A stretch of DNA of 64,000 nt. It comes from Rhynchonema sp. JSB1_4 (taxonomy: Eukaryota; Nematoda; Chromadorea; Monhysterida; Xyalidae). The notes under the pieces are model-generated. The model was not told the DNA's origin and made no database searches. It was given only the letters and a program-made list of their open reading frames with translations. A program made the position numbers and the translations under genes. Below, one piece after another: positions 1-64,000 of the stretch (positions are counted from its first letter, which is position 1; each line of letters starts with the position of its first letter). The stretch spans positions 62,001 through 126,000 of the forward strand of contig JASAMV010004066.1 of the NCBI GenBank assembly GCA_030248065.1, in the 5' to 3' direction.

Positions 1-185
1 TAAAATCAAATATGCAACTATGATGTTCATATCATATTACTGGCACAGAAATCTGACTTGCAATAATCGAATGCGTGCGATGGCACTAAATTCGAAACAA
101 TATCAATCGATTAAAAAATAAATTTTCTTTTATTTCTTTCTGCTAGTGTCAATCGTTGCTTCTCGTTATCGTGCAGGAAACAGGA
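1..185. repeat. Direct repeat, copy A, of the 3' flank of the GT92 locus
   Basis: About 185 bp that recur in the same orientation at 5635-5822 with only a few substitutions and small indels. Both contain the stretch around ATGATGTTCATATCATATTA and an AATAAA-bearing A/T-rich tail. Copy B lies about 430 bp after the stop codon of the first GT92 gene, so copy A is probably the 3' flank of another GT92 copy just left of the window. The similarity ends near the GCAGGAAACAGG string. Confidence 0.8.
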
Positions 186-1533
186 AACAAACACACAGGA
201 AACAGGAAAGGGGCAGCAGAGTGTGCTCCTGCTCGCACCACTCTGAACGTCGCGATGTAATCTTAGTGTCAATCGATACACAACCGCCAAGAAATCTTTG
301 CACTTGACCATCAAATATCACTGAGCTGGATCTACTGAAGTTTTGAAGTTTTGAAGTTATTTTTAGAGAATTCCGCCTTGATACTCCATTGTAATCGCAT
401 TGTAAGCCCAGCAAGCTTACGATAAATCTTTTAAACATGCAAGTTCCAGTCTTACTCAACTGATTTGGTGCACAAAAGAAGCAAACCGCAAAGCGAGTGT
501 ATGCTGCCAGCTAAAAATTGCCTCACGTACTTGTTCAATCATGCACAGCGTGTCAGGTACGCTGAGTGCCCGGTTGAGCTGCTTCTCGCGTTTGTCAGAG
601 TTCAGCCTTACGGTATATTCCCTTGCGCTGTGCGGCACAGCTTCATACCATTGCTCTTGAGTTGCACCAAAATTGCCCACCATCATTCACCCAGCACGCA
701 CTTCTTGTATTATACTTCGACCATTGCGAAAAATATTTAAAAAAAATGTTTAAAATACACACGTAATAAATTGATTCTGGCCCATTTATTCGTGCGTTAC
801 TTGTCAAGCGCTTTTCCATCGTCATTCACATTGGCTTCCGACCAAGTCCAACCTTGTTTTTCTGACGTTTGGCGTTCTGTCTCGCCCTGTCGGCCTGTAC
901 TGTGAACTTAGTAAATTCAGCCTCATAAATCTATTGGCAACATCAAATGGAATAATTTCCAATAAAAACCAAGCAAGCCGAGCGCACCCGTATCAGCATG
1001 TACTGCATGTATGTACATTTAGGCATTCAGTTAATGATCACCACAGATTACATCAATCAAACGCAGCTATAGTGCGCACAGGATGAACGACAGCATGTAC
1101 ATATGTACTGTAACGCAGCGGTTTCATTTCGCTGAAACACAACATTTGCATTATAAACGGGATGGGAATTGCTTGGAAACAGACTGGGGCCGTGACCAGA
1201 CAGTCAGGCCTGACGGAATCACGTACATGGTGGAAAACGAATGCAATGCAGGCAATTTTTCACTCGAATCGACCATGCAAGTACATTGCGCATATCGGTT
1301 TCGCCAGTCTGATGGTGCAATTTACAATTTGTCTCAGCGTGTTCCATGTTGTCAGACCCTCAAATTAATTACACGGGCACACACGTAGTGCCCACGATGG
1401 GCATGGCAGTCCATAACACGATAAGCGTTCTGCTCATAGAATATCAAGCAAGCATCGATCGCAATACGCATTTTGTGCATGCGATATGATGCGACTAACT
1501 CGTTGCCAGCCGTGACGAGCGACAGATCTCACA
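186..1533. other. Intergenic region upstream of the fusion GT92 gene
   Basis: No gene is supported here; the short open frames look like chance. From about 900 onward the sequence is recognisably similar, in patches, to 7140-8815 upstream of the second GT92 gene: the ATGGAATAATT...CCAATAA block, the GTACATTGCGC block and the GTTGTCAGAC block. The duplication that made the two genes therefore included at least 600 bp of 5' flank, presumably with the promoter. No TATA box or initiator could be fixed. Confidence 0.5.
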
Positions 1534-4500
1534 ATGGCGCCACTTCGTTTCATCAGAAAACTGCTGGTGATCAGCGCATGCTTGTACTTCTTGTTCGAAA
1601 TACGTTTACGCATGCAGCAACAGCATCACTATGTTCTCGAATTTGATCGTAGACTTCACGACATGCGAGACAAACTGAAGATTATCAATAATGGCGTCTC
1701 AAAGTACAAGAGCACTTTTGTTGAGAAAAACGCCGTTCTGCTCCGGCCTGCACCTAGCTACGGCAATTCTACTGATGGGAAGAGAATAGATTTTTTTACT
1801 AGTAGGCGAATGGATATGCAACAGAGCACACCCGTGGCAAGGACGATATCGGAGGTTGCCACGGTTGCCGTGAACACGACTGCGTCTGTCCTGAACAACA
1901 GTACCGTTCTTCAAAAAACTTCTGTTCAAACAACAAAGAAGGCTCTCGCCAAAGACAATGATGTGAATTCTATGCTGTTGGCAAATAGGAGCTGTGTCGT
2001 GACAACCAGAATGCTGAAGAATAGACCTGCTGTCAATAGACCCAATGTCAACCCGAAACCGGTTCGGCACTTCGTGTACCACGCCTTGCACGGAACTGAC
2101 AATCAGCAGACCAAGACTCAACTCAAGTGAGCAAAGTTTATTTTTCTTCTGCGTTGGATTTTGCCCAAATGCACGTCTATGCTGCATAAGCAATGATCCT
2201 TTCTCAACCCACAGGTCGTTCTGTGAGAGCGAGCACCTATCGTGCCTGACCTACTGTCAATGTGGCGTGTGTGAGCATCCAGCTGAATGCTTCGAACGTT
2301 ACACTGTCGCTGATACTAACATTGAGCGAGGATCATTCACAGTCTCACGAATGCGTGACGGAGGGTGTTGCACAAAGTTTGCACAGTTCACTAAGCACGG
2401 CATTGACGGTGAACCACATGTTTCATTTCAAATTCCGATTTTTTCTGTTCACTAACAAAAAATATGACGCCGCATTGTTGTCCACAACAGGTATCGTCGA
2501 CCACTTTCCCTTGTCAGCACCAGGCAATCGAGAGTTTTTGAACCACGTCGTCCGACCAGATGCGTTCAGATTCACGATATTGAGGAATCCAGTTGATCAA
2601 TTCATATCGTACTACAAGAACATCGAGGTCAGGTGAGTCCTTACGCTTTTTTAACCGTGTCATGTGGCAGTTCACGTGTTGTAATATGAACCCCAGGTAC
2701 CGAGCGAAACTGCCGTCTTTAAATTTGACCACGGTTGTTGACATGTTCTGGACAGCAGTGCAAAAACGGTCCTTGGCTAACGTTCCGGTGGAGTTGCACA
2801 ATTTACACCATATCCTCACAAATTCCCAGTCAAAGGAGCTTGGCTGGTCTGGTTTGTCGGACCATCCTCTGCCTTTCGTAACCACCAGTTCTTTTAACAC
2901 AGTTATCACTTGGCCAATTTGCAGGTGTCTTTTGGAACACCGACAGTCTTAATTCAACCTTGGCTTATCTTCGTTCTTTGGACTTCGTTGGTTTTTCTGA
3001 ACATTTGCCGCAGGCGTGGAAATCACTGCGTCAGCTGCTGGGGTGGAATGCAACGTACTTCAACGGGTACCTCATGCAAGTGACAGCTCTTCTTGGCAAT
3101 TCACACTTCGTGCGCTTTTTCATTTCAGCAATGAAAAATCTTCAATTGGCGTTCGCTCGACCACGATGGTGCCAGATGAAGAAACGAGTGTCTCCAGTCG
3201 AACCAGCGTCTCACAACAACAATCAACAGTGGAAAAACAGTCCACAACGAAGCAGCCTGCCAGGATCAAGACGAGGCAAAAGCGCAAGCGCATTCGAAAG
3301 TGGAAAGCAGCAAGATCTAAAGGAAACTTTTTCCCACGCGAAAGCGTTCGTGCGAAATCTCATGAGCACACGAAAGAATACAAAGACAAAAGAAATAGTG
3401 AAGTCTCAGCCTTACGCAGAACCACGAACTCTGCGAACAAGGAAGGATTTGGTCAAAATAATGAAGTTAAGTCCCGTCGACGAAAGAGAGAGACTGCTCT
3501 GAATAAAACGATAATTATGGAACCTGCAAAGGCACCCGGTTCAAGCAACAAACAGGAGAGAGAAGACAACTCAAAGAAGGAAGACCTCGAAGAACTCGTG
3601 AAAACACTAGTGCCACAGCAAATTGAACGAATCAAGGAAATCCAGTTTGCGGATATAATTTTGTATGCCGAAGCCAAGAGGCTTTTTTCGTCTGAAGAAA
3701 GCGCTCGTGACAAGATCAAGCACAGCATTATCAACGGCTCCTGCAATCGCCCACTACATTCCCTCAATACGTCCCAGTGTTGGTCGTACGGATCGTACAC
3801 GCTGCCAACGTATCCTGCCTACTACGATCAACGAGAGCAACAACCAACAATAAAGGTCTTGATGTACGGACCGAAAGAGTCGTTGACAGTGGACTGTTTG
3901 TTGTTCACAATGAACAACCCCAAAGCGGCGAACAAGATTCGATGCGCACCGCCTATCCTGTACGACCCCACGGCTCCGCATCGCATGTCGAACAATCCCA
4001 GAATACCCTATTGGCCGATGTATCTCACGTGTGTCCCACCTGTCGGCACAATGACCAACAAATTTCTACGCAACATCACACACATACAACTCGTGTTCAG
4101 TCCGCTTGATAAGAGCATAATCGATGTGGATAAAAACCCAAATGTAGATCGTTGTCTGATGCCGTTCAGCATCGTTCCTTCACTTCAAATGATCAAGGGT
4201 CGACAATCGGCTAATCCCGGCACCCGAAAGCGGCTGGATGCATGCGTGAAAGTTATGGACCGTCAGTTTAGTGACTGGATGCTGGTTTTGTGGTTCACCG
4301 AATGGTACTTGCATGCAGGTGAGTAAACTTTATTCAGAGTAAAAATGGGTTTTTTGACTGACAAGGGGTGAAAGCGTGAAAAACTCACCCAATTCAGGAG
4401 CTACACACTTCTGGGTGTATCGCCTCAACAATTCGCCAAATGTGGAGTTGATATTGCAATACTACGAAAAAGCCAAAGGAGTCTTTACTGTTCTACCAGG

Positions 4501-5204
4501 CACTGAAGAAAATGAGAAAACATTCAGGACTGAACATCGCATGAACGTAACTTGGTTTTACTTGTTCCGTTAGAACAGTCACAGCCACAGCAATGCGTTA
4601 TTCGTTACAGGCCATGGATTGCATGTTACGACTATCGGGCCACGCCGACTACGTGGCAATGGTGGACTGGGACGAACATTTAGTGTACAGAGACGCCAGT
4701 CTCAACACACCCGACTATCTCATGCGAATACTTGAGGCCGAATCGACACCGACCACAGGTGCATGGTCATGGCGTCATGTGTTCACGTTGGACTTTCAAA
4801 GCTTTCGAACAGTTATGCGTAAACAAGCTGCTTATCGTCACGCTGATCAAACCAATGGACATGTCTCATTGCGAAACGTCAGGTCTGACGATCTTCGATT
4901 GTACTTCAATTTGATGCCGAGTAGCCAGGTACATGCGTCGATGCCATTGGCGAGGGACAACCGACCCAAGCTGATTGTGCGTCCCGAGTACGTGTTCCAT
5001 ATCATCACACACAGTGCTCATGGCTTTCTGGATGGTCGTGGGCAGAAATTCCTATCACCCGACAAATATCTGATGTTTCACACGCGGCGTGAGAAACCAG
5101 ACATCATTGAGCCTACTGGGTCACAAATTATGCTTAGTCCTTTTTACTACCACATGAAGTTTTGTGCTGAACGAATTATTAATGTGGTCGACAAGATCAA
5201 GTGA
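1534..5204 (+). CDS. Type II membrane fusion: galactose-3-O-sulfotransferase-like module + GT92 (DUF23) glycosyltransferase
   Basis: Eight exons give a consistent frame: 1534-2126, 2215-2408, 2491-2632, 2697-2851, 2925-3066, 3129-4318, 4398-4546, 4611-5204 (about 1052 aa). The N terminus has a cytosolic basic stub and a signal anchor (LLVISACLYFLFEI), so the protein should be a Golgi type II enzyme. Residues about 175-600 align with Gal3ST sulfotransferases: the 3'-phosphate loop ILRNPVDQFISYYK, the ELGW block, GFSEHLPQAWKSLRQLLGW and DIILYAEAKRLF. A basic Ser/Lys/Arg-rich insert (about 415-560) interrupts this module. Residues about 603-1052 are GT92, with the DWDEH acidic motif (4665-4679) and LMFHTRREK near the end. 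The single exon 3129-4318 carries both the sulfotransferase end and the GT92 start, so the fusion does not depend on a splice guess. The PAPS 5'-phosphosulfate loop is degenerate. GT92 enzymes such as C. elegans GALT-1 add galactose; activity here is inferred. Confidence 0.82.
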
Positions 5205-5634
5205 TTATGGTCATTGCACGATACTCAGCCCAATATTTCGTTGGAAGCATCGTTTGAGCCACAGAAACATTGAAAACTTTTCAAACAAGCTTTGTTTCAT
5301 TTTTGTCTGTGATTGCGAAAAACCAACAAATTGCAATGAATAAACAGAGGTGCAAGGAATTATGATGCCAACTTGAGTGCGTACGAAAAGGAAGAATGTC
5401 GCGCCCAATATTGGGGATCAATCGATTGATTGAACAGTGTTGACTTGCGGCAAACCGGAGCTGCTGACCACGGTGTGCGTATGGAACGTTCAGATAAGAT
5501 TGTTATCGGTTGATACTGAAAAGACAAACTCAAAATTTTTTTTGCGAGCTCCCCACGCGTTTAAAAGATTTTGGACGTGCGTGTATTGCATACTGTCACC
5601 AGAACCCAGTGTGGATGACACCACTCAAACAGCT
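5205..5634. other. 3' flank of the fusion gene
   Basis: No gene seen. An AATAAA polyadenylation signal candidate lies at about 5338-5343, some 135 bp after the stop. Confidence 0.4.
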
Positions 5635-5822
5635 AAAATCAAATATGCAACTATGATGTTCATATCATATTACTGGCACAGAAATCTGACTGCAATAATC
5701 GAATGCGTGTGATGGCACTAAATTCGAAATAATATCAATCGATTAAAAAAATAAATTTTCTTTATTGCTTTCTGCTGGTATCAATCGTTGCTTTGCTTCT
5801 CGTTATCGTGCAGGAAACAGGC
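5635..5822. repeat. Direct repeat, copy B (partner of 1-185)
   Basis: Near-identical, same-orientation copy of positions 1-185. Together the pair brackets the first GT92 gene and marks a tandem duplication unit of about 5.6 kb. Confidence 0.8.
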
Positions 5823-5989
5823 GTGAGAAGCACTCAGCTGCTGAAATACGTAGATGCACCAGGCCAGGCCAGTAAAACATCACTTTCCTTGATTCAAACT
5901 TTTAGGCTCTAATTATTTGCTTCGGCACCCTATGAAGGATTGTGAAACAAGTGGGGTACGTTGCAGTCTTACCCATACTTGAACCCATA

Positions 5990-6320
5990 GGATGTGTTGA
6001 ACATAATCACACACCGCGTTCGTGGCTTTCTGGATGGTCGTGGAGAGAAAACTATGCTCAGTCTGTTTTAGTACCACATGAAGTTTGTACTGAACGATTT
6101 ATTAACGTGGTTGACAAGATAAGGTGATTATCGCCACTAAATGTCCATTCTTGGTTTTCGGATGTTACGCTTTCCCATATTCATTGCATCCTGCATCAAG
6201 GCTCAGGTTTGTAATGAATACATTGATGGATGGTGGATAACACGATGGATTGCGTGTTGCGGCCGTCGGGCATGCCGATAACGTGGCAATGGTGGACTGG
6301 GACGAACATTTGCTGGACAA
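5990..6320 (+). pseudogene. Scrambled GT92 fragments
   Basis: Two pieces of a third GT92 copy in the wrong order. Positions about 6000-6127 match the C terminus of the fusion gene (the SWLSGW-type stretch, then TERFINVVDKIR and a stop; compare 5004-5204) with an internal deletion. Positions about 6225-6310 match the start of its last exon: the MDC start, HADNVAMVDWDEH, then a frame loss. The C-terminal piece precedes the more N-terminal one, so this is a rearranged relic, not a gene. Confidence 0.75.
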
Positions 6321-7511
6321 AATGAGGAGACGCGCCTTCTAAATGCCTGATTATGCCATCATTATGCGTTTTTTTCGGTGCTGCTTTTTTAATTTCATTC
6401 GGAGTAGCTCCCCCGAACAATTCAACCCTTGTGTTCATGACATGGCAAATGGTATATTGGCGTTTCAAAACTCACTCCCCTATGTTAAGGATAATGCACA
6501 GGAAGTGCATGTAAATGAAATTCAGTTCAGCTAACAATTCGGAACCAGGGATTTTTGGACACGAGGCATCAAAATATGGACATGATGTTTCGGTCCGAGC
6601 ATTCTGGATCCAAGAATTTGGTGCCAACCCAAAACTTGGGGCCTAAAGTTAAAAGTCCATGGATTCCGCTAAAACTTGGGTAGCAGGGGGTTTCGGTCAC
6701 GGGGAATTCGAATACGGGTTTAATTTATTTGGTTTGATCTTTTAGGTGCAGAAAATTGCACGGATCAAAATTCTTAAAAGAATAAAAAATGCTCGCACTT
6801 TGCTGAAACTTATGCCATTTGTGTTTTCAGACACGGGGATTTCGAATAGTTCCGGATATTTGGCAAATTTTTTGGTTCGAGCATGTTGGTCCAAACAAAG
6901 AGAACCGGTCAAAGTTGGATCAAAGATTCAGAAGTTCTGGGGTTGACTGGTTCTGGTTCTGAGTGCTCGGACCAAAAAGTTATGCTCATAATCGAATTCC
7001 TCATGTCTGAAAACATATGGTGCCTGTTTTTACCTGAACTGAAATCCATTTCCACGCACATTATCCTTAACTTGGGAGAGTGACGTTTGAAACACCATAT
7101 GAGTTCATGGCTGGTCCTTTCCGCTGTGAACCCATCACTGCTAACCTGACAACTCCATTGCCAATGTAGATGGAATAATTCCAATAACACAAAGCGGACT
7201 GCGTTCGTATCAGCGCATAGGTAACTATGCAAAATTATCATCACATTTTTGATCAATCAAATGTACAGTGCGTACCAGGACGAGTGATTGTGCAAAGTAT
7301 GAACAGGCGCTTTCGTTCCGCTAAAGGCAAGAATGCGATGTAATGCATATCATCGGGACAATGCAATGTCATTGGGATTGGGATGGGATTGCTTTGAAAA
7401 CGAGCGCGGATAGAGCGGCTAAGCTGTGAGGTCAGGTGTGATGGAGTATACATACAGTACTTGGAGGAAAAGGAGTGCACGGCAGACATTTTTCTCTCGA
7501 ACCGATTTGTG
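6321..7511. other. Intergenic, no gene seen
   Basis: No supported coding. From about 7140 the sequence becomes similar to 920-1330 upstream of the fusion gene. The 6540-7080 stretch has loosely repeated phrases (for example GGATTTCGAAT) and may be old transposon sequence. Confidence 0.35.
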
Positions 7512-7519
7512 CATACAGC

Positions 7520-8294
7520 CAGGGTTGGATTAAAAAAAAAAGTAAAAATTTTTTTTTTAAAAAAAAAAAGTTGGCCACTTTTTTTATTTTAAAATTTTAA
7601 AAAGTAAGTCCACTTTTTTTATTATTTTTCCCCTTTTTTTCGTTATTTTCTCACTTTTTTAAGGTAAAAATGTATGTTTTCATGCGTTTTATTGCTCATC
7701 ATTCTCAAAAAATCGCCTGCGGCGCTTATATTTCAGTTTAAAATGGCGTTGTAATGGACTCATACAGTTCCTAGACATCCCAACAATCGCTGCACGTATA
7801 ATATAGGACACCCCATACCGTATACTGTGCAGTTATTGAGCTATCGCCGTAAGCTATCGACAGACTCCACGTTGCTCGCCTATTTGCAGTTGTGTGGATT
7901 TGTCATTTGTTGCTTTTGTCACACAACATGAGTGTGGTGTAGCTCTTTATCTCTCTTCAAATTTATCCCCAAATTCACAAACAGAAGGTTGGTCTTCCTT
8001 TTGTCATATACTGTATGTATGCCCACAGAGTTACCTTCGTACGGGTTCTCAAAGTTGTGACCAAATGGGCTAGATCGCAGGTGATCGACATAAACATGCA
8101 AGTCAGTGGAGAAGTTCTCTTTAGTGTCCCTCAAAACATACCTAAGTAACATGATTTCAGAAATTTCATTTTTCTAGAAACCAATTTTTTGGGGGTCCGG
8201 AATAAAAAAAAGTGATTTTTAAAAAAAAATTTTAAAAAGTTTTTTTTTAAAAAAAAAAGTTCGATAATAAAAAAATTTTTTTAATCCAACCCTG
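7520..8294. mobile_element. Non-autonomous hAT-type element with 8-bp target duplication
   Basis: A 775-bp unit begins CAGGGTTGGATTAAAAAA and ends with the inverted form TTTTTTAATCCAACCCTG. It is flanked by the 8-bp direct repeat CATACAGC (7512-7519 and 8295-8302). Terminal CAGGG plus 8-bp target duplication is the hAT signature. The inside holds A/T homopolymer-rich subterminal arms and no transposase. It interrupts the upstream region of the second GT92 gene relative to the homologous flank of the first. Confidence 0.85.
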
Positions 8295-8302
8295 CATACA
8301 GC

Positions 8303-8815
8303 ACACATAGATCATACGCATGTCATCAGGCAGGATGGTACATTTGCATTTTATCAGCATGGGCCACGTTGTCAGACACTCAAAGTACTCAAACCAATTG
8401 CACATCCATGTTCGCGGAGTGCGCAGATGTGGTTTGTGACCCTGCATACCAGTGGGGTCGTTGAGAAATCGAAATTTTCCCATACACAGCCCAATTTTCG
8501 GGAAATTTTCCAACATACCATCAAAAACCAATGATTTCCCATACCAGAGGGGTTTCTTCAAAAATCCAAATATTTCCCATACGCGACGGGTTTCTAAAAA
8601 AACCATACCCCGGTCGATTTCCCACACCCTACACCAGGGGGTAACTTCCATCCAAGAAACAGACCATTGCAGTTCACCACCTACCACCCCATGAATGTTC
8701 TAGTCATAGGTCATCAAGCAAACATCGAACTCAGCGCATTTTGTCCGTCCCCGTTCACGCACCCGATCAACACGTTAAAACTCGTTGTCAATGGTGACGA
8801 GCCACTGATCCCAGG
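8303..8815. other. 5' flank of the second GT92 gene with a partial element
   Basis: Positions 8303-8400 and 8697-8815 are similar to the flank just before the fusion gene (1290-1390 and 1425-1533). The intervening 8450-8690 starts CAGTGGGGTCGTTGAG, resembles the 5' end of the element at 25318-25729, and carries repeated CCATAC phrases; it is probably a decayed copy. Its 3' end is not clear. Confidence 0.45.
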
Positions 8816-10533
8816 ATGAAGCCACTTCGTCACCTGAAAAAACTGCTGATAATCAGCGCATTTGTCTACTTCGTCTTCGAAATGCGTAGACTCATACAAC
8901 TACAGCGACAATATGCTCACGGGTTTATTCGTAGACTTCACGACATGCGAGGCAAATTGAAGCAGCGCATCATCAATGGCTCATACAATCAGCCACTGCA
9001 CTCCATGAGCGCATCTCAATGCCGATCCTATGGATCCTACACGCTGCCAACGAGCCCAGCTTACTTCGATCAAAGGATCGATCCGCCAGCCATCAAAATC
9101 TTGCTCTACGGCCCAAATCAGCGGCTCACTGTTGACTGTATGGTGTTCATCAAGAATAGTGTGAAACCTGCCCTCAAGATTAACTGTGCAACCCCGACAG
9201 CCTACGATCCGAAAAGCAAGTACCACATGCTGAACATTGCCAAAATGCCATTCTGGCCAATGTATCTGACATGTGTGCCCCATGGGAGCACAATGGAATT
9301 CGTGCGCAGCATCACGCACGTACAACTCGTGTTCAGCCCACCTAATAAGAGCATAGTCGATGTCGATCGGAATCCAACGACCGACCGATGTTTGCTGCCA
9401 TTTAGTATCGTGCCTTCATTGCCGAAACCACCTGGGTTACCAGCATCGGCAGCTCGAGCACGCAAACGACTGGATGTGTGCGTAAAAGTAACAGATCGCC
9501 TGTTTGATGATTGGATGCTGATTCTGTGGTTCGCCGAATGGTATTTGCATGCAGGTGCGTGAACCACACCTGCGGTCTCGAAGTGCCTATGTATTACTTC
9601 ACTTGCTGTCGAGGTAAACTATTTTAGGCGCCATACATTTCTGGGTTTATCGTCTGAGTCACACCCCGGACGTGGAGCTCATCTTGCGACACTATGAACG
9701 GGTCGCTCAAGCGTTTACTGTTCTGCCCGCCGTCGAAGAAAATGAGAGAACCTTTTGACGGAGCAACGGATGAACGTTAGTCATTTATATTCAGTTGAAG
9801 TGTTTTTAAGCTGGTTCGCGTCCTGTCAACTTTGCAGCCGTGCACGCGGCGTTCAGTATGTGAGATTTGTAATTGCTGTGTCATTGCAGGCCATGGACTG
9901 CATGTTGCGACTGTCAGGTCACGCGGATTACGTGGCAATGGTGGACTGGGACGAACATTTGGTGTACAAGGTGAGGAGATGGTCCCAAAACACGTGCGTA
10001 TCGTAAGTCCCTGCTTGTACCATCAGGACCCGTCACTCAACACAGCCGACTACCTGCTACGCCTGCTCGAAGCTGAATCCACACCAACAACAGGCGCCTG
10101 GTCCTTCAGGCATGTGTTCACGCTAGACTACAAGAGCTACCAATCCGTGGTTGGAAAAAGACGCAACGATAGAAGTGGGTACTCGTTGCAAGCGGTCACC
10201 GTAGGCGATCTTCAACTGTACTTCAGTGCGTTGCCGAGGCGAACAGTTCTCGCGTCTGAGCCGCTTGCGAGGGACAATCGTCCCAAAGTGATTGTGCGTC
10301 CCGAGTACGTGCTGCACATCATTCCGCACAGTGTCGAAGCGTTTCTCGACGGGCGACGGACAAAATTTCTCTCGCCGGAAAAATATCTGATGTTTCACAC
10401 ACGCCGAGAAAAACCGAATATCGTTGAGAAGACCGGGTCACATATAATAATGAGCCCATTTTATCCCAACACCAAGTCCTGCAGCAATCGGATCATTGCG
10501 GTGGTTGACAGCATTAAAAATTCTTTGGAATGA
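8816..10533 (+). CDS. GT92 (DUF23) glycosyltransferase, plain form, with a frameshift
   Basis: Four exons by homology to the neighbouring fusion gene: 8816-9554, 9628-9775, 9890-9970, 10027-10533. The N terminus (signal anchor LLIISAFVYFVFEM, then RRLHDMRGKLK) runs straight into the GT92 domain with no sulfotransferase module. VDWDEH and LMFHTRREKPN are present. Exon 2 is 148 nt against 149 nt in the paralogue: after ENERTF one base is missing and the frame hits TGA (about 9757-9759), so the C-terminal half, including the DWDEH exon, is out of frame. It is either a young pseudogene or a sequencing error. The intron at 9971-10026 is absent from the paralogue. Role by family: Golgi glycosyl (galactosyl) transfer. 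Confidence 0.75.
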
Positions 10534-12078
10534 AAAGTTATTAAGACGGATGGTTTACTGGACATTGATTAATGCTTTTTACATTAAAATTTAAAATTTT
10601 AAAATTAAAAATTAACGCATTTTTAATGCTGCAAACCATGAACGACATCAAACATGGTGACGATCGGTCGGGTTCTGTTTGCCTTCGTCACTGACTTTTT
10701 CATTGAGGACCTTCAGAAAAGCTGTTCACAGACACCTAATAAAAACCATTTGGTTAGTTTAAAAAAGGGCATCAGAAAAACATGAAATGTCTCGGTAGAG
10801 CAGAACTTGATCCCATTCTCTGTGACCGAATGTTTTCCGTGAAGTGCATCCTAGGAAGGGAGTGCACGGGAAGAAGCACGTTTAAATGGATGATCAAAGA
10901 TATGAATATCTTGGAGTGGTACAAGTCAACGCCATCTTTGAGAACTGAAAGCGCAATTGATGTTTTTCCTGCCACAATGCCCTGATGAAAATGCTCGTGA
11001 CTTCTTCTGAAGCTTCTTTAAAAGAACAAAGCAAATCAGCCAAATTCAAGCAGTCCCTTCTCAAATTTTTATTAGGATGCACACCCTGGCCAATATTCAA
11101 TATTCTGCGAATTGTGATGAAAAGAAACGATGCCGCTGGCTGCCGCGCTTTTCATAGGACAGACGTAAACTAACCGGTGCACGAGATGATCGAAATCGGA
11201 ACGACTGAGAATATGGTGCGCTGCCAGTGCCCACTGGCGTCGTTGGCGGCGTGACCGATCATAGGGCAGGGTCACCGCTTTCACACTTTTGCGACGCGCC
11301 AACTGAGATATGAGACAACTGCGACGGGAATGATAAGCATTTTACTAATCATTTCCAACTGACTTCCGCACTGACCTTCTGCAATTTTTTGAATTAGAGT
11401 CTAAAATTACTTTCAATCATAATCCGCGCTTCTCGATTAACCGAACATCGACAAATAATCACTTGGAATACACAAATATCATCAATGGCAGTCAAGAAAG
11501 ACTCCAGTTGGCTTCCTTTCGATCAATATTATATCGCTTGAAGGGGTTCTTGCAAAGTTAAAGCGTAACTAATATTCATATCTCCCGATTCAAGCAATGA
11601 TCTCAGTCAGTCGACGCGGATCCATCGTTCTGTGTATGCTCTCGATCCTGGCGAATCGCGGAGCAGTCAACATGCGATTTGGGCTCAAGTCTCACGACAT
11701 GCATTATCAGACCGAGTAATGTACGAGAAAACGTAGGTTTTCGTGTTTAGAAATTCAAATTGTGGCACATCGGCGGTTCATGACTAGGTGACAATGCTGT
11801 GTCTGTTCCTGTTTTTCGCCAATGCACCGCCCCCAATGGGGGACCCATGTGCCGTACGTCAGGGTCCGACGGAATCCGCATCCCCAATTTCCAACGATGC
11901 AAGTACCGACTATCGCCGATCTAGATGGAAAGGACGAGCACTCGAACTAGACCCATGTTGACGCTTGGGCTCAAGTACAAATGAGCTCAAAAATAAGAAT
12001 AGCCGTACAAAAAAATATAGAGATCACTGTGCACTTTTGGACTTCGAGAAATGACAAGCACAATACAGTCGTATTATT
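10534..12078. other. Intergenic between the GT92 locus and the receptor kinase
   Basis: No gene is supported. An AATAAA at about 10738-10743 could end the GT92 transcript. Short open frames on both strands at 10770-11300 lack splice or domain support. Confidence 0.35.
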
Positions 12079-12117
12079 CATTCTGGTACACGTACGAGTC
12101 GTACGTGTACCAGAATG
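12079..12117. repeat. 39-bp perfect palindrome (hairpin) in the 3' flank of the receptor kinase
   Basis: The 19-bp arm CATTCTGGTACACGTACGA (12079-12097) and its exact reverse complement (12099-12117) are separated by one base. It lies 74-112 nt past the kinase stop codon on the transcribed strand, so it would fold into a strong RNA hairpin in the 3' UTR or form a DNA cruciform. Confidence 0.9.
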
Positions 12118-12190
12118 ATTAATATGAAAACACTACGATACCAGCGGATCAATATTGTTATTTCCATTCTACACATCATCACCACAGTCA

Positions 12191-15100
12191 TTATCCGTCC
12201 ATCCCGCCAGCCAGCACATCCCGCAACTGTGTGGCCGTGCATCTGCGCTGTGGCTCGTTGGCCCAACAGCTCAGCCAGGTTTCCAGCACGTTTGGTGCGA
12301 CTTGGATGTTGTCCGCAATTGCCAGCCGACCGCCGCCACCAACCAGTGCGCACACTTGCGATTGTGAATGGCCGAAGTATGGCACCATCCCGAATGTCAG
12401 CACTTCCCACATCAGCACACCTGGGTTGTGAGGGGAAAGCATTGGCGATGAAGACAATGACGAGGACCTGGTGCACCGCCGGTCTGGGCGAGCAGGTCGA
12501 AACGGGCAAGCACAAACACGCTGCATCTGAACTCGCATTGTCAGGCAAAGAAAACTGCGGGAGAATGCAGTCGAAGCGTTACCAAAGTTGATGGTCGGAT
12601 TGCACCTGGCAGGGTCGCGTCAGATCCTTGAGTTACTGATGATATTTACTGATGATAGCACGAGTTTCAAGCTTCAAAAATAAAGTCACGCGGCCAAGGC
12701 AGATAAGATCCGATAACCAACTGTGATACTCAATGCTTTTCGTTGGTTTATTTACAGCTCAGAATGTTTCATGGGTATGATACCTTAAACCGAAATTCCG
12801 ATTCGTTCGATTTCTTTTCATTCTCTTCCCCTCGAACGTAACCAGAAACAATCATCGTTTTAACTTCACTAAACAAACGTACCGAGTGCCCATACATCAG
12901 AAGCGCAACTGAACATTCTTGTGTCTTTGCCCATACATTCAGGTGCGAGCCATCGGACAGCCAACGCCTCGCCAGCAGCAGCGCGCACTGTTAGCGTGTG
13001 AGCCGGCTGATGTTTCACACATCGCGCCAGACTGAAGTCGGCCAGTTTGACGTGCATATTGGTGAATAGCAGACAGTTGCGCGCGGCGATGTCACGATGT
13101 AGCCAGTGCTGTGCGTGCACGTGCGCCACCCCGTCGCATATCTGTGTGATGGACAGCGACAATGCAAGGATGGGAGGGGGTGAGTGAGGGTGCCACCCAC
13201 ACCACAGCCAACAACATCACATCAGGCTTAGTGATCCGATCTGGCTTCGTCATGTGACATGTATGAACTGAGGATATTTCGAGCTTTATGGTTCGCCCCA
13301 GAATGTCAGTCAGTCCAAAGCGTGTCCAGTTGCTGCCTCCTCGGGTCGAAACAAAACCAGCAAAACTTGAAAAAAGCCTCACAAGACAGGCACAAGTCCA
13401 ATCCGATTTGATCACCGTGTTTGATACGGGTCCACGTGATTGACTGGTAAGCATTGGTCGCACAACGACCATATAAGAATTCATCAAACCAATCCTGATT
13501 TTCACGTTCAGTCACTCTTAACCACTGTGCTATTTGCGATTCTCACAAAACATTTTCGGCTAAAAATAAACTAGCAGAGCACCCACGTTGCTGCGGGTCT
13601 GAAACATTTTGGTGACTGCATGGTTTGTGTGTGATCGCAGCGCAACGTCATTGCCACGTCACTTTCCTGCTTCACGATTCAGGAAAAAAATTTGACCAAT
13701 TCTTATAAAGTCATTGTGCGACCAATACCTTCCATACTCATGTTTGATAATCTCATGAGAAGGCACAATAACAGACAGCAAGTTTGAATTCTCACGCTGT
13801 AAAATCTGCTGCGTTATATCTGACGGTCAAAACGCGGTTGTGCTGGTTAGTGCTTCATACCTCACATATTAAAATCTTAAAATTCCGAGTTACAATGTTA
13901 AAAAATCTAAATTTCATCAGCAAATCTCATCTCAATTTTCTTCTTCATGCTTCTTACGGTTAGCGTAGATCATTCAGAACCTTCGTCCTCCAAGCCACCG
14001 TCAATTAATGGCTCACCTGGTGCACCAATCCAATCAATTCATGCGTGGTCGGCAAGCTCACATTCGAGTACGTCTCCGTGTCCAGGCAATTGGCTGATGT
14101 TTCACTGATCGCACGCAGCCACGACCTGCGGCGACGATATAAGGGTTGATTGTTTAACATGTGCACGATATACAAATTGAAACATTTTTATAAAAGGTTG
14201 GCGATACTGTATATGGGTCGGTGTGTTGTGCTGTACTGAAATATATTTCGTCTGATGTTTCACGTGAGAATGACCTTGAGAGCAAGTTGACCCGTTAGCA
14301 ATATCAACGCACAAAAAGTGAACGGCCAACTAACGTCAAAAAATACCAAAAATACATTTATGGTACGGAAGCAACTGCATTGAAATTGACACGATTACGC
14401 AAATTACTACAAACTCCAATGATCTGATCGGACTGCGTGAAAAACAGAACACCGCCGCTCATAATGCTCTTTTATGCCATTTTTGCGGGAGTGCCCAGCT
14501 GTGACTCATCCAAACATCCCCAATATCCACCTGAGATCGCCGTATTCAGCGTATTCAAGCACGACACAGCCAATGTGCACGCACGAACTCAACACGCACA
14601 CGATGTGGGCATGTGGTCCGATGCTTTGCAGCGCAGACAACTCGGTCAGGATGTAGTCCGTGGATGGGGCTGGGGCTGCGATGGAATGTTGTAGGCTGAT
14701 AGTAATTCATGCACTTGGCAATTTGACTGGACAACATATCAGCAGGACAATGTTCTTTACCAGTAGTCATCTTAGCGTGAAACATCAGCAGTTTCACCGC
14801 GCAGACATGCGTGTTTTTATGCACCAGACTAAACCAACGTCGATGTAACTCAACTGAAAAGTCTATCCATCAGTTCATGGCACTTAGGTTCAGTTTCCGT
14901 TGTGAAAAATTGTTCCTCCGCAAGGCAATGTTAGAGAAGACGGCACACAAAAAAATAAAAACCGATTTCTTTTTCTTTACTTTTTCGTAAGCCAACCGGA
15001 ACCGGAACAGCACTGGATTCTGTCAAGCTTTTCAGCAGACAAAAAATGTCATGAGCTGATGGATGGACTATACAAGTGCTACTGTTTATACATCTCACTC

Positions 15101-18100
15101 TCACAATTGACCCACGGCAATGTCTTTCTTTGACTCCAGGATGATTTTTGGCTGGCCATAAAACAACGCCACCAAATGGAAAAAAACCAGCAACAGTTAG
15201 GGTGCTTGTATCAACACATACTCTACTTGCAGCTGATGTTTCACGCACGAATGACTGAGCAATGGGGTTGGTTACATCGCTTACATGATACTAATCACTG
15301 TGTAAACTTAAAAACCAATCCAAATAAACACCGAATTAACCAAAACTGGCGCCAATGTTTGGTTGAACCGTCGATTTATTCATTTTGACCGCCACTCTTT
15401 GGTTTGTGTGCGTCACGGCGAGAAACACCTGTGTGATGCGACAGACAGTCTGTGCTGCTGCTGTCGCTGGCATAAAATAGCTGTTTCATAGGCGTACAAC
15501 AACAAGCATTGGTCGCACAATTACTACATGTGAGAATCCATTCCCTTAATTTTCCTGTACTGTCAAGGGAGATATTTGGCATTGTTTTTCAAATTTAACC
15601 AGTGTTTGACAAGCACTTCGCATTCTTATCAGTGCAGTGAGAAGAACGAGAAACCCACGTGTGCAGAGCAGAAGTTTCACAATGAATTCTACACAACCAA
15701 AAATGGTTCGGGGCTCAGGTTGCTGTAGCACGTATTGCATGCTTTGTGTGTGTGAAATCGATACACAACACACACGAAGCGGGAAAAGGAAAAATAAAAT
15801 AACTGCTTGTCAAAATCTGGTTCAATTTGACAAAATCACCAAAATCACCATTGACAATGCAGGCAAAATAGGGGTTGGATTCTCAAATAGTCATTGTGCG
15901 ACCAATACATCACCTATTCATAGAAATCGCTCATTATTTCGCCCATTAACATAAAAGTTCAACAATATCAACCTGACTTTGGTCACCCTGTGCCAACAAG
16001 GACACAATTCTTGGCATTTGAAAATATCCAGCCAGCGGCGTTTTCGCGCCTTCCGCCGATTCAAAACTGTAGTACAAATGATTGGCGGGCAACAGTTCGA
16101 TGTTAGTCCGTGAAACATCATTATCGTCTGATGATGCCTGTTCTGATGATGCCGTTCCATTGTCACAATGTCTAACGGTGATCGTTGTGGTATTATTGGT
16201 TGGGTGAAACATCACCGAAACGGCCGTACGAATTGGATGCAAATGGGTGGTCAGCAAATGATGACAATGCCTGAAGCACAACGAAATCTATTTGAGGTTG
16301 GAGATAACGTATCAGTATCATATGTTTTTAGACACTTTTTAGGGGCAATTTGCACCTAAAACTTCAGAATTGCACCTAAAAATTGGAGGTTAGGTGCAAT
16401 TTTCTAAGTGCAAGTTGCACCTAAACTTTGACATATCAGGTGCAAGTTGCACGCAGTGAATTTTGAGAAAAAAAACTATGATCAGTCTTGACAACGAAAC
16501 ACTCGCGTTTTATTTATGAATGACCAATAGAGCTCATGGCAGTGGGTTTGATTTAGAGCGGGTCATCATAAACCCATAATGCGGGCCAATGTTACAGTGC
16601 GCAACTCAAGTCTTTAAGTCATTTCGTCAACTCACAGCAGCCCCGAGTGAGCGCGAGAAAAAATACATGCACAATTAACAAAAGATCCCTGACCCGAATT
16701 TCTTGTACTTTCGATTCCACCAACAAAACGACGTGATGCTCGACGCAAGCACAACGAAAATGACAATGATCCAAAGCAGGTGCGCTTGCGAGGTGACAGC
16801 GGCCGCGTCTGCATTTTAGTGAAATGGCTTTTGGCAACAAAGACACACGACAAACTGTACGTGGCAAATGGATAAATGAAAAGTCAAAGAAACATTGCTC
16901 ATTTGGCAACCGATAAAAATTTAAGGGTTCACAAGAACAGCGCTCAGCGGATGTTTCATCCGCGAATAGACTACTAATTGTCATGATTATGAATGCACGG
17001 ACAATTACGACCACTTTCTGAATGGCGCAACAAACATCCCAAACCAAAATTAATTCAAATCACAAACGCACCGGCACAAACATAGGTGACATTGAGCACA
17101 TGTGTGGGTAGTGTTGCATTGCACGGGTCAATGTGACACGCTTGGAACACGGCTGGTTGCAGGGACAACGACCATTGTGTGTCCGACACCGCTGTCTCGT
17201 ATGTGGACGGGGTGGTGGGTGAGTACTGCAACGCAAACACAACGCGATGGTGCAATGTTGAGATGTGGAGTACGGGTGGGTATTGTTTGCTCGGTTGGGT
17301 CATTATTTTTCGTGAAAGTGCTTCCAGATGGACACGGACTACTGGACTCAAACTCTCACACAAGGGGGTCATTCTCGGCTGAAACATCAGCTGTCCAGAA
17401 ACAATTTACTTGTCAACCGCTGCTCACTTGGCAAACAGCATGATCACAATTACTGTTTGTACAAAAACAATGTACCCACTGTTGACCCTCTAAAATGTGA
17501 CTACTTTTTTATCAACATTTTACGTCAATTCCCACCTAGTTGCCAACTAGCACTCCGTACAATGCACATGCGAGGACCAGAACAGGCAGTGCCCGGGTCC
17601 CAATTATATCTCACTATAAAGCGGGTAGACTGTATCGTCGGTATCAGTAAAAATAAGACCAACCCCCAAACCACTTTTTCGAGAAAAAAGCGTTTGAAGT
17701 TGGCCTGACCGCATTTCCAACACGGTTTGGTTCGGTAGGCTGATGTTTGGCATGTCTACGAAAGGGAGCATGCTGATCATCATAGAAACAAAACTAGACT
17801 TTGAATCATCATATCCAAGTAAAAACAAAGCTATTTGTCGGTTGGTTTTAGTTGACAAAAAAATAAATATAGACCAAGCCCCTTGGCGGAGCAGTTGAAA
17901 ACCGAAAAAAAGTCCAACCCCCATTTTCTCTGCCATTTATTTTTAGCCTGCTTGAAAATGATTCAATACGGGGTTCATGAAAACGTCTTAAATGCAGCAT
18001 TATCATTCAAAATGCTTGTTACAGAGGTGGGAATCGGGTTACCTCGGTCCGGCATGGCCGGATTCAGAAAAAGTCAGCCCGGTCCTATCCGGCCCGATTT

Positions 18101-18898
18101 TTTGGGCCGGGTTTTTCTGATTGTATTTTGAAGCAAACGTCGGGTGTGAAGCGATTGGTTTCTGTTTGTTGAAATCATTGATACACACATTGAAAACATA
18201 AAGAAAAACATCAAAAAGCTTGTCTGTGAGAAGCTTCGAACTCGTGGCTCTCACAACCACAGTCAGATATGCTTGCCACTGTGCTAAAGACGCCGACAGC
18301 CAAGCCGCCTTACGATACATTATAAACGTAATGATCGGGCCAGCAGCGACGCACTCACCGAGAGAGCGTAAAGTCCCTAATACAACACACACACACAGCT
18401 GGGGTATTATGCAACAATCATGTGCTGAAGCAATCTTGTGTGTGTGTGTGTGTGTGTTGGGGTCGCGTGCTTTGGGGCTTGGTCTTTTTTGTCCGCGAAA
18501 ATTGCTCCGCCAAGCAACTTGGTTTTCTTTTTCAAAAACAAGAAACTAGACCAACCCCCAACCGGAACTAGCAGGTGTTTTCAACAGGCTGTAACTCAAT
18601 GTACATAGCGTTTTGAGACAAAATTTTTGGTGAATGTTTAGAATAGTTTGCCAGCTACACGCTGCACACAAAAAGGGGGTTGGTCTTTTGGTGGGGGTTG
18701 GTCTTAATTTTACTGATACCGACGGTATCCTACCTTGATGTCAATGAAACAATAAGGTGTGCGATATGGGTGTTGTTGCGGATTTCGACATTTGTTCCCA
18801 TCGTATATGACGTCATCAATCGTGCCCTCGCCCAGCACTTGACGCACAATCTGGGATAGATATGGCTTGTTGTAATGTAGGTGATGCAAGCTGCTGTG
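12191..18898 (-). CDS. Receptor tyrosine kinase with kringle-like segment, ROR/MuSK-like, DFG changed to DFS
   Basis: Phase-compatible exons, transcription order: about 18898-18734, 17378-17072, 16808-16694, 16270-15987, (gap), 14828-14761, 14675-14531, 14105-14017, 13141-12883, 12420-12191. The first carries KCRNPQQHPYRTPYC, a kringle-type CRNP...PYC block. The third carries one transmembrane helix (LLWIIVIFVVLASSITSFCW) followed by WNRKYKK. The kinase shows AVKLL (beta-3 Lys, 14792-14794), the alpha-C Glu in TELSALQ, hinge VVLEYAEYGDL, HRDIAARN, DFS at 13031-13039, VRWLAPE and DVWALG. The protein stops about 12 residues after the last kinase helix. Kringle plus kinase is typical of ROR and MuSK; the short tail recalls PTK7. 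The Gly-loop exon between 15987 and 14828 was not placed (FGGVVL near 15150-15170 is a candidate), and the 5' ectodomain exons are missing. Confidence 0.78.
13453..13726. mobile_element. MITE with about 35-bp terminal inverted repeats, in a receptor-kinase intron
   Basis: Begins ATTGGTCGCACAACGACC and ends with the near-inverse TCATTGTGCGACCAAT; the similarity extends inward through ATAAGAATT. It sits in the intron 13142-14016. No target duplication is evident. Same family as 15508-15906. Confidence 0.65.
15508..15906. mobile_element. Foldback MITE with roughly 110-bp imperfect inverted repeats
   Basis: The left arm starts ATTGGTCGCACAATTACT and continues through GAGAATCC and TTTGACAAGCA. 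The right arm read in reverse gives ATTGGTCGCACAATGACT, GAGAATCC, TTTTGACAAGCA in the same order. It lies in a receptor-kinase intron and has no coding capacity. Confidence 0.7.
17635..18725. mobile_element. Non-autonomous TA-flanked element (Tc1/mariner-like) filling a receptor-kinase intron
   Basis: The termini are CGTCGGTATCAGTAAAA...AAGACCAACCCCC and its inverse, flanked by TA on both sides (17633-17634 and 18726-18727). Internal GGGGTTGGTCT and AGACCAACCCC motifs recur in both orientations. A second element type, CAGAGGTGGGAATCGGG at about 18026, is nested inside. The right end stops 8 bp from the kringle exon's 5' splice site. Confidence 0.7.
18437..18457. repeat. (TG)n microsatellite
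   Basis: About ten TG units inside the element at 17635-18725. Confidence 0.9.
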
Positions 18899-20253
18899 GA
18901 TAGATTGATGCAAGCTTTGTATTCACGGGCTGCTTATATCAGCTTACTACAATTAGTCACAAAGCACAGCCGAACGGAAACTGCAACAGCAATTTGTACA
19001 TCTGTTAGCATCACCAGTAGCAATTTCGCTCGGTTGAAATCTCAAGTTCAGTGCTTATCTGTCACCATTGTGTACTGGCAAACCTCAGCAATTGGCTGCA
19101 AGTCATTCGGGCGTGAAACATTTTAGAATTGCATTTGGTGGAATTTTCGAAATGGTGTGAACAGCGCAAAAGGTCGCTCGAAAACTCAATGCGAGTGTGG
19201 CTGACAGATACACACAGCTTTCCACCGACATATGCACCGAACTCATATTTACTTTCGACAATTCCGCCCAACATCAACTTTCATCAAAAAGCGCACGACA
19301 ACAATCAAGCACTAAGGGCGAACTTAGGTTAAATCCGGAAATAATTTGCATGTAAAAATGCAAAACATTTCTGGGCTCCGGAAATATTTCCGGAAAACGC
19401 AAGAAGTTACATGCAAAAATAATGCGTTTTCCGGAAATATTTTCGGATTCCGATTTCAACCTAAGGTCGCCCAAAATCAAATTGCAGCCCACCCAAACTT
19501 ACGGACGAATTCCACGGCAGACAGGGATGTCCTTTGAAAGTTGTGTTCACTGGGCCGGTGTAGGTCAGATTCAGGTAACATTCAGCTGAACCAAAAGGTA
19601 TGAAACGATAGGATCAAATAAATATCCAGGTAGTAACTGAAAGAAAGACAATAATCAAGACACACCAAAATTGAACGAAACATCATAAATATTGGGCTGA
19701 GCGCAATCGGGTGAGATTCGTTCTGCAGTTGGCCACATCGCGATCAAAATCAATGTGAATTCTTCTTCTCTGCAAACCAGCCCAGCTAGTGAATGAATTA
19801 GCTTCAGTAGAGTGAAACAGAACAAACACAACGGTTAAAAAAACACGATATAGCAGGTAAGAGGGCAGCAACACAAGGCACCAGGACAGAACCGAAGAGG
19901 CACACAGAAGACCAAGCAAACAAAACATTTTGTCATCTGATTTTATCCGATCTGGGTGGGAACTAGACGGGATCTAGCCAAAGTCGATGGTAACAAACAA
20001 TCACAACTTGTGACAGAAGATGAGCAAAGTATGAGACAAGAATGATTATAAGAACGCAATAACGGCAGTGAAACACGGAAACAGTCACTGGGCAGAAGAC
20101 CGATTATGGGTTGCTGAAATACACATCATCGATTTGGGTCGTCGCTAGCAGGCCACCAATATACTTACATAGGTATTAAAGCAAGCAAGCTGATGTTTCA
20201 ATGTCTCACTTCAGCCAGTGACAGTGTGAGCACCAACATTCACAAATGCATTC
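18899..20253. other. Region between the kringle exon and TIMM9
   Basis: Apart from the candidate leader exon at 19845-19928, no coding is supported. It should contain either more ectodomain exons of the receptor or its 5' flank. At 19330-19450 there is a short CGGAAATATTTCCGGA-rich patch with internal inverted repetition. Confidence 0.35.
19845..19928 (-). CDS. Candidate signal-peptide exon, possibly the start of the receptor kinase
   Basis: An ATG at 19928 opens a hydrophobic leader (MFCLLGLLCASSVLSW and onward, about 28 residues) that ends at a possible GT splice donor. It is on the right strand and upstream of the kringle exon, so it could be the missing first exon of the receptor. No exon between 18900 and 19845 has been tied to it, so the link is inference. 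Confidence 0.3.
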
Positions 20254-20766
20254 TCAAGTCCTGGGCGGCGTTGCACCCATCTGTTCTTGTTGTAAGAGTT
20301 GATGTTCCTGGAATCTTAACGACATTCGTTGCGTGATCCTCAGATATTTCTCCAGGCAATTGGCCGCGCATTTGTCCTCCTTCTCCGATACTTTGCGACT
20401 GCCGAAGTCATTCACGCAATCCATGAAACATTGCTCGCTCACACTGAAACATCATACTGGGGTTATCGCTTCGTGTTTTGATTGTTATCTTTCCGGGCTT
20501 GGTTACTAATGTTCACCATCATGTACATAGCTTTTGTTCGTCACAGAATAGTGGATTGAAATAGTCGCACTCAGCCCGCAAGAACAAAATTTGAAAAGCT
20601 TTAAAAGCCCTCATATCGTCATATACATAGTCAATCTCAAGATGCGCAGCTCGCGAAATGAATTCTGAACTCACTTGTTGTACTGATACAGGAAATCCTT
20701 GAGCGCCTTGATATTGTCGACAGCCTCCTGCGGTGTCTGACTGCCGGCCGCAGAGGATGAGGTCAT
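20254..20766 (-). CDS. TIMM9: Mitochondrial import chaperone Tim9
   Basis: Two exons, 20766-20675 and 20443-20254, joined in phase 2, give 93 residues, the usual size of Tim9 (about 89). The twin CX3C motifs are CFMDC and CAANC, with the linker VNDFGSRKVSEKEDK between them and ITQRMSLRFQEH after, all diagnostic of Tim9. Tim9 pairs with Tim10 in the intermembrane space to escort hydrophobic proteins to TIM22; the Cys pairs form the two disulfides of the helical hairpin. The start is the ATG of MTSSSAAGSQ. The intron acceptor is TGATGTTTCAG, one of the clustered 10-mers. The neighbour ADRM1 is on the same strand, about 300 bp upstream. Confidence 0.92.
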
Positions 20767-21070
20767 CTTGATTTTGAATCTGCGCACAAACTTCATTCAA
20801 ACACACCGCTACCAATTTCATTAAAAAAATATGACAGCGATATCACAACGCTTTTCAAACCCGAACGCACAAATGACAACACGTATTCGATTCAACGTTT
20901 CATGCCACCGAACAAAAGAACCTTCGGGAACAATAAGAATAGTAAAAAACATCACATGTAAATATAAAACCTTAACATTTTGCCTATTTCAAGAAAATCC
21001 ATTCACAATATCACGTTACGTTAAAAATATTATAAAAGTGGATTACAATCGACTTGCAACGAACAGCCAA

Positions 21071-24000
21071 TCAATCCAAATCCATACCATCATCGTCAGG
21101 TTTCTTCTGTGACGCACCATCTGGCCCGTCCCCGGCTGCTTTCTTGCGTTTAGCGTCCGGCTCTTTTTCGGACGAAGGCGTTGCCGAGGCTTGACCTGCC
21201 ACGATTGAGCGCTAATTGTATTGTAGTTGACGCACGTTGTCCTGATCCACAACGCTCAACGAAAACAATTCCCAAATGAACTTAGTCAAAAGAAATCTCC
21301 AAAAGCACCAATTAAGAATTAATAACCCAGATTAATCAGTAACGAAGTTAAGCAAAGATTAAATTTGAATGAGTAAAATCTCGTCATCAACCTTCTGTGG
21401 TCGTCGCGCCGCTTTCGGATGCATCCCCGGCCGGACCGTGGCCCTCACCGCGTTCCAGCGCCGCTGCCAATCCGTGCACATCTGCAATCGGCATAGTTTT
21501 TGGACAATTTTTAGGTGCAACTTGTAACGAAAGCTTTTCCAACAAAAAATTTGGAGGTCAGATGCATATTGCACCTAGCACTTTCACGCTTTGCACCTCA
21601 AAAGTGCCAAAAAAACCTGCTAATTTACCCGAAAGTCTAACATTTCGGTGTGATTTGCAGCTAAAAAGTTGTGAAAAAATCCGTGAGAGGTGAGTAACCG
21701 ACACGAAATATTTCGGTCGGGCAATATAGCTGCCTGAACAGTTTGCAAGACCAATACCGACTTTACCGCACAGACCTTATAAAAATTTGCCCAATAAAAT
21801 TTCAACAGACCAACGCGATTCCTACCTCCGACGTTGGCAGCTGCGACCGCGTCAGCAGGCAAATTAAACTGTTGCAGCACGGGACCAAGTTGGCCGGTTG
21901 CCAACGCCTCACCGAACGCACGAGCTGCCTGAACGGAACAACGAAAAGAACGAATAGGTAGTTTCGGTCAATAAATATGGTATAGTAATTTTTTTAGTTT
22001 CCAATTTCGTTGCCTCATGCATTTTTACAGACGCAGGAAAACTCCCGTTCGAAGCCGAAGCAGGCAACAAGCTCAACACACAGTCAACAAGCCACGCAGG
22101 TGGCTCGTGTGCGTTTCGAATGTTTCAGTCACACAAGCTGTGTGTGTCAGCTGCGTGGCTTGTTCACTGTGTGTTGAGCTTGTTGACTGCTTCGACTTCG
22201 AACGAGAGTTTTCCTGCGCCTGTAAGAATGCATGAGGCAACGAAATTAGAAATTTACTATAGCTGTTCTTTGTTCCACTATTTTGCGGCTCTGTAAATTC
22301 TGTGACGCCGATCACCAAACCCGGGGACTTCCCCGTTCTTTTCGTGACCTGCCAAAACCTGGGTACGTGTAACAACTCCTGTCAACCGAGATTCCACACA
22401 GACCGACCGACAACCAGAACAACGATGCCGGTTCGAAAATTCGCATCCGGAAAAATTCGAGAAAAAATAAATATCCCCGTGCCGCACTGCACCTGTCTGT
22501 ACTGGGGCGAGTGCACCGTCTGCCGCAATTCGTCCCGATTCTGTTGTATCGGCTGTTCAGTCGGCAGCAACGGCAACAAACGTTCGGCATTCGATTCGTT
22601 GGCCACCGTGTCCGACACGTTCGAACCCGATACGACGTCCTCGAGATCAACGGCTGCTGAAATGGACAATTTAGATCATATCGTTGTTTTGTCAGCAGTT
22701 ATGTACCACACGAAATACCAGTTAGTGTGTCGAGTGTCAAACTTGGTGATCGATCCGGCGGTGACCCTAGATCTGACCAATCTCTAAGTTCGCCAAAAAA
22801 TCAATGACAAAAAAATAGAATAAAATCCGAAAACATGAGATCGGAAACGTTCTTGAAAGCAGACTATCAAAAGTCACTGACGTCTTTGTTGCTGCGCAGC
22901 TGCTGGCAGCGCCGACAATAGGCTCTGCAGATCAGCCAGTTGAATAGCAGCGCGTGCCTGTGCACTATTTGAGCCCGTTCCGGTTCCGGTTCCGGCGCCG
23001 TTGGCGCCCGCTGTGCCGCGAGTTGTTGCAGTGCCCGCACGTGAACCCGCCGTTGTGGTGGTTGTTGATGGACGACTGCTTGGTGTACTGTAATTGATAC
23101 GGTATGTTTTTGCTTTGTGCACACCGCATTGCTCAAGCCAAAATGAAGACAGAAAACTAAGGGTTGAATATGCAGACCATGAGCAACGATCTCATCTGGT
23201 TTGTTCAAAACAGTGCATCCTCTTCAGTTTTTTTTACAAAAATGGAGAGTGGTCAGTGGCGAGGCGAAATGGTGATCTCAAAAATGAAGTGGCAATTTTA
23301 ATAAAGAATTTCGTATTTTGCGAAAGACCAGTAACTTTAACCCGCACCATAGTGCCAATCTTTTGGTCGTCTTGAAATGGGATAGACAAGAGTGAAAATC
23401 ATAAGCCCGTAATCTGCCGTTCACCTCCTGTCCAAATGGCCTCTCCACTACATACAGAGAAAATTCATTACAACGACCAAAAATGTGGGGATTAAATAAA
23501 ACTGAACCCACGATTCCAACGATGTCGGCAGTGCAGCGCCGCCCAACAGACTCGCGCCCAATCCACCCATGCCGAACTGAGCCAGTATATTCGGATCGAT
23601 AGCCGGCAACCCGCTCGGATCCATTGCTGCAATGAAAAAAAAACGAGAAACAATGTAGAATTAAGAGAATTTTTTATGGAAATGATCATGCAATGTTGAC
23701 CAACCGAGCAGCTGCTGCAATTGCGCCGAGTCCATTTGCGACAACGCGTTCAGATCTTCGGCTGGAATTAATGTGTAATTCGTTCAGATTCAAGTCTTTT
23801 TCAACTGATTATGTTATTGGCCGCGGCCGGTATCGAATTTAAATTTGGGGATGAGATCGGGTTTGCCGTGCTTTTGGATTCGCATGGCTTTTTGCGTCAA
23901 GGATACTTCGAGAACTATTCTTGTCGTCTATTTCGTTGGGTTAGCCTGAGAATTTTGGAACAAATTTCATTCCGGCTGGAACTGCTGCAAATCTCGAAAT

Positions 24001-27000
24001 ACCCTCAAAGCCAATGGCCCTTCCAGGAAGAAAAAAGGTTTCCTCCATTTTTTCAGAAAGAAAATTTGCAAGCAAACTTTCTCCCAGCCAACGCACCTCC
24101 GACGCCCATGCCCGCGGGCAATCCCAACAACTGTCCCTGCACACCAGCTAGTTGATCACCCAATCCACCGCGACCTCGTGCCATGCCACCCCTATGATGC
24201 GTGGTGGGTGGCGCATTCAACAGTTGATTGACGCGATCGCAACGCTCCGTGTCACGTGCCGCATCCGAGTCCTGCAATCGTGCGAACAAGTTTTTGTTTT
24301 GCTTTGCTGCAAATTTTGTCAAAAAAAATTCTGGCAGTGGCATGTTTTGTGCCATTGAAAAATGTTTTGGACAGATATCAAACTGGAGGCTCGATCGGAT
24401 CGATTGATCAACAGAAAGCTTCAATTCCTAAAAATACGGAAAGCGAAAAAGTTGTCCCAAGAACCAATAAACGACTTTGAACGCAGGAATTAATTCAACG
24501 TCGCATCGCATGACCAACACGACAAGATCACCGACATCGCTCAGGCCTCAGGGTCAGAGGTGTAACAACGGTTGGTGACCTCATATAAAATAATACAGGG
24601 CCGAAATTCATTCTAGCCACACCTAAATGGCCAAAAGTTGGCGTTTCCGGGTGTCCTATCGATATGCATACAATCTTAATGTAATTTATTTTTAATATTA
24701 GAATAATTAATATTATTATATATTATTTAATAATGTTAATACTAGGGATCGGCGTCCGATGTAGACCGACACCGACGCTTTTTTGGAAAGTACCGACACC
24801 GACGAAAAAACACGCCGACACCGACAGTTCAAATTTCCCCGACACCGACTTTGATCATTTTTTCGTCGAAAATTTGCAATTTTAGCTCAAGGTTTGTACT
24901 GTTAGCACATTATTGAGAATTAGAGCATTATTAGAGAATAATTTTACACAAGGAAATTGCTCATTTCGGAAATTTCCTTTCGCACCTTTCTTAAATAACT
25001 CAAATTAACAAAAGCTTTTATAGCAGGGGTTTGGTGACCGGTGTGCTGCTATTCTTGGGGGGATTGGACAATGAGCATAAAGTATGGCGCTCAAATTGTT
25101 AATGTTTTCGCACGCGTAACAGGTTGCTCAGAAAAGCTGTAAGGTTGCTTGGCTGTGAATTTGTTGTCATTTGCAACCGAAAATTTTTTAATCTCGGCCC
25201 TTTCAAGCGCTAGTAGGCCATTTCCTAGCACGCATCGACCAAAATTTCATATATCTTATGTTGATCTCTATGATATATTTCGTTGTACTGAATAACGAAT
25301 ACGAATATACGAACAACCAGTGGTGTCGTTGGGAAATCAAAAAGTCAGGATACCGGATACCCAAAATCCAAAATTTTCGGATACCGGATACCCAAAATGA
25401 AAAATCTCGGATACCAGGGGGGTTGCTCCCTAAAATAAAAAATCTCGGATACCCAGGGGGGGTTGTTGAAAAAAAGTCAATTTTTTAAGAGGAAAATTGA
25501 GCAAAATCGGTGTTGAAAGCGCAAAAAATGGTCATTTTGGGGGTTATGCTTGCGCTAGCAAGCGATTTTGAGCATTTTGGAGGTAAAAATGGGCGATTTT
25601 TACCGTTTTCGGAAAATTTTTAGGGTAGGATACCCTTGGACCCTCGGATACCCCTGGGGGAAAAAATCAAGATACCGGATACCGGATACTAGGGGGGGTA
25701 ACCCCCCTTCCCCCCCAACGACACCACTGCGAACAACAATTGCAAAGATCTCCAGTAGAATACAAAAAATTTTGCAAACTTTTTCATTCGGGAACGAAAA
25801 TTTCAGTAAAAATTATCCTTGTTGATACTAACTTGGGGTCAGAAAGTTGCATACCGACACTACCGACACCTGAGAAAAACCGACACTTTTTGTCGCCGAC
25901 ACCGACATTAGAAATGTCGGAGTTAATACTCGTGTTCGTGAACACAAACCAGGCAAAATATTCGCTAAATGAATGTAAAATCGTTCCAAAGGTCATTTTA
26001 AAGACCATCGTTCGTTATAAAACGTTTTTATGAGATAAAATTGGTTATTATGCTTGGAATGCGATAACACAAAGAAAGGTGCCTTCAACAAAAGCGTATG
26101 CACAAGTTCAGCGCGCAAGTTCGGTACTGGTCTCGATACCAGCAATCAGTTTCGACATGACAAAATAAAAATAACCCACCTGCATCCAATACAAAAACCA
26201 TCGATCCGGCTCGCTGCCCTTGAATTTGAACATGAACACACGACCCGTCTCTGTGGGACATTCGGACACCTTGAGGAAACTCGTGTCGCCCGGAAATACG
26301 ATCAGATCCTGCGAGAGAAGATGTGATCACTCAATCTGACTGACAAGATGAGAGAGAATGCCGTTTTATCGGTGGTATGGTAAAATAGGTATAAGGTACT
26401 CATCGCGGGTGTCGGTGCCAGGTCAGTGACTCAGTTGTGCTCAGTGTCGTGGGTGGCAGACCCATGTGTGCGAGTGGGAGGTAAGTATAATGCGGGGCTG
26501 GGACCGGAAGCGTGAGAGCTATGCTTTGGTCACTGAAAAATGCAAAAAAACCTACCCTTCCCCCCAAGGGGTGGTTGCAAGGTACCTACCTCTCAGGGGG
26601 GGGGAATCCCCCCTTCCCCCCCCCAGCCACTACAATGGAGCGAACCAAAGACAGGCAATCCGATGTCCGATCAATATGCAAGGGGCAGCAAATGCAAACA
26701 AATAAAACCAACGTCCACAACTTGTCCGGTCTCGCGATTTTTCCAGCAGAAGTGCACTAGCATGTCGTCAGACTGGCGAATATAGATGGTGCCCTTGGCC
26801 GGCTGAGAGACAACTTCGCGTTGCTCTGGATTCCCGCCGGGACGCAGCACACATTTCCCAGCCTGCAGGCATTAAAAATTCACACCAATGTACATAGGTA
26901 CTGGTTATTGGTATTACATATTGAAACTCAACGAAACGACCGACAGCAGTGGTGTAGCCACCCAGGCGGGGGGCGGCAACCTACTGTGCCATCAAAAATG

Positions 27001-28656
27001 TGGGTCGGCTATATACCTGCGTATTTTTCCGCAAAATATATTTTTGAAAAAAAACCGTTTTTTTCGGAAAAAAACCGTTTTTTCCAAATATTTTTCCAGT
27101 ACTTAAGGATACCCATGGTCCAAAAACGCCTATTTTGAATAAAATTTTGTCGGGAAATGGCCTGAAACAGGCTAAAATGCACTTGGAGGTTAACAAGTGC
27201 TCATTTTGAACTGTTTAACACCGATTTACATTGGTTTTGACAACATTCTATCGCAACCTTTGAAAATATTTCGGAAATTTTTGGAAAAAAACCGTTTTTT
27301 TCCAAAAGTTGCCACTTGGAAAATGAAAAAATAAAAACGTATTTTTCCGGGCCTCGAAAAAAAACGGTTTTTCTTCGAAAAAACGGTTTTTTCCGGCCCG
27401 CAAGTATAGGCGGCTACCCACCTACTGTACCGGCCGAGCTAGGGGGTACAAAATTTTTAGGTCGAAATTTTGTTGAAAGTGTGCTCTAAAACGTTAATTT
27501 CGCGCGTAGCGCGCGATTTTTCGCCTATTTGGAATGAAAAGTACCGATTTGATACCATTTTGAGTATACTGGCAGGCGGAAAAAACCGGTTTCTTTCCGA
27601 AAAAAAAACTAAAAAAAACCGTTTTTTTTGAGACCCGAATACTTTTCCATTTATTTTTCCGCGGGTATCTTTTCGGGTTTTGATCGGAAAAATATCGGTA
27701 CTTTATCCCTTTTTTCCAAAAAATTGTAATGCAAAACTGATGAGTTTTTCGATTTCAGTGAAAAATTGGCTCGAGCACGAAAATTAACCGGCCCAAAACG
27801 GGCCAAGAGCGTGTAAACCAAGTGTTTTCGACTGACTTCAACACTCTTCAAGAGCACTCTCGACACTTCGAACAAATTTTGCACTGAAATTGTTATATTT
27901 TTCGAAATTACGTTCTTAAGTACTGGAAAAGTATTTGGAAAAAAACGGTTTTTTTCGGAAAAAAAACGTTTTTCCACGAAAAATAAAAAACGATTCTTTA
28001 TGACAGTATAATTTTGAGCCAAAAATCGCAACTTACTGAACTAGCCGCCGGGCGGCGACCTACCTACTGTACCAGGATAGAGCGTCAACCTACCTACCTA
28101 CTCACTGCACCTGAGGGGGGACCCCCACCCTATACTTGCGTATTTTTCCGCAAAATATATTTTTGGGAAAAAAACGGTTTTTTTCGGAAAAAAACGTTTT
28201 TTTTTCAAATATTTTTCCAGTACTTAAGGATACCCATGGTCCAAAAACGCCTATTTTGAAGAAAATTTCGTCGGGAAATGGCCTGAAACAGGCTAAAAAT
28301 GCACTTGGAGATTAAAAAGTGCTCATTTTGAACTGTTTAGTACCGATTTACATTGGTTTTGACAACATCCTCTCGCAACCTTGAAAAATATCTCGGAAAT
28401 TTTTGGAAAAAACCGTTTTTTTCCAAAAGTTGCCACTTGGAAAAATTTCCGGAAAAATAAAAACGTATTTTTCCGGGCCTCCGAAAAAAACGGTTTTTTC
28501 CGTTTTTTTCGAAAAAAACGGTTTTTTCCGGCCCGCAAGTATACCCCACCCCCTGCTACACCATTGACGACAGCCCTTGCTTAAGCTTTCACCCACCGGG
28601 AATTCGATCAAATTGTCCGTAGTTGGCTGATTTGGCCGATTGGAAAACAGAGCCAT
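21071..28656 (-). CDS. ADRM1: Proteasomal ubiquitin receptor Rpn13/ADRM1
   Basis: Eleven exons close perfectly: 28656-28597, 26862-26722, 26308-26180, 24271-24097, 23761-23705, 23626-23512, 23087-22882, 22656-22493, 21928-21826, 21481-21392, 21195-21071 (454 aa; the human protein has 407). The N-terminal Pru domain reads NLIEFP/AGKC, GTIYIRQSDDMLVHFCWKNR, DLIVFPGDTSFLKVSECP and VFMFKFKGSEPDRWFLYWMQ, the fold that binds ubiquitin and docks on Rpn2. A Gly/Ala/Thr-rich linker follows. The C-terminal DEUBAD domain shows IQLADLQSLLSAL, ERLLPLLPTE and ATGQLGPVLQQFNLP, which recruit and activate UCH37/UCHL5; the protein ends in a basic patch and DDDGMDLD. Introns 1 and 3 (1.7 and 1.9 kb) and the intron before exon 9 carry transposons. 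Confidence 0.93.
21981..22261. mobile_element. 281-bp near-perfect foldback (hairpin) element in an ADRM1 intron
   Basis: From TATAGTAA at 21981 to TTACTATA at 22261 the sequence is an inverted repeat with about 120-bp arms and very few mismatches; shared arm strings include CGTTGCCTCATGCATT, GCGCAGGAAAACTC and CAACAAGCTCAACACACAGT. TA-type ends suggest a Tc1/mariner-like MITE. It has no coding capacity and lies between exons 22493-22656 and 21826-21928. Confidence 0.85.
24744..25921. mobile_element. hAT-like element rich in CCGACACCGAC, carrying a nested element
   Basis: The 9-bp string GTTAATACT occurs at 24735-24743 and 25922-25930, giving an 8-bp target duplication with one ambiguous base. 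The left end reads AGGGATCGGCGTC and both ends carry CCGACACCGAC units. The element at 25318-25729 is inserted inside. It lies in ADRM1 intron 3. The terminal inverted repeat is weak, hence moderate confidence. Confidence 0.55.
25318..25729. mobile_element. Non-autonomous hAT element, 412 bp, 8-bp target duplication
   Basis: The ends are CAGTGGTGTCGTTGGG and its exact inverse CCCAACGACACCACTG, flanked by CGAACAAC at 25310-25317 and 25730-25737. The inside is full of GGATACC/GGTATCC repeats and G or C runs. Perfect ends and target duplication indicate a recent insertion. Confidence 0.9.
27012..27408. mobile_element. Foldback element, AAAAACGGTTTTT family, copy 1
   Basis: Starts TATACCTGCGTATTTTTCCG and ends CGGCCCGCAAGTATA. 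It is nearly identical along its length to 28131-28543, including AAGGATACCCATGGTCC and GAAATGGCCTGAAACAGG. Ends in TATA, suggesting TA target duplication. Confidence 0.7.
27565..28010. mobile_element. Foldback element, AAAAACGGTTTTT family, diverged copy 2
   Basis: Starts TATACTGGCAGGCGG and ends TTTATGACAGTATA. It has the same runs of AAAAACCGGTTT and TTTCGGAAAAAAAACG, with shared phrases in the opposite orientation to copies 1 and 3. Confidence 0.5.
28131..28543. mobile_element. Foldback element, AAAAACGGTTTTT family, copy 3
   Basis: Starts TATACTTGCGTATTTTTCCG and ends GGCCCGCAAGTATA. Closely matches 27012-27408 in the same orientation. Confidence 0.7.
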
Positions 28657-29149
28657 GGCCTTTATCGGTTTTTAAGAACGTCGTGGGTCGATTCGATTGT
28701 TCTTCGATCGTCGGCGCTCACTCGCAGTCTCAGCCAGCGCGCCCGTCCAAAAATAATCAGTGGGACTGCGGAACTCAGTAAACTCAGTAAATAATACTCC
28801 GGGATTTAGAAACATGTGAAATGACAATCACAATGATGACAGTGTAGTTCCTGGTCCGGGAGGGGGAACAGGCGGTATCCCCTTTTTTCGGAGGGGGAAC
28901 AGACGTACCCACCAGTTGTGGGGGCAGGAAGGGGTGGAAGGACCCAAATTTGGAGAAAAGTCATGTTTTGAGGTCGAAAATTTGACTCATTTTTGCCCCT
29001 TCTTGGAAAAAATCTCAATAAAAAGGGCATCTTGGCGATTTTTGATGACATTGACCTAAAATCACTCATTTCAGGCCTAAAAATGCCTATTTTAGGGCAG
29101 GCCTAAATTTGCCGGACCCGCCCCAGGCCCCATGAACTCGACTCGACCA
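28657..29149. other. Intergenic, 5' of ADRM1, with a decayed CAGTGTAGTTCC-family element
   Basis: No gene. The ADRM1 start is at 28656, so its promoter should lie here; none was recognised. From about 28838 (CAGTGTAGTTCCTGG) the sequence matches, in the opposite internal orientation, the element at 29181-29990, including repeated TTTTTAGGCC/GGCCTAAAAA phrases. No right end with target duplication was found. Confidence 0.4.
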
Positions 29150-29180
29150 GAGGTGGGAATCGGGCCGGGTTACCTCGGCC

Positions 29181-29990
29181 CAGTGTAGTTCCTGGGGGGG
29201 GGAGGGGGGGGGTCCCCCCCCCTAAGGTACACTAACCGCCGCGACCAAGGTACACTAGTACACTAACCGCCGCGCCAGGTACACTAACCGCCTCAATTTT
29301 TGCCTAAAATAGGCATTTTTAGGCCCAAAATGGGCATTTTTAGGCCTAAAGTGGGTGATTTTTAGGTCGATGTTGTCAAAAGTCGCCAAAATACCCTTAT
29401 TATGGAGAATTTTTTCCAAAAAGGGCCAAAAATCGGTCAAATTTTCTACCTCAAAAAGTGACTTTTTCCTGAATTTGGGTCTTCCCCCCCCCCTTGCCCC
29501 CCCCACGGAGGTACCGTATTGCGGAAATAGAACCCGGGGGGTCTATTTTTTCACTGGGGTCATTTTGGGGGGTTCAATTTATGGGGGGGGTCAATTATTG
29601 GGGGGGTTATATTTTTCATTTGGCCCCCCGACGAAAAAAATCAATGTTAATAATGCCCATAAAAATGGCTTGTTTTCGGTATTTTCTAACTTCAACAGCG
29701 GCAATTATGCTTAAAAAGCTGTGTTCTGTTGTGTACGTAAGCTTAAACAACGTTTGACACAACAACACAGCCCTACCATACCACTAATCTGTGGTACGGT
29801 GAAGGTTGGGGGTGGGGTTCTATTAATGGGGGGGTTCTATTTTTGATTTCGAGCCATTTAGGGGGGGTTCAATTAATGGGGGGGGTCAATTAATGGGGGG
29901 GTTCTATTTCCGACAATACGGTACACTAACCGCCGCACGGAAAAAAGGGGTAGGTACACTAACCGCCGCGCCGGACCAGGAACTACACTG
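29181..29990. mobile_element. hAT-type element, CAGTGTAGTTCCTGG family, with a nested MITE
   Basis: Ends CAGTGTAGTTCCTGG and CCAGGAACTACACTG; perfect 8-bp target duplication CCTCGGCC at 29173-29180 and 29991-29998. The inside contains repeated GGTACACTAACCGCC units and the TA-flanked MITE at 29514-29921. Confidence 0.9.
29514..29921. mobile_element. Tc1/mariner-like MITE, CCGTATTG family, copy 1
   Basis: Ends CCGTATTGCGGAAATAGAAC and GTTCTATTTCCGACAATACGG, flanked by TA. Internal G-rich GGGGGTTCAATTAATGGGGG repeats. The reverse complement of the copy at 44106-44531. Nested in the hAT element 29181-29990. Confidence 0.85.
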
Positions 29991-30022
29991 CCTCGGCCTG
30001 GCCCGGCCCGACGAGGTCCGGG

Positions 30023-30448
30023 CAGTGGTGTAGCTACCCAGGCGGGGCGGCAACCTACTGTACCACCCAAAATGCGGGGCGGCAACCTACCTACTGTACC
30101 AGCCGAGCTCGGGGGGGGGGGTCGTACCACTTGGGGGGGGGGGGTCATCTGGAAACCGAAAATTTTTATGTCTAAATACTGAAGAAAATGTGGCCTAAAA
30201 CACTAATTTCGCGCGCAGCGCGCGATTTTTCGCCTATTTGCAGACAAATATGCTAATTTTATGCAATTTTAAGCCAAAAATGTATGTTTTGGGTGAAAAG
30301 TTAGGTGGGGCGGCAACCTACCTACTGTACCAGGGGAGGGGCGGCAACCTACCTACTGTACCAGGCGAGGGGCGGCAACCTACCTACTGTACCTTGGGGG
30401 GGGGACCCCCCCCCCACCCCCCCCGGCCCCCCCCCAGCCACACCATTG
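30023..30448. mobile_element. hAT-type element, CAGTGGTGTAGC family, 426 bp
   Basis: Ends CAGTGGTGTAGCTA and AGCCACACCATTG; 8-bp target duplication GGTCCGGG at 30015-30022 and 30449-30456. Contains four or more GGCGGCAACCTACCTACTGTACC-like units, a GCGCGCAGCGCGCG core at about 30210, and long G and C runs. Confidence 0.85.
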
Positions 30449-30458
30449 GGTCCGGGGG

Positions 30459-30669
30459 CATGGATTTTTTTAACCAAATTTAGTAGCTTTTTAGCTACTA
30501 AATTTTTTGAAAAGCTAGTAAATTTTCAAATTTAGTAGCCTAAAAGCTACTAAATTTTGTATTTTGGCCAAAAAAGCTAGTAAATTGGCTTTTCAGCGGC
30601 AAAAAAACTACTAAATTTTTGATTTTATTAGCTTTTTGCTACTAGCCCATTTTGAAAAAATAAACCCTG
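30459..30669. mobile_element. Small hAT-like element, 211 bp, TTTAGTAGCT repeats
   Basis: Flanked by the 8-bp repeat TCCGGGGG (30451-30458 and 30670-30677). The ends CATGGATTTTTTTAACC and AAAAAATAAACCCTG are an imperfect inverted pair. The inside is built of TAGTAGCTTTTTAGCTACTA-type units in both orientations. Its left target duplication overlaps that of the adjacent element, which fixes the order of insertion. Confidence 0.7.
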
Positions 30670-30760
30670 TCCGGGGGTCGGCCCGCCCCGGCCCGACTTG
30701 GAAAAAATTCGGCCCGGCCCGATTTTTTCGGCCCGAGTTTTTCTGATGATATTTTGAAGC

Positions 30761-32210
30761 AATTTTTTGAACGTAATACCTGGACCGGCCGACCGCTGAC
30801 CGGTACATTTAGCTACGGTATTAAAAAATTCTGTAGGGGGAGGATCACTTCACCAAAAAATCGTTTTTTTAAAAAATAAAAATGAGTGTTATCTGTGATA
30901 AAAGACGCTCGATTTATTTTTCGAGATACATACACTTGAAAAGGCATCCAATCCCAACGGATGAAACATCAGCCAATGGAGCATACGCTGTCAATGACGA
31001 CCGAGAGGGTGGGTATTAACGGAGCTTTTTTTTGTCTAACTTAGCAAGCAGTGCGTCCATTTAATGGGATATTGAATGAGGGCGGTGTGTTGAATTTTTA
31101 AAAAAAAAAAAGAAACAAAACAAAACAGTCAAATTAAAAAAAAAACAACGATTACCAAAAGTTGCAAAAAAAGCAAAAGGGCGGGGTTACGGTAGCGGAC
31201 CGATAAACGGCGGACCGCTGACCGGTAAACAAATGACCGGCTGACCGGAAACTTTGCTTACTGTATCTGAAAAAAAAGAAATTAAAAGTGCGGCATTACG
31301 GTGGCGGACCGGTAATTCCACGACCGCTGGGTTGTTCTACTGTGGGCGGAGGAGTGGCGTGTTCCAGCAGATGGTCACCGGAATTTGGCGTTTTTTTGAA
31401 GAAGGTGCGCTAATTGTTTAGCAGTTCATTGGGTGGCCAGTTCAGTGTGTAGTATCTTTGCACCGTGTAGGACGAAAAGCACCCCACGTGGTTGAATTTA
31501 TTAATGGCACATTTATGATCGAAGAGCCAATGGAAAGTGAAGTATTTCGTCTAATGTCTCCGTAAGACAAACATTCCAGGATTAGAATCGGGTGATTTTG
31601 AAAGTACGATGGGACGGTTCCCAGCCATTAGGAGGTGGCGGTACGTTCGTTATCCGCTGAGTACGTGCAAAGTTGCGTTGTCATCAGATGATACGTGTTA
31701 ACTAATCATACTGCTGTCGGTATGGCGTGGTGAAAGGGGGCGAGGCCCTTCATATGGTGTAGAGAAAATCAGCCAGGGCAATCCGATGTAGCAATTTTCT
31801 TGCCATTTGATTAAAAGGCGGGTGACAAATGATATCCTGGTGGCAATAACTAAGAAAATTCACTAGTTTTTTCCCTAAAAATGTCTAAAGTCCGTTCCTT
31901 GGGCAACGCTATCATGTTTTAGACGGATTAGCACCACGGTTCGCTGGTGCAGACGTGGAGATATCTAACGACCATCAGGCTTCCTCTGAGAGAAAGCAAG
32001 AATTTTGTTGCTAACCAACAGCTCGCAGGTGGTTATTACAATCGGCACACCGTCTGGTTTCCAATGGAGGCGATTTGATGTCCATTTTGATGCACTTACC
32101 ACAAGGCGAATGTTCCAACATGCGGCAACGGCACGCTTTAACTAAACGGCTATCGTAACCTACTCTAGTGCGCTCGGAGACGGTGGCATACCTACTACAG
32201 CAGAGCCGGT
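30761..32210. other. 1.4 kb with no open frame of 60 codons on either strand
   Basis: Between about 30810 and 32300 neither strand has a meaningful open frame, unlike the rest of the window. GACCGCTGACCGGTA-type phrases recur at 30780-31330, and one of them reappears inside the satellite near 63300. The 31340-32180 part has even base composition and no visible repeats. It may be a non-coding RNA or an old decayed element. Confidence 0.4.
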
Positions 32211-32214
32211 GACC

Positions 32215-32690
32215 GGAGGGAGTTATCTAGCCAGGGGGGGACCTTTTTTCGGCGGGGGTCGGATGGGGGGCTTTTTAGCCTCTGGAGTGAAAATTTTTCA
32301 TCTGTGTATTATGTGCGGAATCGTGTGAAAACATAGTAATTACACGGGCAGCGCGCGAATTTGGGCCTATTTGCGCTAAAAACCACTAATTTTAGAGTAA
32401 TGTTGGCCATTTTCGTCAAAAAATTGGCACTTTTGGGGCAAAATTGCGAGGGGGGATCCCTAGTGCAGCGCGCTGGAAATCGGGCCGGGGGGGGGAAATG
32501 CCCAGTGTACCCTGCCAAATATTGTTGGGGGATACGCCCCGTATCAGGGCAGGGCGGAAAGTTACTGTACGGCGTGGGGGGGGTGCTCCCCCCACCCCCC
32601 TCCCAAACATTCCCACCTCCCATACAGGAGCATGGCGATAAAAATTTAATGAACGGGGTTTCGGGTGTCATTTTCAGATTGGAATGACGT
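32215..32690. mobile_element. Decayed element of the ATGTGTGGAATCGTGTGAAA family
   Basis: Contains ATTATGTGCGGAATCGTGTG, GCGCGCGAATTTGGGCC and TTGGCACTTTTGGGGCAAAA, all of which recur at 52690-53000 and, inverted, at 44540-44600 and 45420-45560. G-rich blocks flank it. The ends are not resolved. Confidence 0.5.
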
Positions 32691-32867
32691 GGTGCTCCTC
32701 TATTTTTTATAGTTTGAGACAACCCGCTTCAGATCTGAATTGTCTGTGGAATTGTTCAGATGCGGGACGCATACAAGACCCCGGATAGATTTCCCCGTTG
32801 TCGCATCCATGTCGTATCTGGAAATCTGTGTCGGACAGCGTGACATAAGATTATCATATCTGAGAGC

Positions 32868-33140
32868 AGTATAGTTCCTGCGGGGACGGTCCCACCATCG
32901 GGTACGTCTCTCCCCCCTCCATGGTACCGCTGCCCGAACTGTTCCCCCTCCGGGTACGTCTGCTCCCCCAGGCAATTTTTAGCTAAAATTGGCAAATTTT
33001 GGCCAAAAATGGGCACTCTTGGGCATAAAATGAGTGGTTTTACGGTGAATGTCCTCAAAAAACCGCCAAAATATGCTTTTTATTGAGATTTTTTTCCAAA
33101 AAGGGGCAAAAATGAGTGTTGTTGCTCTACGTCTCTACTT
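32868..33140. mobile_element. Partial CAGTGTAGTTCC-family element
   Basis: Begins near CAGTATAGTTCCTGCGGGG and shares AAAATGGGCA, AAATGAGTGGTTTT and TTTTTTTCCAAAAAGGGGC with the inside of 29181-29990. The right end is unclear. Confidence 0.45.
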
Positions 33141-33313
33141 TGCCCCCGCAGTTAATGTATGCCAGGTGCTCCCACACGAATGAAACTGCACATGGGCCGG
33201 AATTTATCGATCCCACCTAATTCCAAATTTCTGTGGAACGAAAGAGGGGTTAAATTTTAGTTTCAGTTCAAAGCCACTCTCGTTGCAACAGTACGCTCTA
33301 ACTAACTATCGAA

Positions 33314-35884
33314 ATGAGTGGGTTTTTCCAACAACTGGTGGCTACGTCAGCAATCCGCCGTCAAATTATCAATCAAAGTGAAGCTGCATCTCGCCGACAA
33401 AACCGATCGATGGTTGATTCATTCGGCACCATTTTGACGCACTTTCAATATTCGCAGTGCGCATTGATCGCTCCATACGGTCGTAAGTCGAAGCAGCCAA
33501 AGGGAGGTGCGACACGCTCACTCGGTGAGCCGAACGCAAGCGAGTTATTTTATTCCGTAGCTGCACACTTTTCATCACATAACATGCAAGAAAGATCTCC
33601 GTACACTGGCCTCGGCGTTTCCTGTTAGTACACACTGCGTCCCACTTTTTTGCCGAATATCAATTTTTAGACCTAGAGCAGGCGTTTTCAGGCCACGTAT
33701 CCGTCATTTGTCGACCGATGGTCTGTAGATTGTGCAAAGAAACCGAAAGATTATGCTGTTCGTTGTTGTGATATGTTTCTTTACAGCATCGCTGGTGGTC
33801 TCCTCGGACAGCAGCTCGGCCGTTCCGGGATCCAATAAAATCGATCTCGCCTACGATGGATTTGAAATCATCGAGGATACGTTCGAGAAGCCCGGTTTGC
33901 TAACTTTCGTGTTTACCGTGAATGAATGAGTCTTGAGGTAATGACTGTGACACTGTTATCCGATTTGCCAGGCGCGGACCGAACTGGACAAGACATTCCG
34001 TTGACGCAGTACAAGTCGGTAGTTGACACCGGCGTCATTCCGAAAACTAAGCCGCCTATCGTGGATCTGATAGACGACGGTTAGAGCTTAGATTACGATA
34101 GAAGCACCAACTCGTGTATAATAAGCAATATGGATATTAGTGCAACACACACGAACGAGAAATACCAGAGGCAATTTTGTGCAGTTATCGACGTGGAGTC
34201 GCCCGAGAACGATGATGCTGTACACAGTGATCAAGACGGGGCCATCAAACGTCTGGAGGAAGGTTAAAAGCCACACTTTGATACTTCATATTCAACCCCA
34301 TTTTGTTAGCCTATGCACCGAATTTTCCAAATTATGCTCACATATTATTTTGTCTTGTGTTTCCAGCACGCGTACCCCAGGCGTCGACGTCCGGCCCCAC
34401 GAACACCGGACAAACATCATCGAGGCGCCACCGCATGAAATCGTTGGCTAGAAAGAAGCGTGCGCGAAAGTTGAAACTTAAAATGCGCCGTCCGCAGGCC
34501 TTTAGTTTCATCAACGAAGGTTATTAATTTTTGTTCGAGCTGTACGTTCATTTCCAGAAGCATTTCGAACTTCAAAAAAAAACTTGACGCTCAGATTAAA
34601 CTTGCAGAGGCCAAGGAGGTCAAGGAGCGTCGAAAAGAAAAGAAGGGTGTAAAATGCAGGAAACGACGTTCGAGGAGCAGCTCGTCGGAGGCCGATGAAT
34701 CAGAGTCGGATGGTGAGTTTCAATCTACGATGAGGGTACGACCCAATTTTTCTATGCACCAGCAGTACGTAAATTCTGTAAGACGTCTTTATATTCAAAC
34801 GTGCCACTTTTCATCTTCGGTAACGAAAAGGCTCTACCTGCTCCAGAATCGTCGCCCAGTGACACCACGGCTGCAGTCGGTGAGACCACCAAGCTGAAGC
34901 GCGCGCAACAGAAAGTGGGCAAAGGTTTGTGTCCAGCGTGTGCGTTGCTGTCTATTGTTCAATTGCGGTTCTTTATTTTTTTCCTGTGGCTTAATTTTAG
35001 GGTAGTAAGCAACCCTATGAATACGTGATGCCCATACTAATTTCAGCCAAGAGGATCGGGAAACCAAAAAAGAAACGCATCCGCATATCAAGCGAGTCCA
35101 CCAGTCCGTCGTCAGATGAATCCATGCCCACCGACGAGAGTGAATCAGAGGACTCGAGCGTTACGATGGCCAACGCGGTTCTACGGGAGAACGACAGTGA
35201 AAATGATCCCGGTTAATTACACAATCTTGAAATTTTCACTTTTCACTCCTCGGACTCCATGTCTCGAATTGCAGGTCATAGACGGAAAAGAAAAGAAACC
35301 CTTGATGAATATTAACAGTCTAAGAAAGGACCGACAATTACAACGCTGATTTTCAGAACCATTCGATCCGGAAGAGATTCTTGTCAAACGAAACGGTGAG
35401 ACGGTCGATGAGATGGTGAAACGTGTAATTGATGACGATATCGAATGTCCGCCGGAAATGATCAGCGTCTATTGTGAACCTCTGACCCCGAAGGCGCAGG
35501 CGAGCTACTGTGTTAGTAAACCGAGGGTTGGCCTCACAAAAGCCTATTTACTAGCGCTTTTTGGCGCAAGCACAAAATTTGGCAGCTTTTACGTCATAAA
35601 GTTAGGAAATTTAGCAGCTATGCATCATATTCAGGGGCTAGAAAGCCGCTAATTTTGGTTAAAAAACGATCAGTAAACGAATTTTGAATTCGTTGTGGAG
35701 GATACATTAATTTTTCTTCTTTTTTTCAGGGCATGCTGGGAAAGAATCCGCACTCCGCCAACGTGACCGTGACCGCCGCACGTGGTTGGTTGTTGTGTTT
35801 TGTTCCATGGGATGCTGTTCACGAACAGAGCGTTCGTGGAGAGACCAGGTCGCATTAGATTGGAGTAAAGTTACGCGACATTAA
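33314..35884 (+). CDS. Highly charged nuclear-type protein with SUMO-interaction-motif-like sequences (unrecognised)
   Basis: Ten exons join with every intron in phase 1: 33314-33482, 33787-33894, 33972-34079, 34185-34262, 34367-34519, 34608-34712, 34847-34924, 35047-35211, 35357-35509, 35730-35884 (423 aa). I do not recognise the family. Residues about 110-145 hold KPPIVDLIDD and VIDVESPENDD, hydrophobic tetrads followed by acids, which is the form of SUMO-interaction motifs. Then come strongly basic blocks (RKKRARKLKLKMRR, KPKKKRIRI) alternating with Ser/Glu/Asp tracts, as in nuclear scaffold or chromatin proteins, and a conserved-looking segment, EPFDPEEILVKRNGETVDEMVKRVIDDD. The last junction is uncertain: a phase-0 alternative would end at 35858. 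Confidence 0.6.
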
Positions 35885-35898
35885 ATTTCTACACAGGA

Positions 35899-36030
35899 AT
35901 GGCGGAACACAATCAGACGATGATCGACCAAGCTGAATTTGAGGAGCTGTTTGAGCGTGTGAGTCAACATTGTGCCGAACGAATTCGAACGCTGAAAGCA
36001 CAGCTGTACAAACTGCAGAGTTTCAAGTAA
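35899..36030 (+). CDS. Short helical ORF, 43 aa, possible extra C-terminal exon
   Basis: A TTTCTACACAG acceptor-like string is followed two bases later by an ATG opening 43 codons of amphipathic sequence (QAEFEELFERVSQHCAERIR, then TLKAQLYKLQSFK) and a stop. The heptad pattern suggests real coding. It may be an alternative last exon of the gene just upstream or a separate small gene; phases do not settle it. Confidence 0.35.
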   Translation: MAEHNQTMIDQAEFEELFERVSQHCAERIRTLKAQLYKLQSFK

Positions 36031-37118
36031 CGGGTTGCAATTCATGCAGAGTTCTCTTCTTTTTAATGTCCAGGTGTTTTTTTTATTACTTTTCACGTGT
36101 TTCGCCGGATTTGCTCTTTTCTTTTCGTAGTCACACTGTTTTAGTTCACGTTTTTTTGGCACAGCAAGCGTATACGGGTTTTTTTGTGAGATTTAGATTT
36201 CTATCCGACGCCAAAAGCAATTGCCTCGAGGGACTATGATGTGTGTGTCGGTGATTAGATGCAAACCCTCACCCTTTACCCATTCTAGTTCCGCTAGCCC
36301 TTTTCAATTTGGTTGGAGTTTGGTGCATGTGTCTTTTAATCAAATATCGGTCTAGTCAGTTGAGTGGTTGCCACCCGGTGGTTTTTTTCTCTTTTGTTGT
36401 TGTTTGGCACTCTTTGTTTTGCTTGTTCTGTCACCGGTTTTTCTGTGCTTTGTTATGGTCATGCCACGTGTTTGCAGAAACTAATCGGTAATGCGACGTA
36501 AACATATATGTAATGCCAGTCACAATATGCGTTTGTCATGCCGAAAGGCTCTGTTTCTTTCTACGCTGGTTCGTTCTTTTTTTTTGAATTTTGTTGTATC
36601 TCTTGTGGCAGTAAAAACGTGTGTTGACGAACACAGTGTCCGGTAGTATGCGCTTAAATCATCGGGGCGAACAGCGCGCACTATCTTTGCGCATCAATGT
36701 CATTAGCAACAACTGTTACGTTTTCATCAACGGGAAAGGCAAGCAGACATGCAATTGGAACTTGTATGAAATGCCCTTACTGCAAAAAAAGGTGATTGGT
36801 TTCACACCGAAAGAAATTCAGTATGTAACTGAGACACAGATGTGGTCCATGTATACTAACTCTGACTGACCTTAGTTTGCATGAGCAGTTGTAGACAAAT
36901 TGGACGCCACACAGTGGTCCATTTTTTTCGCATGAATCATGAGAAGCGCAAAAATCACTCATGCAGACAGAAGGCTACAGATCGTTGCACTCACAAGTTA
37001 GCTGATGGATGTATGTTGTTGAGAAGATGTAAAAAAATACTACCATTCAACAAGATATGAGCGAGGCTACTTTCACACTTCTTGACCAACAGTTGTTCGA
37101 CCAGCCATCTTTTTTCCA
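36031..37118. other. Pyrimidine-rich spacer between two genes
   Basis: 36030-36620 is T-rich on the plus strand with no coding. An 82-codon open frame at 36624-36869 (contains CYVFINGKGKQTCNW) has no splice or domain support, so it is left unnamed. The genes on either side converge here, so this should hold both 3' ends. Confidence 0.35.
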
Positions 37119-40100
37119 TCACACGGTTGGTTCCATTGTCTGACGTATGCTACCGACGAACGCACCATCCTCAGCATCAATGAACAAAATGTCCAGATCG
37201 ACGTGCGTGCCCCCGGTCACCTGAAATTTGGTAAGCAATCATGACACAGCCCATGTTATTCCGTTTACGAAAGGTGTGGATCCGAAAAGCAGACAGCCGG
37301 AGGCGAACGAGTGTTTGCGTCATTAGGTATCCCAATTTTAAAGTCAAATCAGAACATCTTCTTGTGTGTGAGACACACAACACCATGATTGAATTACGAC
37401 TCTGCCATCCCCGCAAGATCAAAGATGCAAATCACAACACTTTGATTTGATGCATATCTCTGCTTACCTGAGCCCTGTATCCGATACGAAGCCCACGTGC
37501 ACCGATGAGAGGTTGTGACATCACATATCGCTCAAGCTCATCGCTCGATACCGTCGCCCGGGTGAGTTGGACTTGAAACAACCAAGCTTGTCGCCCACTG
37601 TTGATGGACAACGTTGCGATCGCAGTGATATGCCCGTCAATTTTCCACCCCTGAAATGATTGGGCACCATTATGAGGTCGCGTTTTTTTAGTTGCGTCAA
37701 GCCCCGCTGGTGGACTTACGAACGGTGGCAGAGAATCTTTCCAATGTCTAATTCTGAGCCTGGATCATTGGGCTACGTGCCTCAAAAATGCACCTTGTAA
37801 GAAAACCGACAGACCCATGAATTGTACGAACTAATAACAAACGTAATATTTCAGCAGAAACTAACATCGTAAACCGTCAATGAGCTTTCAGCCAAGCCAG
37901 CCAACAGAAGAGCATCTCCCAGCAAAGTGCACTTGCAGCGAAGACTGGTAGCTGCGGACATGGTATAGAGGTTACAACAGCGTCAATAGGTGTACCCAAA
38001 TGGATCTGAAATAATGAAGTGTCAGTAGCATGAAACCAAAGCCGAATTCCTGTAAATATTTACTACTGTCGTCTATTGGAGCATTTCCTTGGTTTTTTTC
38101 ACGGAAATGCCGTCTTTTTGAAGACTAAACCCTTTTTCTGCATGACTATACCTGGGTCGTAGTGCCAACGACAAGGAGCATCTCATTGGTCCGGATGTGC
38201 AACACATTTGGCAATATTCGTTCCTCCCCCATGACCGAAATTTGAGCACGCTTGATCACACTCGCCACGTCTGGAGCATATCTTCATAACTGGAAAAGAA
38301 TATTTTCTGATATGGATTACAGTACTTATTTTTCTTTTGGCGGGTGAGCCGTGGAACAAGAATCGCATGCTTTCAGCGATATTCTCAGGCACAAAAAACA
38401 GGTTCTTTATGATACGGTGTTCGACGGAGAATGCCTCTTTTGGACGGCGAAAAAACTCACACCTTCCACAGACATGCCGTCAAGCGAACTCGTTTATGCA
38501 CCATTCATACGCAGCTCCTTGCAGCAGCACTGCTGCGCTGTCATTTCAGTTCAGAGTGATGAGCAGAGTCAAAAGAACCGTAGCTTGGCACACATGGTGC
38601 AGGCAACAACCCCGCACACATCGTCAAACTGTAACCAGTTGTGCAAGACAACCGTGTGTCTTAGATGCAACACCGAAAAACACCTAGACCAAACTGGGAA
38701 CAACAATGGAGATAATCACCAGAGTTGGCAAACGGCATTTACTATGAGCAAAAGGAAAACTTGGAGACAAACAGAAGAGTATATCTGGTTATGTCGTATG
38801 GATCAACACACAGAAGAACTTATGCACGTCATGCGCTTTAATACTGCAAAAAAAACACAAATGCTACGTTGGTTACCGGACACGAAAATTCGGATTCCAC
38901 GGCATTCGACAGCACAGGTTAAGATACCGTGTTCTGGTTAAACACCGTGCAACCCATATTAGTCCACTTGACTTCTTTCACAAAAGTGCAACAGTGCCAT
39001 CACACATATGCGCAGCAAGGAGGCCTTGAGAATTCGTTTCCATACATTCAAAATCGATAAACCGCCGTGGATAAAAAAAACACGTTCAAAAGAAAATCAA
39101 AACGACATGTTAAAGTCACGGAAGATGCCAATTTTTATGTGCGACATGTAATCCTATTATTTCAGGTAGAATAGAATTATTATTTGCGCTTCGGCATGAA
39201 AACAGTCTAAGGGCGTAACGAGTACGAACATGTGTACCTTCTAATTTCATCACAAAATTTTCACGTAAATTCTGTACACGCCAAGGGTGCCAACTGAAAT
39301 TTTCAAGATTTACGTTAGATTGATCGACTGATCCCACCCGTGTTCTCATCTTCATGATGGTTTCACGGTCACAGTTTGCACCGCGGCGACGAAGCTGTGA
39401 TCCAAAGAAAGTAACTACAAGCACTCCAAAGCACAAAAAGAAATGTGTGGTGCACAGAAAATCCAAAAAAGTGGTGAACCCGGCGCTTGAGCCGCGGTGA
39501 ATTGTCCGATTGATCGTCAACACCGCTTTCAAAGCATAAGAGAAACAAAGAAAGCGAACACAAAGAAAAACCACGGCGAGCCAACAAAGAAAAACAATCA
39601 GCAAGAACAAACAGCAAAGCAGAGAAAGGTAACTACATTTACACGTTTGGTGTTTCACAAGATCCAGCTTTAGTTGACCGGCTGCATATAGTAGCTCAGT
39701 GATTTGCTGAAGCGCATCTGGTTGTCGTCACAATCCACTTCGCACGAAATCGATAACTGCAGGCGGGGCTGATCTAGAAAACGAGCATTGTTACAAGCTC
39801 ATCACAATGAAGTGATGAGATATGCCTGGCGCCGACCGTCATTGACGGAAGTGGTTGTCCTATCACGAAAATCACGAGACTGGCACAAGCCAAAAGAAGT
39901 GAAAGTGGGTTTCAAACGGGCTAATCCGGTTACAGCTCATGTGCATTTCCTTTTCAAGCTCACTGACCCACCGACGCTGCGACCGAAGTTTGACGACACG
40001 GTGAACAACCACGGCGAACGGCGCTTTATCGGCTTCACGACGAATTCGATCGGAGCACCGATGGAGCTTGGAGTGTCTGTCGACTTGTTCAGGAAAATGT

Positions 40101-43100
40101 CGACACCTCCCTTCATATCCACGACGATGGTGTCCTGTAACTTTCCATGTTGAGTACAATCACTGTCGGGACCGCGAATGTCACATTAATTGAAAGTTAT
40201 TTTAGACGGAAAATGTACCTGCATTCTTTACGATTCATTAATTCTTGTTAGTGTTTTGTCTGCGGACACAAACCTGCATGTCGATGAACACAGCGTACCG
40301 CTCTGGGTTTTGTTCGCGCGCATTGACACCCAGGTTCACAGCTTTGCTGAACAATTCGGCCAGGGACAACGCCTTATTTGGTGCACCGAATCGAGGGTTG
40401 TGTTGCGAATCCGACAAGGTGATGGCTGACACACGCGGTGACCTTGTAATGAATGCGAGATGAAATTCTGAAACTGTGGCCAATCGACCGCCAGACACGT
40501 GACATACGACTAGTTACCTCTTCAACAGAGCCAAGACGAATGCAAACGGGCTCGGCTTCTTGATGACAGCGCCGGATTGTGGTATTTTTTCCACATCGAT
40601 TTCGATCAATCCAGCCAAAACTGGGGCCGGTAATTCTGCAAACGGCGGAAATCCATTTAATTAAACGATCCTGCATGTATTGCTGAGAACGGAATAAGCG
40701 ACACTGGGATTCCGGTGGTTTTCATTTACAGTAACCCACTCAATCCGCAATTGCATATCTAATTGCAAAACGAAATACCAACCTTCGATGATATTCACAA
40801 TTTTTCGCGCGTTTGCGAAATCCGGTTCAACCGGTTGCACGTCCGAAATCGCGAGCGTTTCCAGTTCACCGTCTCTGTCGGCTGCGCGCAGGAAGGCCTG
40901 GTAGTCGGACGGTGCGATGGACGTAGCGCGAGATGATGGATAACGGCTGTAAATTTTCAACGAGCGCAGACGCAATTTCATCGCCTGAAAGTACGTTATA
41001 TGGTCGTCTTGGAGAATTCTTCGAACAAAAATGCACAAGAATCCCTCCCGTTTTTTTTGAGCAGTGGGTAAAAAACAGAGAAATAAACTGCTCCAACCAG
41101 ATCAATCAGCGGACCATCAATGCTCGCGAAACCGACAATCAGAGACACCACGCGCTGTTGCAGACCGCTTTGCAGGAAGACATCAACGAAGTGGGTCACC
41201 ACCTTGTCGGTTGCTGGGCGTTCCGCGCTGATCTGCAATACGTTCAGTCACGGTTCCAATGTCTCTCATACATATATATATATACGAATGTTTGTCACAC
41301 CCCGAAAGCTACTTTTTGTCATAAAAAACACTTTTTTGTGCATTTGGGAGTGAAACCATGTTCGGATGATAAAAAATCTCATAAATTTCGACGAACTAAG
41401 ACCGAACATTCTACCGTCGGAAGCAACTAATCCTGGACCGCTCCAACAGAGAGAAGCAAAATGGTTTTTTTGTGAGGATAAATGAAGGGTGACCGCAAGT
41501 CCTAAGCTCTTTCCTTTTGAAAATCTGTATTTTTTTCGAAACCGATTGAGGTACATACATGCAGTTCAACGGGAGCCGTCAAACTGTCAATCATTTTGAA
41601 GAAAGTGGAAAGTTTGTCGACGGTTGACTCGTTCTCCCAGTCAAAGATCTCCAGGTCCAGATTGAATTGTAGCGAGGTGTTGCAACTGTGTCGAATCAAC
41701 GGTTCGATGAACTTCGGCTCGCATAGACCGCACTCGACGAATTGCACCTAGGAAGTGAATATTTGATGCTGTTCCAAATTTACACCGAATATGTGCGCTA
41801 TGGGCAACCATATATCGGTAAGCCCGTGGATCGGGTTCACAGATTAACACTCTAATTACAAACACAACCGTACTGCGCGAGGTTAAGGCAGACACAATGT
41901 TGATGCAGGAAACAGCTGCCGCCCTTGCCTAAAGATGTCTTCGAAGATACGAGTCCACCCGGAAAATCAATACAATTCAGCTACTGATGCTTGCTTGTAT
42001 AACTTGCATCGCATCCATTCGCCTATTACAACACACACGAACCGCCGTTGGCTGAGTGATCAGTTGACCGATGTAGTACAACGCAATGTCGAAGCACGTC
42101 GGTACGATCATCAGCGGAATAATCTCAGCTTCATGCACGCGCTTGTCCGGCGAATCACAGTAGAACAGCTGAAACCCCTCAAGTTTTATCGTGGGCCTTT
42201 GTAGCGCTAAGGCCCTCTGTTACCACTCGCCAGGAGGTGAACCTCGCGTCAGAAGCGGTAGGGGTCACAATTTAAAGCTGCGACATACGCAACCACATTT
42301 TCGCCTAGTATAGCGTACATACCCAAAAAACTCAAACATTTTCCATGGAATGAGGTTGCCCCCCAAAAAAAGACTTAGAAAATGAACACAACAACCATGT
42401 GTTTCCACAGTGGGAGCAACAGAATCCTATAGAGCGAGCGAAGGTGGCATAAAGCTGAGTGGATCAGAGCTTTGTGTGCGCAGGCGCCCGTTTCTGTTTA
42501 TTTTGTGAATCAAGAAACTGCCACTTTTGCTACTTTTTGGAGTGCAGAGAGAATTTCCTACTGCTACGTGCCCATAGTTTACCAAAAGTTTCCTAGCTCC
42601 TAGGGCGGCTGATACGACACCTTTCAGCTTGTGAGGCTGGGCAATGTCTTTAGCAACCGCCGTGTGGACTGTTAGTTGGCCGTGAATGCGCTTGAATTGA
42701 AGGTCAAACTGTTTCATCTTAATCAACAAATTTAATGTCACCTCCACTGTGAAATTCTTGTCATCGAATTTCGCGTCACCGTAGGCCTTTATGGCGCGCA
42801 CACCCACAAAACCAGACGAGAGCACCTCACGGAATCGAAGAACCATGTGAGGACAGACAGCCTTGAAGTACTCAGAGACACAGTTATCGAGATTCTTGAT
42901 GATCTCCTCTCTCGGCAGGTCCTTGACGTCGGGATGAATGTCTGAAGTCAAACATTTCATCTAGAACGTTTTTTTACGCCGGAAAGAATTCAAGACTTCC
43001 GGAGATAATCGGAAATACCTACTCGAACCCCGTTACGACATGGTATTTGCAGGCGGTAAAACCACGCACAAGCCCAGCTACCAAATAAACGTGACGACAG

Positions 43101-44806
43101 AGTCTCACCGATGTATCGATTGGCCTCGCCCAATCGCAGTCCTTCATTCAGCAGTGCCAGTGTGAATGGCACATTGCGGTCAACATGCATCTCGAAACAC
43201 GGGTCACCTTGGCGCACTGAAACATTTCAAACACAGTCCGTCACTTCGGTTGCTTCAACCCCAAGTAAGTGTTTCCAATCTCAAGCTGATACAATGCCAA
43301 TACTCCTGAGTGAAAATGTATTACGTACAAGCCAGGTTCAGCAAGCCAAGTTCATCAACGATGTCCTTTTCCCGTTTCACATCGGTGGCGTTGCAGGAGC
43401 GTTGTGGACCCTTCGACTTTCCACCCCGTTTCGAGGCCATCGAATCACTCTGAAACATAAACTTGGTGTGTAGTCCACATCGCTTATCGATTGTTGATTC
43501 TTCCCGGTTTCGGTGGTTGGACTTCGCCGAAGGCCCGCAAATCACCGGGCCGGCGACACATTGACCGCCCACAAGCTGTAAGTTGCCGGCGCGGCTACGC
43601 CTGAATCGCAAAATCTGCGGCCCGGGCCGGCGTGCCCCATGTTTCGGTTGACATTTCGACGCAATTTATACTCCTAATTCTTGTGATTTCCAAATTTGGT
43701 TTCTTGGGTGGAAATTCATTGTTACCCATGAAAAAGTTTACAAAATACTCACGACCTAATTGCCGAATGTGCCACAAATTTTAATATTTTAAAAAAGGAT
43801 ACTTTCTGACGCAAATCAGTCAGTTGAGAAGCTCGGGGCGGCCGGCCCCCCCCCCCCCCGCGTTTCCCTTGCCAGGGGGGGCGTCCAAGGTCCAAGTAAG
43901 TGGCGGAGGAGGGTGGTCCAGGAGGGGGGGAAAGCTGTCTCACTGGACCATGAACGCCCCCCCATGTCTCCTTCAGCGGGTTCGAACCCCCTATTTTGAC
44001 CACGGTACACGAGGTATCCGCCCCCTAATGTTGTCACAAATGTGCCAAATTGCTTACCAAAATGACCGAGATTGGTATAATTTAGGTCCGTTTTAGGTGA
44101 AATTACCGTATTGTCGGAAATAGAACACCCCCATTAATTGACCCCCCCCCATTAATTGAACCCCCTCTAAATGGCTCGAAATCAAAAATAGAACTCCCCA
44201 TAAATTGAACTCCCCATTAATAGAACCCCACCCCCAACCTTCACCGTACCACAGATTAGTGGTATGGTAGCGCTGTGTTGTTGTGTCAAACGTTGTTTAA
44301 GCTTGCCTACACAACAGAACACAGCTTTTTAAGCATAATCGACGCTGTTAAAGGTAGTTGAAAATACCGAAAACAAGCCATTTTTAAGCGCATTATTAAC
44401 AATGATTTTTTTGGTCGGGGGGCCAAATGAAAAATATAACCCCCCAATAATTGACCCCCCCATAAATTGAACCCCACAAAATGACCCCAGTGAAAAAATA
44501 GACCCACCGGGTCCTATTTCCGACAATACGGTACCCCAATTTCGACGGCACCCGCGTAAATGCTGCGATTTCAAACGATTCCACACATAATAAACACATT
44601 ACACATTTTCTGTCCAAGAACTACTCCCCCCTAACCAGTTCTCCCTCGATATCGCGTGAAATCACAGTGCCCGACGTCTGCGGTTTGGTCAAATCGACGA
44701 TTTCAGCTGTGGGCACAGGATTCTGGGCAAGTAGTTGATCACAGAGAGCGTTGAACGCCTCGTCCGAATCAGATGGATCTCTGTATTCGCTCGCCGACAC
44801 GTTCAT
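37119..44806 (-). CDS. Long multi-exon gene, about 20 exons, unrecognised
   Basis: Phase-consistent chain: 44806-44636, 43449-43329, 43216-43109, 42941-42742, 42168-42037, 41747-41559, 41232-41098, 40984-40783, 40635-40518, 40442-40274, 40134-39972, 39773-39679, 39394-39314, then less certain exons near 39293, 38440-38340, 38277-38152, 38005 and 37747-37720, then 37650-37468 and 37220-37119. The product exceeds 750 aa. The first exon has a Ser/Asp-rich start and EIVDLTKP, another SUMO-interaction-like motif; the second is basic (ASKRGGKSKGPQR). The body is a run of alternating strands and helices (for example RLRSLKIYSRYP, ELETLAISDV, LAGLIEIDVEK) with no enzyme motif I can name. Strings of about 45-65 residues per exon with aliphatic spacing recall repeat or F-box-associated proteins, but no F-box was found. 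The first intron hosts the MITE at 44106-44531. Confidence 0.6.
41271..41284. repeat. (AT)n microsatellite
   Basis: Short AT dinucleotide run in an intron of the 37119-44806 gene. Confidence 0.8.
44106..44531. mobile_element. Tc1/mariner-like MITE, CCGTATTG family, copy 2
   Basis: Ends CCGTATTGTCGGAAATAGAA and TTTCCGACAATACGG, flanked by TA at 44104-44105 and 44532-44533. Internal sequence is the reverse complement of 29514-29921, including the CCGTACCACAGATTAGTGGT stretch. It lies in the first intron of the long minus-strand gene. Confidence 0.85.
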
Positions 44807-45929
44807 TCGTTAAACAGCAAAAGAAACGAAAAAATTTGATCAGCAAATGGCGAACACTGAAAAGCAACTATGTCAATGAGACCCATTTTCTCTGACATTG
44901 CGTTTTGCACCGGAACTTATTTTGTAATGTTGACCCCAGGACTTGTCACATGTTTTCACTGAATGCGACCGAGTGCACTGGAGTTAAACCCCGCAGCCGC
45001 CCCTCAGCCCAACACCATTTCGTTTTTCTTAGCAATGCAAAACAGCTATTTAACTTCCTGGCTCTGTTTTCTGGGTATTCGTCACCCCCAGGCACGCGGA
45101 TTTGCAGCATACCACACTCGGAGGACTCTCATTTGTTGCAAGTGGAGCGCGCGAAGCCGTTTATCTTGCGAAGCGTCGCCCTGTGCTTCCCGGTCGCGGG
45201 GGGGGGCGGAATAGGCGGACCCCCCTTTTTTCGGACCGGGAACAGACGCAGCCACGTCGGGGAGAAAGGGCGCGGGAACTTGGAGATCGAGGGGGGTTGT
45301 CCCCCCCAGTACGGTAGGTATCCGCCTCCTCGCCTGGTACAGTAGGTAACCCACCCCCAGATGTTTCGGACGGTACAGTAGGCCCCCCCGCCAAATTTTC
45401 ACCGCGGTGCAGTGCCCCCCCCGGTTTTGCCTCAAAATTGGCAATTTCTGACCAAAATGGCCAAAATTAGTGTTAAGCCAGTACTTTTCAGCTCAAATCA
45501 CCCAAAAATCGCGCGTTAGGCGCGTAAATACCACGCTTTCACACGATTCGACACATAATAAAGACATTAAAGATTTCGACCTAAAGGCTAACCCCTGCAA
45601 CCTCCTTGAACCGCCCCCCCCCCCCCGCCTAGGTACATTCCCCCCCCCAGACCATCGCCTCTGGTATAGTATGTATACCCCCCTCAGAACGGGGTACACT
45701 AGCTATCCTCACTCGACAGTACCGACAAGGTTGGGATGGGGGAACGGAAAGGGAGGGAGGACCCAAATTCGACGAAAAGTCATTTTACCACTTCGAAAAT
45801 TTCACGCATTGCCGACTGAATGTACGTTTTGTGGAGATTTTCAGCACGTACGACATCACCCGCTGCCACACAAGTAGTCTCGCGGGAAAGCATACTACCG
45901 TCTGTCGGACAACAAAAAAAGAAACTGAC
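44807..45929. other. Divergent intergenic region with decayed elements and C/G runs
   Basis: Separates the minus-strand gene starting at 44806 from the RING gene starting at 45930, so it should contain both promoters; none was recognised. At 45190-45740 it holds CGGTACAGTAGG units, long C runs (for example about 45613-45626) and an inverted copy of the GATTCGACACATAATAAAGACATT family also seen at 32300 and 52840. Confidence 0.4.
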
Positions 45930-48900
45930 ATGGCGGACTCCAAATTCGCGGTACTTCGTGCATACGATGAAAAATTTCTAGATTGTCTCTCTTGCGCAAT
46001 TTGCTTGGAGATTTTCACCAACCCCAAAACGCTGCCGTGTGGACACACATTCTGTGCCGTAAGTGATTTCCATTCCAGAGATCGGAGGGCGTTTTCGCCA
46101 ACATGATTACAATTTACTAATTGGAACATACACAGGAGTGCATCACATCATCTACCACGCACAATGTTGAACGCGGACTGGAAGCCGGGGTTTGTCTCAA
46201 ATTATGTTGGTCGGTTTGGACCCTTTGGTGTCTTGGTTAATGACTCACGAGCAGACATTGCTCTTGCGCAAAGATGTCCGCACAGATAATTTTGTGACTT
46301 TTTTTGCCTCTAAGACGGGGCCGTTCAAATCACCACTGGATGTATTTTGGTTAGGGGAAAATAGCTAGTGCACAACAGTCAACGGTCTGGAGGGGGTTAC
46401 ATAATCAGGGGGCGGATGGTGGCCGGCGTTGGGGCGGGGTTGGCCTTCGATGTCAAAATTTTTAGTCTGCTCATTACATTTGGATTCTAGTGAAAACGTT
46501 GCACTTCGGCCTCTGCGCGCCAATATGGTATAATTTGCGCTAAAAAGCGGCCCCCTTAAAAAGTACTGATTTTACATTAATTTTACATGTTTTCGTCAAA
46601 AAAGGAATTTATTGAGGCACAATCGGGAGGTGCACCTAGTGTAACGGGGTCAAAATCGCGGGTATATCCATTGAAGCACACGAAACATCCGGGCGGCAGG
46701 GGATACCTATTGGAGCAGGCTTGAGTCGCCCCCCCCCCCCCCGACCCCCGACATCGGTTGAATACACCCATGCACAGAGGTGATCTGGACAGTTTTGTAT
46801 GGCTCGAGTTCGTCCCGCTATCGATGGAGTGTAAAACCTCAATCATCTTGAACAGGTGACGCAATGTCCACAGTGCAGACAAGTGCATGACGTGACGTGC
46901 GCTCAACTCCGCACGAATATGTCGCTGGCCAACATGTCTGACCGCGTTCTGACAGAGGACGGGGATCTCCACAAATATCTGTAAGTTGGGATGTCATGCT
47001 CCAAGAACAGGAACCATGCCCCGCGGTGCTTTGTCATAAGTGACACGGCAATGAACTTGTATCTTTAATCTGACAACTACACCCACCTTAAAAAAGGATG
47101 AGTCAATTTCAATGCTATCATTCCAGCTGAATATACATCCTATCTTGCAGTCACACCTGTGCGTGTGGGCGTGTCGATCATATCGACAACTTTTACATGG
47201 GTTCGACTTTTTTTGACCGATGTTCTCGCTGTGCTTTGAGTGCTGCCAAGGAAGCAAACACGCCCATCGAGTCAATCCGACAGGTGCCATTCGATGACTT
47301 GGTGGAGGCAAAATACAGTGCGTTTTGTTGGGACACAGTGCTTCACAGAGCATATAGCAATGCCATTTCGACAAAGTACCGAGGCGAGTACTTTTCAAAA
47401 CCGCTCATTATACAGAACACATGAACGTCGCTACGCTGCAACGCACCGCAGATGAAATGCGACTCGACATAGATGCCTTGTGTCAGAGCATCATCCGTGA
47501 CATCACTGTGACCAACGTCGGAAAGAACATTGATGCATTGGCACTGAGGACGGTACGTACGCAATCTTTGCAGTATTTTGACAACAAAAAAAAACAATTT
47601 TAACTCAAGAGCGTCATATTGTGTGGCGTCACAACACATCGTAGCTGCATCGTGATAGTCTGACTTCTCATTTGTGACTTAAACGGTTGCGCGCGGGACC
47701 TCACCATTGTTAATCACCACCCACAACTAGGAGCGAATCCGCACGAGTGTTGGAATATTTCGCTTTCTGAACCACGATGGCGATCCCGGTTGGTTGGCGG
47801 CAAAGAGGCGCGATCTGCGAATCCTACAGGAGCTGAAGAGTCTACACGAACTAGCAGCCATCAGCATGGCGCGCAAGCAATTGCAAAAGGTTGGTGTTCA
47901 CGGTTACGCATGCGCTGTTAGCAGACCTAGGTGAAACTTGGGTTCTTGACCGCGACCTTTAGGAGTGCAAAATGTCCGGGATGACAATGAGCACCGGCGA
48001 CAGTTCTCACCTTGCCACAGCACTTTAATCCGTCAATAAAGTCCAAAGATGAGTCAATCCGGTGTTCGCAAACATGCATTCTTACTGGTTCTCTCTCTAA
48101 TTTCATGTTGAACGTCTGTATGGCATGTACGTGCGCTGGCGCAATTTGTCGCTGTGGATCTCGGAGCGTTCGCATGGCCCGATGCACAAAGGAGATGATG
48201 CCCACGTGCAGAGCGTCCTCTCAAACACAGCGTACCCGATTGATGATTCTTATTCCGGACCCGATTTTTGGAAAAATATATGAATGCTCACGATATTACT
48301 ATTCCCATACCCAGATTTCATGACACCTATGAAACTGTTTTCTTTCTGGAAAACTTTTGAATTTCTTTAATTTTTGAATAACACCCGCACGGTTTTCTTA
48401 TGATAAAATGCCTTCTTTGCTCGCCTGCGAATTTGATTTGTTTGTTTGGGCCTTACAGTTGCTACGCACTGAGCGTTACATGCGTGACGTTACCGTTATT
48501 CGGGCTTCAATTTTTTTGTCATGCCCCTAATGGTTGAAAAGCCAGCATCGCAAAATCACACTCTTGAAAACGGGAGACCTTTTCCAGAAGTGTCAGTATC
48601 AGGTGTGAAATCCCATTTTCAGTTACAAAGCGTACAACTGTATTCGCTTCAGAGTGTGTATTGTGCATAAAAGAACAAGATTCCCTGACCTGAAATATGT
48701 ATAATTCTGACAACGACGATGAATTGCCATCAGGTGTTATCGACGACATGCTCAGTCTGTCGAGAGACCCCGTGCTGACTCCGCCGCGAAACGACAACGA
48801 TGAGCAGAAAACCCCAATTTCTTCGCAGATTCATACCGGGATTCATGACGACAGCGTTTCTGCGAAAGCAACGGTTGGCGAAGAAAGTGCTGTGTGGAAC

Positions 48901-49617
48901 CAGGTACAGATCCTGGTAATCGTTGTTAGACGCAATACACACGAGCCACACAGACATTCAAATCATATTAGAAGCTTTCTACAGAAAATACGTGACAACC
49001 GGCACAAACCGGTCCGCGGTGATTCATGCCTCGACCGCAGAGTTCCAGTCGAAGTCCGTTTCATCCGCGACGCGATCGAAAATGGCGGCAAACTGGATCG
49101 ATTCCACGGATACACAGTGACCGGGGTAATATGTTTTAATAGCTTACACATTTGTCTTTGGCGTTCTCACAATTAGTAAATTCAGTCGACAGGCGACACA
49201 TTTTTCCCCACTTCAATAACGTTAGGTGATACCGTTGGTGTATCAGACACTGAAGTAGGATCGAAGATCCAATATTTACTTTCACAAAAAAACCCGTTGT
49301 GTCGATCCTGACACGTGTATGACAACAGCGGTTTTGTTTTCGTAAACGAGAAAAAGACAGCACCCCAATATCCAGTTACAACACTAAACCGAATCACAGC
49401 TTTTTTTTGGTCCTATGAAACCTCACCACAGAGACATAAATTTGCTATGGTCAAAAGGCTTTTTCAGTTTGAAGTCGTCGTTGTCGTGACGGAGGCCACG
49501 AAAGTCATCGACGGCCAGGCAGAGATCAGATTCAAAGACGCACTGGATCCCACCGTTGCAATGAAGTGTTATTTCTACACGGTTGGTTGTGACTGCTTAC
49601 CATTTCTTGCTCCATAA
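45930..49617 (+). CDS. RING-finger protein, TRIM-like layout (probable E3 ubiquitin ligase)
   Basis: Firm exons: 45930-46058, 46136-46189, 46856-46980, 47151-47317, 47416-47552, 47731-47889; all phases agree. The RING-HC is split over three exons: CAICLEIF, LPCGHTFC, then AEC, then CPQC, with the residue order of C3HC4 fingers. A second Cys/His cluster follows (HTCACGRVDHID...DRCSRCALSA), in the place of a B-box, then long helices (RTADEMRLDIDALC, LRILQELKSLHELAAI) that could form a coiled coil. This is the RBCC order of TRIM ligases. Later exons are tentative: 48734-49125 (acidic, TPPRNDNDEQKTP; then PVEVRFIRDAIENGGKLDRF) and 49468-49617 (FEVVVVVTEATKV...), ending at TAA 49615. Their link to 47889 is not phase-proven and a small exon may be missing. 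A decayed element fills part of intron 2 (46380-46760). Confidence 0.72.
46380..46760. mobile_element. Decayed element in intron 2 of the RING gene
   Basis: G-rich start, then a degenerate version of the GTGAAAA...TGCGCGCCAATATGG...TTTGCGCTAAAAA...TTTTCGTCAAAAAA order found at 32300-32430 and 52830-52970, ending in a C run at about 46730. Ends not defined. Confidence 0.45.
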
Positions 49618-49947
49618 TGTGCGTCGCATTATCCAGGCATCTGTCAGTGCGCTGGGACAATGAACATTTTCAAGTACAAAACATGTCTGTCCAATCACAT
49701 GTATTGGCATTGCCTAAGAATAATTGGTAAATCTTCCAAATATACAGCAATACACGTTTATTTGTGAGGGCGTTTCAACGAAGTACTGCTAGATCTCGGT
49801 AACTCAAGTCGAATCGGCTTGCTTGAAGCTATGAACACAGGACCACCGGTGTAAATCGAGAGTTACATCACATATCAAAGGGCAAGACGTGAAAAATAAA
49901 TCAAACAAATTTCGTTTCTAAACTCAAAAAATAACCCTTCACGACAA
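49618..49947. other. Convergent 3' ends
   Basis: 330 bp between the stop of the RING gene and the stop of the minus-strand gene. Nothing recognised apart from A/T-rich sequence suitable for polyadenylation. Confidence 0.4.
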
Positions 49948-52640
49948 TCACAATTCCACGACATCACTCAAATCGTTCTCGTTGCTTCTGAACATTCGGA
50001 GGCCATTGGCATCGAAATAGTTTTCTTCGGTGTGTGGTCCATCGAGAAACAATGACGCGTTCGGTGTAAACGAGCTTTTCGAATTCACACAGAAAAACTG
50101 TTCGTCGCCGGCAATAGTCATTTGAAACCATCCCCCGACATGTTCCTGGTCACCAACGAACGCAACCACATCCCGCCCGATGTCCAGAACGATCAACGGT
50201 TCAGCATCCCCAGATGGCGGTATGCCCAGTGGATCCTTGGGGCACAGCACAGCCGTCGATTCAACTAGTGCTCCACGTAGAATGGACAGATGTGCAGTGC
50301 GGTTTTCGCATGAGATTGACTTGACTCCGCTAATAGAGCGTGCGTCGAAAATAGGCTGCAAGTGTCTATTGTGGGTTACTGTTTCCAAAGCGAAATCAAT
50401 CTCAGACTTCGTCCTAATCCGTCGGCCGCACCAAAGCCAGACGAACACATAATCAGAATATCTTGATGCACTTCTCGGTATATCACATCAGTGAAATCCA
50501 CGGCGACAAGCACAGCCCAATGGCGACCCCACATCACCCAGCAACGATTGGAGTTGACCACTCCAGAATGGGGCACACTATTTCCAAACGAAAATGTCCA
50601 AAAATAGAAAGACAATTCGCTACTAATCACTAAAAAAATGCTGACACCCGGTTTCAGCGACATACCAGTGGTCGGGGGTAACTCCATCCGTAGCGATACG
50701 TGATCCGGTTGCGGTCGTACATGTACACGGTGTCCGATGCTGCGTCCAGCACGATGTCACCATCGAAGTCCGACATCTGCGTTCGTGAAAATATTTTTGA
50801 ACCTCTAACGGGACCGCCGCTGCTCTTTTGCACATAGCATAATTCGGTCACAAAACGATTACATAATCATTAGCCGCACGAGAACGTCCCAAGTAAGAAA
50901 ACCCACCAACCGTGTAAACCGCGTTTCCCGAGAAACGTGTATCAAACACACGGAAACCATGATAGCGGTTCGAGACGTAAATTTGGTCACCGATCACAAC
51001 CGTCCTATTATCGTTGTCACCACCATAGACGTGTGGAATCGTGAAACGAGGCTCGCGGGGTTTCACCTAGATGTAAAAAAACCACCATTGCAGTGTCAGG
51101 GTTTCTTTATTATGTAAATGCAAGGGAATGAAGCAAAATGTTCAGGCAATTATATACCAACAGATGGAAAGTCCAATGCGACCAACGAGTGACAGACTTT
51201 GAAGAACATAGTGCCGTTTTTAGGGTCGATATACTGTAAACGAGACGGTGTGGATGAACCAATGGGGTCCGCAAAACCCTTGGTGACGGCGCGCTGATCA
51301 CCGTTGACGACGTCCCAGATATAAAAGCCGGCCAAATCATTCGCTCCCACCACGTAAGTCGGACACGGCCAGTGCACCTCTGTGACTTGACACCAGTTGT
51401 CATATAGAATGGCGGTCGTCGTGTAGTCATCCTAAATGTACAAAGATCCAGATACGGATTGCACTATTCGCATCTAGTTATGACAACGAGGGATTGCTGA
51501 ATATACACACCTTGTTTTCGCCACCTGACCCGGGCAGTTCGATGATCACCACACTGCGGAAGTCTGATTTTGCAACGAACATTCCGGCAATATCCCGGGG
51601 CTGAGCTGTCAGCCATTGATGTCTGATAGAAGATGCGCCATCTGTTTCGAAATGGATGCGCCCTTTACACTCATATCGGCGATAGACAGACGGAATTGCA
51701 GATCGCAGACACGGGGCCACGCGATGGGCTGATATCTTTGACATCGTAGGTCGCGGGTAAGTGTCTTTACCCGTTCGGTCACGTCGATCGTGTGTGCAGA
51801 CTTCGAATTTGTTCCACCCCGTCCGTTGCTGATACTTTCAATAGATCCCGGAATCCCTTTCGGCTGATGAAACTCCTGCAGCCAGTGTAGTTCCGCGGCG
51901 GGGGGGGGGGGCTGGGAGCCCCCCCTTACGTAGACTAGTTTCCTCGAAGATGGTACGATAGTACAACAATTTACCTCCTCCGGCTACAGTAATTCCCGTC
52001 GGTGTTTTTTGCCTGTACGCCCACAATGACTGTTTTTACCGTGAAAATCTATAATTTTTAGGTGAATGTTGCAAAAGTGGCCAAAAGACCCTTTTTACGT
52101 AAATTTTTTTCCCAAAAAAGCAACGGAAATAGCTCAAAATCTGAGGCAAACAAATCCCTCCCGCTGGTGAAGTAGGGGGTCAACTAATTTTCTGTCTCGA
52201 CCGGGAACTACGCTGTCTGGCTCGGTGGTCGTCCCGAAATGACAACACGTCCTTACGAACGCACCAACCGATCGTCTGAAAAATAGAACTCCCTGTCTCG
52301 CACTTGTCCGTTGGCGCAAAGAACTGGGCCTTTGACGTTATCTTCCACAACCGGACTAAAACAATGAAAAGAATCTGACTCGTTTCTCTTTCTTTCGTTT
52401 GAAGTCGAGCTTATACAACTGTGTTCATAGTTCCATCGGCTCACGCACGCAGGCAACCGTTAGAAGGTGCACGAAATGTGATCTGACTCATCGCTGACGA
52501 GCACATCTTCATTTCCCGCCGTTGTTTTATCAGTTTTGTTGAGGAGAGGCCATCAACGACCCTAGACGCGAACCAGCGCCCGCTAGACGCGTGGCTGTTG
52601 ATTGAAATGACCAGCATTGAAATCAAATTATCGGTTTCCA
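49948..52640 (-). CDS. Beta-propeller-like protein, unrecognised
   Basis: Exons supported by frame and splice sites: about 52354-52257, about 51744-51511, 51431-51162, 51066-50863, 50776-50666, about 50560-50470 and 50413-49948. I do not recognise the family. The central exons read as repeated four-strand blades: TVVIGDQIYVSNRYHGFRVF, DTVYMYDRNRITYRYG, AVLVAVDFTDVIYRE, and LAGFYIWDVVNGDQRAVTKG; the pattern of small polar turn, V-V-x-V strand and aromatic pair is typical of NHL/WD-type propellers. No signal peptide or enzymatic motif was found. It ends at TGA (49948-49950), convergent with the RING gene. The N-terminal exons (52370-52640) and the exact joints near 50460 and 51750 are uncertain. 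Confidence 0.5.
51883..52215. mobile_element. CAGTGTAGTTCC-family element in an intron
   Basis: Ends CAGTGTAGTTCCGCGG and CCGGGAACTACGCTG form an imperfect inverted pair and share inner phrases (AAAATCTATAATTTTTAGGTG, AAAAGTGGCCAAAAGACCC) with 29181-29990. No convincing target duplication remains. Located in an intron of the propeller-like gene. Confidence 0.6.
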
Positions 52641-54821
52641 CGGTAAACGATCGGAATTTTCTCCCTCCATGGAAGATGCTATCTTTTCACACCAGTGTTG
52701 GAGCTACTCTGGAGGGCGGGGATACCTACTGTACCGCGCTGGGAGATGCGGGGATACCTACCGTACCAGAGCCGATGGCCCCGGGGGGGGGCGTTATGCA
52801 CCTAGGGCGGGGGTTAGGTTTTGGGCTGAAAATTTTTTATGTGTTTATTATGTGTGGAATCGTGTGAAAAGGTAGTATTTGGGCGCGTAGCGTAATTTGC
52901 GGTAATTTGAGGGAAAAACCACCGATTTTGGACTAATTTTGGCCATTTTGGTCAAAAATTGACACTTTTGGGGCAAAATCGGGGGGGGGATACCTACGAT
53001 ACCGGGGTGAAAATCGGGGGGCGGGGATACCTACTGTACCATGCCAAACATCGAGGGGCGATACCTACTGTACCAGGCGAGGGGGATACCTACTGTACTA
53101 GGGGCGGGCAACCCCCCCCTCCCAAACCCGGTCCCCACCTCCAACACTCTTTCACACCAATCCAGATATAATAAAACTCCATAACTTTTCACCCGAACAC
53201 CTAACCACAACCCCCCCCCCCCTGCAAATGCAGCCTCATGAGCATCAGACGGGGCAATCGTCCCGACGTTCGAGTCAGGCCCAGCGATGGTTTTCGACCC
53301 CAACCGCGGGCCGGACCGGGCCCACGTTCTGGAATGTCGCGGGCGCCGGGGTGGCCGGCCCGAAAAGGCCCCACATGATCGAATTTCAATAAAAAATCGT
53401 GCTTTTCAGCCTAAATTTGTCAAAATTTCACGCGAATCTGGGAATTACTACCGAGTTCCATGATTATCAGCTGGTTTTTTCCCTTTTTAAGGACCCTTGG
53501 GTTAGGATACAGTAGGACCACGTGCAAACCAGATTAAGATATACTACCTTCCGTTGTGTATCGCACTCGAAGGTTTTTTAGCCATAGCCTTATTCATTTA
53601 TTGACAGAAGACCAAGTAATGTTGCAGGACATTTTTCCGACACTACCACACTGCGTCTCTCAAGGAGAAATCGTGCGAATACCAGATTTGCGTATTCAAT
53701 CGGACCTTGGTGGAATCGCGCGACACGCTTACTGTTTTGTCATCATTCCGATCGATTCAAAGGAGGACAACGTCGAAGCGCATCGAGCACGCGTCAAATT
53801 TGTCCGAAAATTCTATGAAGACGTTCGTTTCGAATCGATTATTATGTTGAACTCTTTTTAAGCAATTTGCTTACCTGTGGCCGCCGAATCTAGCTGAGTG
53901 AAGCACACCTAACCCGACCACACGACACACTGTTGTGCTTGTAATCTCGCTCCACATCAATCTTTTCTTTCAAAATGCAGCAATGTGGACAAACTGCTGA
54001 AATGAAACATTCACCACCTTTGCCCCCCTTTTTGCCGATGAAAAGCGAACTGTACCGCTTTTTTTTGACCAACTTCAAAAAATTAATACCTTTTAATCTA
54101 CTGAAATTGAAAAGTCAGAAGTTTCTCAAAAAAAAATAGTGGCTAATGAGCTACTAAATTTTATTTTTAAAAAAAAAAATGGCGAAATAATCAAAGAGTA
54201 TGTTTGTGCCAACTAGGACGGTCTCGTCAAGTGCATCAACAACGATGAATGCGCCTGGACTGATGCCTTTGGTCCAAAAAAAAGTGCCGAACAACGCATC
54301 CACCACACCGCCGCGGCCTCCTCACAATCGGTCAGCAAGGTGACATCCACCCTGGAACAGGTACGTTAGCCAGTACGGTGTAAAATCAAACATTTATACA
54401 CCATATTTATGAGGGCGACTTATTTACTTCTGAGAATAACAGGCTTCCTGAATGTGTAACGCCCAAAACATCCTCACCCGCGTAGCTGGTTTTGCAAGGT
54501 CTGATTCAGATTTGTGACAGAATATTCCCCACCTTGCGAGCGACTTTATTTGTGCATGCCTTGTAGTGCGAAGTTGACAGTCTCTCCCACTTGAATATAT
54601 CTGTACGTTACCTTAAACAGGTCTTCACTTCCATTCAAAAAGCGACAATCGACAACCAGACCGATCCGTTCTACGGCATCACCATGCGAGAGCTATGCTC
54701 AGAGCTCCGTGAAATCCAACCATCGGTGATCAAGGAGAACGTGGACAAACTGGTGGCCAATCGCCGAGTCCACAGAGGTGTCCTACCCGACACATACCGC
54801 ACTGTTGTCTTTTTGTCGTAG
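52607..54821 (+). CDS. Winged-helix protein, possibly RPA32 (RPA2)-like
   Basis: Four phase-0 exons close exactly: 52607-52642, 53628-53822, 54217-54360, 54621-54821 (191 aa). The C-terminal 65 residues (QVFTSIQKATIDNQ..., then GITMRELCSELREIQPSVIK and NVDKLVANRRVHR) have the helix-helix-strand pattern of a winged helix and sit where RPA32 carries its protein-docking winged helix. Upstream, GEIVRIPDLRIQ and AYCFVIIPIDSKEDNVEAH resemble the second half of an OB-fold followed by its C-terminal helix. The first half of an OB-fold is missing: either an exon lies undetected in the transposon-rich intron 52643-53627, or the protein is short. A cullin-type or TFIIE-type winged helix is the main alternative. 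The start is divergent from and close to the minus-strand propeller gene. Confidence 0.5.
52690..53400. mobile_element. Decayed TE cluster in intron 1 of the winged-helix gene
   Basis: Repeated GGGATACCTACTGTACC units, G and C runs, and the block ATTATGTGTGGAATCGTGTG...GGCGCGTAGCG...GACACTTTTGGGGCAAAATC shared with 32215-32690. A CGGGCC-rich tail follows (53270-53370). Element ends not resolved. Confidence 0.55.
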
Positions 54822-55156
54822 CTAGCTTCCCGCCAACCGCAGCGCTCCTGTTAAAACGAAGTTGCCTGACAGTTTTTCATGTAATTTTTTTCTGCTGTTA
54901 AGGTTTCTCGTTTGCTCTCACCTGTTCCCTGTGTGGTACATCTGTAGTGATTTTTTTTATTGAGATAAATACCGGCAGAGAGATTGTATAAATGTAGTTG
55001 GATGACTCTTGGTGCGGAATGATTTTACGAATGCTCAAAGGATCGATTGCATTTTGTCGACCAGACAGGGATGACCCCTTTCTATCTTGCATGTTTTTTT
55101 ATTCACTGTTCACCCCCTTCTTCGTTTAATCCCGATTGTTGAGAACATCCAACAAA
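54822..55156. other. Intergenic spacer
   Basis: 335 bp between same-strand genes; nothing recognised. Confidence 0.4.
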
Positions 55157-56680
55157 ATGTGCCCCACTACCACCGAGATCCATCACTGGATGGGCACGGC
55201 TCAATGTGCGTTTTGTGGCAGGCTGCGAGTGGATATACGACCCGACTCGTGTACCAGAGCGCCCGTCTGTCAACTGTGTTTGATCGACGATACTTATCTA
55301 AAGGTAGATAACACGGGGACGTGAAAACGAATCTCCATTTCCCGCCCCTAAGAGCGTCAATAGCCTATAAAGTTCCAACTCTTTTTAATCAGACTGGTCC
55401 TTACAGTATCAGCACTCGCATTAAAATTCCTTGTGTGCTCATCCCAACCGCCGCAAAAGCCAAAAAAAATAAACGCACCAAACACAAGATGATTCGATTA
55501 TATTTACAGACCGAACCATCCTTCGAACCGAGCAGATCGATCAACGCCAATGTCTCCTCCCGGCAGACGTACGTTCCAAGTTTTCGTGTCTGAGTGGGAT
55601 ACCCTACCATGAGTTTTGTTCTCTTACCTCCATTGATTTCGAACTCAACCATCGAATGTTTAACCCGTACAATTTTCATCTGACATGTTACAGGCTCTGT
55701 TGTGGATGTTGCCGCCTGACCTTCCATCGGTACGACTTGTTCATCGACCTCAGTGGCGACAACACACCATTGTGTGCTGCGTGCGTACTCGAGTGTGACC
55801 ATATTCAAAACACTCAGTTCCATGTCATCGGCGACGACGATAACCGACCGACGTGGTTCGGATCCGCAGAACGCACTCTGGTTAATCGTTTGTTTAGGGT
55901 TGTGCTTAATGCTGAGTTTTTATGGCGGATTTCTCACATGCGCTACCGCAGAGCAGATGATAAACAGACCAGCAGTTACCCCTTTTTTTCTGTCCATTGT
56001 ATGCAACAGTTGTCTATGAACATCACTGTGTGTGCTCGCACAACCATGTCCCTATGTATTTTTGGGCGAAAATTATTCTTTAGGAAAAAACCATTCATTT
56101 CCCAAAAACAAATACTGTCACAGTGTTCACTGCCGATTTACGTGGGTTTTGAGAGGATCATCCTGCAACCTCCTGATTCATGTCAAACAGTTTTTTACAA
56201 AAAACGCTTTTTTTCAAAAGTTAGCACATACAAAAATTTGTCCCATGACACATGGCCTATGTTATTCTCCAGCTGGAGAAGAATTTATTTTAGTTATTTT
56301 ATTCAAATGAAACTTTTTTTTTGGGCCTGGAACCATACAGAACGCAAACAACCAACCATAATTAGAGCTTCCCCGAGAAATCCGTCGGCCGATGCAGCCG
56401 GTGTATTGCTGTTCTTTTTTTTATGTGGTCGATCGCTACGAGCTGGCAACGACAACGATCAACCGTTTGGAGACCTACGCACCCAAGTCAGTCAAGAGGA
56501 GGATACAGATGCACAAGAACACACTGGTACGTGATACTGCGACGCACTGATGTGATCTCTTTCTTAAATGTGAGAACACGCTCATACGCCCTCCCCCCAC
56601 CTAACCGTCGTTACATCTCTCACTGATAACCGAATACAGCCGCACCTGATCAGCATCAACACCCTTTTTCTTTCATGATG
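55157..56680 (+). CDS. Cys-pair (zinc-binding-like) protein, unrecognised
   Basis: Five exons in phase: 55157-55303, 55510-55568, 55694-55880, 56398-56526, 56642-56680 (186 aa). Eight or more Cys are arranged as CAFC, then CQLC, then CCGCC, then CAAC, spaced like two cross-braced zinc sites (RING or FYVE/PHD-type), but it matches no finger I can name with confidence. Downstream is a helical, basic stretch (YELATTTINRLETYAPKSVK, RRIQMHKN). The final small exon is chosen because it keeps phase 0 and gives a prompt stop; splicing directly to the next gene at 57591 (also phase 0) would be an alternative giving one longer protein. Confidence 0.6.
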
Positions 56681-57603
56681 ACCAACGTCTCTTGATATCA
56701 CTATGTGACGCGCATCCACATCGAGTTGCACTGCAGCGGATTCTAGTGGATAACGTACTCAGGAACCCGAACGACTTTTCCCAGGTTACCAATTTCTCCA
56801 TATGCAACCCTTCCCTTTTATGCTCAAATATACAGAGATGAGTGTCGTCCTCTACCAAACATCAATCCATCATACTCAGAAAGTGTTCGATTCCGTTCAC
56901 TCGATGGAAGTCAGCTCCATCCACTGAATCGGGCGTACAACGTGTGATGTGTATAATTTCCGCTGCAGTGGCTGTCTTCTTTTTCTTTTCTTTATGCACA
57001 AGCTTATATGTACAGGCGGTCTTGAGGTTGGCCTCCAACCTAACTGAAAGACAATTCACCCACTATCAGACCCCGGCCAGTATAAATAGAGATTCTGATG
57101 TACATATTTGCATATTTTTACGTGTGCGCTTTATTGTTCTTTTATTTTAAGATGCCATCACTTTGTATTACCGGGTGGCAATTGGCATTTGTTTTCTGTC
57201 CAACAGGCTATTTTTATTTGAGATTTTCTTGTCCCTTAAAATTAGAATTTCGTTTCTTTTGGCATTTCTTTTGTGTGCGACACGCTGTTCTTATTTGAGG
57301 TGTTCTGTCCGTTAAAATTAGAATTTCCTGTCTCTCGTCAATACCTCTCTCACGCTTTTGTGCACGTTCTCATTTACAGGTATCATTTGGTATCTTTTTA
57401 TGTATCAAATTCTCATCTCTATCAATGTGTGTTAAAAATATTTCACAGGAAGTGTCCCGTGTTTATTACTTTCCGTATGGAACGGTTCCATCCGATGGAG
57501 AATCATATTATCGCAATAATCCACATTGCTGTTTGCAATACGAATGTCCAGCGCCATTGAATAATTCGCAATTTTCCTACAGATCAAACTATCCGTGGCA
57601 GTG
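56681..57603. other. Spacer with two unplaced open segments
   Basis: Short frames at about 56700-56784 (RVALQRILVDNVLRNPNDFS) and 56836-56948 (DECRPLPNINPSYSE) have exon-like edges on the plus strand but were not joined to a gene. 57150-57330 carries twice the phrase TTAAAATTAGAATTTC, a short direct repeat. Confidence 0.35.
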
Positions 57604-58044
57604 ATGTCTTCCCCGCGCTTCCCACCGCCACCCAGGCCGCAGGTGCCCTTCCTTCTCGTTGATCCGGTGAGCGTTGACCGCCAAGCAGCGGAACAGGAGC
57701 TTCTGAATCATCTTCGCGCGCTGCAACAGAACAGTAGGTTCCACTCAAACATCTTTCACATCAATGAGGACGCCCCAGGCTTGCTCGTGTATGTTTTGAC
57801 CACACCACTGGTTTCAAAGCCAACACATGGTGTCCAACACTATATATTGTTCCTCACTTCAACGGTATAAAGTGTTCATCCTGTTTCAGTCATGAGTCTT
57901 CTGAACAAACTTCGCGTCCAGCGTGCGCAGGTTCAGCAATCCCTGGCGGCGCTGCAGGCCTTGCAGCAACACGCCCAGCGCATCGGCGTCGATCTGACGG
58001 TATTCAACAACCAACTTGCCACACAAATCTGGCACAAAACGTAG
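57604..58044 (+). CDS. Small helical protein 1 of a four-gene tandem array (94 aa)
   Basis: Two exons, 57604-57733 and 57890-58044, split by a phase-1 intron after codon 43. The N terminus is Pro-rich (RFPPPPRPQVPFLLVDP). The rest is a long amphipathic helix (LLNHLRALQQN, then RVQRAQVQQSLAALQALQQH), likely a coiled coil. An acceptor-like CTACAG lies 16 bases before the ATG. No family recognised. Its size, intron phase and intron position match the next three genes. Confidence 0.65.
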
Positions 58045-58472
58045 AGCTGTGATTCATCTAAGATAGGCTCTCCTCTTGGTTGTGGCGGTTTTTTTGGCGA
58101 CACACAAAACTTTTGAATGTTTAGGCCCATTTCATTTTTCCTGCGGTGATCAGGTGTTTCCGATCAGAAATTTGGTAAATAACCGGTGTGTCCATTGATA
58201 AAGTGTTGCGTTATTTTTGAAACATGAACGTGTGGTATCCCTGCATGTGTTTGTATTCGGTCATTCGTGATATTCGAATCAGGTGCATCACGCATCACCA
58301 TATCTCCTAGCTTGCTAACCTGAAGGTTCGAACCTAACTTTTCGTGGTTAAATTTGCACCCATCCTTTCTTCAAGCCAGGCGGACAACATCCGTATCCAT
58401 CTGCCTGTATAAGGATAGGGAAATCGTCACCACGCGACTACTAATACCCACCAATTGCCGAGTTCCTTCATC

Positions 58473-59027
58473 ATGGACACCACCATCATTGAGAAATTCA
58501 TGGCCGACTTGGAGCGCTTCCAAATGCATCAGTGGACGACACACACCCGTGCCTTCGTCGATATCAAATGGGACGCGGTGCGGAACAACAATGCACAGAT
58601 GCTGCATTTGAAAAGTTCACGTACGTATTGTATGGACGGTGTGTTTTGTAGACAAACAGTTTCGTCTGCTTGCCAACATCCAGACACAAGCTTTTGTGGC
58701 ACTGGAAAAACAATGGTTAGATGGGAGAAAGCATTTTTAAACGAAGGCTGTGAACCCATTGTACCATACCTTCCACAACCAGTCCAAACAGGCGCCAGTG
58801 AGTGTATGTATACATCGACCTCCCAACAATCACAACAGTAATTCCCGACGGTTTCAGTGGCCCATCTGGACGCTGGGATTCAAGAGTTGCAGCAGCAAAC
58901 CAACAAAGCCGCGCAAGCCATGATGTCCATGGAGACCGAATTGATGGGTATCAAACACACCCGTCACGCACTGGGTGCCCAATTCGGGGCCACAATGAAA
59001 TTGCGCGGTTTGACACGCCGATATTAG
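58473..59027 (+). CDS. Small helical protein 2 of the array (103 aa)
   Basis: Exons 58473-58614 (142 nt) and 58858-59027, phase-1 intron after codon 47. Helical throughout: MADLERFQMHQWTTHTRAF, then VAHLDAGIQELQQQTNKAAQ and a basic tail ending LRGLTRRY. The QMHQWTTHTRAFVD stretch aligns with QMQQWASDTTAYMN of gene 3 at the same position, so these two are paralogues. A loose resemblance to KxDL/BLOC-type helical subunits is noted but not claimed. Confidence 0.7.
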
Positions 59028-59516
59028 ATTACATGGTCACATCCTGTCCAGATATGGACCGTTTAAGTTTTCCTTGTTGTTAATCACGTTTGTTTTTGTT
59101 CTCGTATCTTGTTGTTTCTTGTGACACGTCAGTGATTTCCGTTTTGCGCTTGTCCTTTTCTTCCCACCGTATGCATACACTTATTTTGAGGTTTCTTGTT
59201 AACTTACGCCCATCATAAACAATGACTGAACCGCACGTTGTCTTTACATTCAGTGTTCAGAGGTGTTACCCCATACCTCGCCTGTGGACAACCGGGTGAC
59301 TTCACATAATGAATCCGTCCACCCAAAAAATCTTACCCACTGCCGACAAATCGAGGTGTCAGCGGCATTTATACTGTTGTGCCAAAAAGTCGTATATGAC
59401 ACATTTCATGTTTTTTTGACTACATTTAGATTCGCTCTTAAAAAATTAAAGATTTCCAAACTTGAGCAGGCAGAATTCCATCCACGGCAAGCCTACCATC
59501 ACAATTGACTGATTCC

Positions 59517-59914
59517 ATGGAGTCGGTCAAGGATACCATGCGCAAGTTGGAAGCCCTACAAATGCAGCAATGGGCATCGGACACAACAGCGTACATGAAT
59601 GTCTCAATTGAGCATCTCAAGCAGATTGGATCACAAGTCGCGAATCTCAACCATCAACGTATGCTTTGGGATCCATTTCTTTCACAGTCGCTACCAGCCG
59701 GAACGATAGCCTACCCAACTGTCTGTTTACATGATTTGTTGCATATGCCAGCCATCTTTCAGTTCGTGATTTCAACACCGTTTTGGAGGACGTTCGCTGT
59801 GAAACCAACGAACACCGCGACGTGATGCGCATGGTTGAGAAGGAATTGGTGGCGATGAGCGACATTCACTGTGCTCTGTCGAACAAAATGGATGATCAAA
59901 TGGCAAACAAGTAG
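59517..59914 (+). CDS. Small helical protein 3 of the array (97 aa)
   Basis: Exons 59517-59658 (142 nt, the same length as in gene 2) and 59763-59914, phase-1 intron after codon 47. Helical: MESVKDTMRKLEALQMQQW, then LRDFNTVLEDVRCETNEHR and VMRMVEKELVAMSDIH. Paralogous to gene 2 by intron position and the QMQQW block. No signal peptide or membrane segment. Confidence 0.7.
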
Positions 59915-60355
59915 TTAGGAGCATCCACTGTGTTCGCGTTTTTATCAAATTTGACGCTGTTGCATATTGATTCATTCTGTTATTACGGATGGATATGTTT
60001 TATCGTAGCATAAAAGTGTTCCTCACCCATTGTAGTAACATTTGTTCTGGTGTTGAACGTATGATCTTTTGGTTTGCCCACTTTTTTTCTAGAACACATT
60101 TTTTTACCACCACATTAATTGTTCTTCGGTGAAGGTGTGAAGTAAACATTGTTGTTGCCACAAGGACATGTTCACTTATGCGAGGTTTAAAATCGGTCAA
60201 CGCGAACCGTGGACACATACACTGTGCCCAATTTTGATAAATTGACCAGTGAAATCGGGTCACGCCCACTGCATAACCCACAAATACACAGGCGAACGTA
60301 ATTTACCTCGATCCCGTCAGTCAAGCGTCCATCAACACGTTACACTTGTGCAACA

Positions 60356-60757
60356 ATGTCCGCGCAAACATCCGCAACCGCGAGCTCGCTAGTGTGCACA
60401 TACCAAGAACCACCGACAAGCGAGGACGGCCAGAGCGCACTGATACCCGTTGACAGCTATTACAACACACTGTCGTTTGCCCTCTCAGCCCACAAACATG
60501 GTTGGTAAATGGGCCCGAATCACATTTCCGTTACTGATCTCGATTGTGCAAATATATAGAACAACTCCACATTTTTCCTAGCTATATCTGAAATGTTCAA
60601 CATCATGTGTATTCCAGTCGGTGCCTCGCAAACCAACATCCAACTGATGATCGCAGAGCTGAAGCAATTGGATCAAAATATGTTCAATCAAGAACAGCGT
60701 GCACTCGCCTTCTACCGCAGTGTTGAGGCAAAGATTTCGAAACTAATGACACCATAG
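60356..60757 (+). CDS. Small helical protein 4 of the array (94 aa)
   Basis: Exons 60356-60500 and 60618-60757, phase-1 intron after codon 48. The first exon is Ser/Thr/Pro-rich with VDSYYNTLSFALSAHKH. The second is helical (NIQLMIAELKQLDQNMFNQE, then RALAFYRSVEAKI). Same layout as genes 1-3, though sequence similarity to 2 and 3 is weak. Confidence 0.65.
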
Positions 60758-61276
60758 GTGAACCTAGCGAAAATATGCTTGTTACTGGTCCCGTTTTGTG
60801 TGCTTTTGCGAAGTGATGTTTGTCTTTCTCCATAGGATTATGTGCTTGTCACGGTGGTTATCTAGTCTCTGGTAACATACGGCCACCTTGTTGTTTTTTT
60901 TTTGACTTTTGATTTTTTGCTCATCTGCTGCAAGGGACCTTATCAATACTATGAATTTTTTTAAGTAAAAAAAACGGTTGTCATAGGCAGTCCGATGAGA
61001 GGCGAATTTGTACATTTAGAAAACGAATAGAGACACAGTATGTAAAAAAACGCGAATAAGAGGAAAAGCCTGTATGAACCTGCAAGTATACAAAACTTGG
61101 CACTTCGCCAGTTCTTAACCTCAAGCGGAACGGCCGCTGGCCAAACCAATCACGCAAAAAAGGATAAAGGCACAGGGCCATGAAACACGTATCAGATTGC
61201 TGTCATGTGCGAAATCATCGCATTGTCATCTCAAGAAATAGACACCAAAAACCAGTTGAAAAAAAAAACAATACGC
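60758..61276. other. Convergent intergenic region
   Basis: Lies between the stop of the last helical gene (+) and the stop of the AT-hook gene (-). No gene supported. Confidence 0.4.
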
Positions 61277-62883
61277 CTAGTCGAGAATCGGTTCATCTCC
61301 CTGAGGTTCGACGGTTGAGGTCGCCGTTGGCATGTCCATCAGGTGAGGGGGGCAACGATGTTTCGGCGCTCTACGTCGCTTTTTGTCGTGTTCTGCCATG
61401 TTGTCTTCAATTTCGCGTTTGCGTTTCTCTGTCATACGTGGTTTCTTGGTTTGGGCCAATGCAATTGGATGCTTTCGCGGTCGGCCCCGTCCTCTGCGAA
61501 CTGCGGGCGATGCAGCCACAGTCTCTTCTGTAAAAAAAATTTCTTTTCAACCAGCGGGCAATCTGCCTCACGGCCCGCCAATCCGCCTGTATTTGAGAGA
61601 AACTTCCATGTGAAACAATATTCAGGCTGTTGCTCACCGCTTCTGAATATTAAGACACTAGAGATGTATACCGGTAGCAACGTTTTTATGGCACTAAAAC
61701 ATCTGTAAGATCAACTTTTAAAATCACAATACATATTTTTTATGCCCCAAGCGGCGGCCACCTTTCCATGGTGCGCGTACGTCCCCCCCCCCTGTTGAGG
61801 GTTCCTCGTGAAGCTATTTCCCCCCACTACATTGTGCGTCGCGCAAATAATAGGCAGTACTGAGAAGATCGATCACCATACACGTAAATAAGGACGGATC
61901 TGAGGAGACGGTACAGACTGCTTCTGTCGTATACGAACCTTGGTCTGTCCCAGAACCATTTCCCGGCGGCGTGTCCCTCACACAACGATCGGCACCACGA
62001 GCCACCACGTTCAGCGTCCTCTGTAATATATCCACAAACACGCACTCCAATATCACGGAAACTAAATATAATCCTAGAAAATAACAGGGAAATCCCTTAA
62101 TCCTCTATGAAACAATCAGGATTCCTCGGTTTGAAAAGCAACCAACGGCTACGTTTATTAAGAACACATAATTACACTCCTACCGCACAGTCTCACCTTA
62201 TCGGGTCGACCTGGACCTGGCTGGCCGACCAGAACGTCGTTTAGACCGCGAAACGTTCCATCGGGCTCTCGGACGTACCGACGAACCACCGATTGCGTCG
62301 TCGAGGTGACCGTACCACGTGCGATCAACCTCATCTCGTCACGACTCATACGAATTGGTTCCTGGTCTTTGAAGGCGAATAAACGGCCACTGGAATCCAT
62401 ACCGGCCTCATTAGCACGACGGCCGGGTATGCGCGCAGATATGTCGACGATCGGAACATCTACAAATAAATGGGGCCGTTACAGTTCGAATTGAATGCAA
62501 GATCAGCGCATCCGATTGTGATGCAGAAGATATCGGTATTTCCACAACTATAGTTTTCAGTAGATCAATGTGACCAATGTTTCCTCCAATGCCCGTTGCT
62601 CCACCTACCACACGCTACTCCGCCTCTAACTCACGCCATAAATGACCCGTCCCGGAAATTCACTTGGAGCATACGACCTAACTTGGAAAGACGATTCCTG
62701 TGTGAAACAAACCAGCCGTGCCATCCGCACTACGCGCCGTTATTCCGGACTCAAACGGTCGGCAGTGTCGTCCGGTCGTAAATTGGAAATCTTGGTATTC
62801 ACGAACAACGTCGCCGAGCGTTTCAATGTCCAACTCCTCAAGGCCCACCGTTCGTTTCCGTTTTCCCCGTTTCGGTGCCTTAC
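61277..62883 (-). CDS. AT-hook nuclear protein, C-terminal exons (5' end not found)
   Basis: Four phase-matched exons: 62883-62683, 62459-62197, 62020-61939, 61527-61277, giving about 265 C-terminal residues. The core RRGRGRPRKHP is a classic AT-hook (GRP palm with basic flanks), which binds the minor groove of A/T-rich DNA. It is followed by more basic tracts (KKPRMTEKRKREIE, DKKRRRAPKH). Further upstream are KRGKRKRTVGLEELDIETLG and a folded-looking stretch (YQDFQFTTGRHCRPFESG, VPIVDISARIPGRRANE). The first exon here begins at an acceptor, so more exons must lie to the right, within or beyond the 63-bp satellite. Role inferred: chromatin or transcription. Confidence 0.65.
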
Positions 62884-62986
62884 CTAAAAGCATACACACG
62901 ACATTGAACACATCCCCCGCTCTGCAAGCTGGACCAGCCCACGGAGCCCGGTAACGTCAAGTGCGTTAATCGTGTGGGAATGTACA

Positions 62987-63272
62987 ATTAACGGCGTTGC
63001 CGTTAGCGTGCTCCGTCCGCTGCTCCAGCTTGCAGAACATTCCCACACGGTTAACGGTGTTGCCGTTAGGGGGCTCCGTGCGCTGCTCCAGCTTGCAGAA
63101 CATTCCCACACGCTTAACGGAGTTGCCGTTAGCGGGCTCCGTCCGCTGCTCCAGCTTGCAGAACATTCCCACACGATTAACGGTGTTGCCGTTAGCGGGC
63201 TCCGTCCGCTGCTCCAGCTTGCAGAACATTCCCACACGATTAACGGTGTTGCGGTTAGCGGGCTCCGTCCAC
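62987..63272. repeat. 63-bp satellite, block 1
   Basis: About 4.5 tandem units built on GGTTAACGGTGTTGCCGTTA, then GCGGGCTCCGTCCGCTGCTC and CAGCTTGCAGAACATTCCCA. Unit length 63 bp by spacing of identical landmarks (for example 63181 and 63244). Just left of it, GTGTGGGAATGT is an inverted piece of the unit. Confidence 0.95.
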
Positions 63273-63384
63273 TGCCTGTGCTATAGCTACCATAGCTAAA
63301 TGTACCGGTCAGCGGCCGGCGGGTCCACGAATTACGGCCCCAAAAAGGAAGCTTAGCCGACTGATGTTAATGGACTGCAGATCA
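63273..63384. mobile_element. Insertion between the satellite blocks, shared with 30.8 kb
   Basis: Non-satellite sequence containing ATAGCTAAATGTACCGGTCA, GCGG and later AATTACGG. It matches the reverse complement of 30770-30815 over about 50 bp. Probably part of a transposon that inserted into or was captured by the array. Confidence 0.5.
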
Positions 63385-64000
63385 CTCCCACACGGTTGAC
63401 GCTGATGCCGTTAGCGGGCTCCGTCCGCTCCTCCAGCTTGCAGAACATTCCCACACGGTTAACGGTGTTGCCGTTAGCGCGCTCCGTCCGCTGCTCCAGC
63501 TTGCAGAACATTCCCACACGCTTAACGGTGTTGCCGTTAGCGGGCTCCGTCCGCTGCTCCAGCTTGCAGAACATTCCCACACGGTTAACGGTGTTCCCGT
63601 TAGCGGGCTCCGTCCGCTGCTTCAGCTTGCAGAACATTCCCACACGTAACGGTGTTGCCGTTAGCGGGCCTCCGTCCGCTGCTCCAGCTTGCAGAACATT
63701 CCCACACGGTTAACGGTGGGACATTCCCACACGGTTAACGGTGTTGCCGTTAGCGTGCTCTGTCCGCTGCTCCAGCTTGCAGAACATTCCCACACGGTTA
63801 ACAGGGTTGCCGTTAGCGGGCTCCGTCCGCTGCTCCAGCTTGCAGAACATTCCCACACGGTTAACGGTGTTGCCGTTAGCGGGCTCCGTCCGCTGCTCCA
63901 GCTTGCAGAACGTTCCCACACGGTTAACGGCGTTGCCGTTAGCGGGCTCCGTCCGCTGCTCCAGCTTGCAGAACATTCCCACACGGTTAACGGTGTTGCC
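63385..64000. repeat. 63-bp satellite, block 2 (runs off the window)
   Basis: About nine to ten further units, mostly exact, with a few shortened ones near 63645 and 63715. Because 63 is a multiple of three and the unit lacks stops in some frames, open frames arise on both strands; these are not genes. Confidence 0.95.

Follow-up and report, generated by a model that had tools for sequence, protein, structure and literature searches.

Organisation of the fusion gene

The window analysed here is a stretch of 64,000 nt from the nematode Rhynchonema sp. JSB1_4, and all features given with window positions lie on its forward strand. Eight exons between 1534 and 5204 form a stop-free frame of 1,052 codons consisting of a type II signal anchor, a sulfotransferase module and a GT92 domain. 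One spliced frame with such a fused architecture had been proposed in the initial annotation and is confirmed here, both Pfam domains scoring above their cut-offs within it. GT-AG borders are present at 7/7 introns.

Exon 1 (1534-2126) begins with the signal anchor and a stem of GT92 origin (1534-1790), followed by inserted stem and a degenerate 5'-phosphosulfate-binding loop (1791-2126). The sulfotransferase module continues through exon 2 (2215-2408, a Cys-rich part with intron positions common to paralogues), exon 3 (2491-2632, holding the invariant histidine of the DHFPL motif and the 3'-phosphate site), exon 4 (2697-2851) and exon 5 (2925-3066). Exon 6 (3129-4318) comprises a basic linker, the last sulfotransferase helix, the right junction, and the stem plus N-terminal half of the GT92 part. 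GT92 sequence is also found in exon 7 (4398-4546) and exon 8 (4611-5204), the latter with a DWDEH motif (4665-4679) and the stop codon. The donors at 3066 and 4546 are weak, with scores of 2.6 and 3.0 that 49% and 40% of all GT dinucleotides within the first 12 kb reach as well. A possible polyadenylation signal AATAAA is located 3' of the stop codon (5339-5344). The same word occurs within exon 6 at 3502 and 3849. Searches of the window with Rfam and ARAGORN gave no match and no tRNA, respectively. The fusion is present as a single copy in this assembly and no second allele was seen.

The anchor is moderately hydrophobic (best 19-mer mean 1.49). The best 19-mers of the protein are N-terminal, and elsewhere none exceeds 1.01 among the twelve best listed. 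Matches to the anchor at E <0.2 are restricted to the three tandem GT92 copies of the contig (C2468), all of them GT92 genes, and an origin of the anchor from a sulfotransferase was therefore rejected.

A Pfam scan of the whole protein, the HMM check suggested for this domain by the initial annotation, yields Glyco_transf_92 (PF01697) with 84.2 bits at a cut-off of 23 (aa 779-1019). DWDEH is located at aa 874-878, and the pattern D-x-DE is shared by 16/16 aligned rows, a set that includes the fusion and its tandem copies. A separate scan of 30 GT92 loci with an overly strict pattern gave 1 hit. We take this DxD(E) motif of GT92 to be of the metal-binding type. Comparison of the GT92 part with the neighbouring copy results in a dN/dS of 0.27 (NG86) or 0.38 (YN00). 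The GT92 family is expanded in this genome, with 64 exon matches.

An empty insertion site in the neighbouring gene

An intact tandem neighbour, L019 (C2468:59840-61611), is located just upstream of the window. It shows a similar anchor and stem and the same GT92 domain (97.5% DNA) without any sulfotransferase. BLASTN aligns L019:321-612 with window 1493-1790 and L019:610-2703 with window 3696-5821, so that both arms overlap by 3 nt. The segment missing from L019 (1791-3695) has a length of 1,905 bp and contains 512 codons in frame as well as 5 introns. AGA is found at both of its edges, which are hence fixed to within 3 nt. The left junction (1790/1791) falls within exon 1. The right junction (3695/3696) is inside exon 6, which crosses it without an intron as initially described. 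In 4 kb upstream of L019 no match to the fusion protein was found.

The claim that the module was inserted into a GT92 stem was originally derived from a tandem paralogue further downstream (8816-10533) which lacks the module. Its anchor is indeed directly followed by GT92. However, its second exon carries a 1-nt frameshift (seen by eye) and the gene has one extra intron. The insertion itself is upheld, with the intact empty-site copy L019 as the best evidence.

The introns of the module sit at positions common to stand-alone sulfotransferase genes, which argues for the insertion of genomic DNA and against a retrocopy. A transposon-borne insertion was rejected as well: no terminal inverted repeat was seen and only AGA is repeated at the edges. 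Taken together, the locus is a chimeric gene in which most of a stand-alone sulfotransferase gene, minus its own anchor and stop, resides inside the first exon of a GT92 gene.

The left arms of the three C2468 copies are about equally distant from each other (77-79% DNA). The GT92 similarity was thus probably reset by recombination and is unusable for dating the split. The 5' flank common to the fusion and the empty-site copy is short (28/35 aligned bases), hence a shared promoter is only a guess.

Further GT92-sulfotransferase fusions in this genome were considered and rejected. Both families co-occur only on C2468, C4932 (matches ~14 kb apart on opposite strands) and C824 (~27 kb apart), whereby these lists are lower bounds, the assembly is fragmented and further fusions could be missed.

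Stand-alone relatives and family assignment

Grouping by eye gives about 35 further sulfotransferase loci in this genome. We modelled 23 of them with the fusion as query. Some models contain doubtful micro-exons, and the one for C3127 joins pieces of seemingly two genes. At least one module intron is common to the fusion in 20/23 models, the best sharing four of five. A hydrophobic N-terminus of their own in the loop exon is visible in 3 of 11 stand-alone frames (C5081, C3342a and C2124b, judged by eye). For the phylogenetic tree 7 of 24 rows (C3115, C4254, C3754, C2825, C4932, C5116 and C3342b) were left out as poor models or near-copies. The fusion has a branch of 0.45 compared to a median of 0.76; 10/14 inner branches are unresolved, so that the tree does not single out its nearest relative.

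The end of the sulfotransferase part is marked by the segment KTLVPQQIERIKEIQFADIILYAEAKRLF (3601-3693). It matches the C-terminal exons of C824, C35 and C3127, each of which reaches a stop codon no more than about 25 codons after the similar segment. Upstream of it lies a basic linker of low complexity (3160-3567, aa 420-555). Two furin-type RX[KR]R sites occur in this linker, their first residues being aa 458 and 526. The linker is shorter in the paralogue models, whereby the query used to align them had aa 426-560 cut out. Codon usage in the sulfotransferase exons favours the coding frame, with the GT92 part of the fusion gene as the only training set. The same test gave no in-frame signal for the linker (aa 420-555).

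The module had been described as Gal3ST-like. This could not be maintained: Gal-3-0_sulfotr (PF06990) does not appear in the whole-protein list and reaches 12.4 bits at a cut-off of 27 with the module scanned alone. Likewise none of six paralogues exceeds this cut-off (four listed below it with 17.1 as the best, two unlisted). Instead the fusion passes Sulfotransfer_2 (PF03567) with 25.6 bits at a cut-off of 22 (aa 276-416), the match spanning only profile positions 72-200 of 252. A lack of any HMM match between 2100 and 3700 had been named as refuting the fusion; Sulfotransfer_2 is over its cut-off in exactly this part. Of the six paralogues only two pass PF03567 and four remain below (16.0-21.7 bits), which implies that the Sulfotransfer_2 assignment is itself distant. 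An exon-by-exon search of the genome with PF03567 returned a single different locus (C3828); the fusion and its paralogues were absent from the result.

The full fusion protein has no protein match at E <=1 (4,045 scored, candidates of 0.55-1.75x its length), and an alignment of eight relatives found none at 0.001 among 2,090 candidates. Solved structures were searched with a profile, and the four resulting rows, with E values of 0.13-0.75, we take for chance; the single-sequence search gave one row, the sulfotransferase 3rnl, with a non-significant E of 1.2.

The PAPS-binding loop is degenerate

In the relatives the 5'-phosphosulfate-binding loop reads HALHKTGS. The fusion shows HALHGTDN at this site (2080-2103), having lost the lysine, the glycine and the serine of HKTGS, with glycine in place of the lysine. 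All 16 readable rows of the fusion's group have K-T-[GA]-[ST], including all 11 grouped by the tree. The remaining five (C3342b, C3754, C4254, C4932 and C5116) were grouped by likeness, and C3342b, C4932 and C5116 are near-copies of rows that are counted as well. The loop lysine is described as a highly conserved catalytic residue of sulfotransferases, and Lys or Arg at that position as part of their definition (PMC11625862). HGTDN provides neither of the two.

The 3'-phosphate-binding motif RFTILRNPVDQFISYY (2568-2615) has kept its Arg and Ser, with Asp changed to Asn. The Ser and Arg of this PF03567 site are hence present (RNPVDQFIS). Moreover the DHFPL histidine is kept, a candidate catalytic base. 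Considering both active sites of the protein, the GT92 motif is retained and the PAPS loop of the sulfotransferase is lost.

Among 45 positions invariant in eight relatives, the fusion has changed four. All of them belong to the 10 cofactor-motif positions and none to the other 35. A one-sided Fisher test gives 0.0014, rising to 0.02 if the motifs are defined more widely; the grouping was chosen once the data had been seen. When each of the eight relatives is left out in turn, they depart at 1-7 invariant positions, four being ordinary in this respect. It is only the location of the four departures that is special, not their number. Outside the loop the module is 0.50-0.55 identical to the seven closest rows, compared to 0.35-0.59 among the eight reference relatives. 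Within a 20-residue loop segment the fusion matches the eight relatives at 8-11/20 positions, compared to 12-19/20 among the relatives themselves.

A proposed sulfotransferase-fold stem in a GT92 enzyme

Our preferred reading, to which we assign a probability of roughly one half, is a GT92 enzyme whose stem contains a probably inactive sulfotransferase of preserved fold that would be used for binding of an acceptor or a partner. Transcription would begin where that of the GT92 gene itself does, and the product would be a single type II Golgi protein whose GT92 domain presumably works (DWDEH kept, dN/dS 0.27-0.38). The sulfotransferase-fold stem would hold this domain off the membrane. Sulfate transfer by the stem is most likely lost because the lysine, glycine and serine are missing from the PAPS loop. 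Since every invariant position that is not part of a cofactor motif is intact, the fold is probably maintained for a non-catalytic purpose. The likeliest use would be to bind an acceptor glycan, a glycoprotein or a partner enzyme and to present it to the GT92 domain. A narrower version, in which the retired sulfotransferase serves as a built-in glycan-recognition stem whose acceptor groove outlived the PAPS site and hands a particular glycan to GT92, is put forward only tentatively.

Rather unlikely, in our view, is that the flexible GT92 stem simply tolerated the insertion and that the module is an inert passenger, folded or not, idle or spliced out and heading to decay. Loss of the PAPS loop and the linker without codon signal are consistent with it, and two splicing routes are conceivable. 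Exons 2-5 form a symmetric block of 633 nt with equal phases, hence skipping from exon 1 to exon 6 keeps the frame. Alternatively the module could be excised in frame as one intron, using a donor after 1801 (weak, 2.6) and an acceptor before 3698 (5.3; frame determined by hand). The open frame is no proof of module function since the downstream GT92 needs it anyway. Against a passenger, the module has retained 35/35 invariant residues that are not in cofactor motifs, its branch is not long, and codon usage in the sulfotransferase exons favours the coding frame. The loop may, however, have been lost only recently, and the rest of the module would then have yet to decay.

A bifunctional enzyme in which GT92 would add galactose and the attached sulfotransferase would sulfate it, the idea brought forward in the initial annotation, appears improbable. 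It would agree with both domains being in a single frame and with the retained DHFPL histidine and the Arg and Ser of the 3'-phosphate site. However, the loop reads HGTDN, its lysine is lost in 0/16 readable rows of the group, all of which show K-T-[GA]-[ST], and the Gal3ST family model was not passed.

We give even less credit to the possibility that the fusion is the older state and that the upstream copy and the one at 8816 deleted the module. The nearly equal distances of the three left arms, along with a GT92 similarity that cannot date the split, leave room for it; two separate losses would be required instead of one gain, and the upstream copy joins both flanks with just 3 nt of overlap.

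Finally, the AATAAA words in exon 6 and the lone copy with no second allele seen could be invoked for a locus that makes no single protein, either because it is split into two transcription units or because the assembly or the annotation is faulty. Both are very unlikely given that both junctions are inside exons and in frame, that the 5' flank and the anchor correspond to those at the start of the GT92 copy, and that away from the N-terminus no 19-mer exceeds 1.01 among the twelve best listed.

The fusion joins two glycan-enzyme families, and with the empty site in the next gene the event is readable almost to the base. It suggests a route by which a dead enzyme fold may come to serve a live enzyme as its specificity or scaffold element. 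If the recognition-stem reading holds, this would be a new way for a Golgi glycosyltransferase to become specific for an acceptor, and the neighbouring gene still shows the site in its unoccupied form. Should the module be active after all, a two-step glycan-building protein would result and matter even more.

Comparison with known systems

A search of the literature for a sulfotransferase-GT92 fusion returned no description. The GT92 enzymes (PF01697) include GALT-1 of C. elegans, which galactosylates core alpha1,6-fucose (PMC6422873), and plant galactan synthases, the Arabidopsis members being reported as beta-1,4-galactan synthases (work cited in PMC10151413). The fusion resembles them in its GT92 domain, N-terminal anchor and DxDE. 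It differs by the insert of 512 residues in the stem.

Chondroitin and heparan sulfate sulfotransferases make up most of the seed of Sulfotransfer_2 (PF03567), according to PMC11625862. With this family the module shares a score above the cut-off and the 3'-phosphate site, whereas it is without its own anchor, has a degenerate PAPS loop and is joined to GT92. Similarity to the galactose-3-O-sulfotransferases (PF06990) is weak, lies around the 3'-phosphate site and stays below the cut-off.

Two further systems combine a glycan-modifying protein with a sulfotransferase part. N-deacetylase/N-sulfotransferase (NDST) is a single protein with two activities on glycans, including that of a sulfotransferase (PMC3733922); unlike the fusion, both of its activities are real, and partner and family are others. 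Dermatan sulfate epimerase 2 (DSEL) is a glycan-modifying enzyme with an additional sulfotransferase-like domain (PMC4920151) and is like the fusion in this respect, yet its enzyme is an epimerase and not a glycosyltransferase, and the added domain is C-terminal instead of being located in the stem.

The fusion gene

The fusion of a type II anchor, a sulfotransferase module and a GT92 domain is a real sequence feature. The window covers 62001-126000 of contig C2468, in a genome of 204 Mb in 5,747 contigs. Exons at 1534-2126, 2215-2408, 2491-2632, 2697-2851, 2925-3066, 3129-4318, 4398-4546 and 4611-5204 (forward strand) splice into a stop-free frame of 1,052 codons with GT-AG at 7/7 introns, which bears out the single frame proposed in the initial annotation. 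Pfam assigns aa 779-1019 to Glyco_transf_92 with 84.2 bits (cut-off 23) and aa 276-416 to Sulfotransfer_2 with 25.6 bits (cut-off 22). Of the two families expected initially, GT92 was thus recovered. The Gal3ST-like assignment did not hold, as the module scanned alone reaches 12.4 bits with PF06990 (cut-off 27) and is nearer to Sulfotransfer_2. The GT92 motif DWDEH is intact, and D-x-DE is present in all 16 aligned GT92 rows.

Probable insertion of the module into one of three tandem GT92 genes

A GT92 gene of 538 aa is located directly upstream of the window (C2468:59840-61611, L019:359-2130). Its anchor and stem are related to those of the fusion and a sulfotransferase is absent. The alignment of both genes breaks only once, L019:321-612 corresponding to window 1493-1790 and L019:610-2703 to window 3696-5821. 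Hence the insert comprises 1791-3695 (1,905 bp). Its coding part of 1,536 nt equals exactly 512 codons. The triplet AGA occurs on both sides, and a terminal inverted repeat was looked for at these edges with none seen. Searching with the anchor matched only the upstream copy, the fusion and the paralogue at 8816-10533 (remaining five rows E 0.2 or worse), and these three are GT92 genes in tandem. The fusion protein has no match within the 4 kb preceding L019. The inserted module is well documented. Since it is absent from two of the three copies, insertion is the simplest reading of its presence, and the reverse order, an older fusion state with the module lost from the other copies, appears improbable.

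The second exon of the paralogue at 8816-10533 is frameshifted by 1 nt, and the DWDEH motif of this gene is followed by an extra intron missing from the fusion and the upstream copy. GT92 remnants at 5989-6136 and 6245-6330 are pieces of another copy, comprising a C-terminal piece and a DWDEH region followed by sequence resembling the donor of that extra intron; the cluster may therefore once have held more copies. Elsewhere, the window holds an exon of a tyrosine-kinase-type gene (12872-13216, reverse strand), one of a RING-finger gene (45633-46103, forward strand) and, at its end, a tandem array with a 63 bp unit (62987-64000). The kinase and RING-finger exons, together with short introns, suggest an animal.

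Compared with the upstream copy, the left arm of the fusion (anchor and stem, 84 codons) shows 77% identity with dN 0.26 and dS 0.35, and 52/60 bases match immediately right of the insert. Rightwards of ~3756, exons are 97.5-98% identical, the two introns 91-92% and the 3’ flank 94%. This right part has dN 0.016 and dS 0.058 (14 synonymous and 18 other differences), with dN/dS of 0.27 (NG86) or 0.38 (YN00). The abrupt change near 3756 points to gene conversion or unequal crossing-over between copies, which would have exchanged the GT92 part with its 3’ flank after an older split. Given such an exchange, the age of the insertion is not readable from the GT92 similarity.

Source of the module

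Searching the genome with the module gave 117 exon matches, 5 of them within the fusion itself. The others were grouped by eye into ~35 loci, of which 23 were modelled with a spliced aligner. At least one of the five module introns is common (position and phase) to 20/23 models: introns 1-4 in C5081, introns 1, 2, 4 and 5 in C3342a, and introns 1, 2 and 4 in C2124 and C2124b, with none in C3127, C2094 and C3754. Of 11 loop-carrying frames inspected, three (C5081, C3342a, C2124b; judged by eye) have a hydrophobic N-terminus ahead of the loop within one exon, and C824, C35 and C3127 have a stop codon shortly after the last helix. Shared introns and the relatives’ own N-terminus and stop thus argue for inserted genomic DNA from a gene of this kind, minus its anchor and stop. 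No donor gene was found among the relatives in this genome, the closest having 50-55% protein identity outside the loop. Near-identical sulfotransferase genes on three short contigs (C146, C4932, C5116) are perhaps haplotypes left unmerged by the assembly, or recent copies.

PF03567 is over its cut-off of 22 bits in the fusion and in 2/6 relatives, the other four scoring 16.0-21.7 bits. At E 0.01, five of eight relatives match PF03567 and four PF06990. The sole locus listed by a genome-wide PF03567 search is C3828, not the fusion. By these scores the module belongs to the sulfotransferase superfamily as a remote member that lies closer to Sulfotransfer_2 than to Gal3ST.

State of the sulfotransferase module

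Eight stand-alone relatives share 45 invariant positions, of which the fusion retains 41. In the 5’-phosphosulfate loop and helix, K is replaced by G, S by N and R by K; in the 3’-phosphate motif, D is replaced by N. These four changes are confined to a set of 10 cofactor-motif positions, the remaining 35 being unchanged (one-sided Fisher 0.0014; 0.02 when 18 positions are counted as motif), with the grouping made post hoc. Their number is not unusual: leaving out each relative in turn yields 1 to 7 departures, never affecting the lysine. The loop lysine is described as catalytic and highly conserved, acting by stabilisation of the transition state (PMC11625862). It is kept in 16/16 readable rows of the fusion’s group, including all 11 placed with the fusion by the tree, the C2825 model having no loop part and C3115 being unaligned there. 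Its loss is not unique in the genome, as five genes of a second group have His or Asn instead (C3127, C35, C2939, C4368, C2094). The second-group loci L055, L044, L052, L068, L069 and L070 possibly encode inactive or unusual sulfotransferases. The Asp to Asn change weighs less, because it recurs in C2825 and C3754 and different replacements occur in C146 and C3708.

Outside the loop, module identity is 0.50-0.55 to the seven closest rows versus 0.35-0.59 among the eight relatives, whereas the loop segment matches them at 8-11/20 versus 12-19/20 among themselves. The fusion branch measures 0.45 versus a median of 0.76, in a tree with 10/14 inner branches unresolved. The altered loop and the preserved invariant positions elsewhere suggest a module that is most likely unable to transfer sulfate and most likely still built as a sulfotransferase fold. 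The bifunctional enzyme envisaged initially, adding and then sulfating galactose, is probably wrong with the loop lysine lost.

Proposed working

Judging from sequence, one transcript would start at the GT92 gene’s own start and encode a type II Golgi protein; the anchor is only moderately hydrophobic (best 19-mer 1.49), so membrane insertion is putative. The GT92 domain, with its DWDEH motif, would be active. The module may keep a binding role. To bind the acceptor or to dock a partner enzyme would be most economical, because invariant positions away from the cofactor site are preserved in the fold. The linker at aa 420-555 is basic, lacks a codon-usage signal and has two furin-type motifs, so that release of the GT92 part by cleavage is conceivable, though speculative. 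Exons 2-5 form a symmetric block of 633 nt, which makes an isoform without the module core possible.

Comparison with known systems

GALT-1 of C. elegans belongs to GT92. It is presented as a characterised animal enzyme (PMC6422873). No GT92-sulfotransferase fusion is reported in the titles and abstract openings of the full-text matches listed, a coverage outside which most subscription journals lie. To our knowledge, DSEL comes nearest as a precedent for a sulfotransferase fold joined to a glycan enzyme; it is described as an epimerase carrying an additional sulfotransferase-like domain (PMC4920151).
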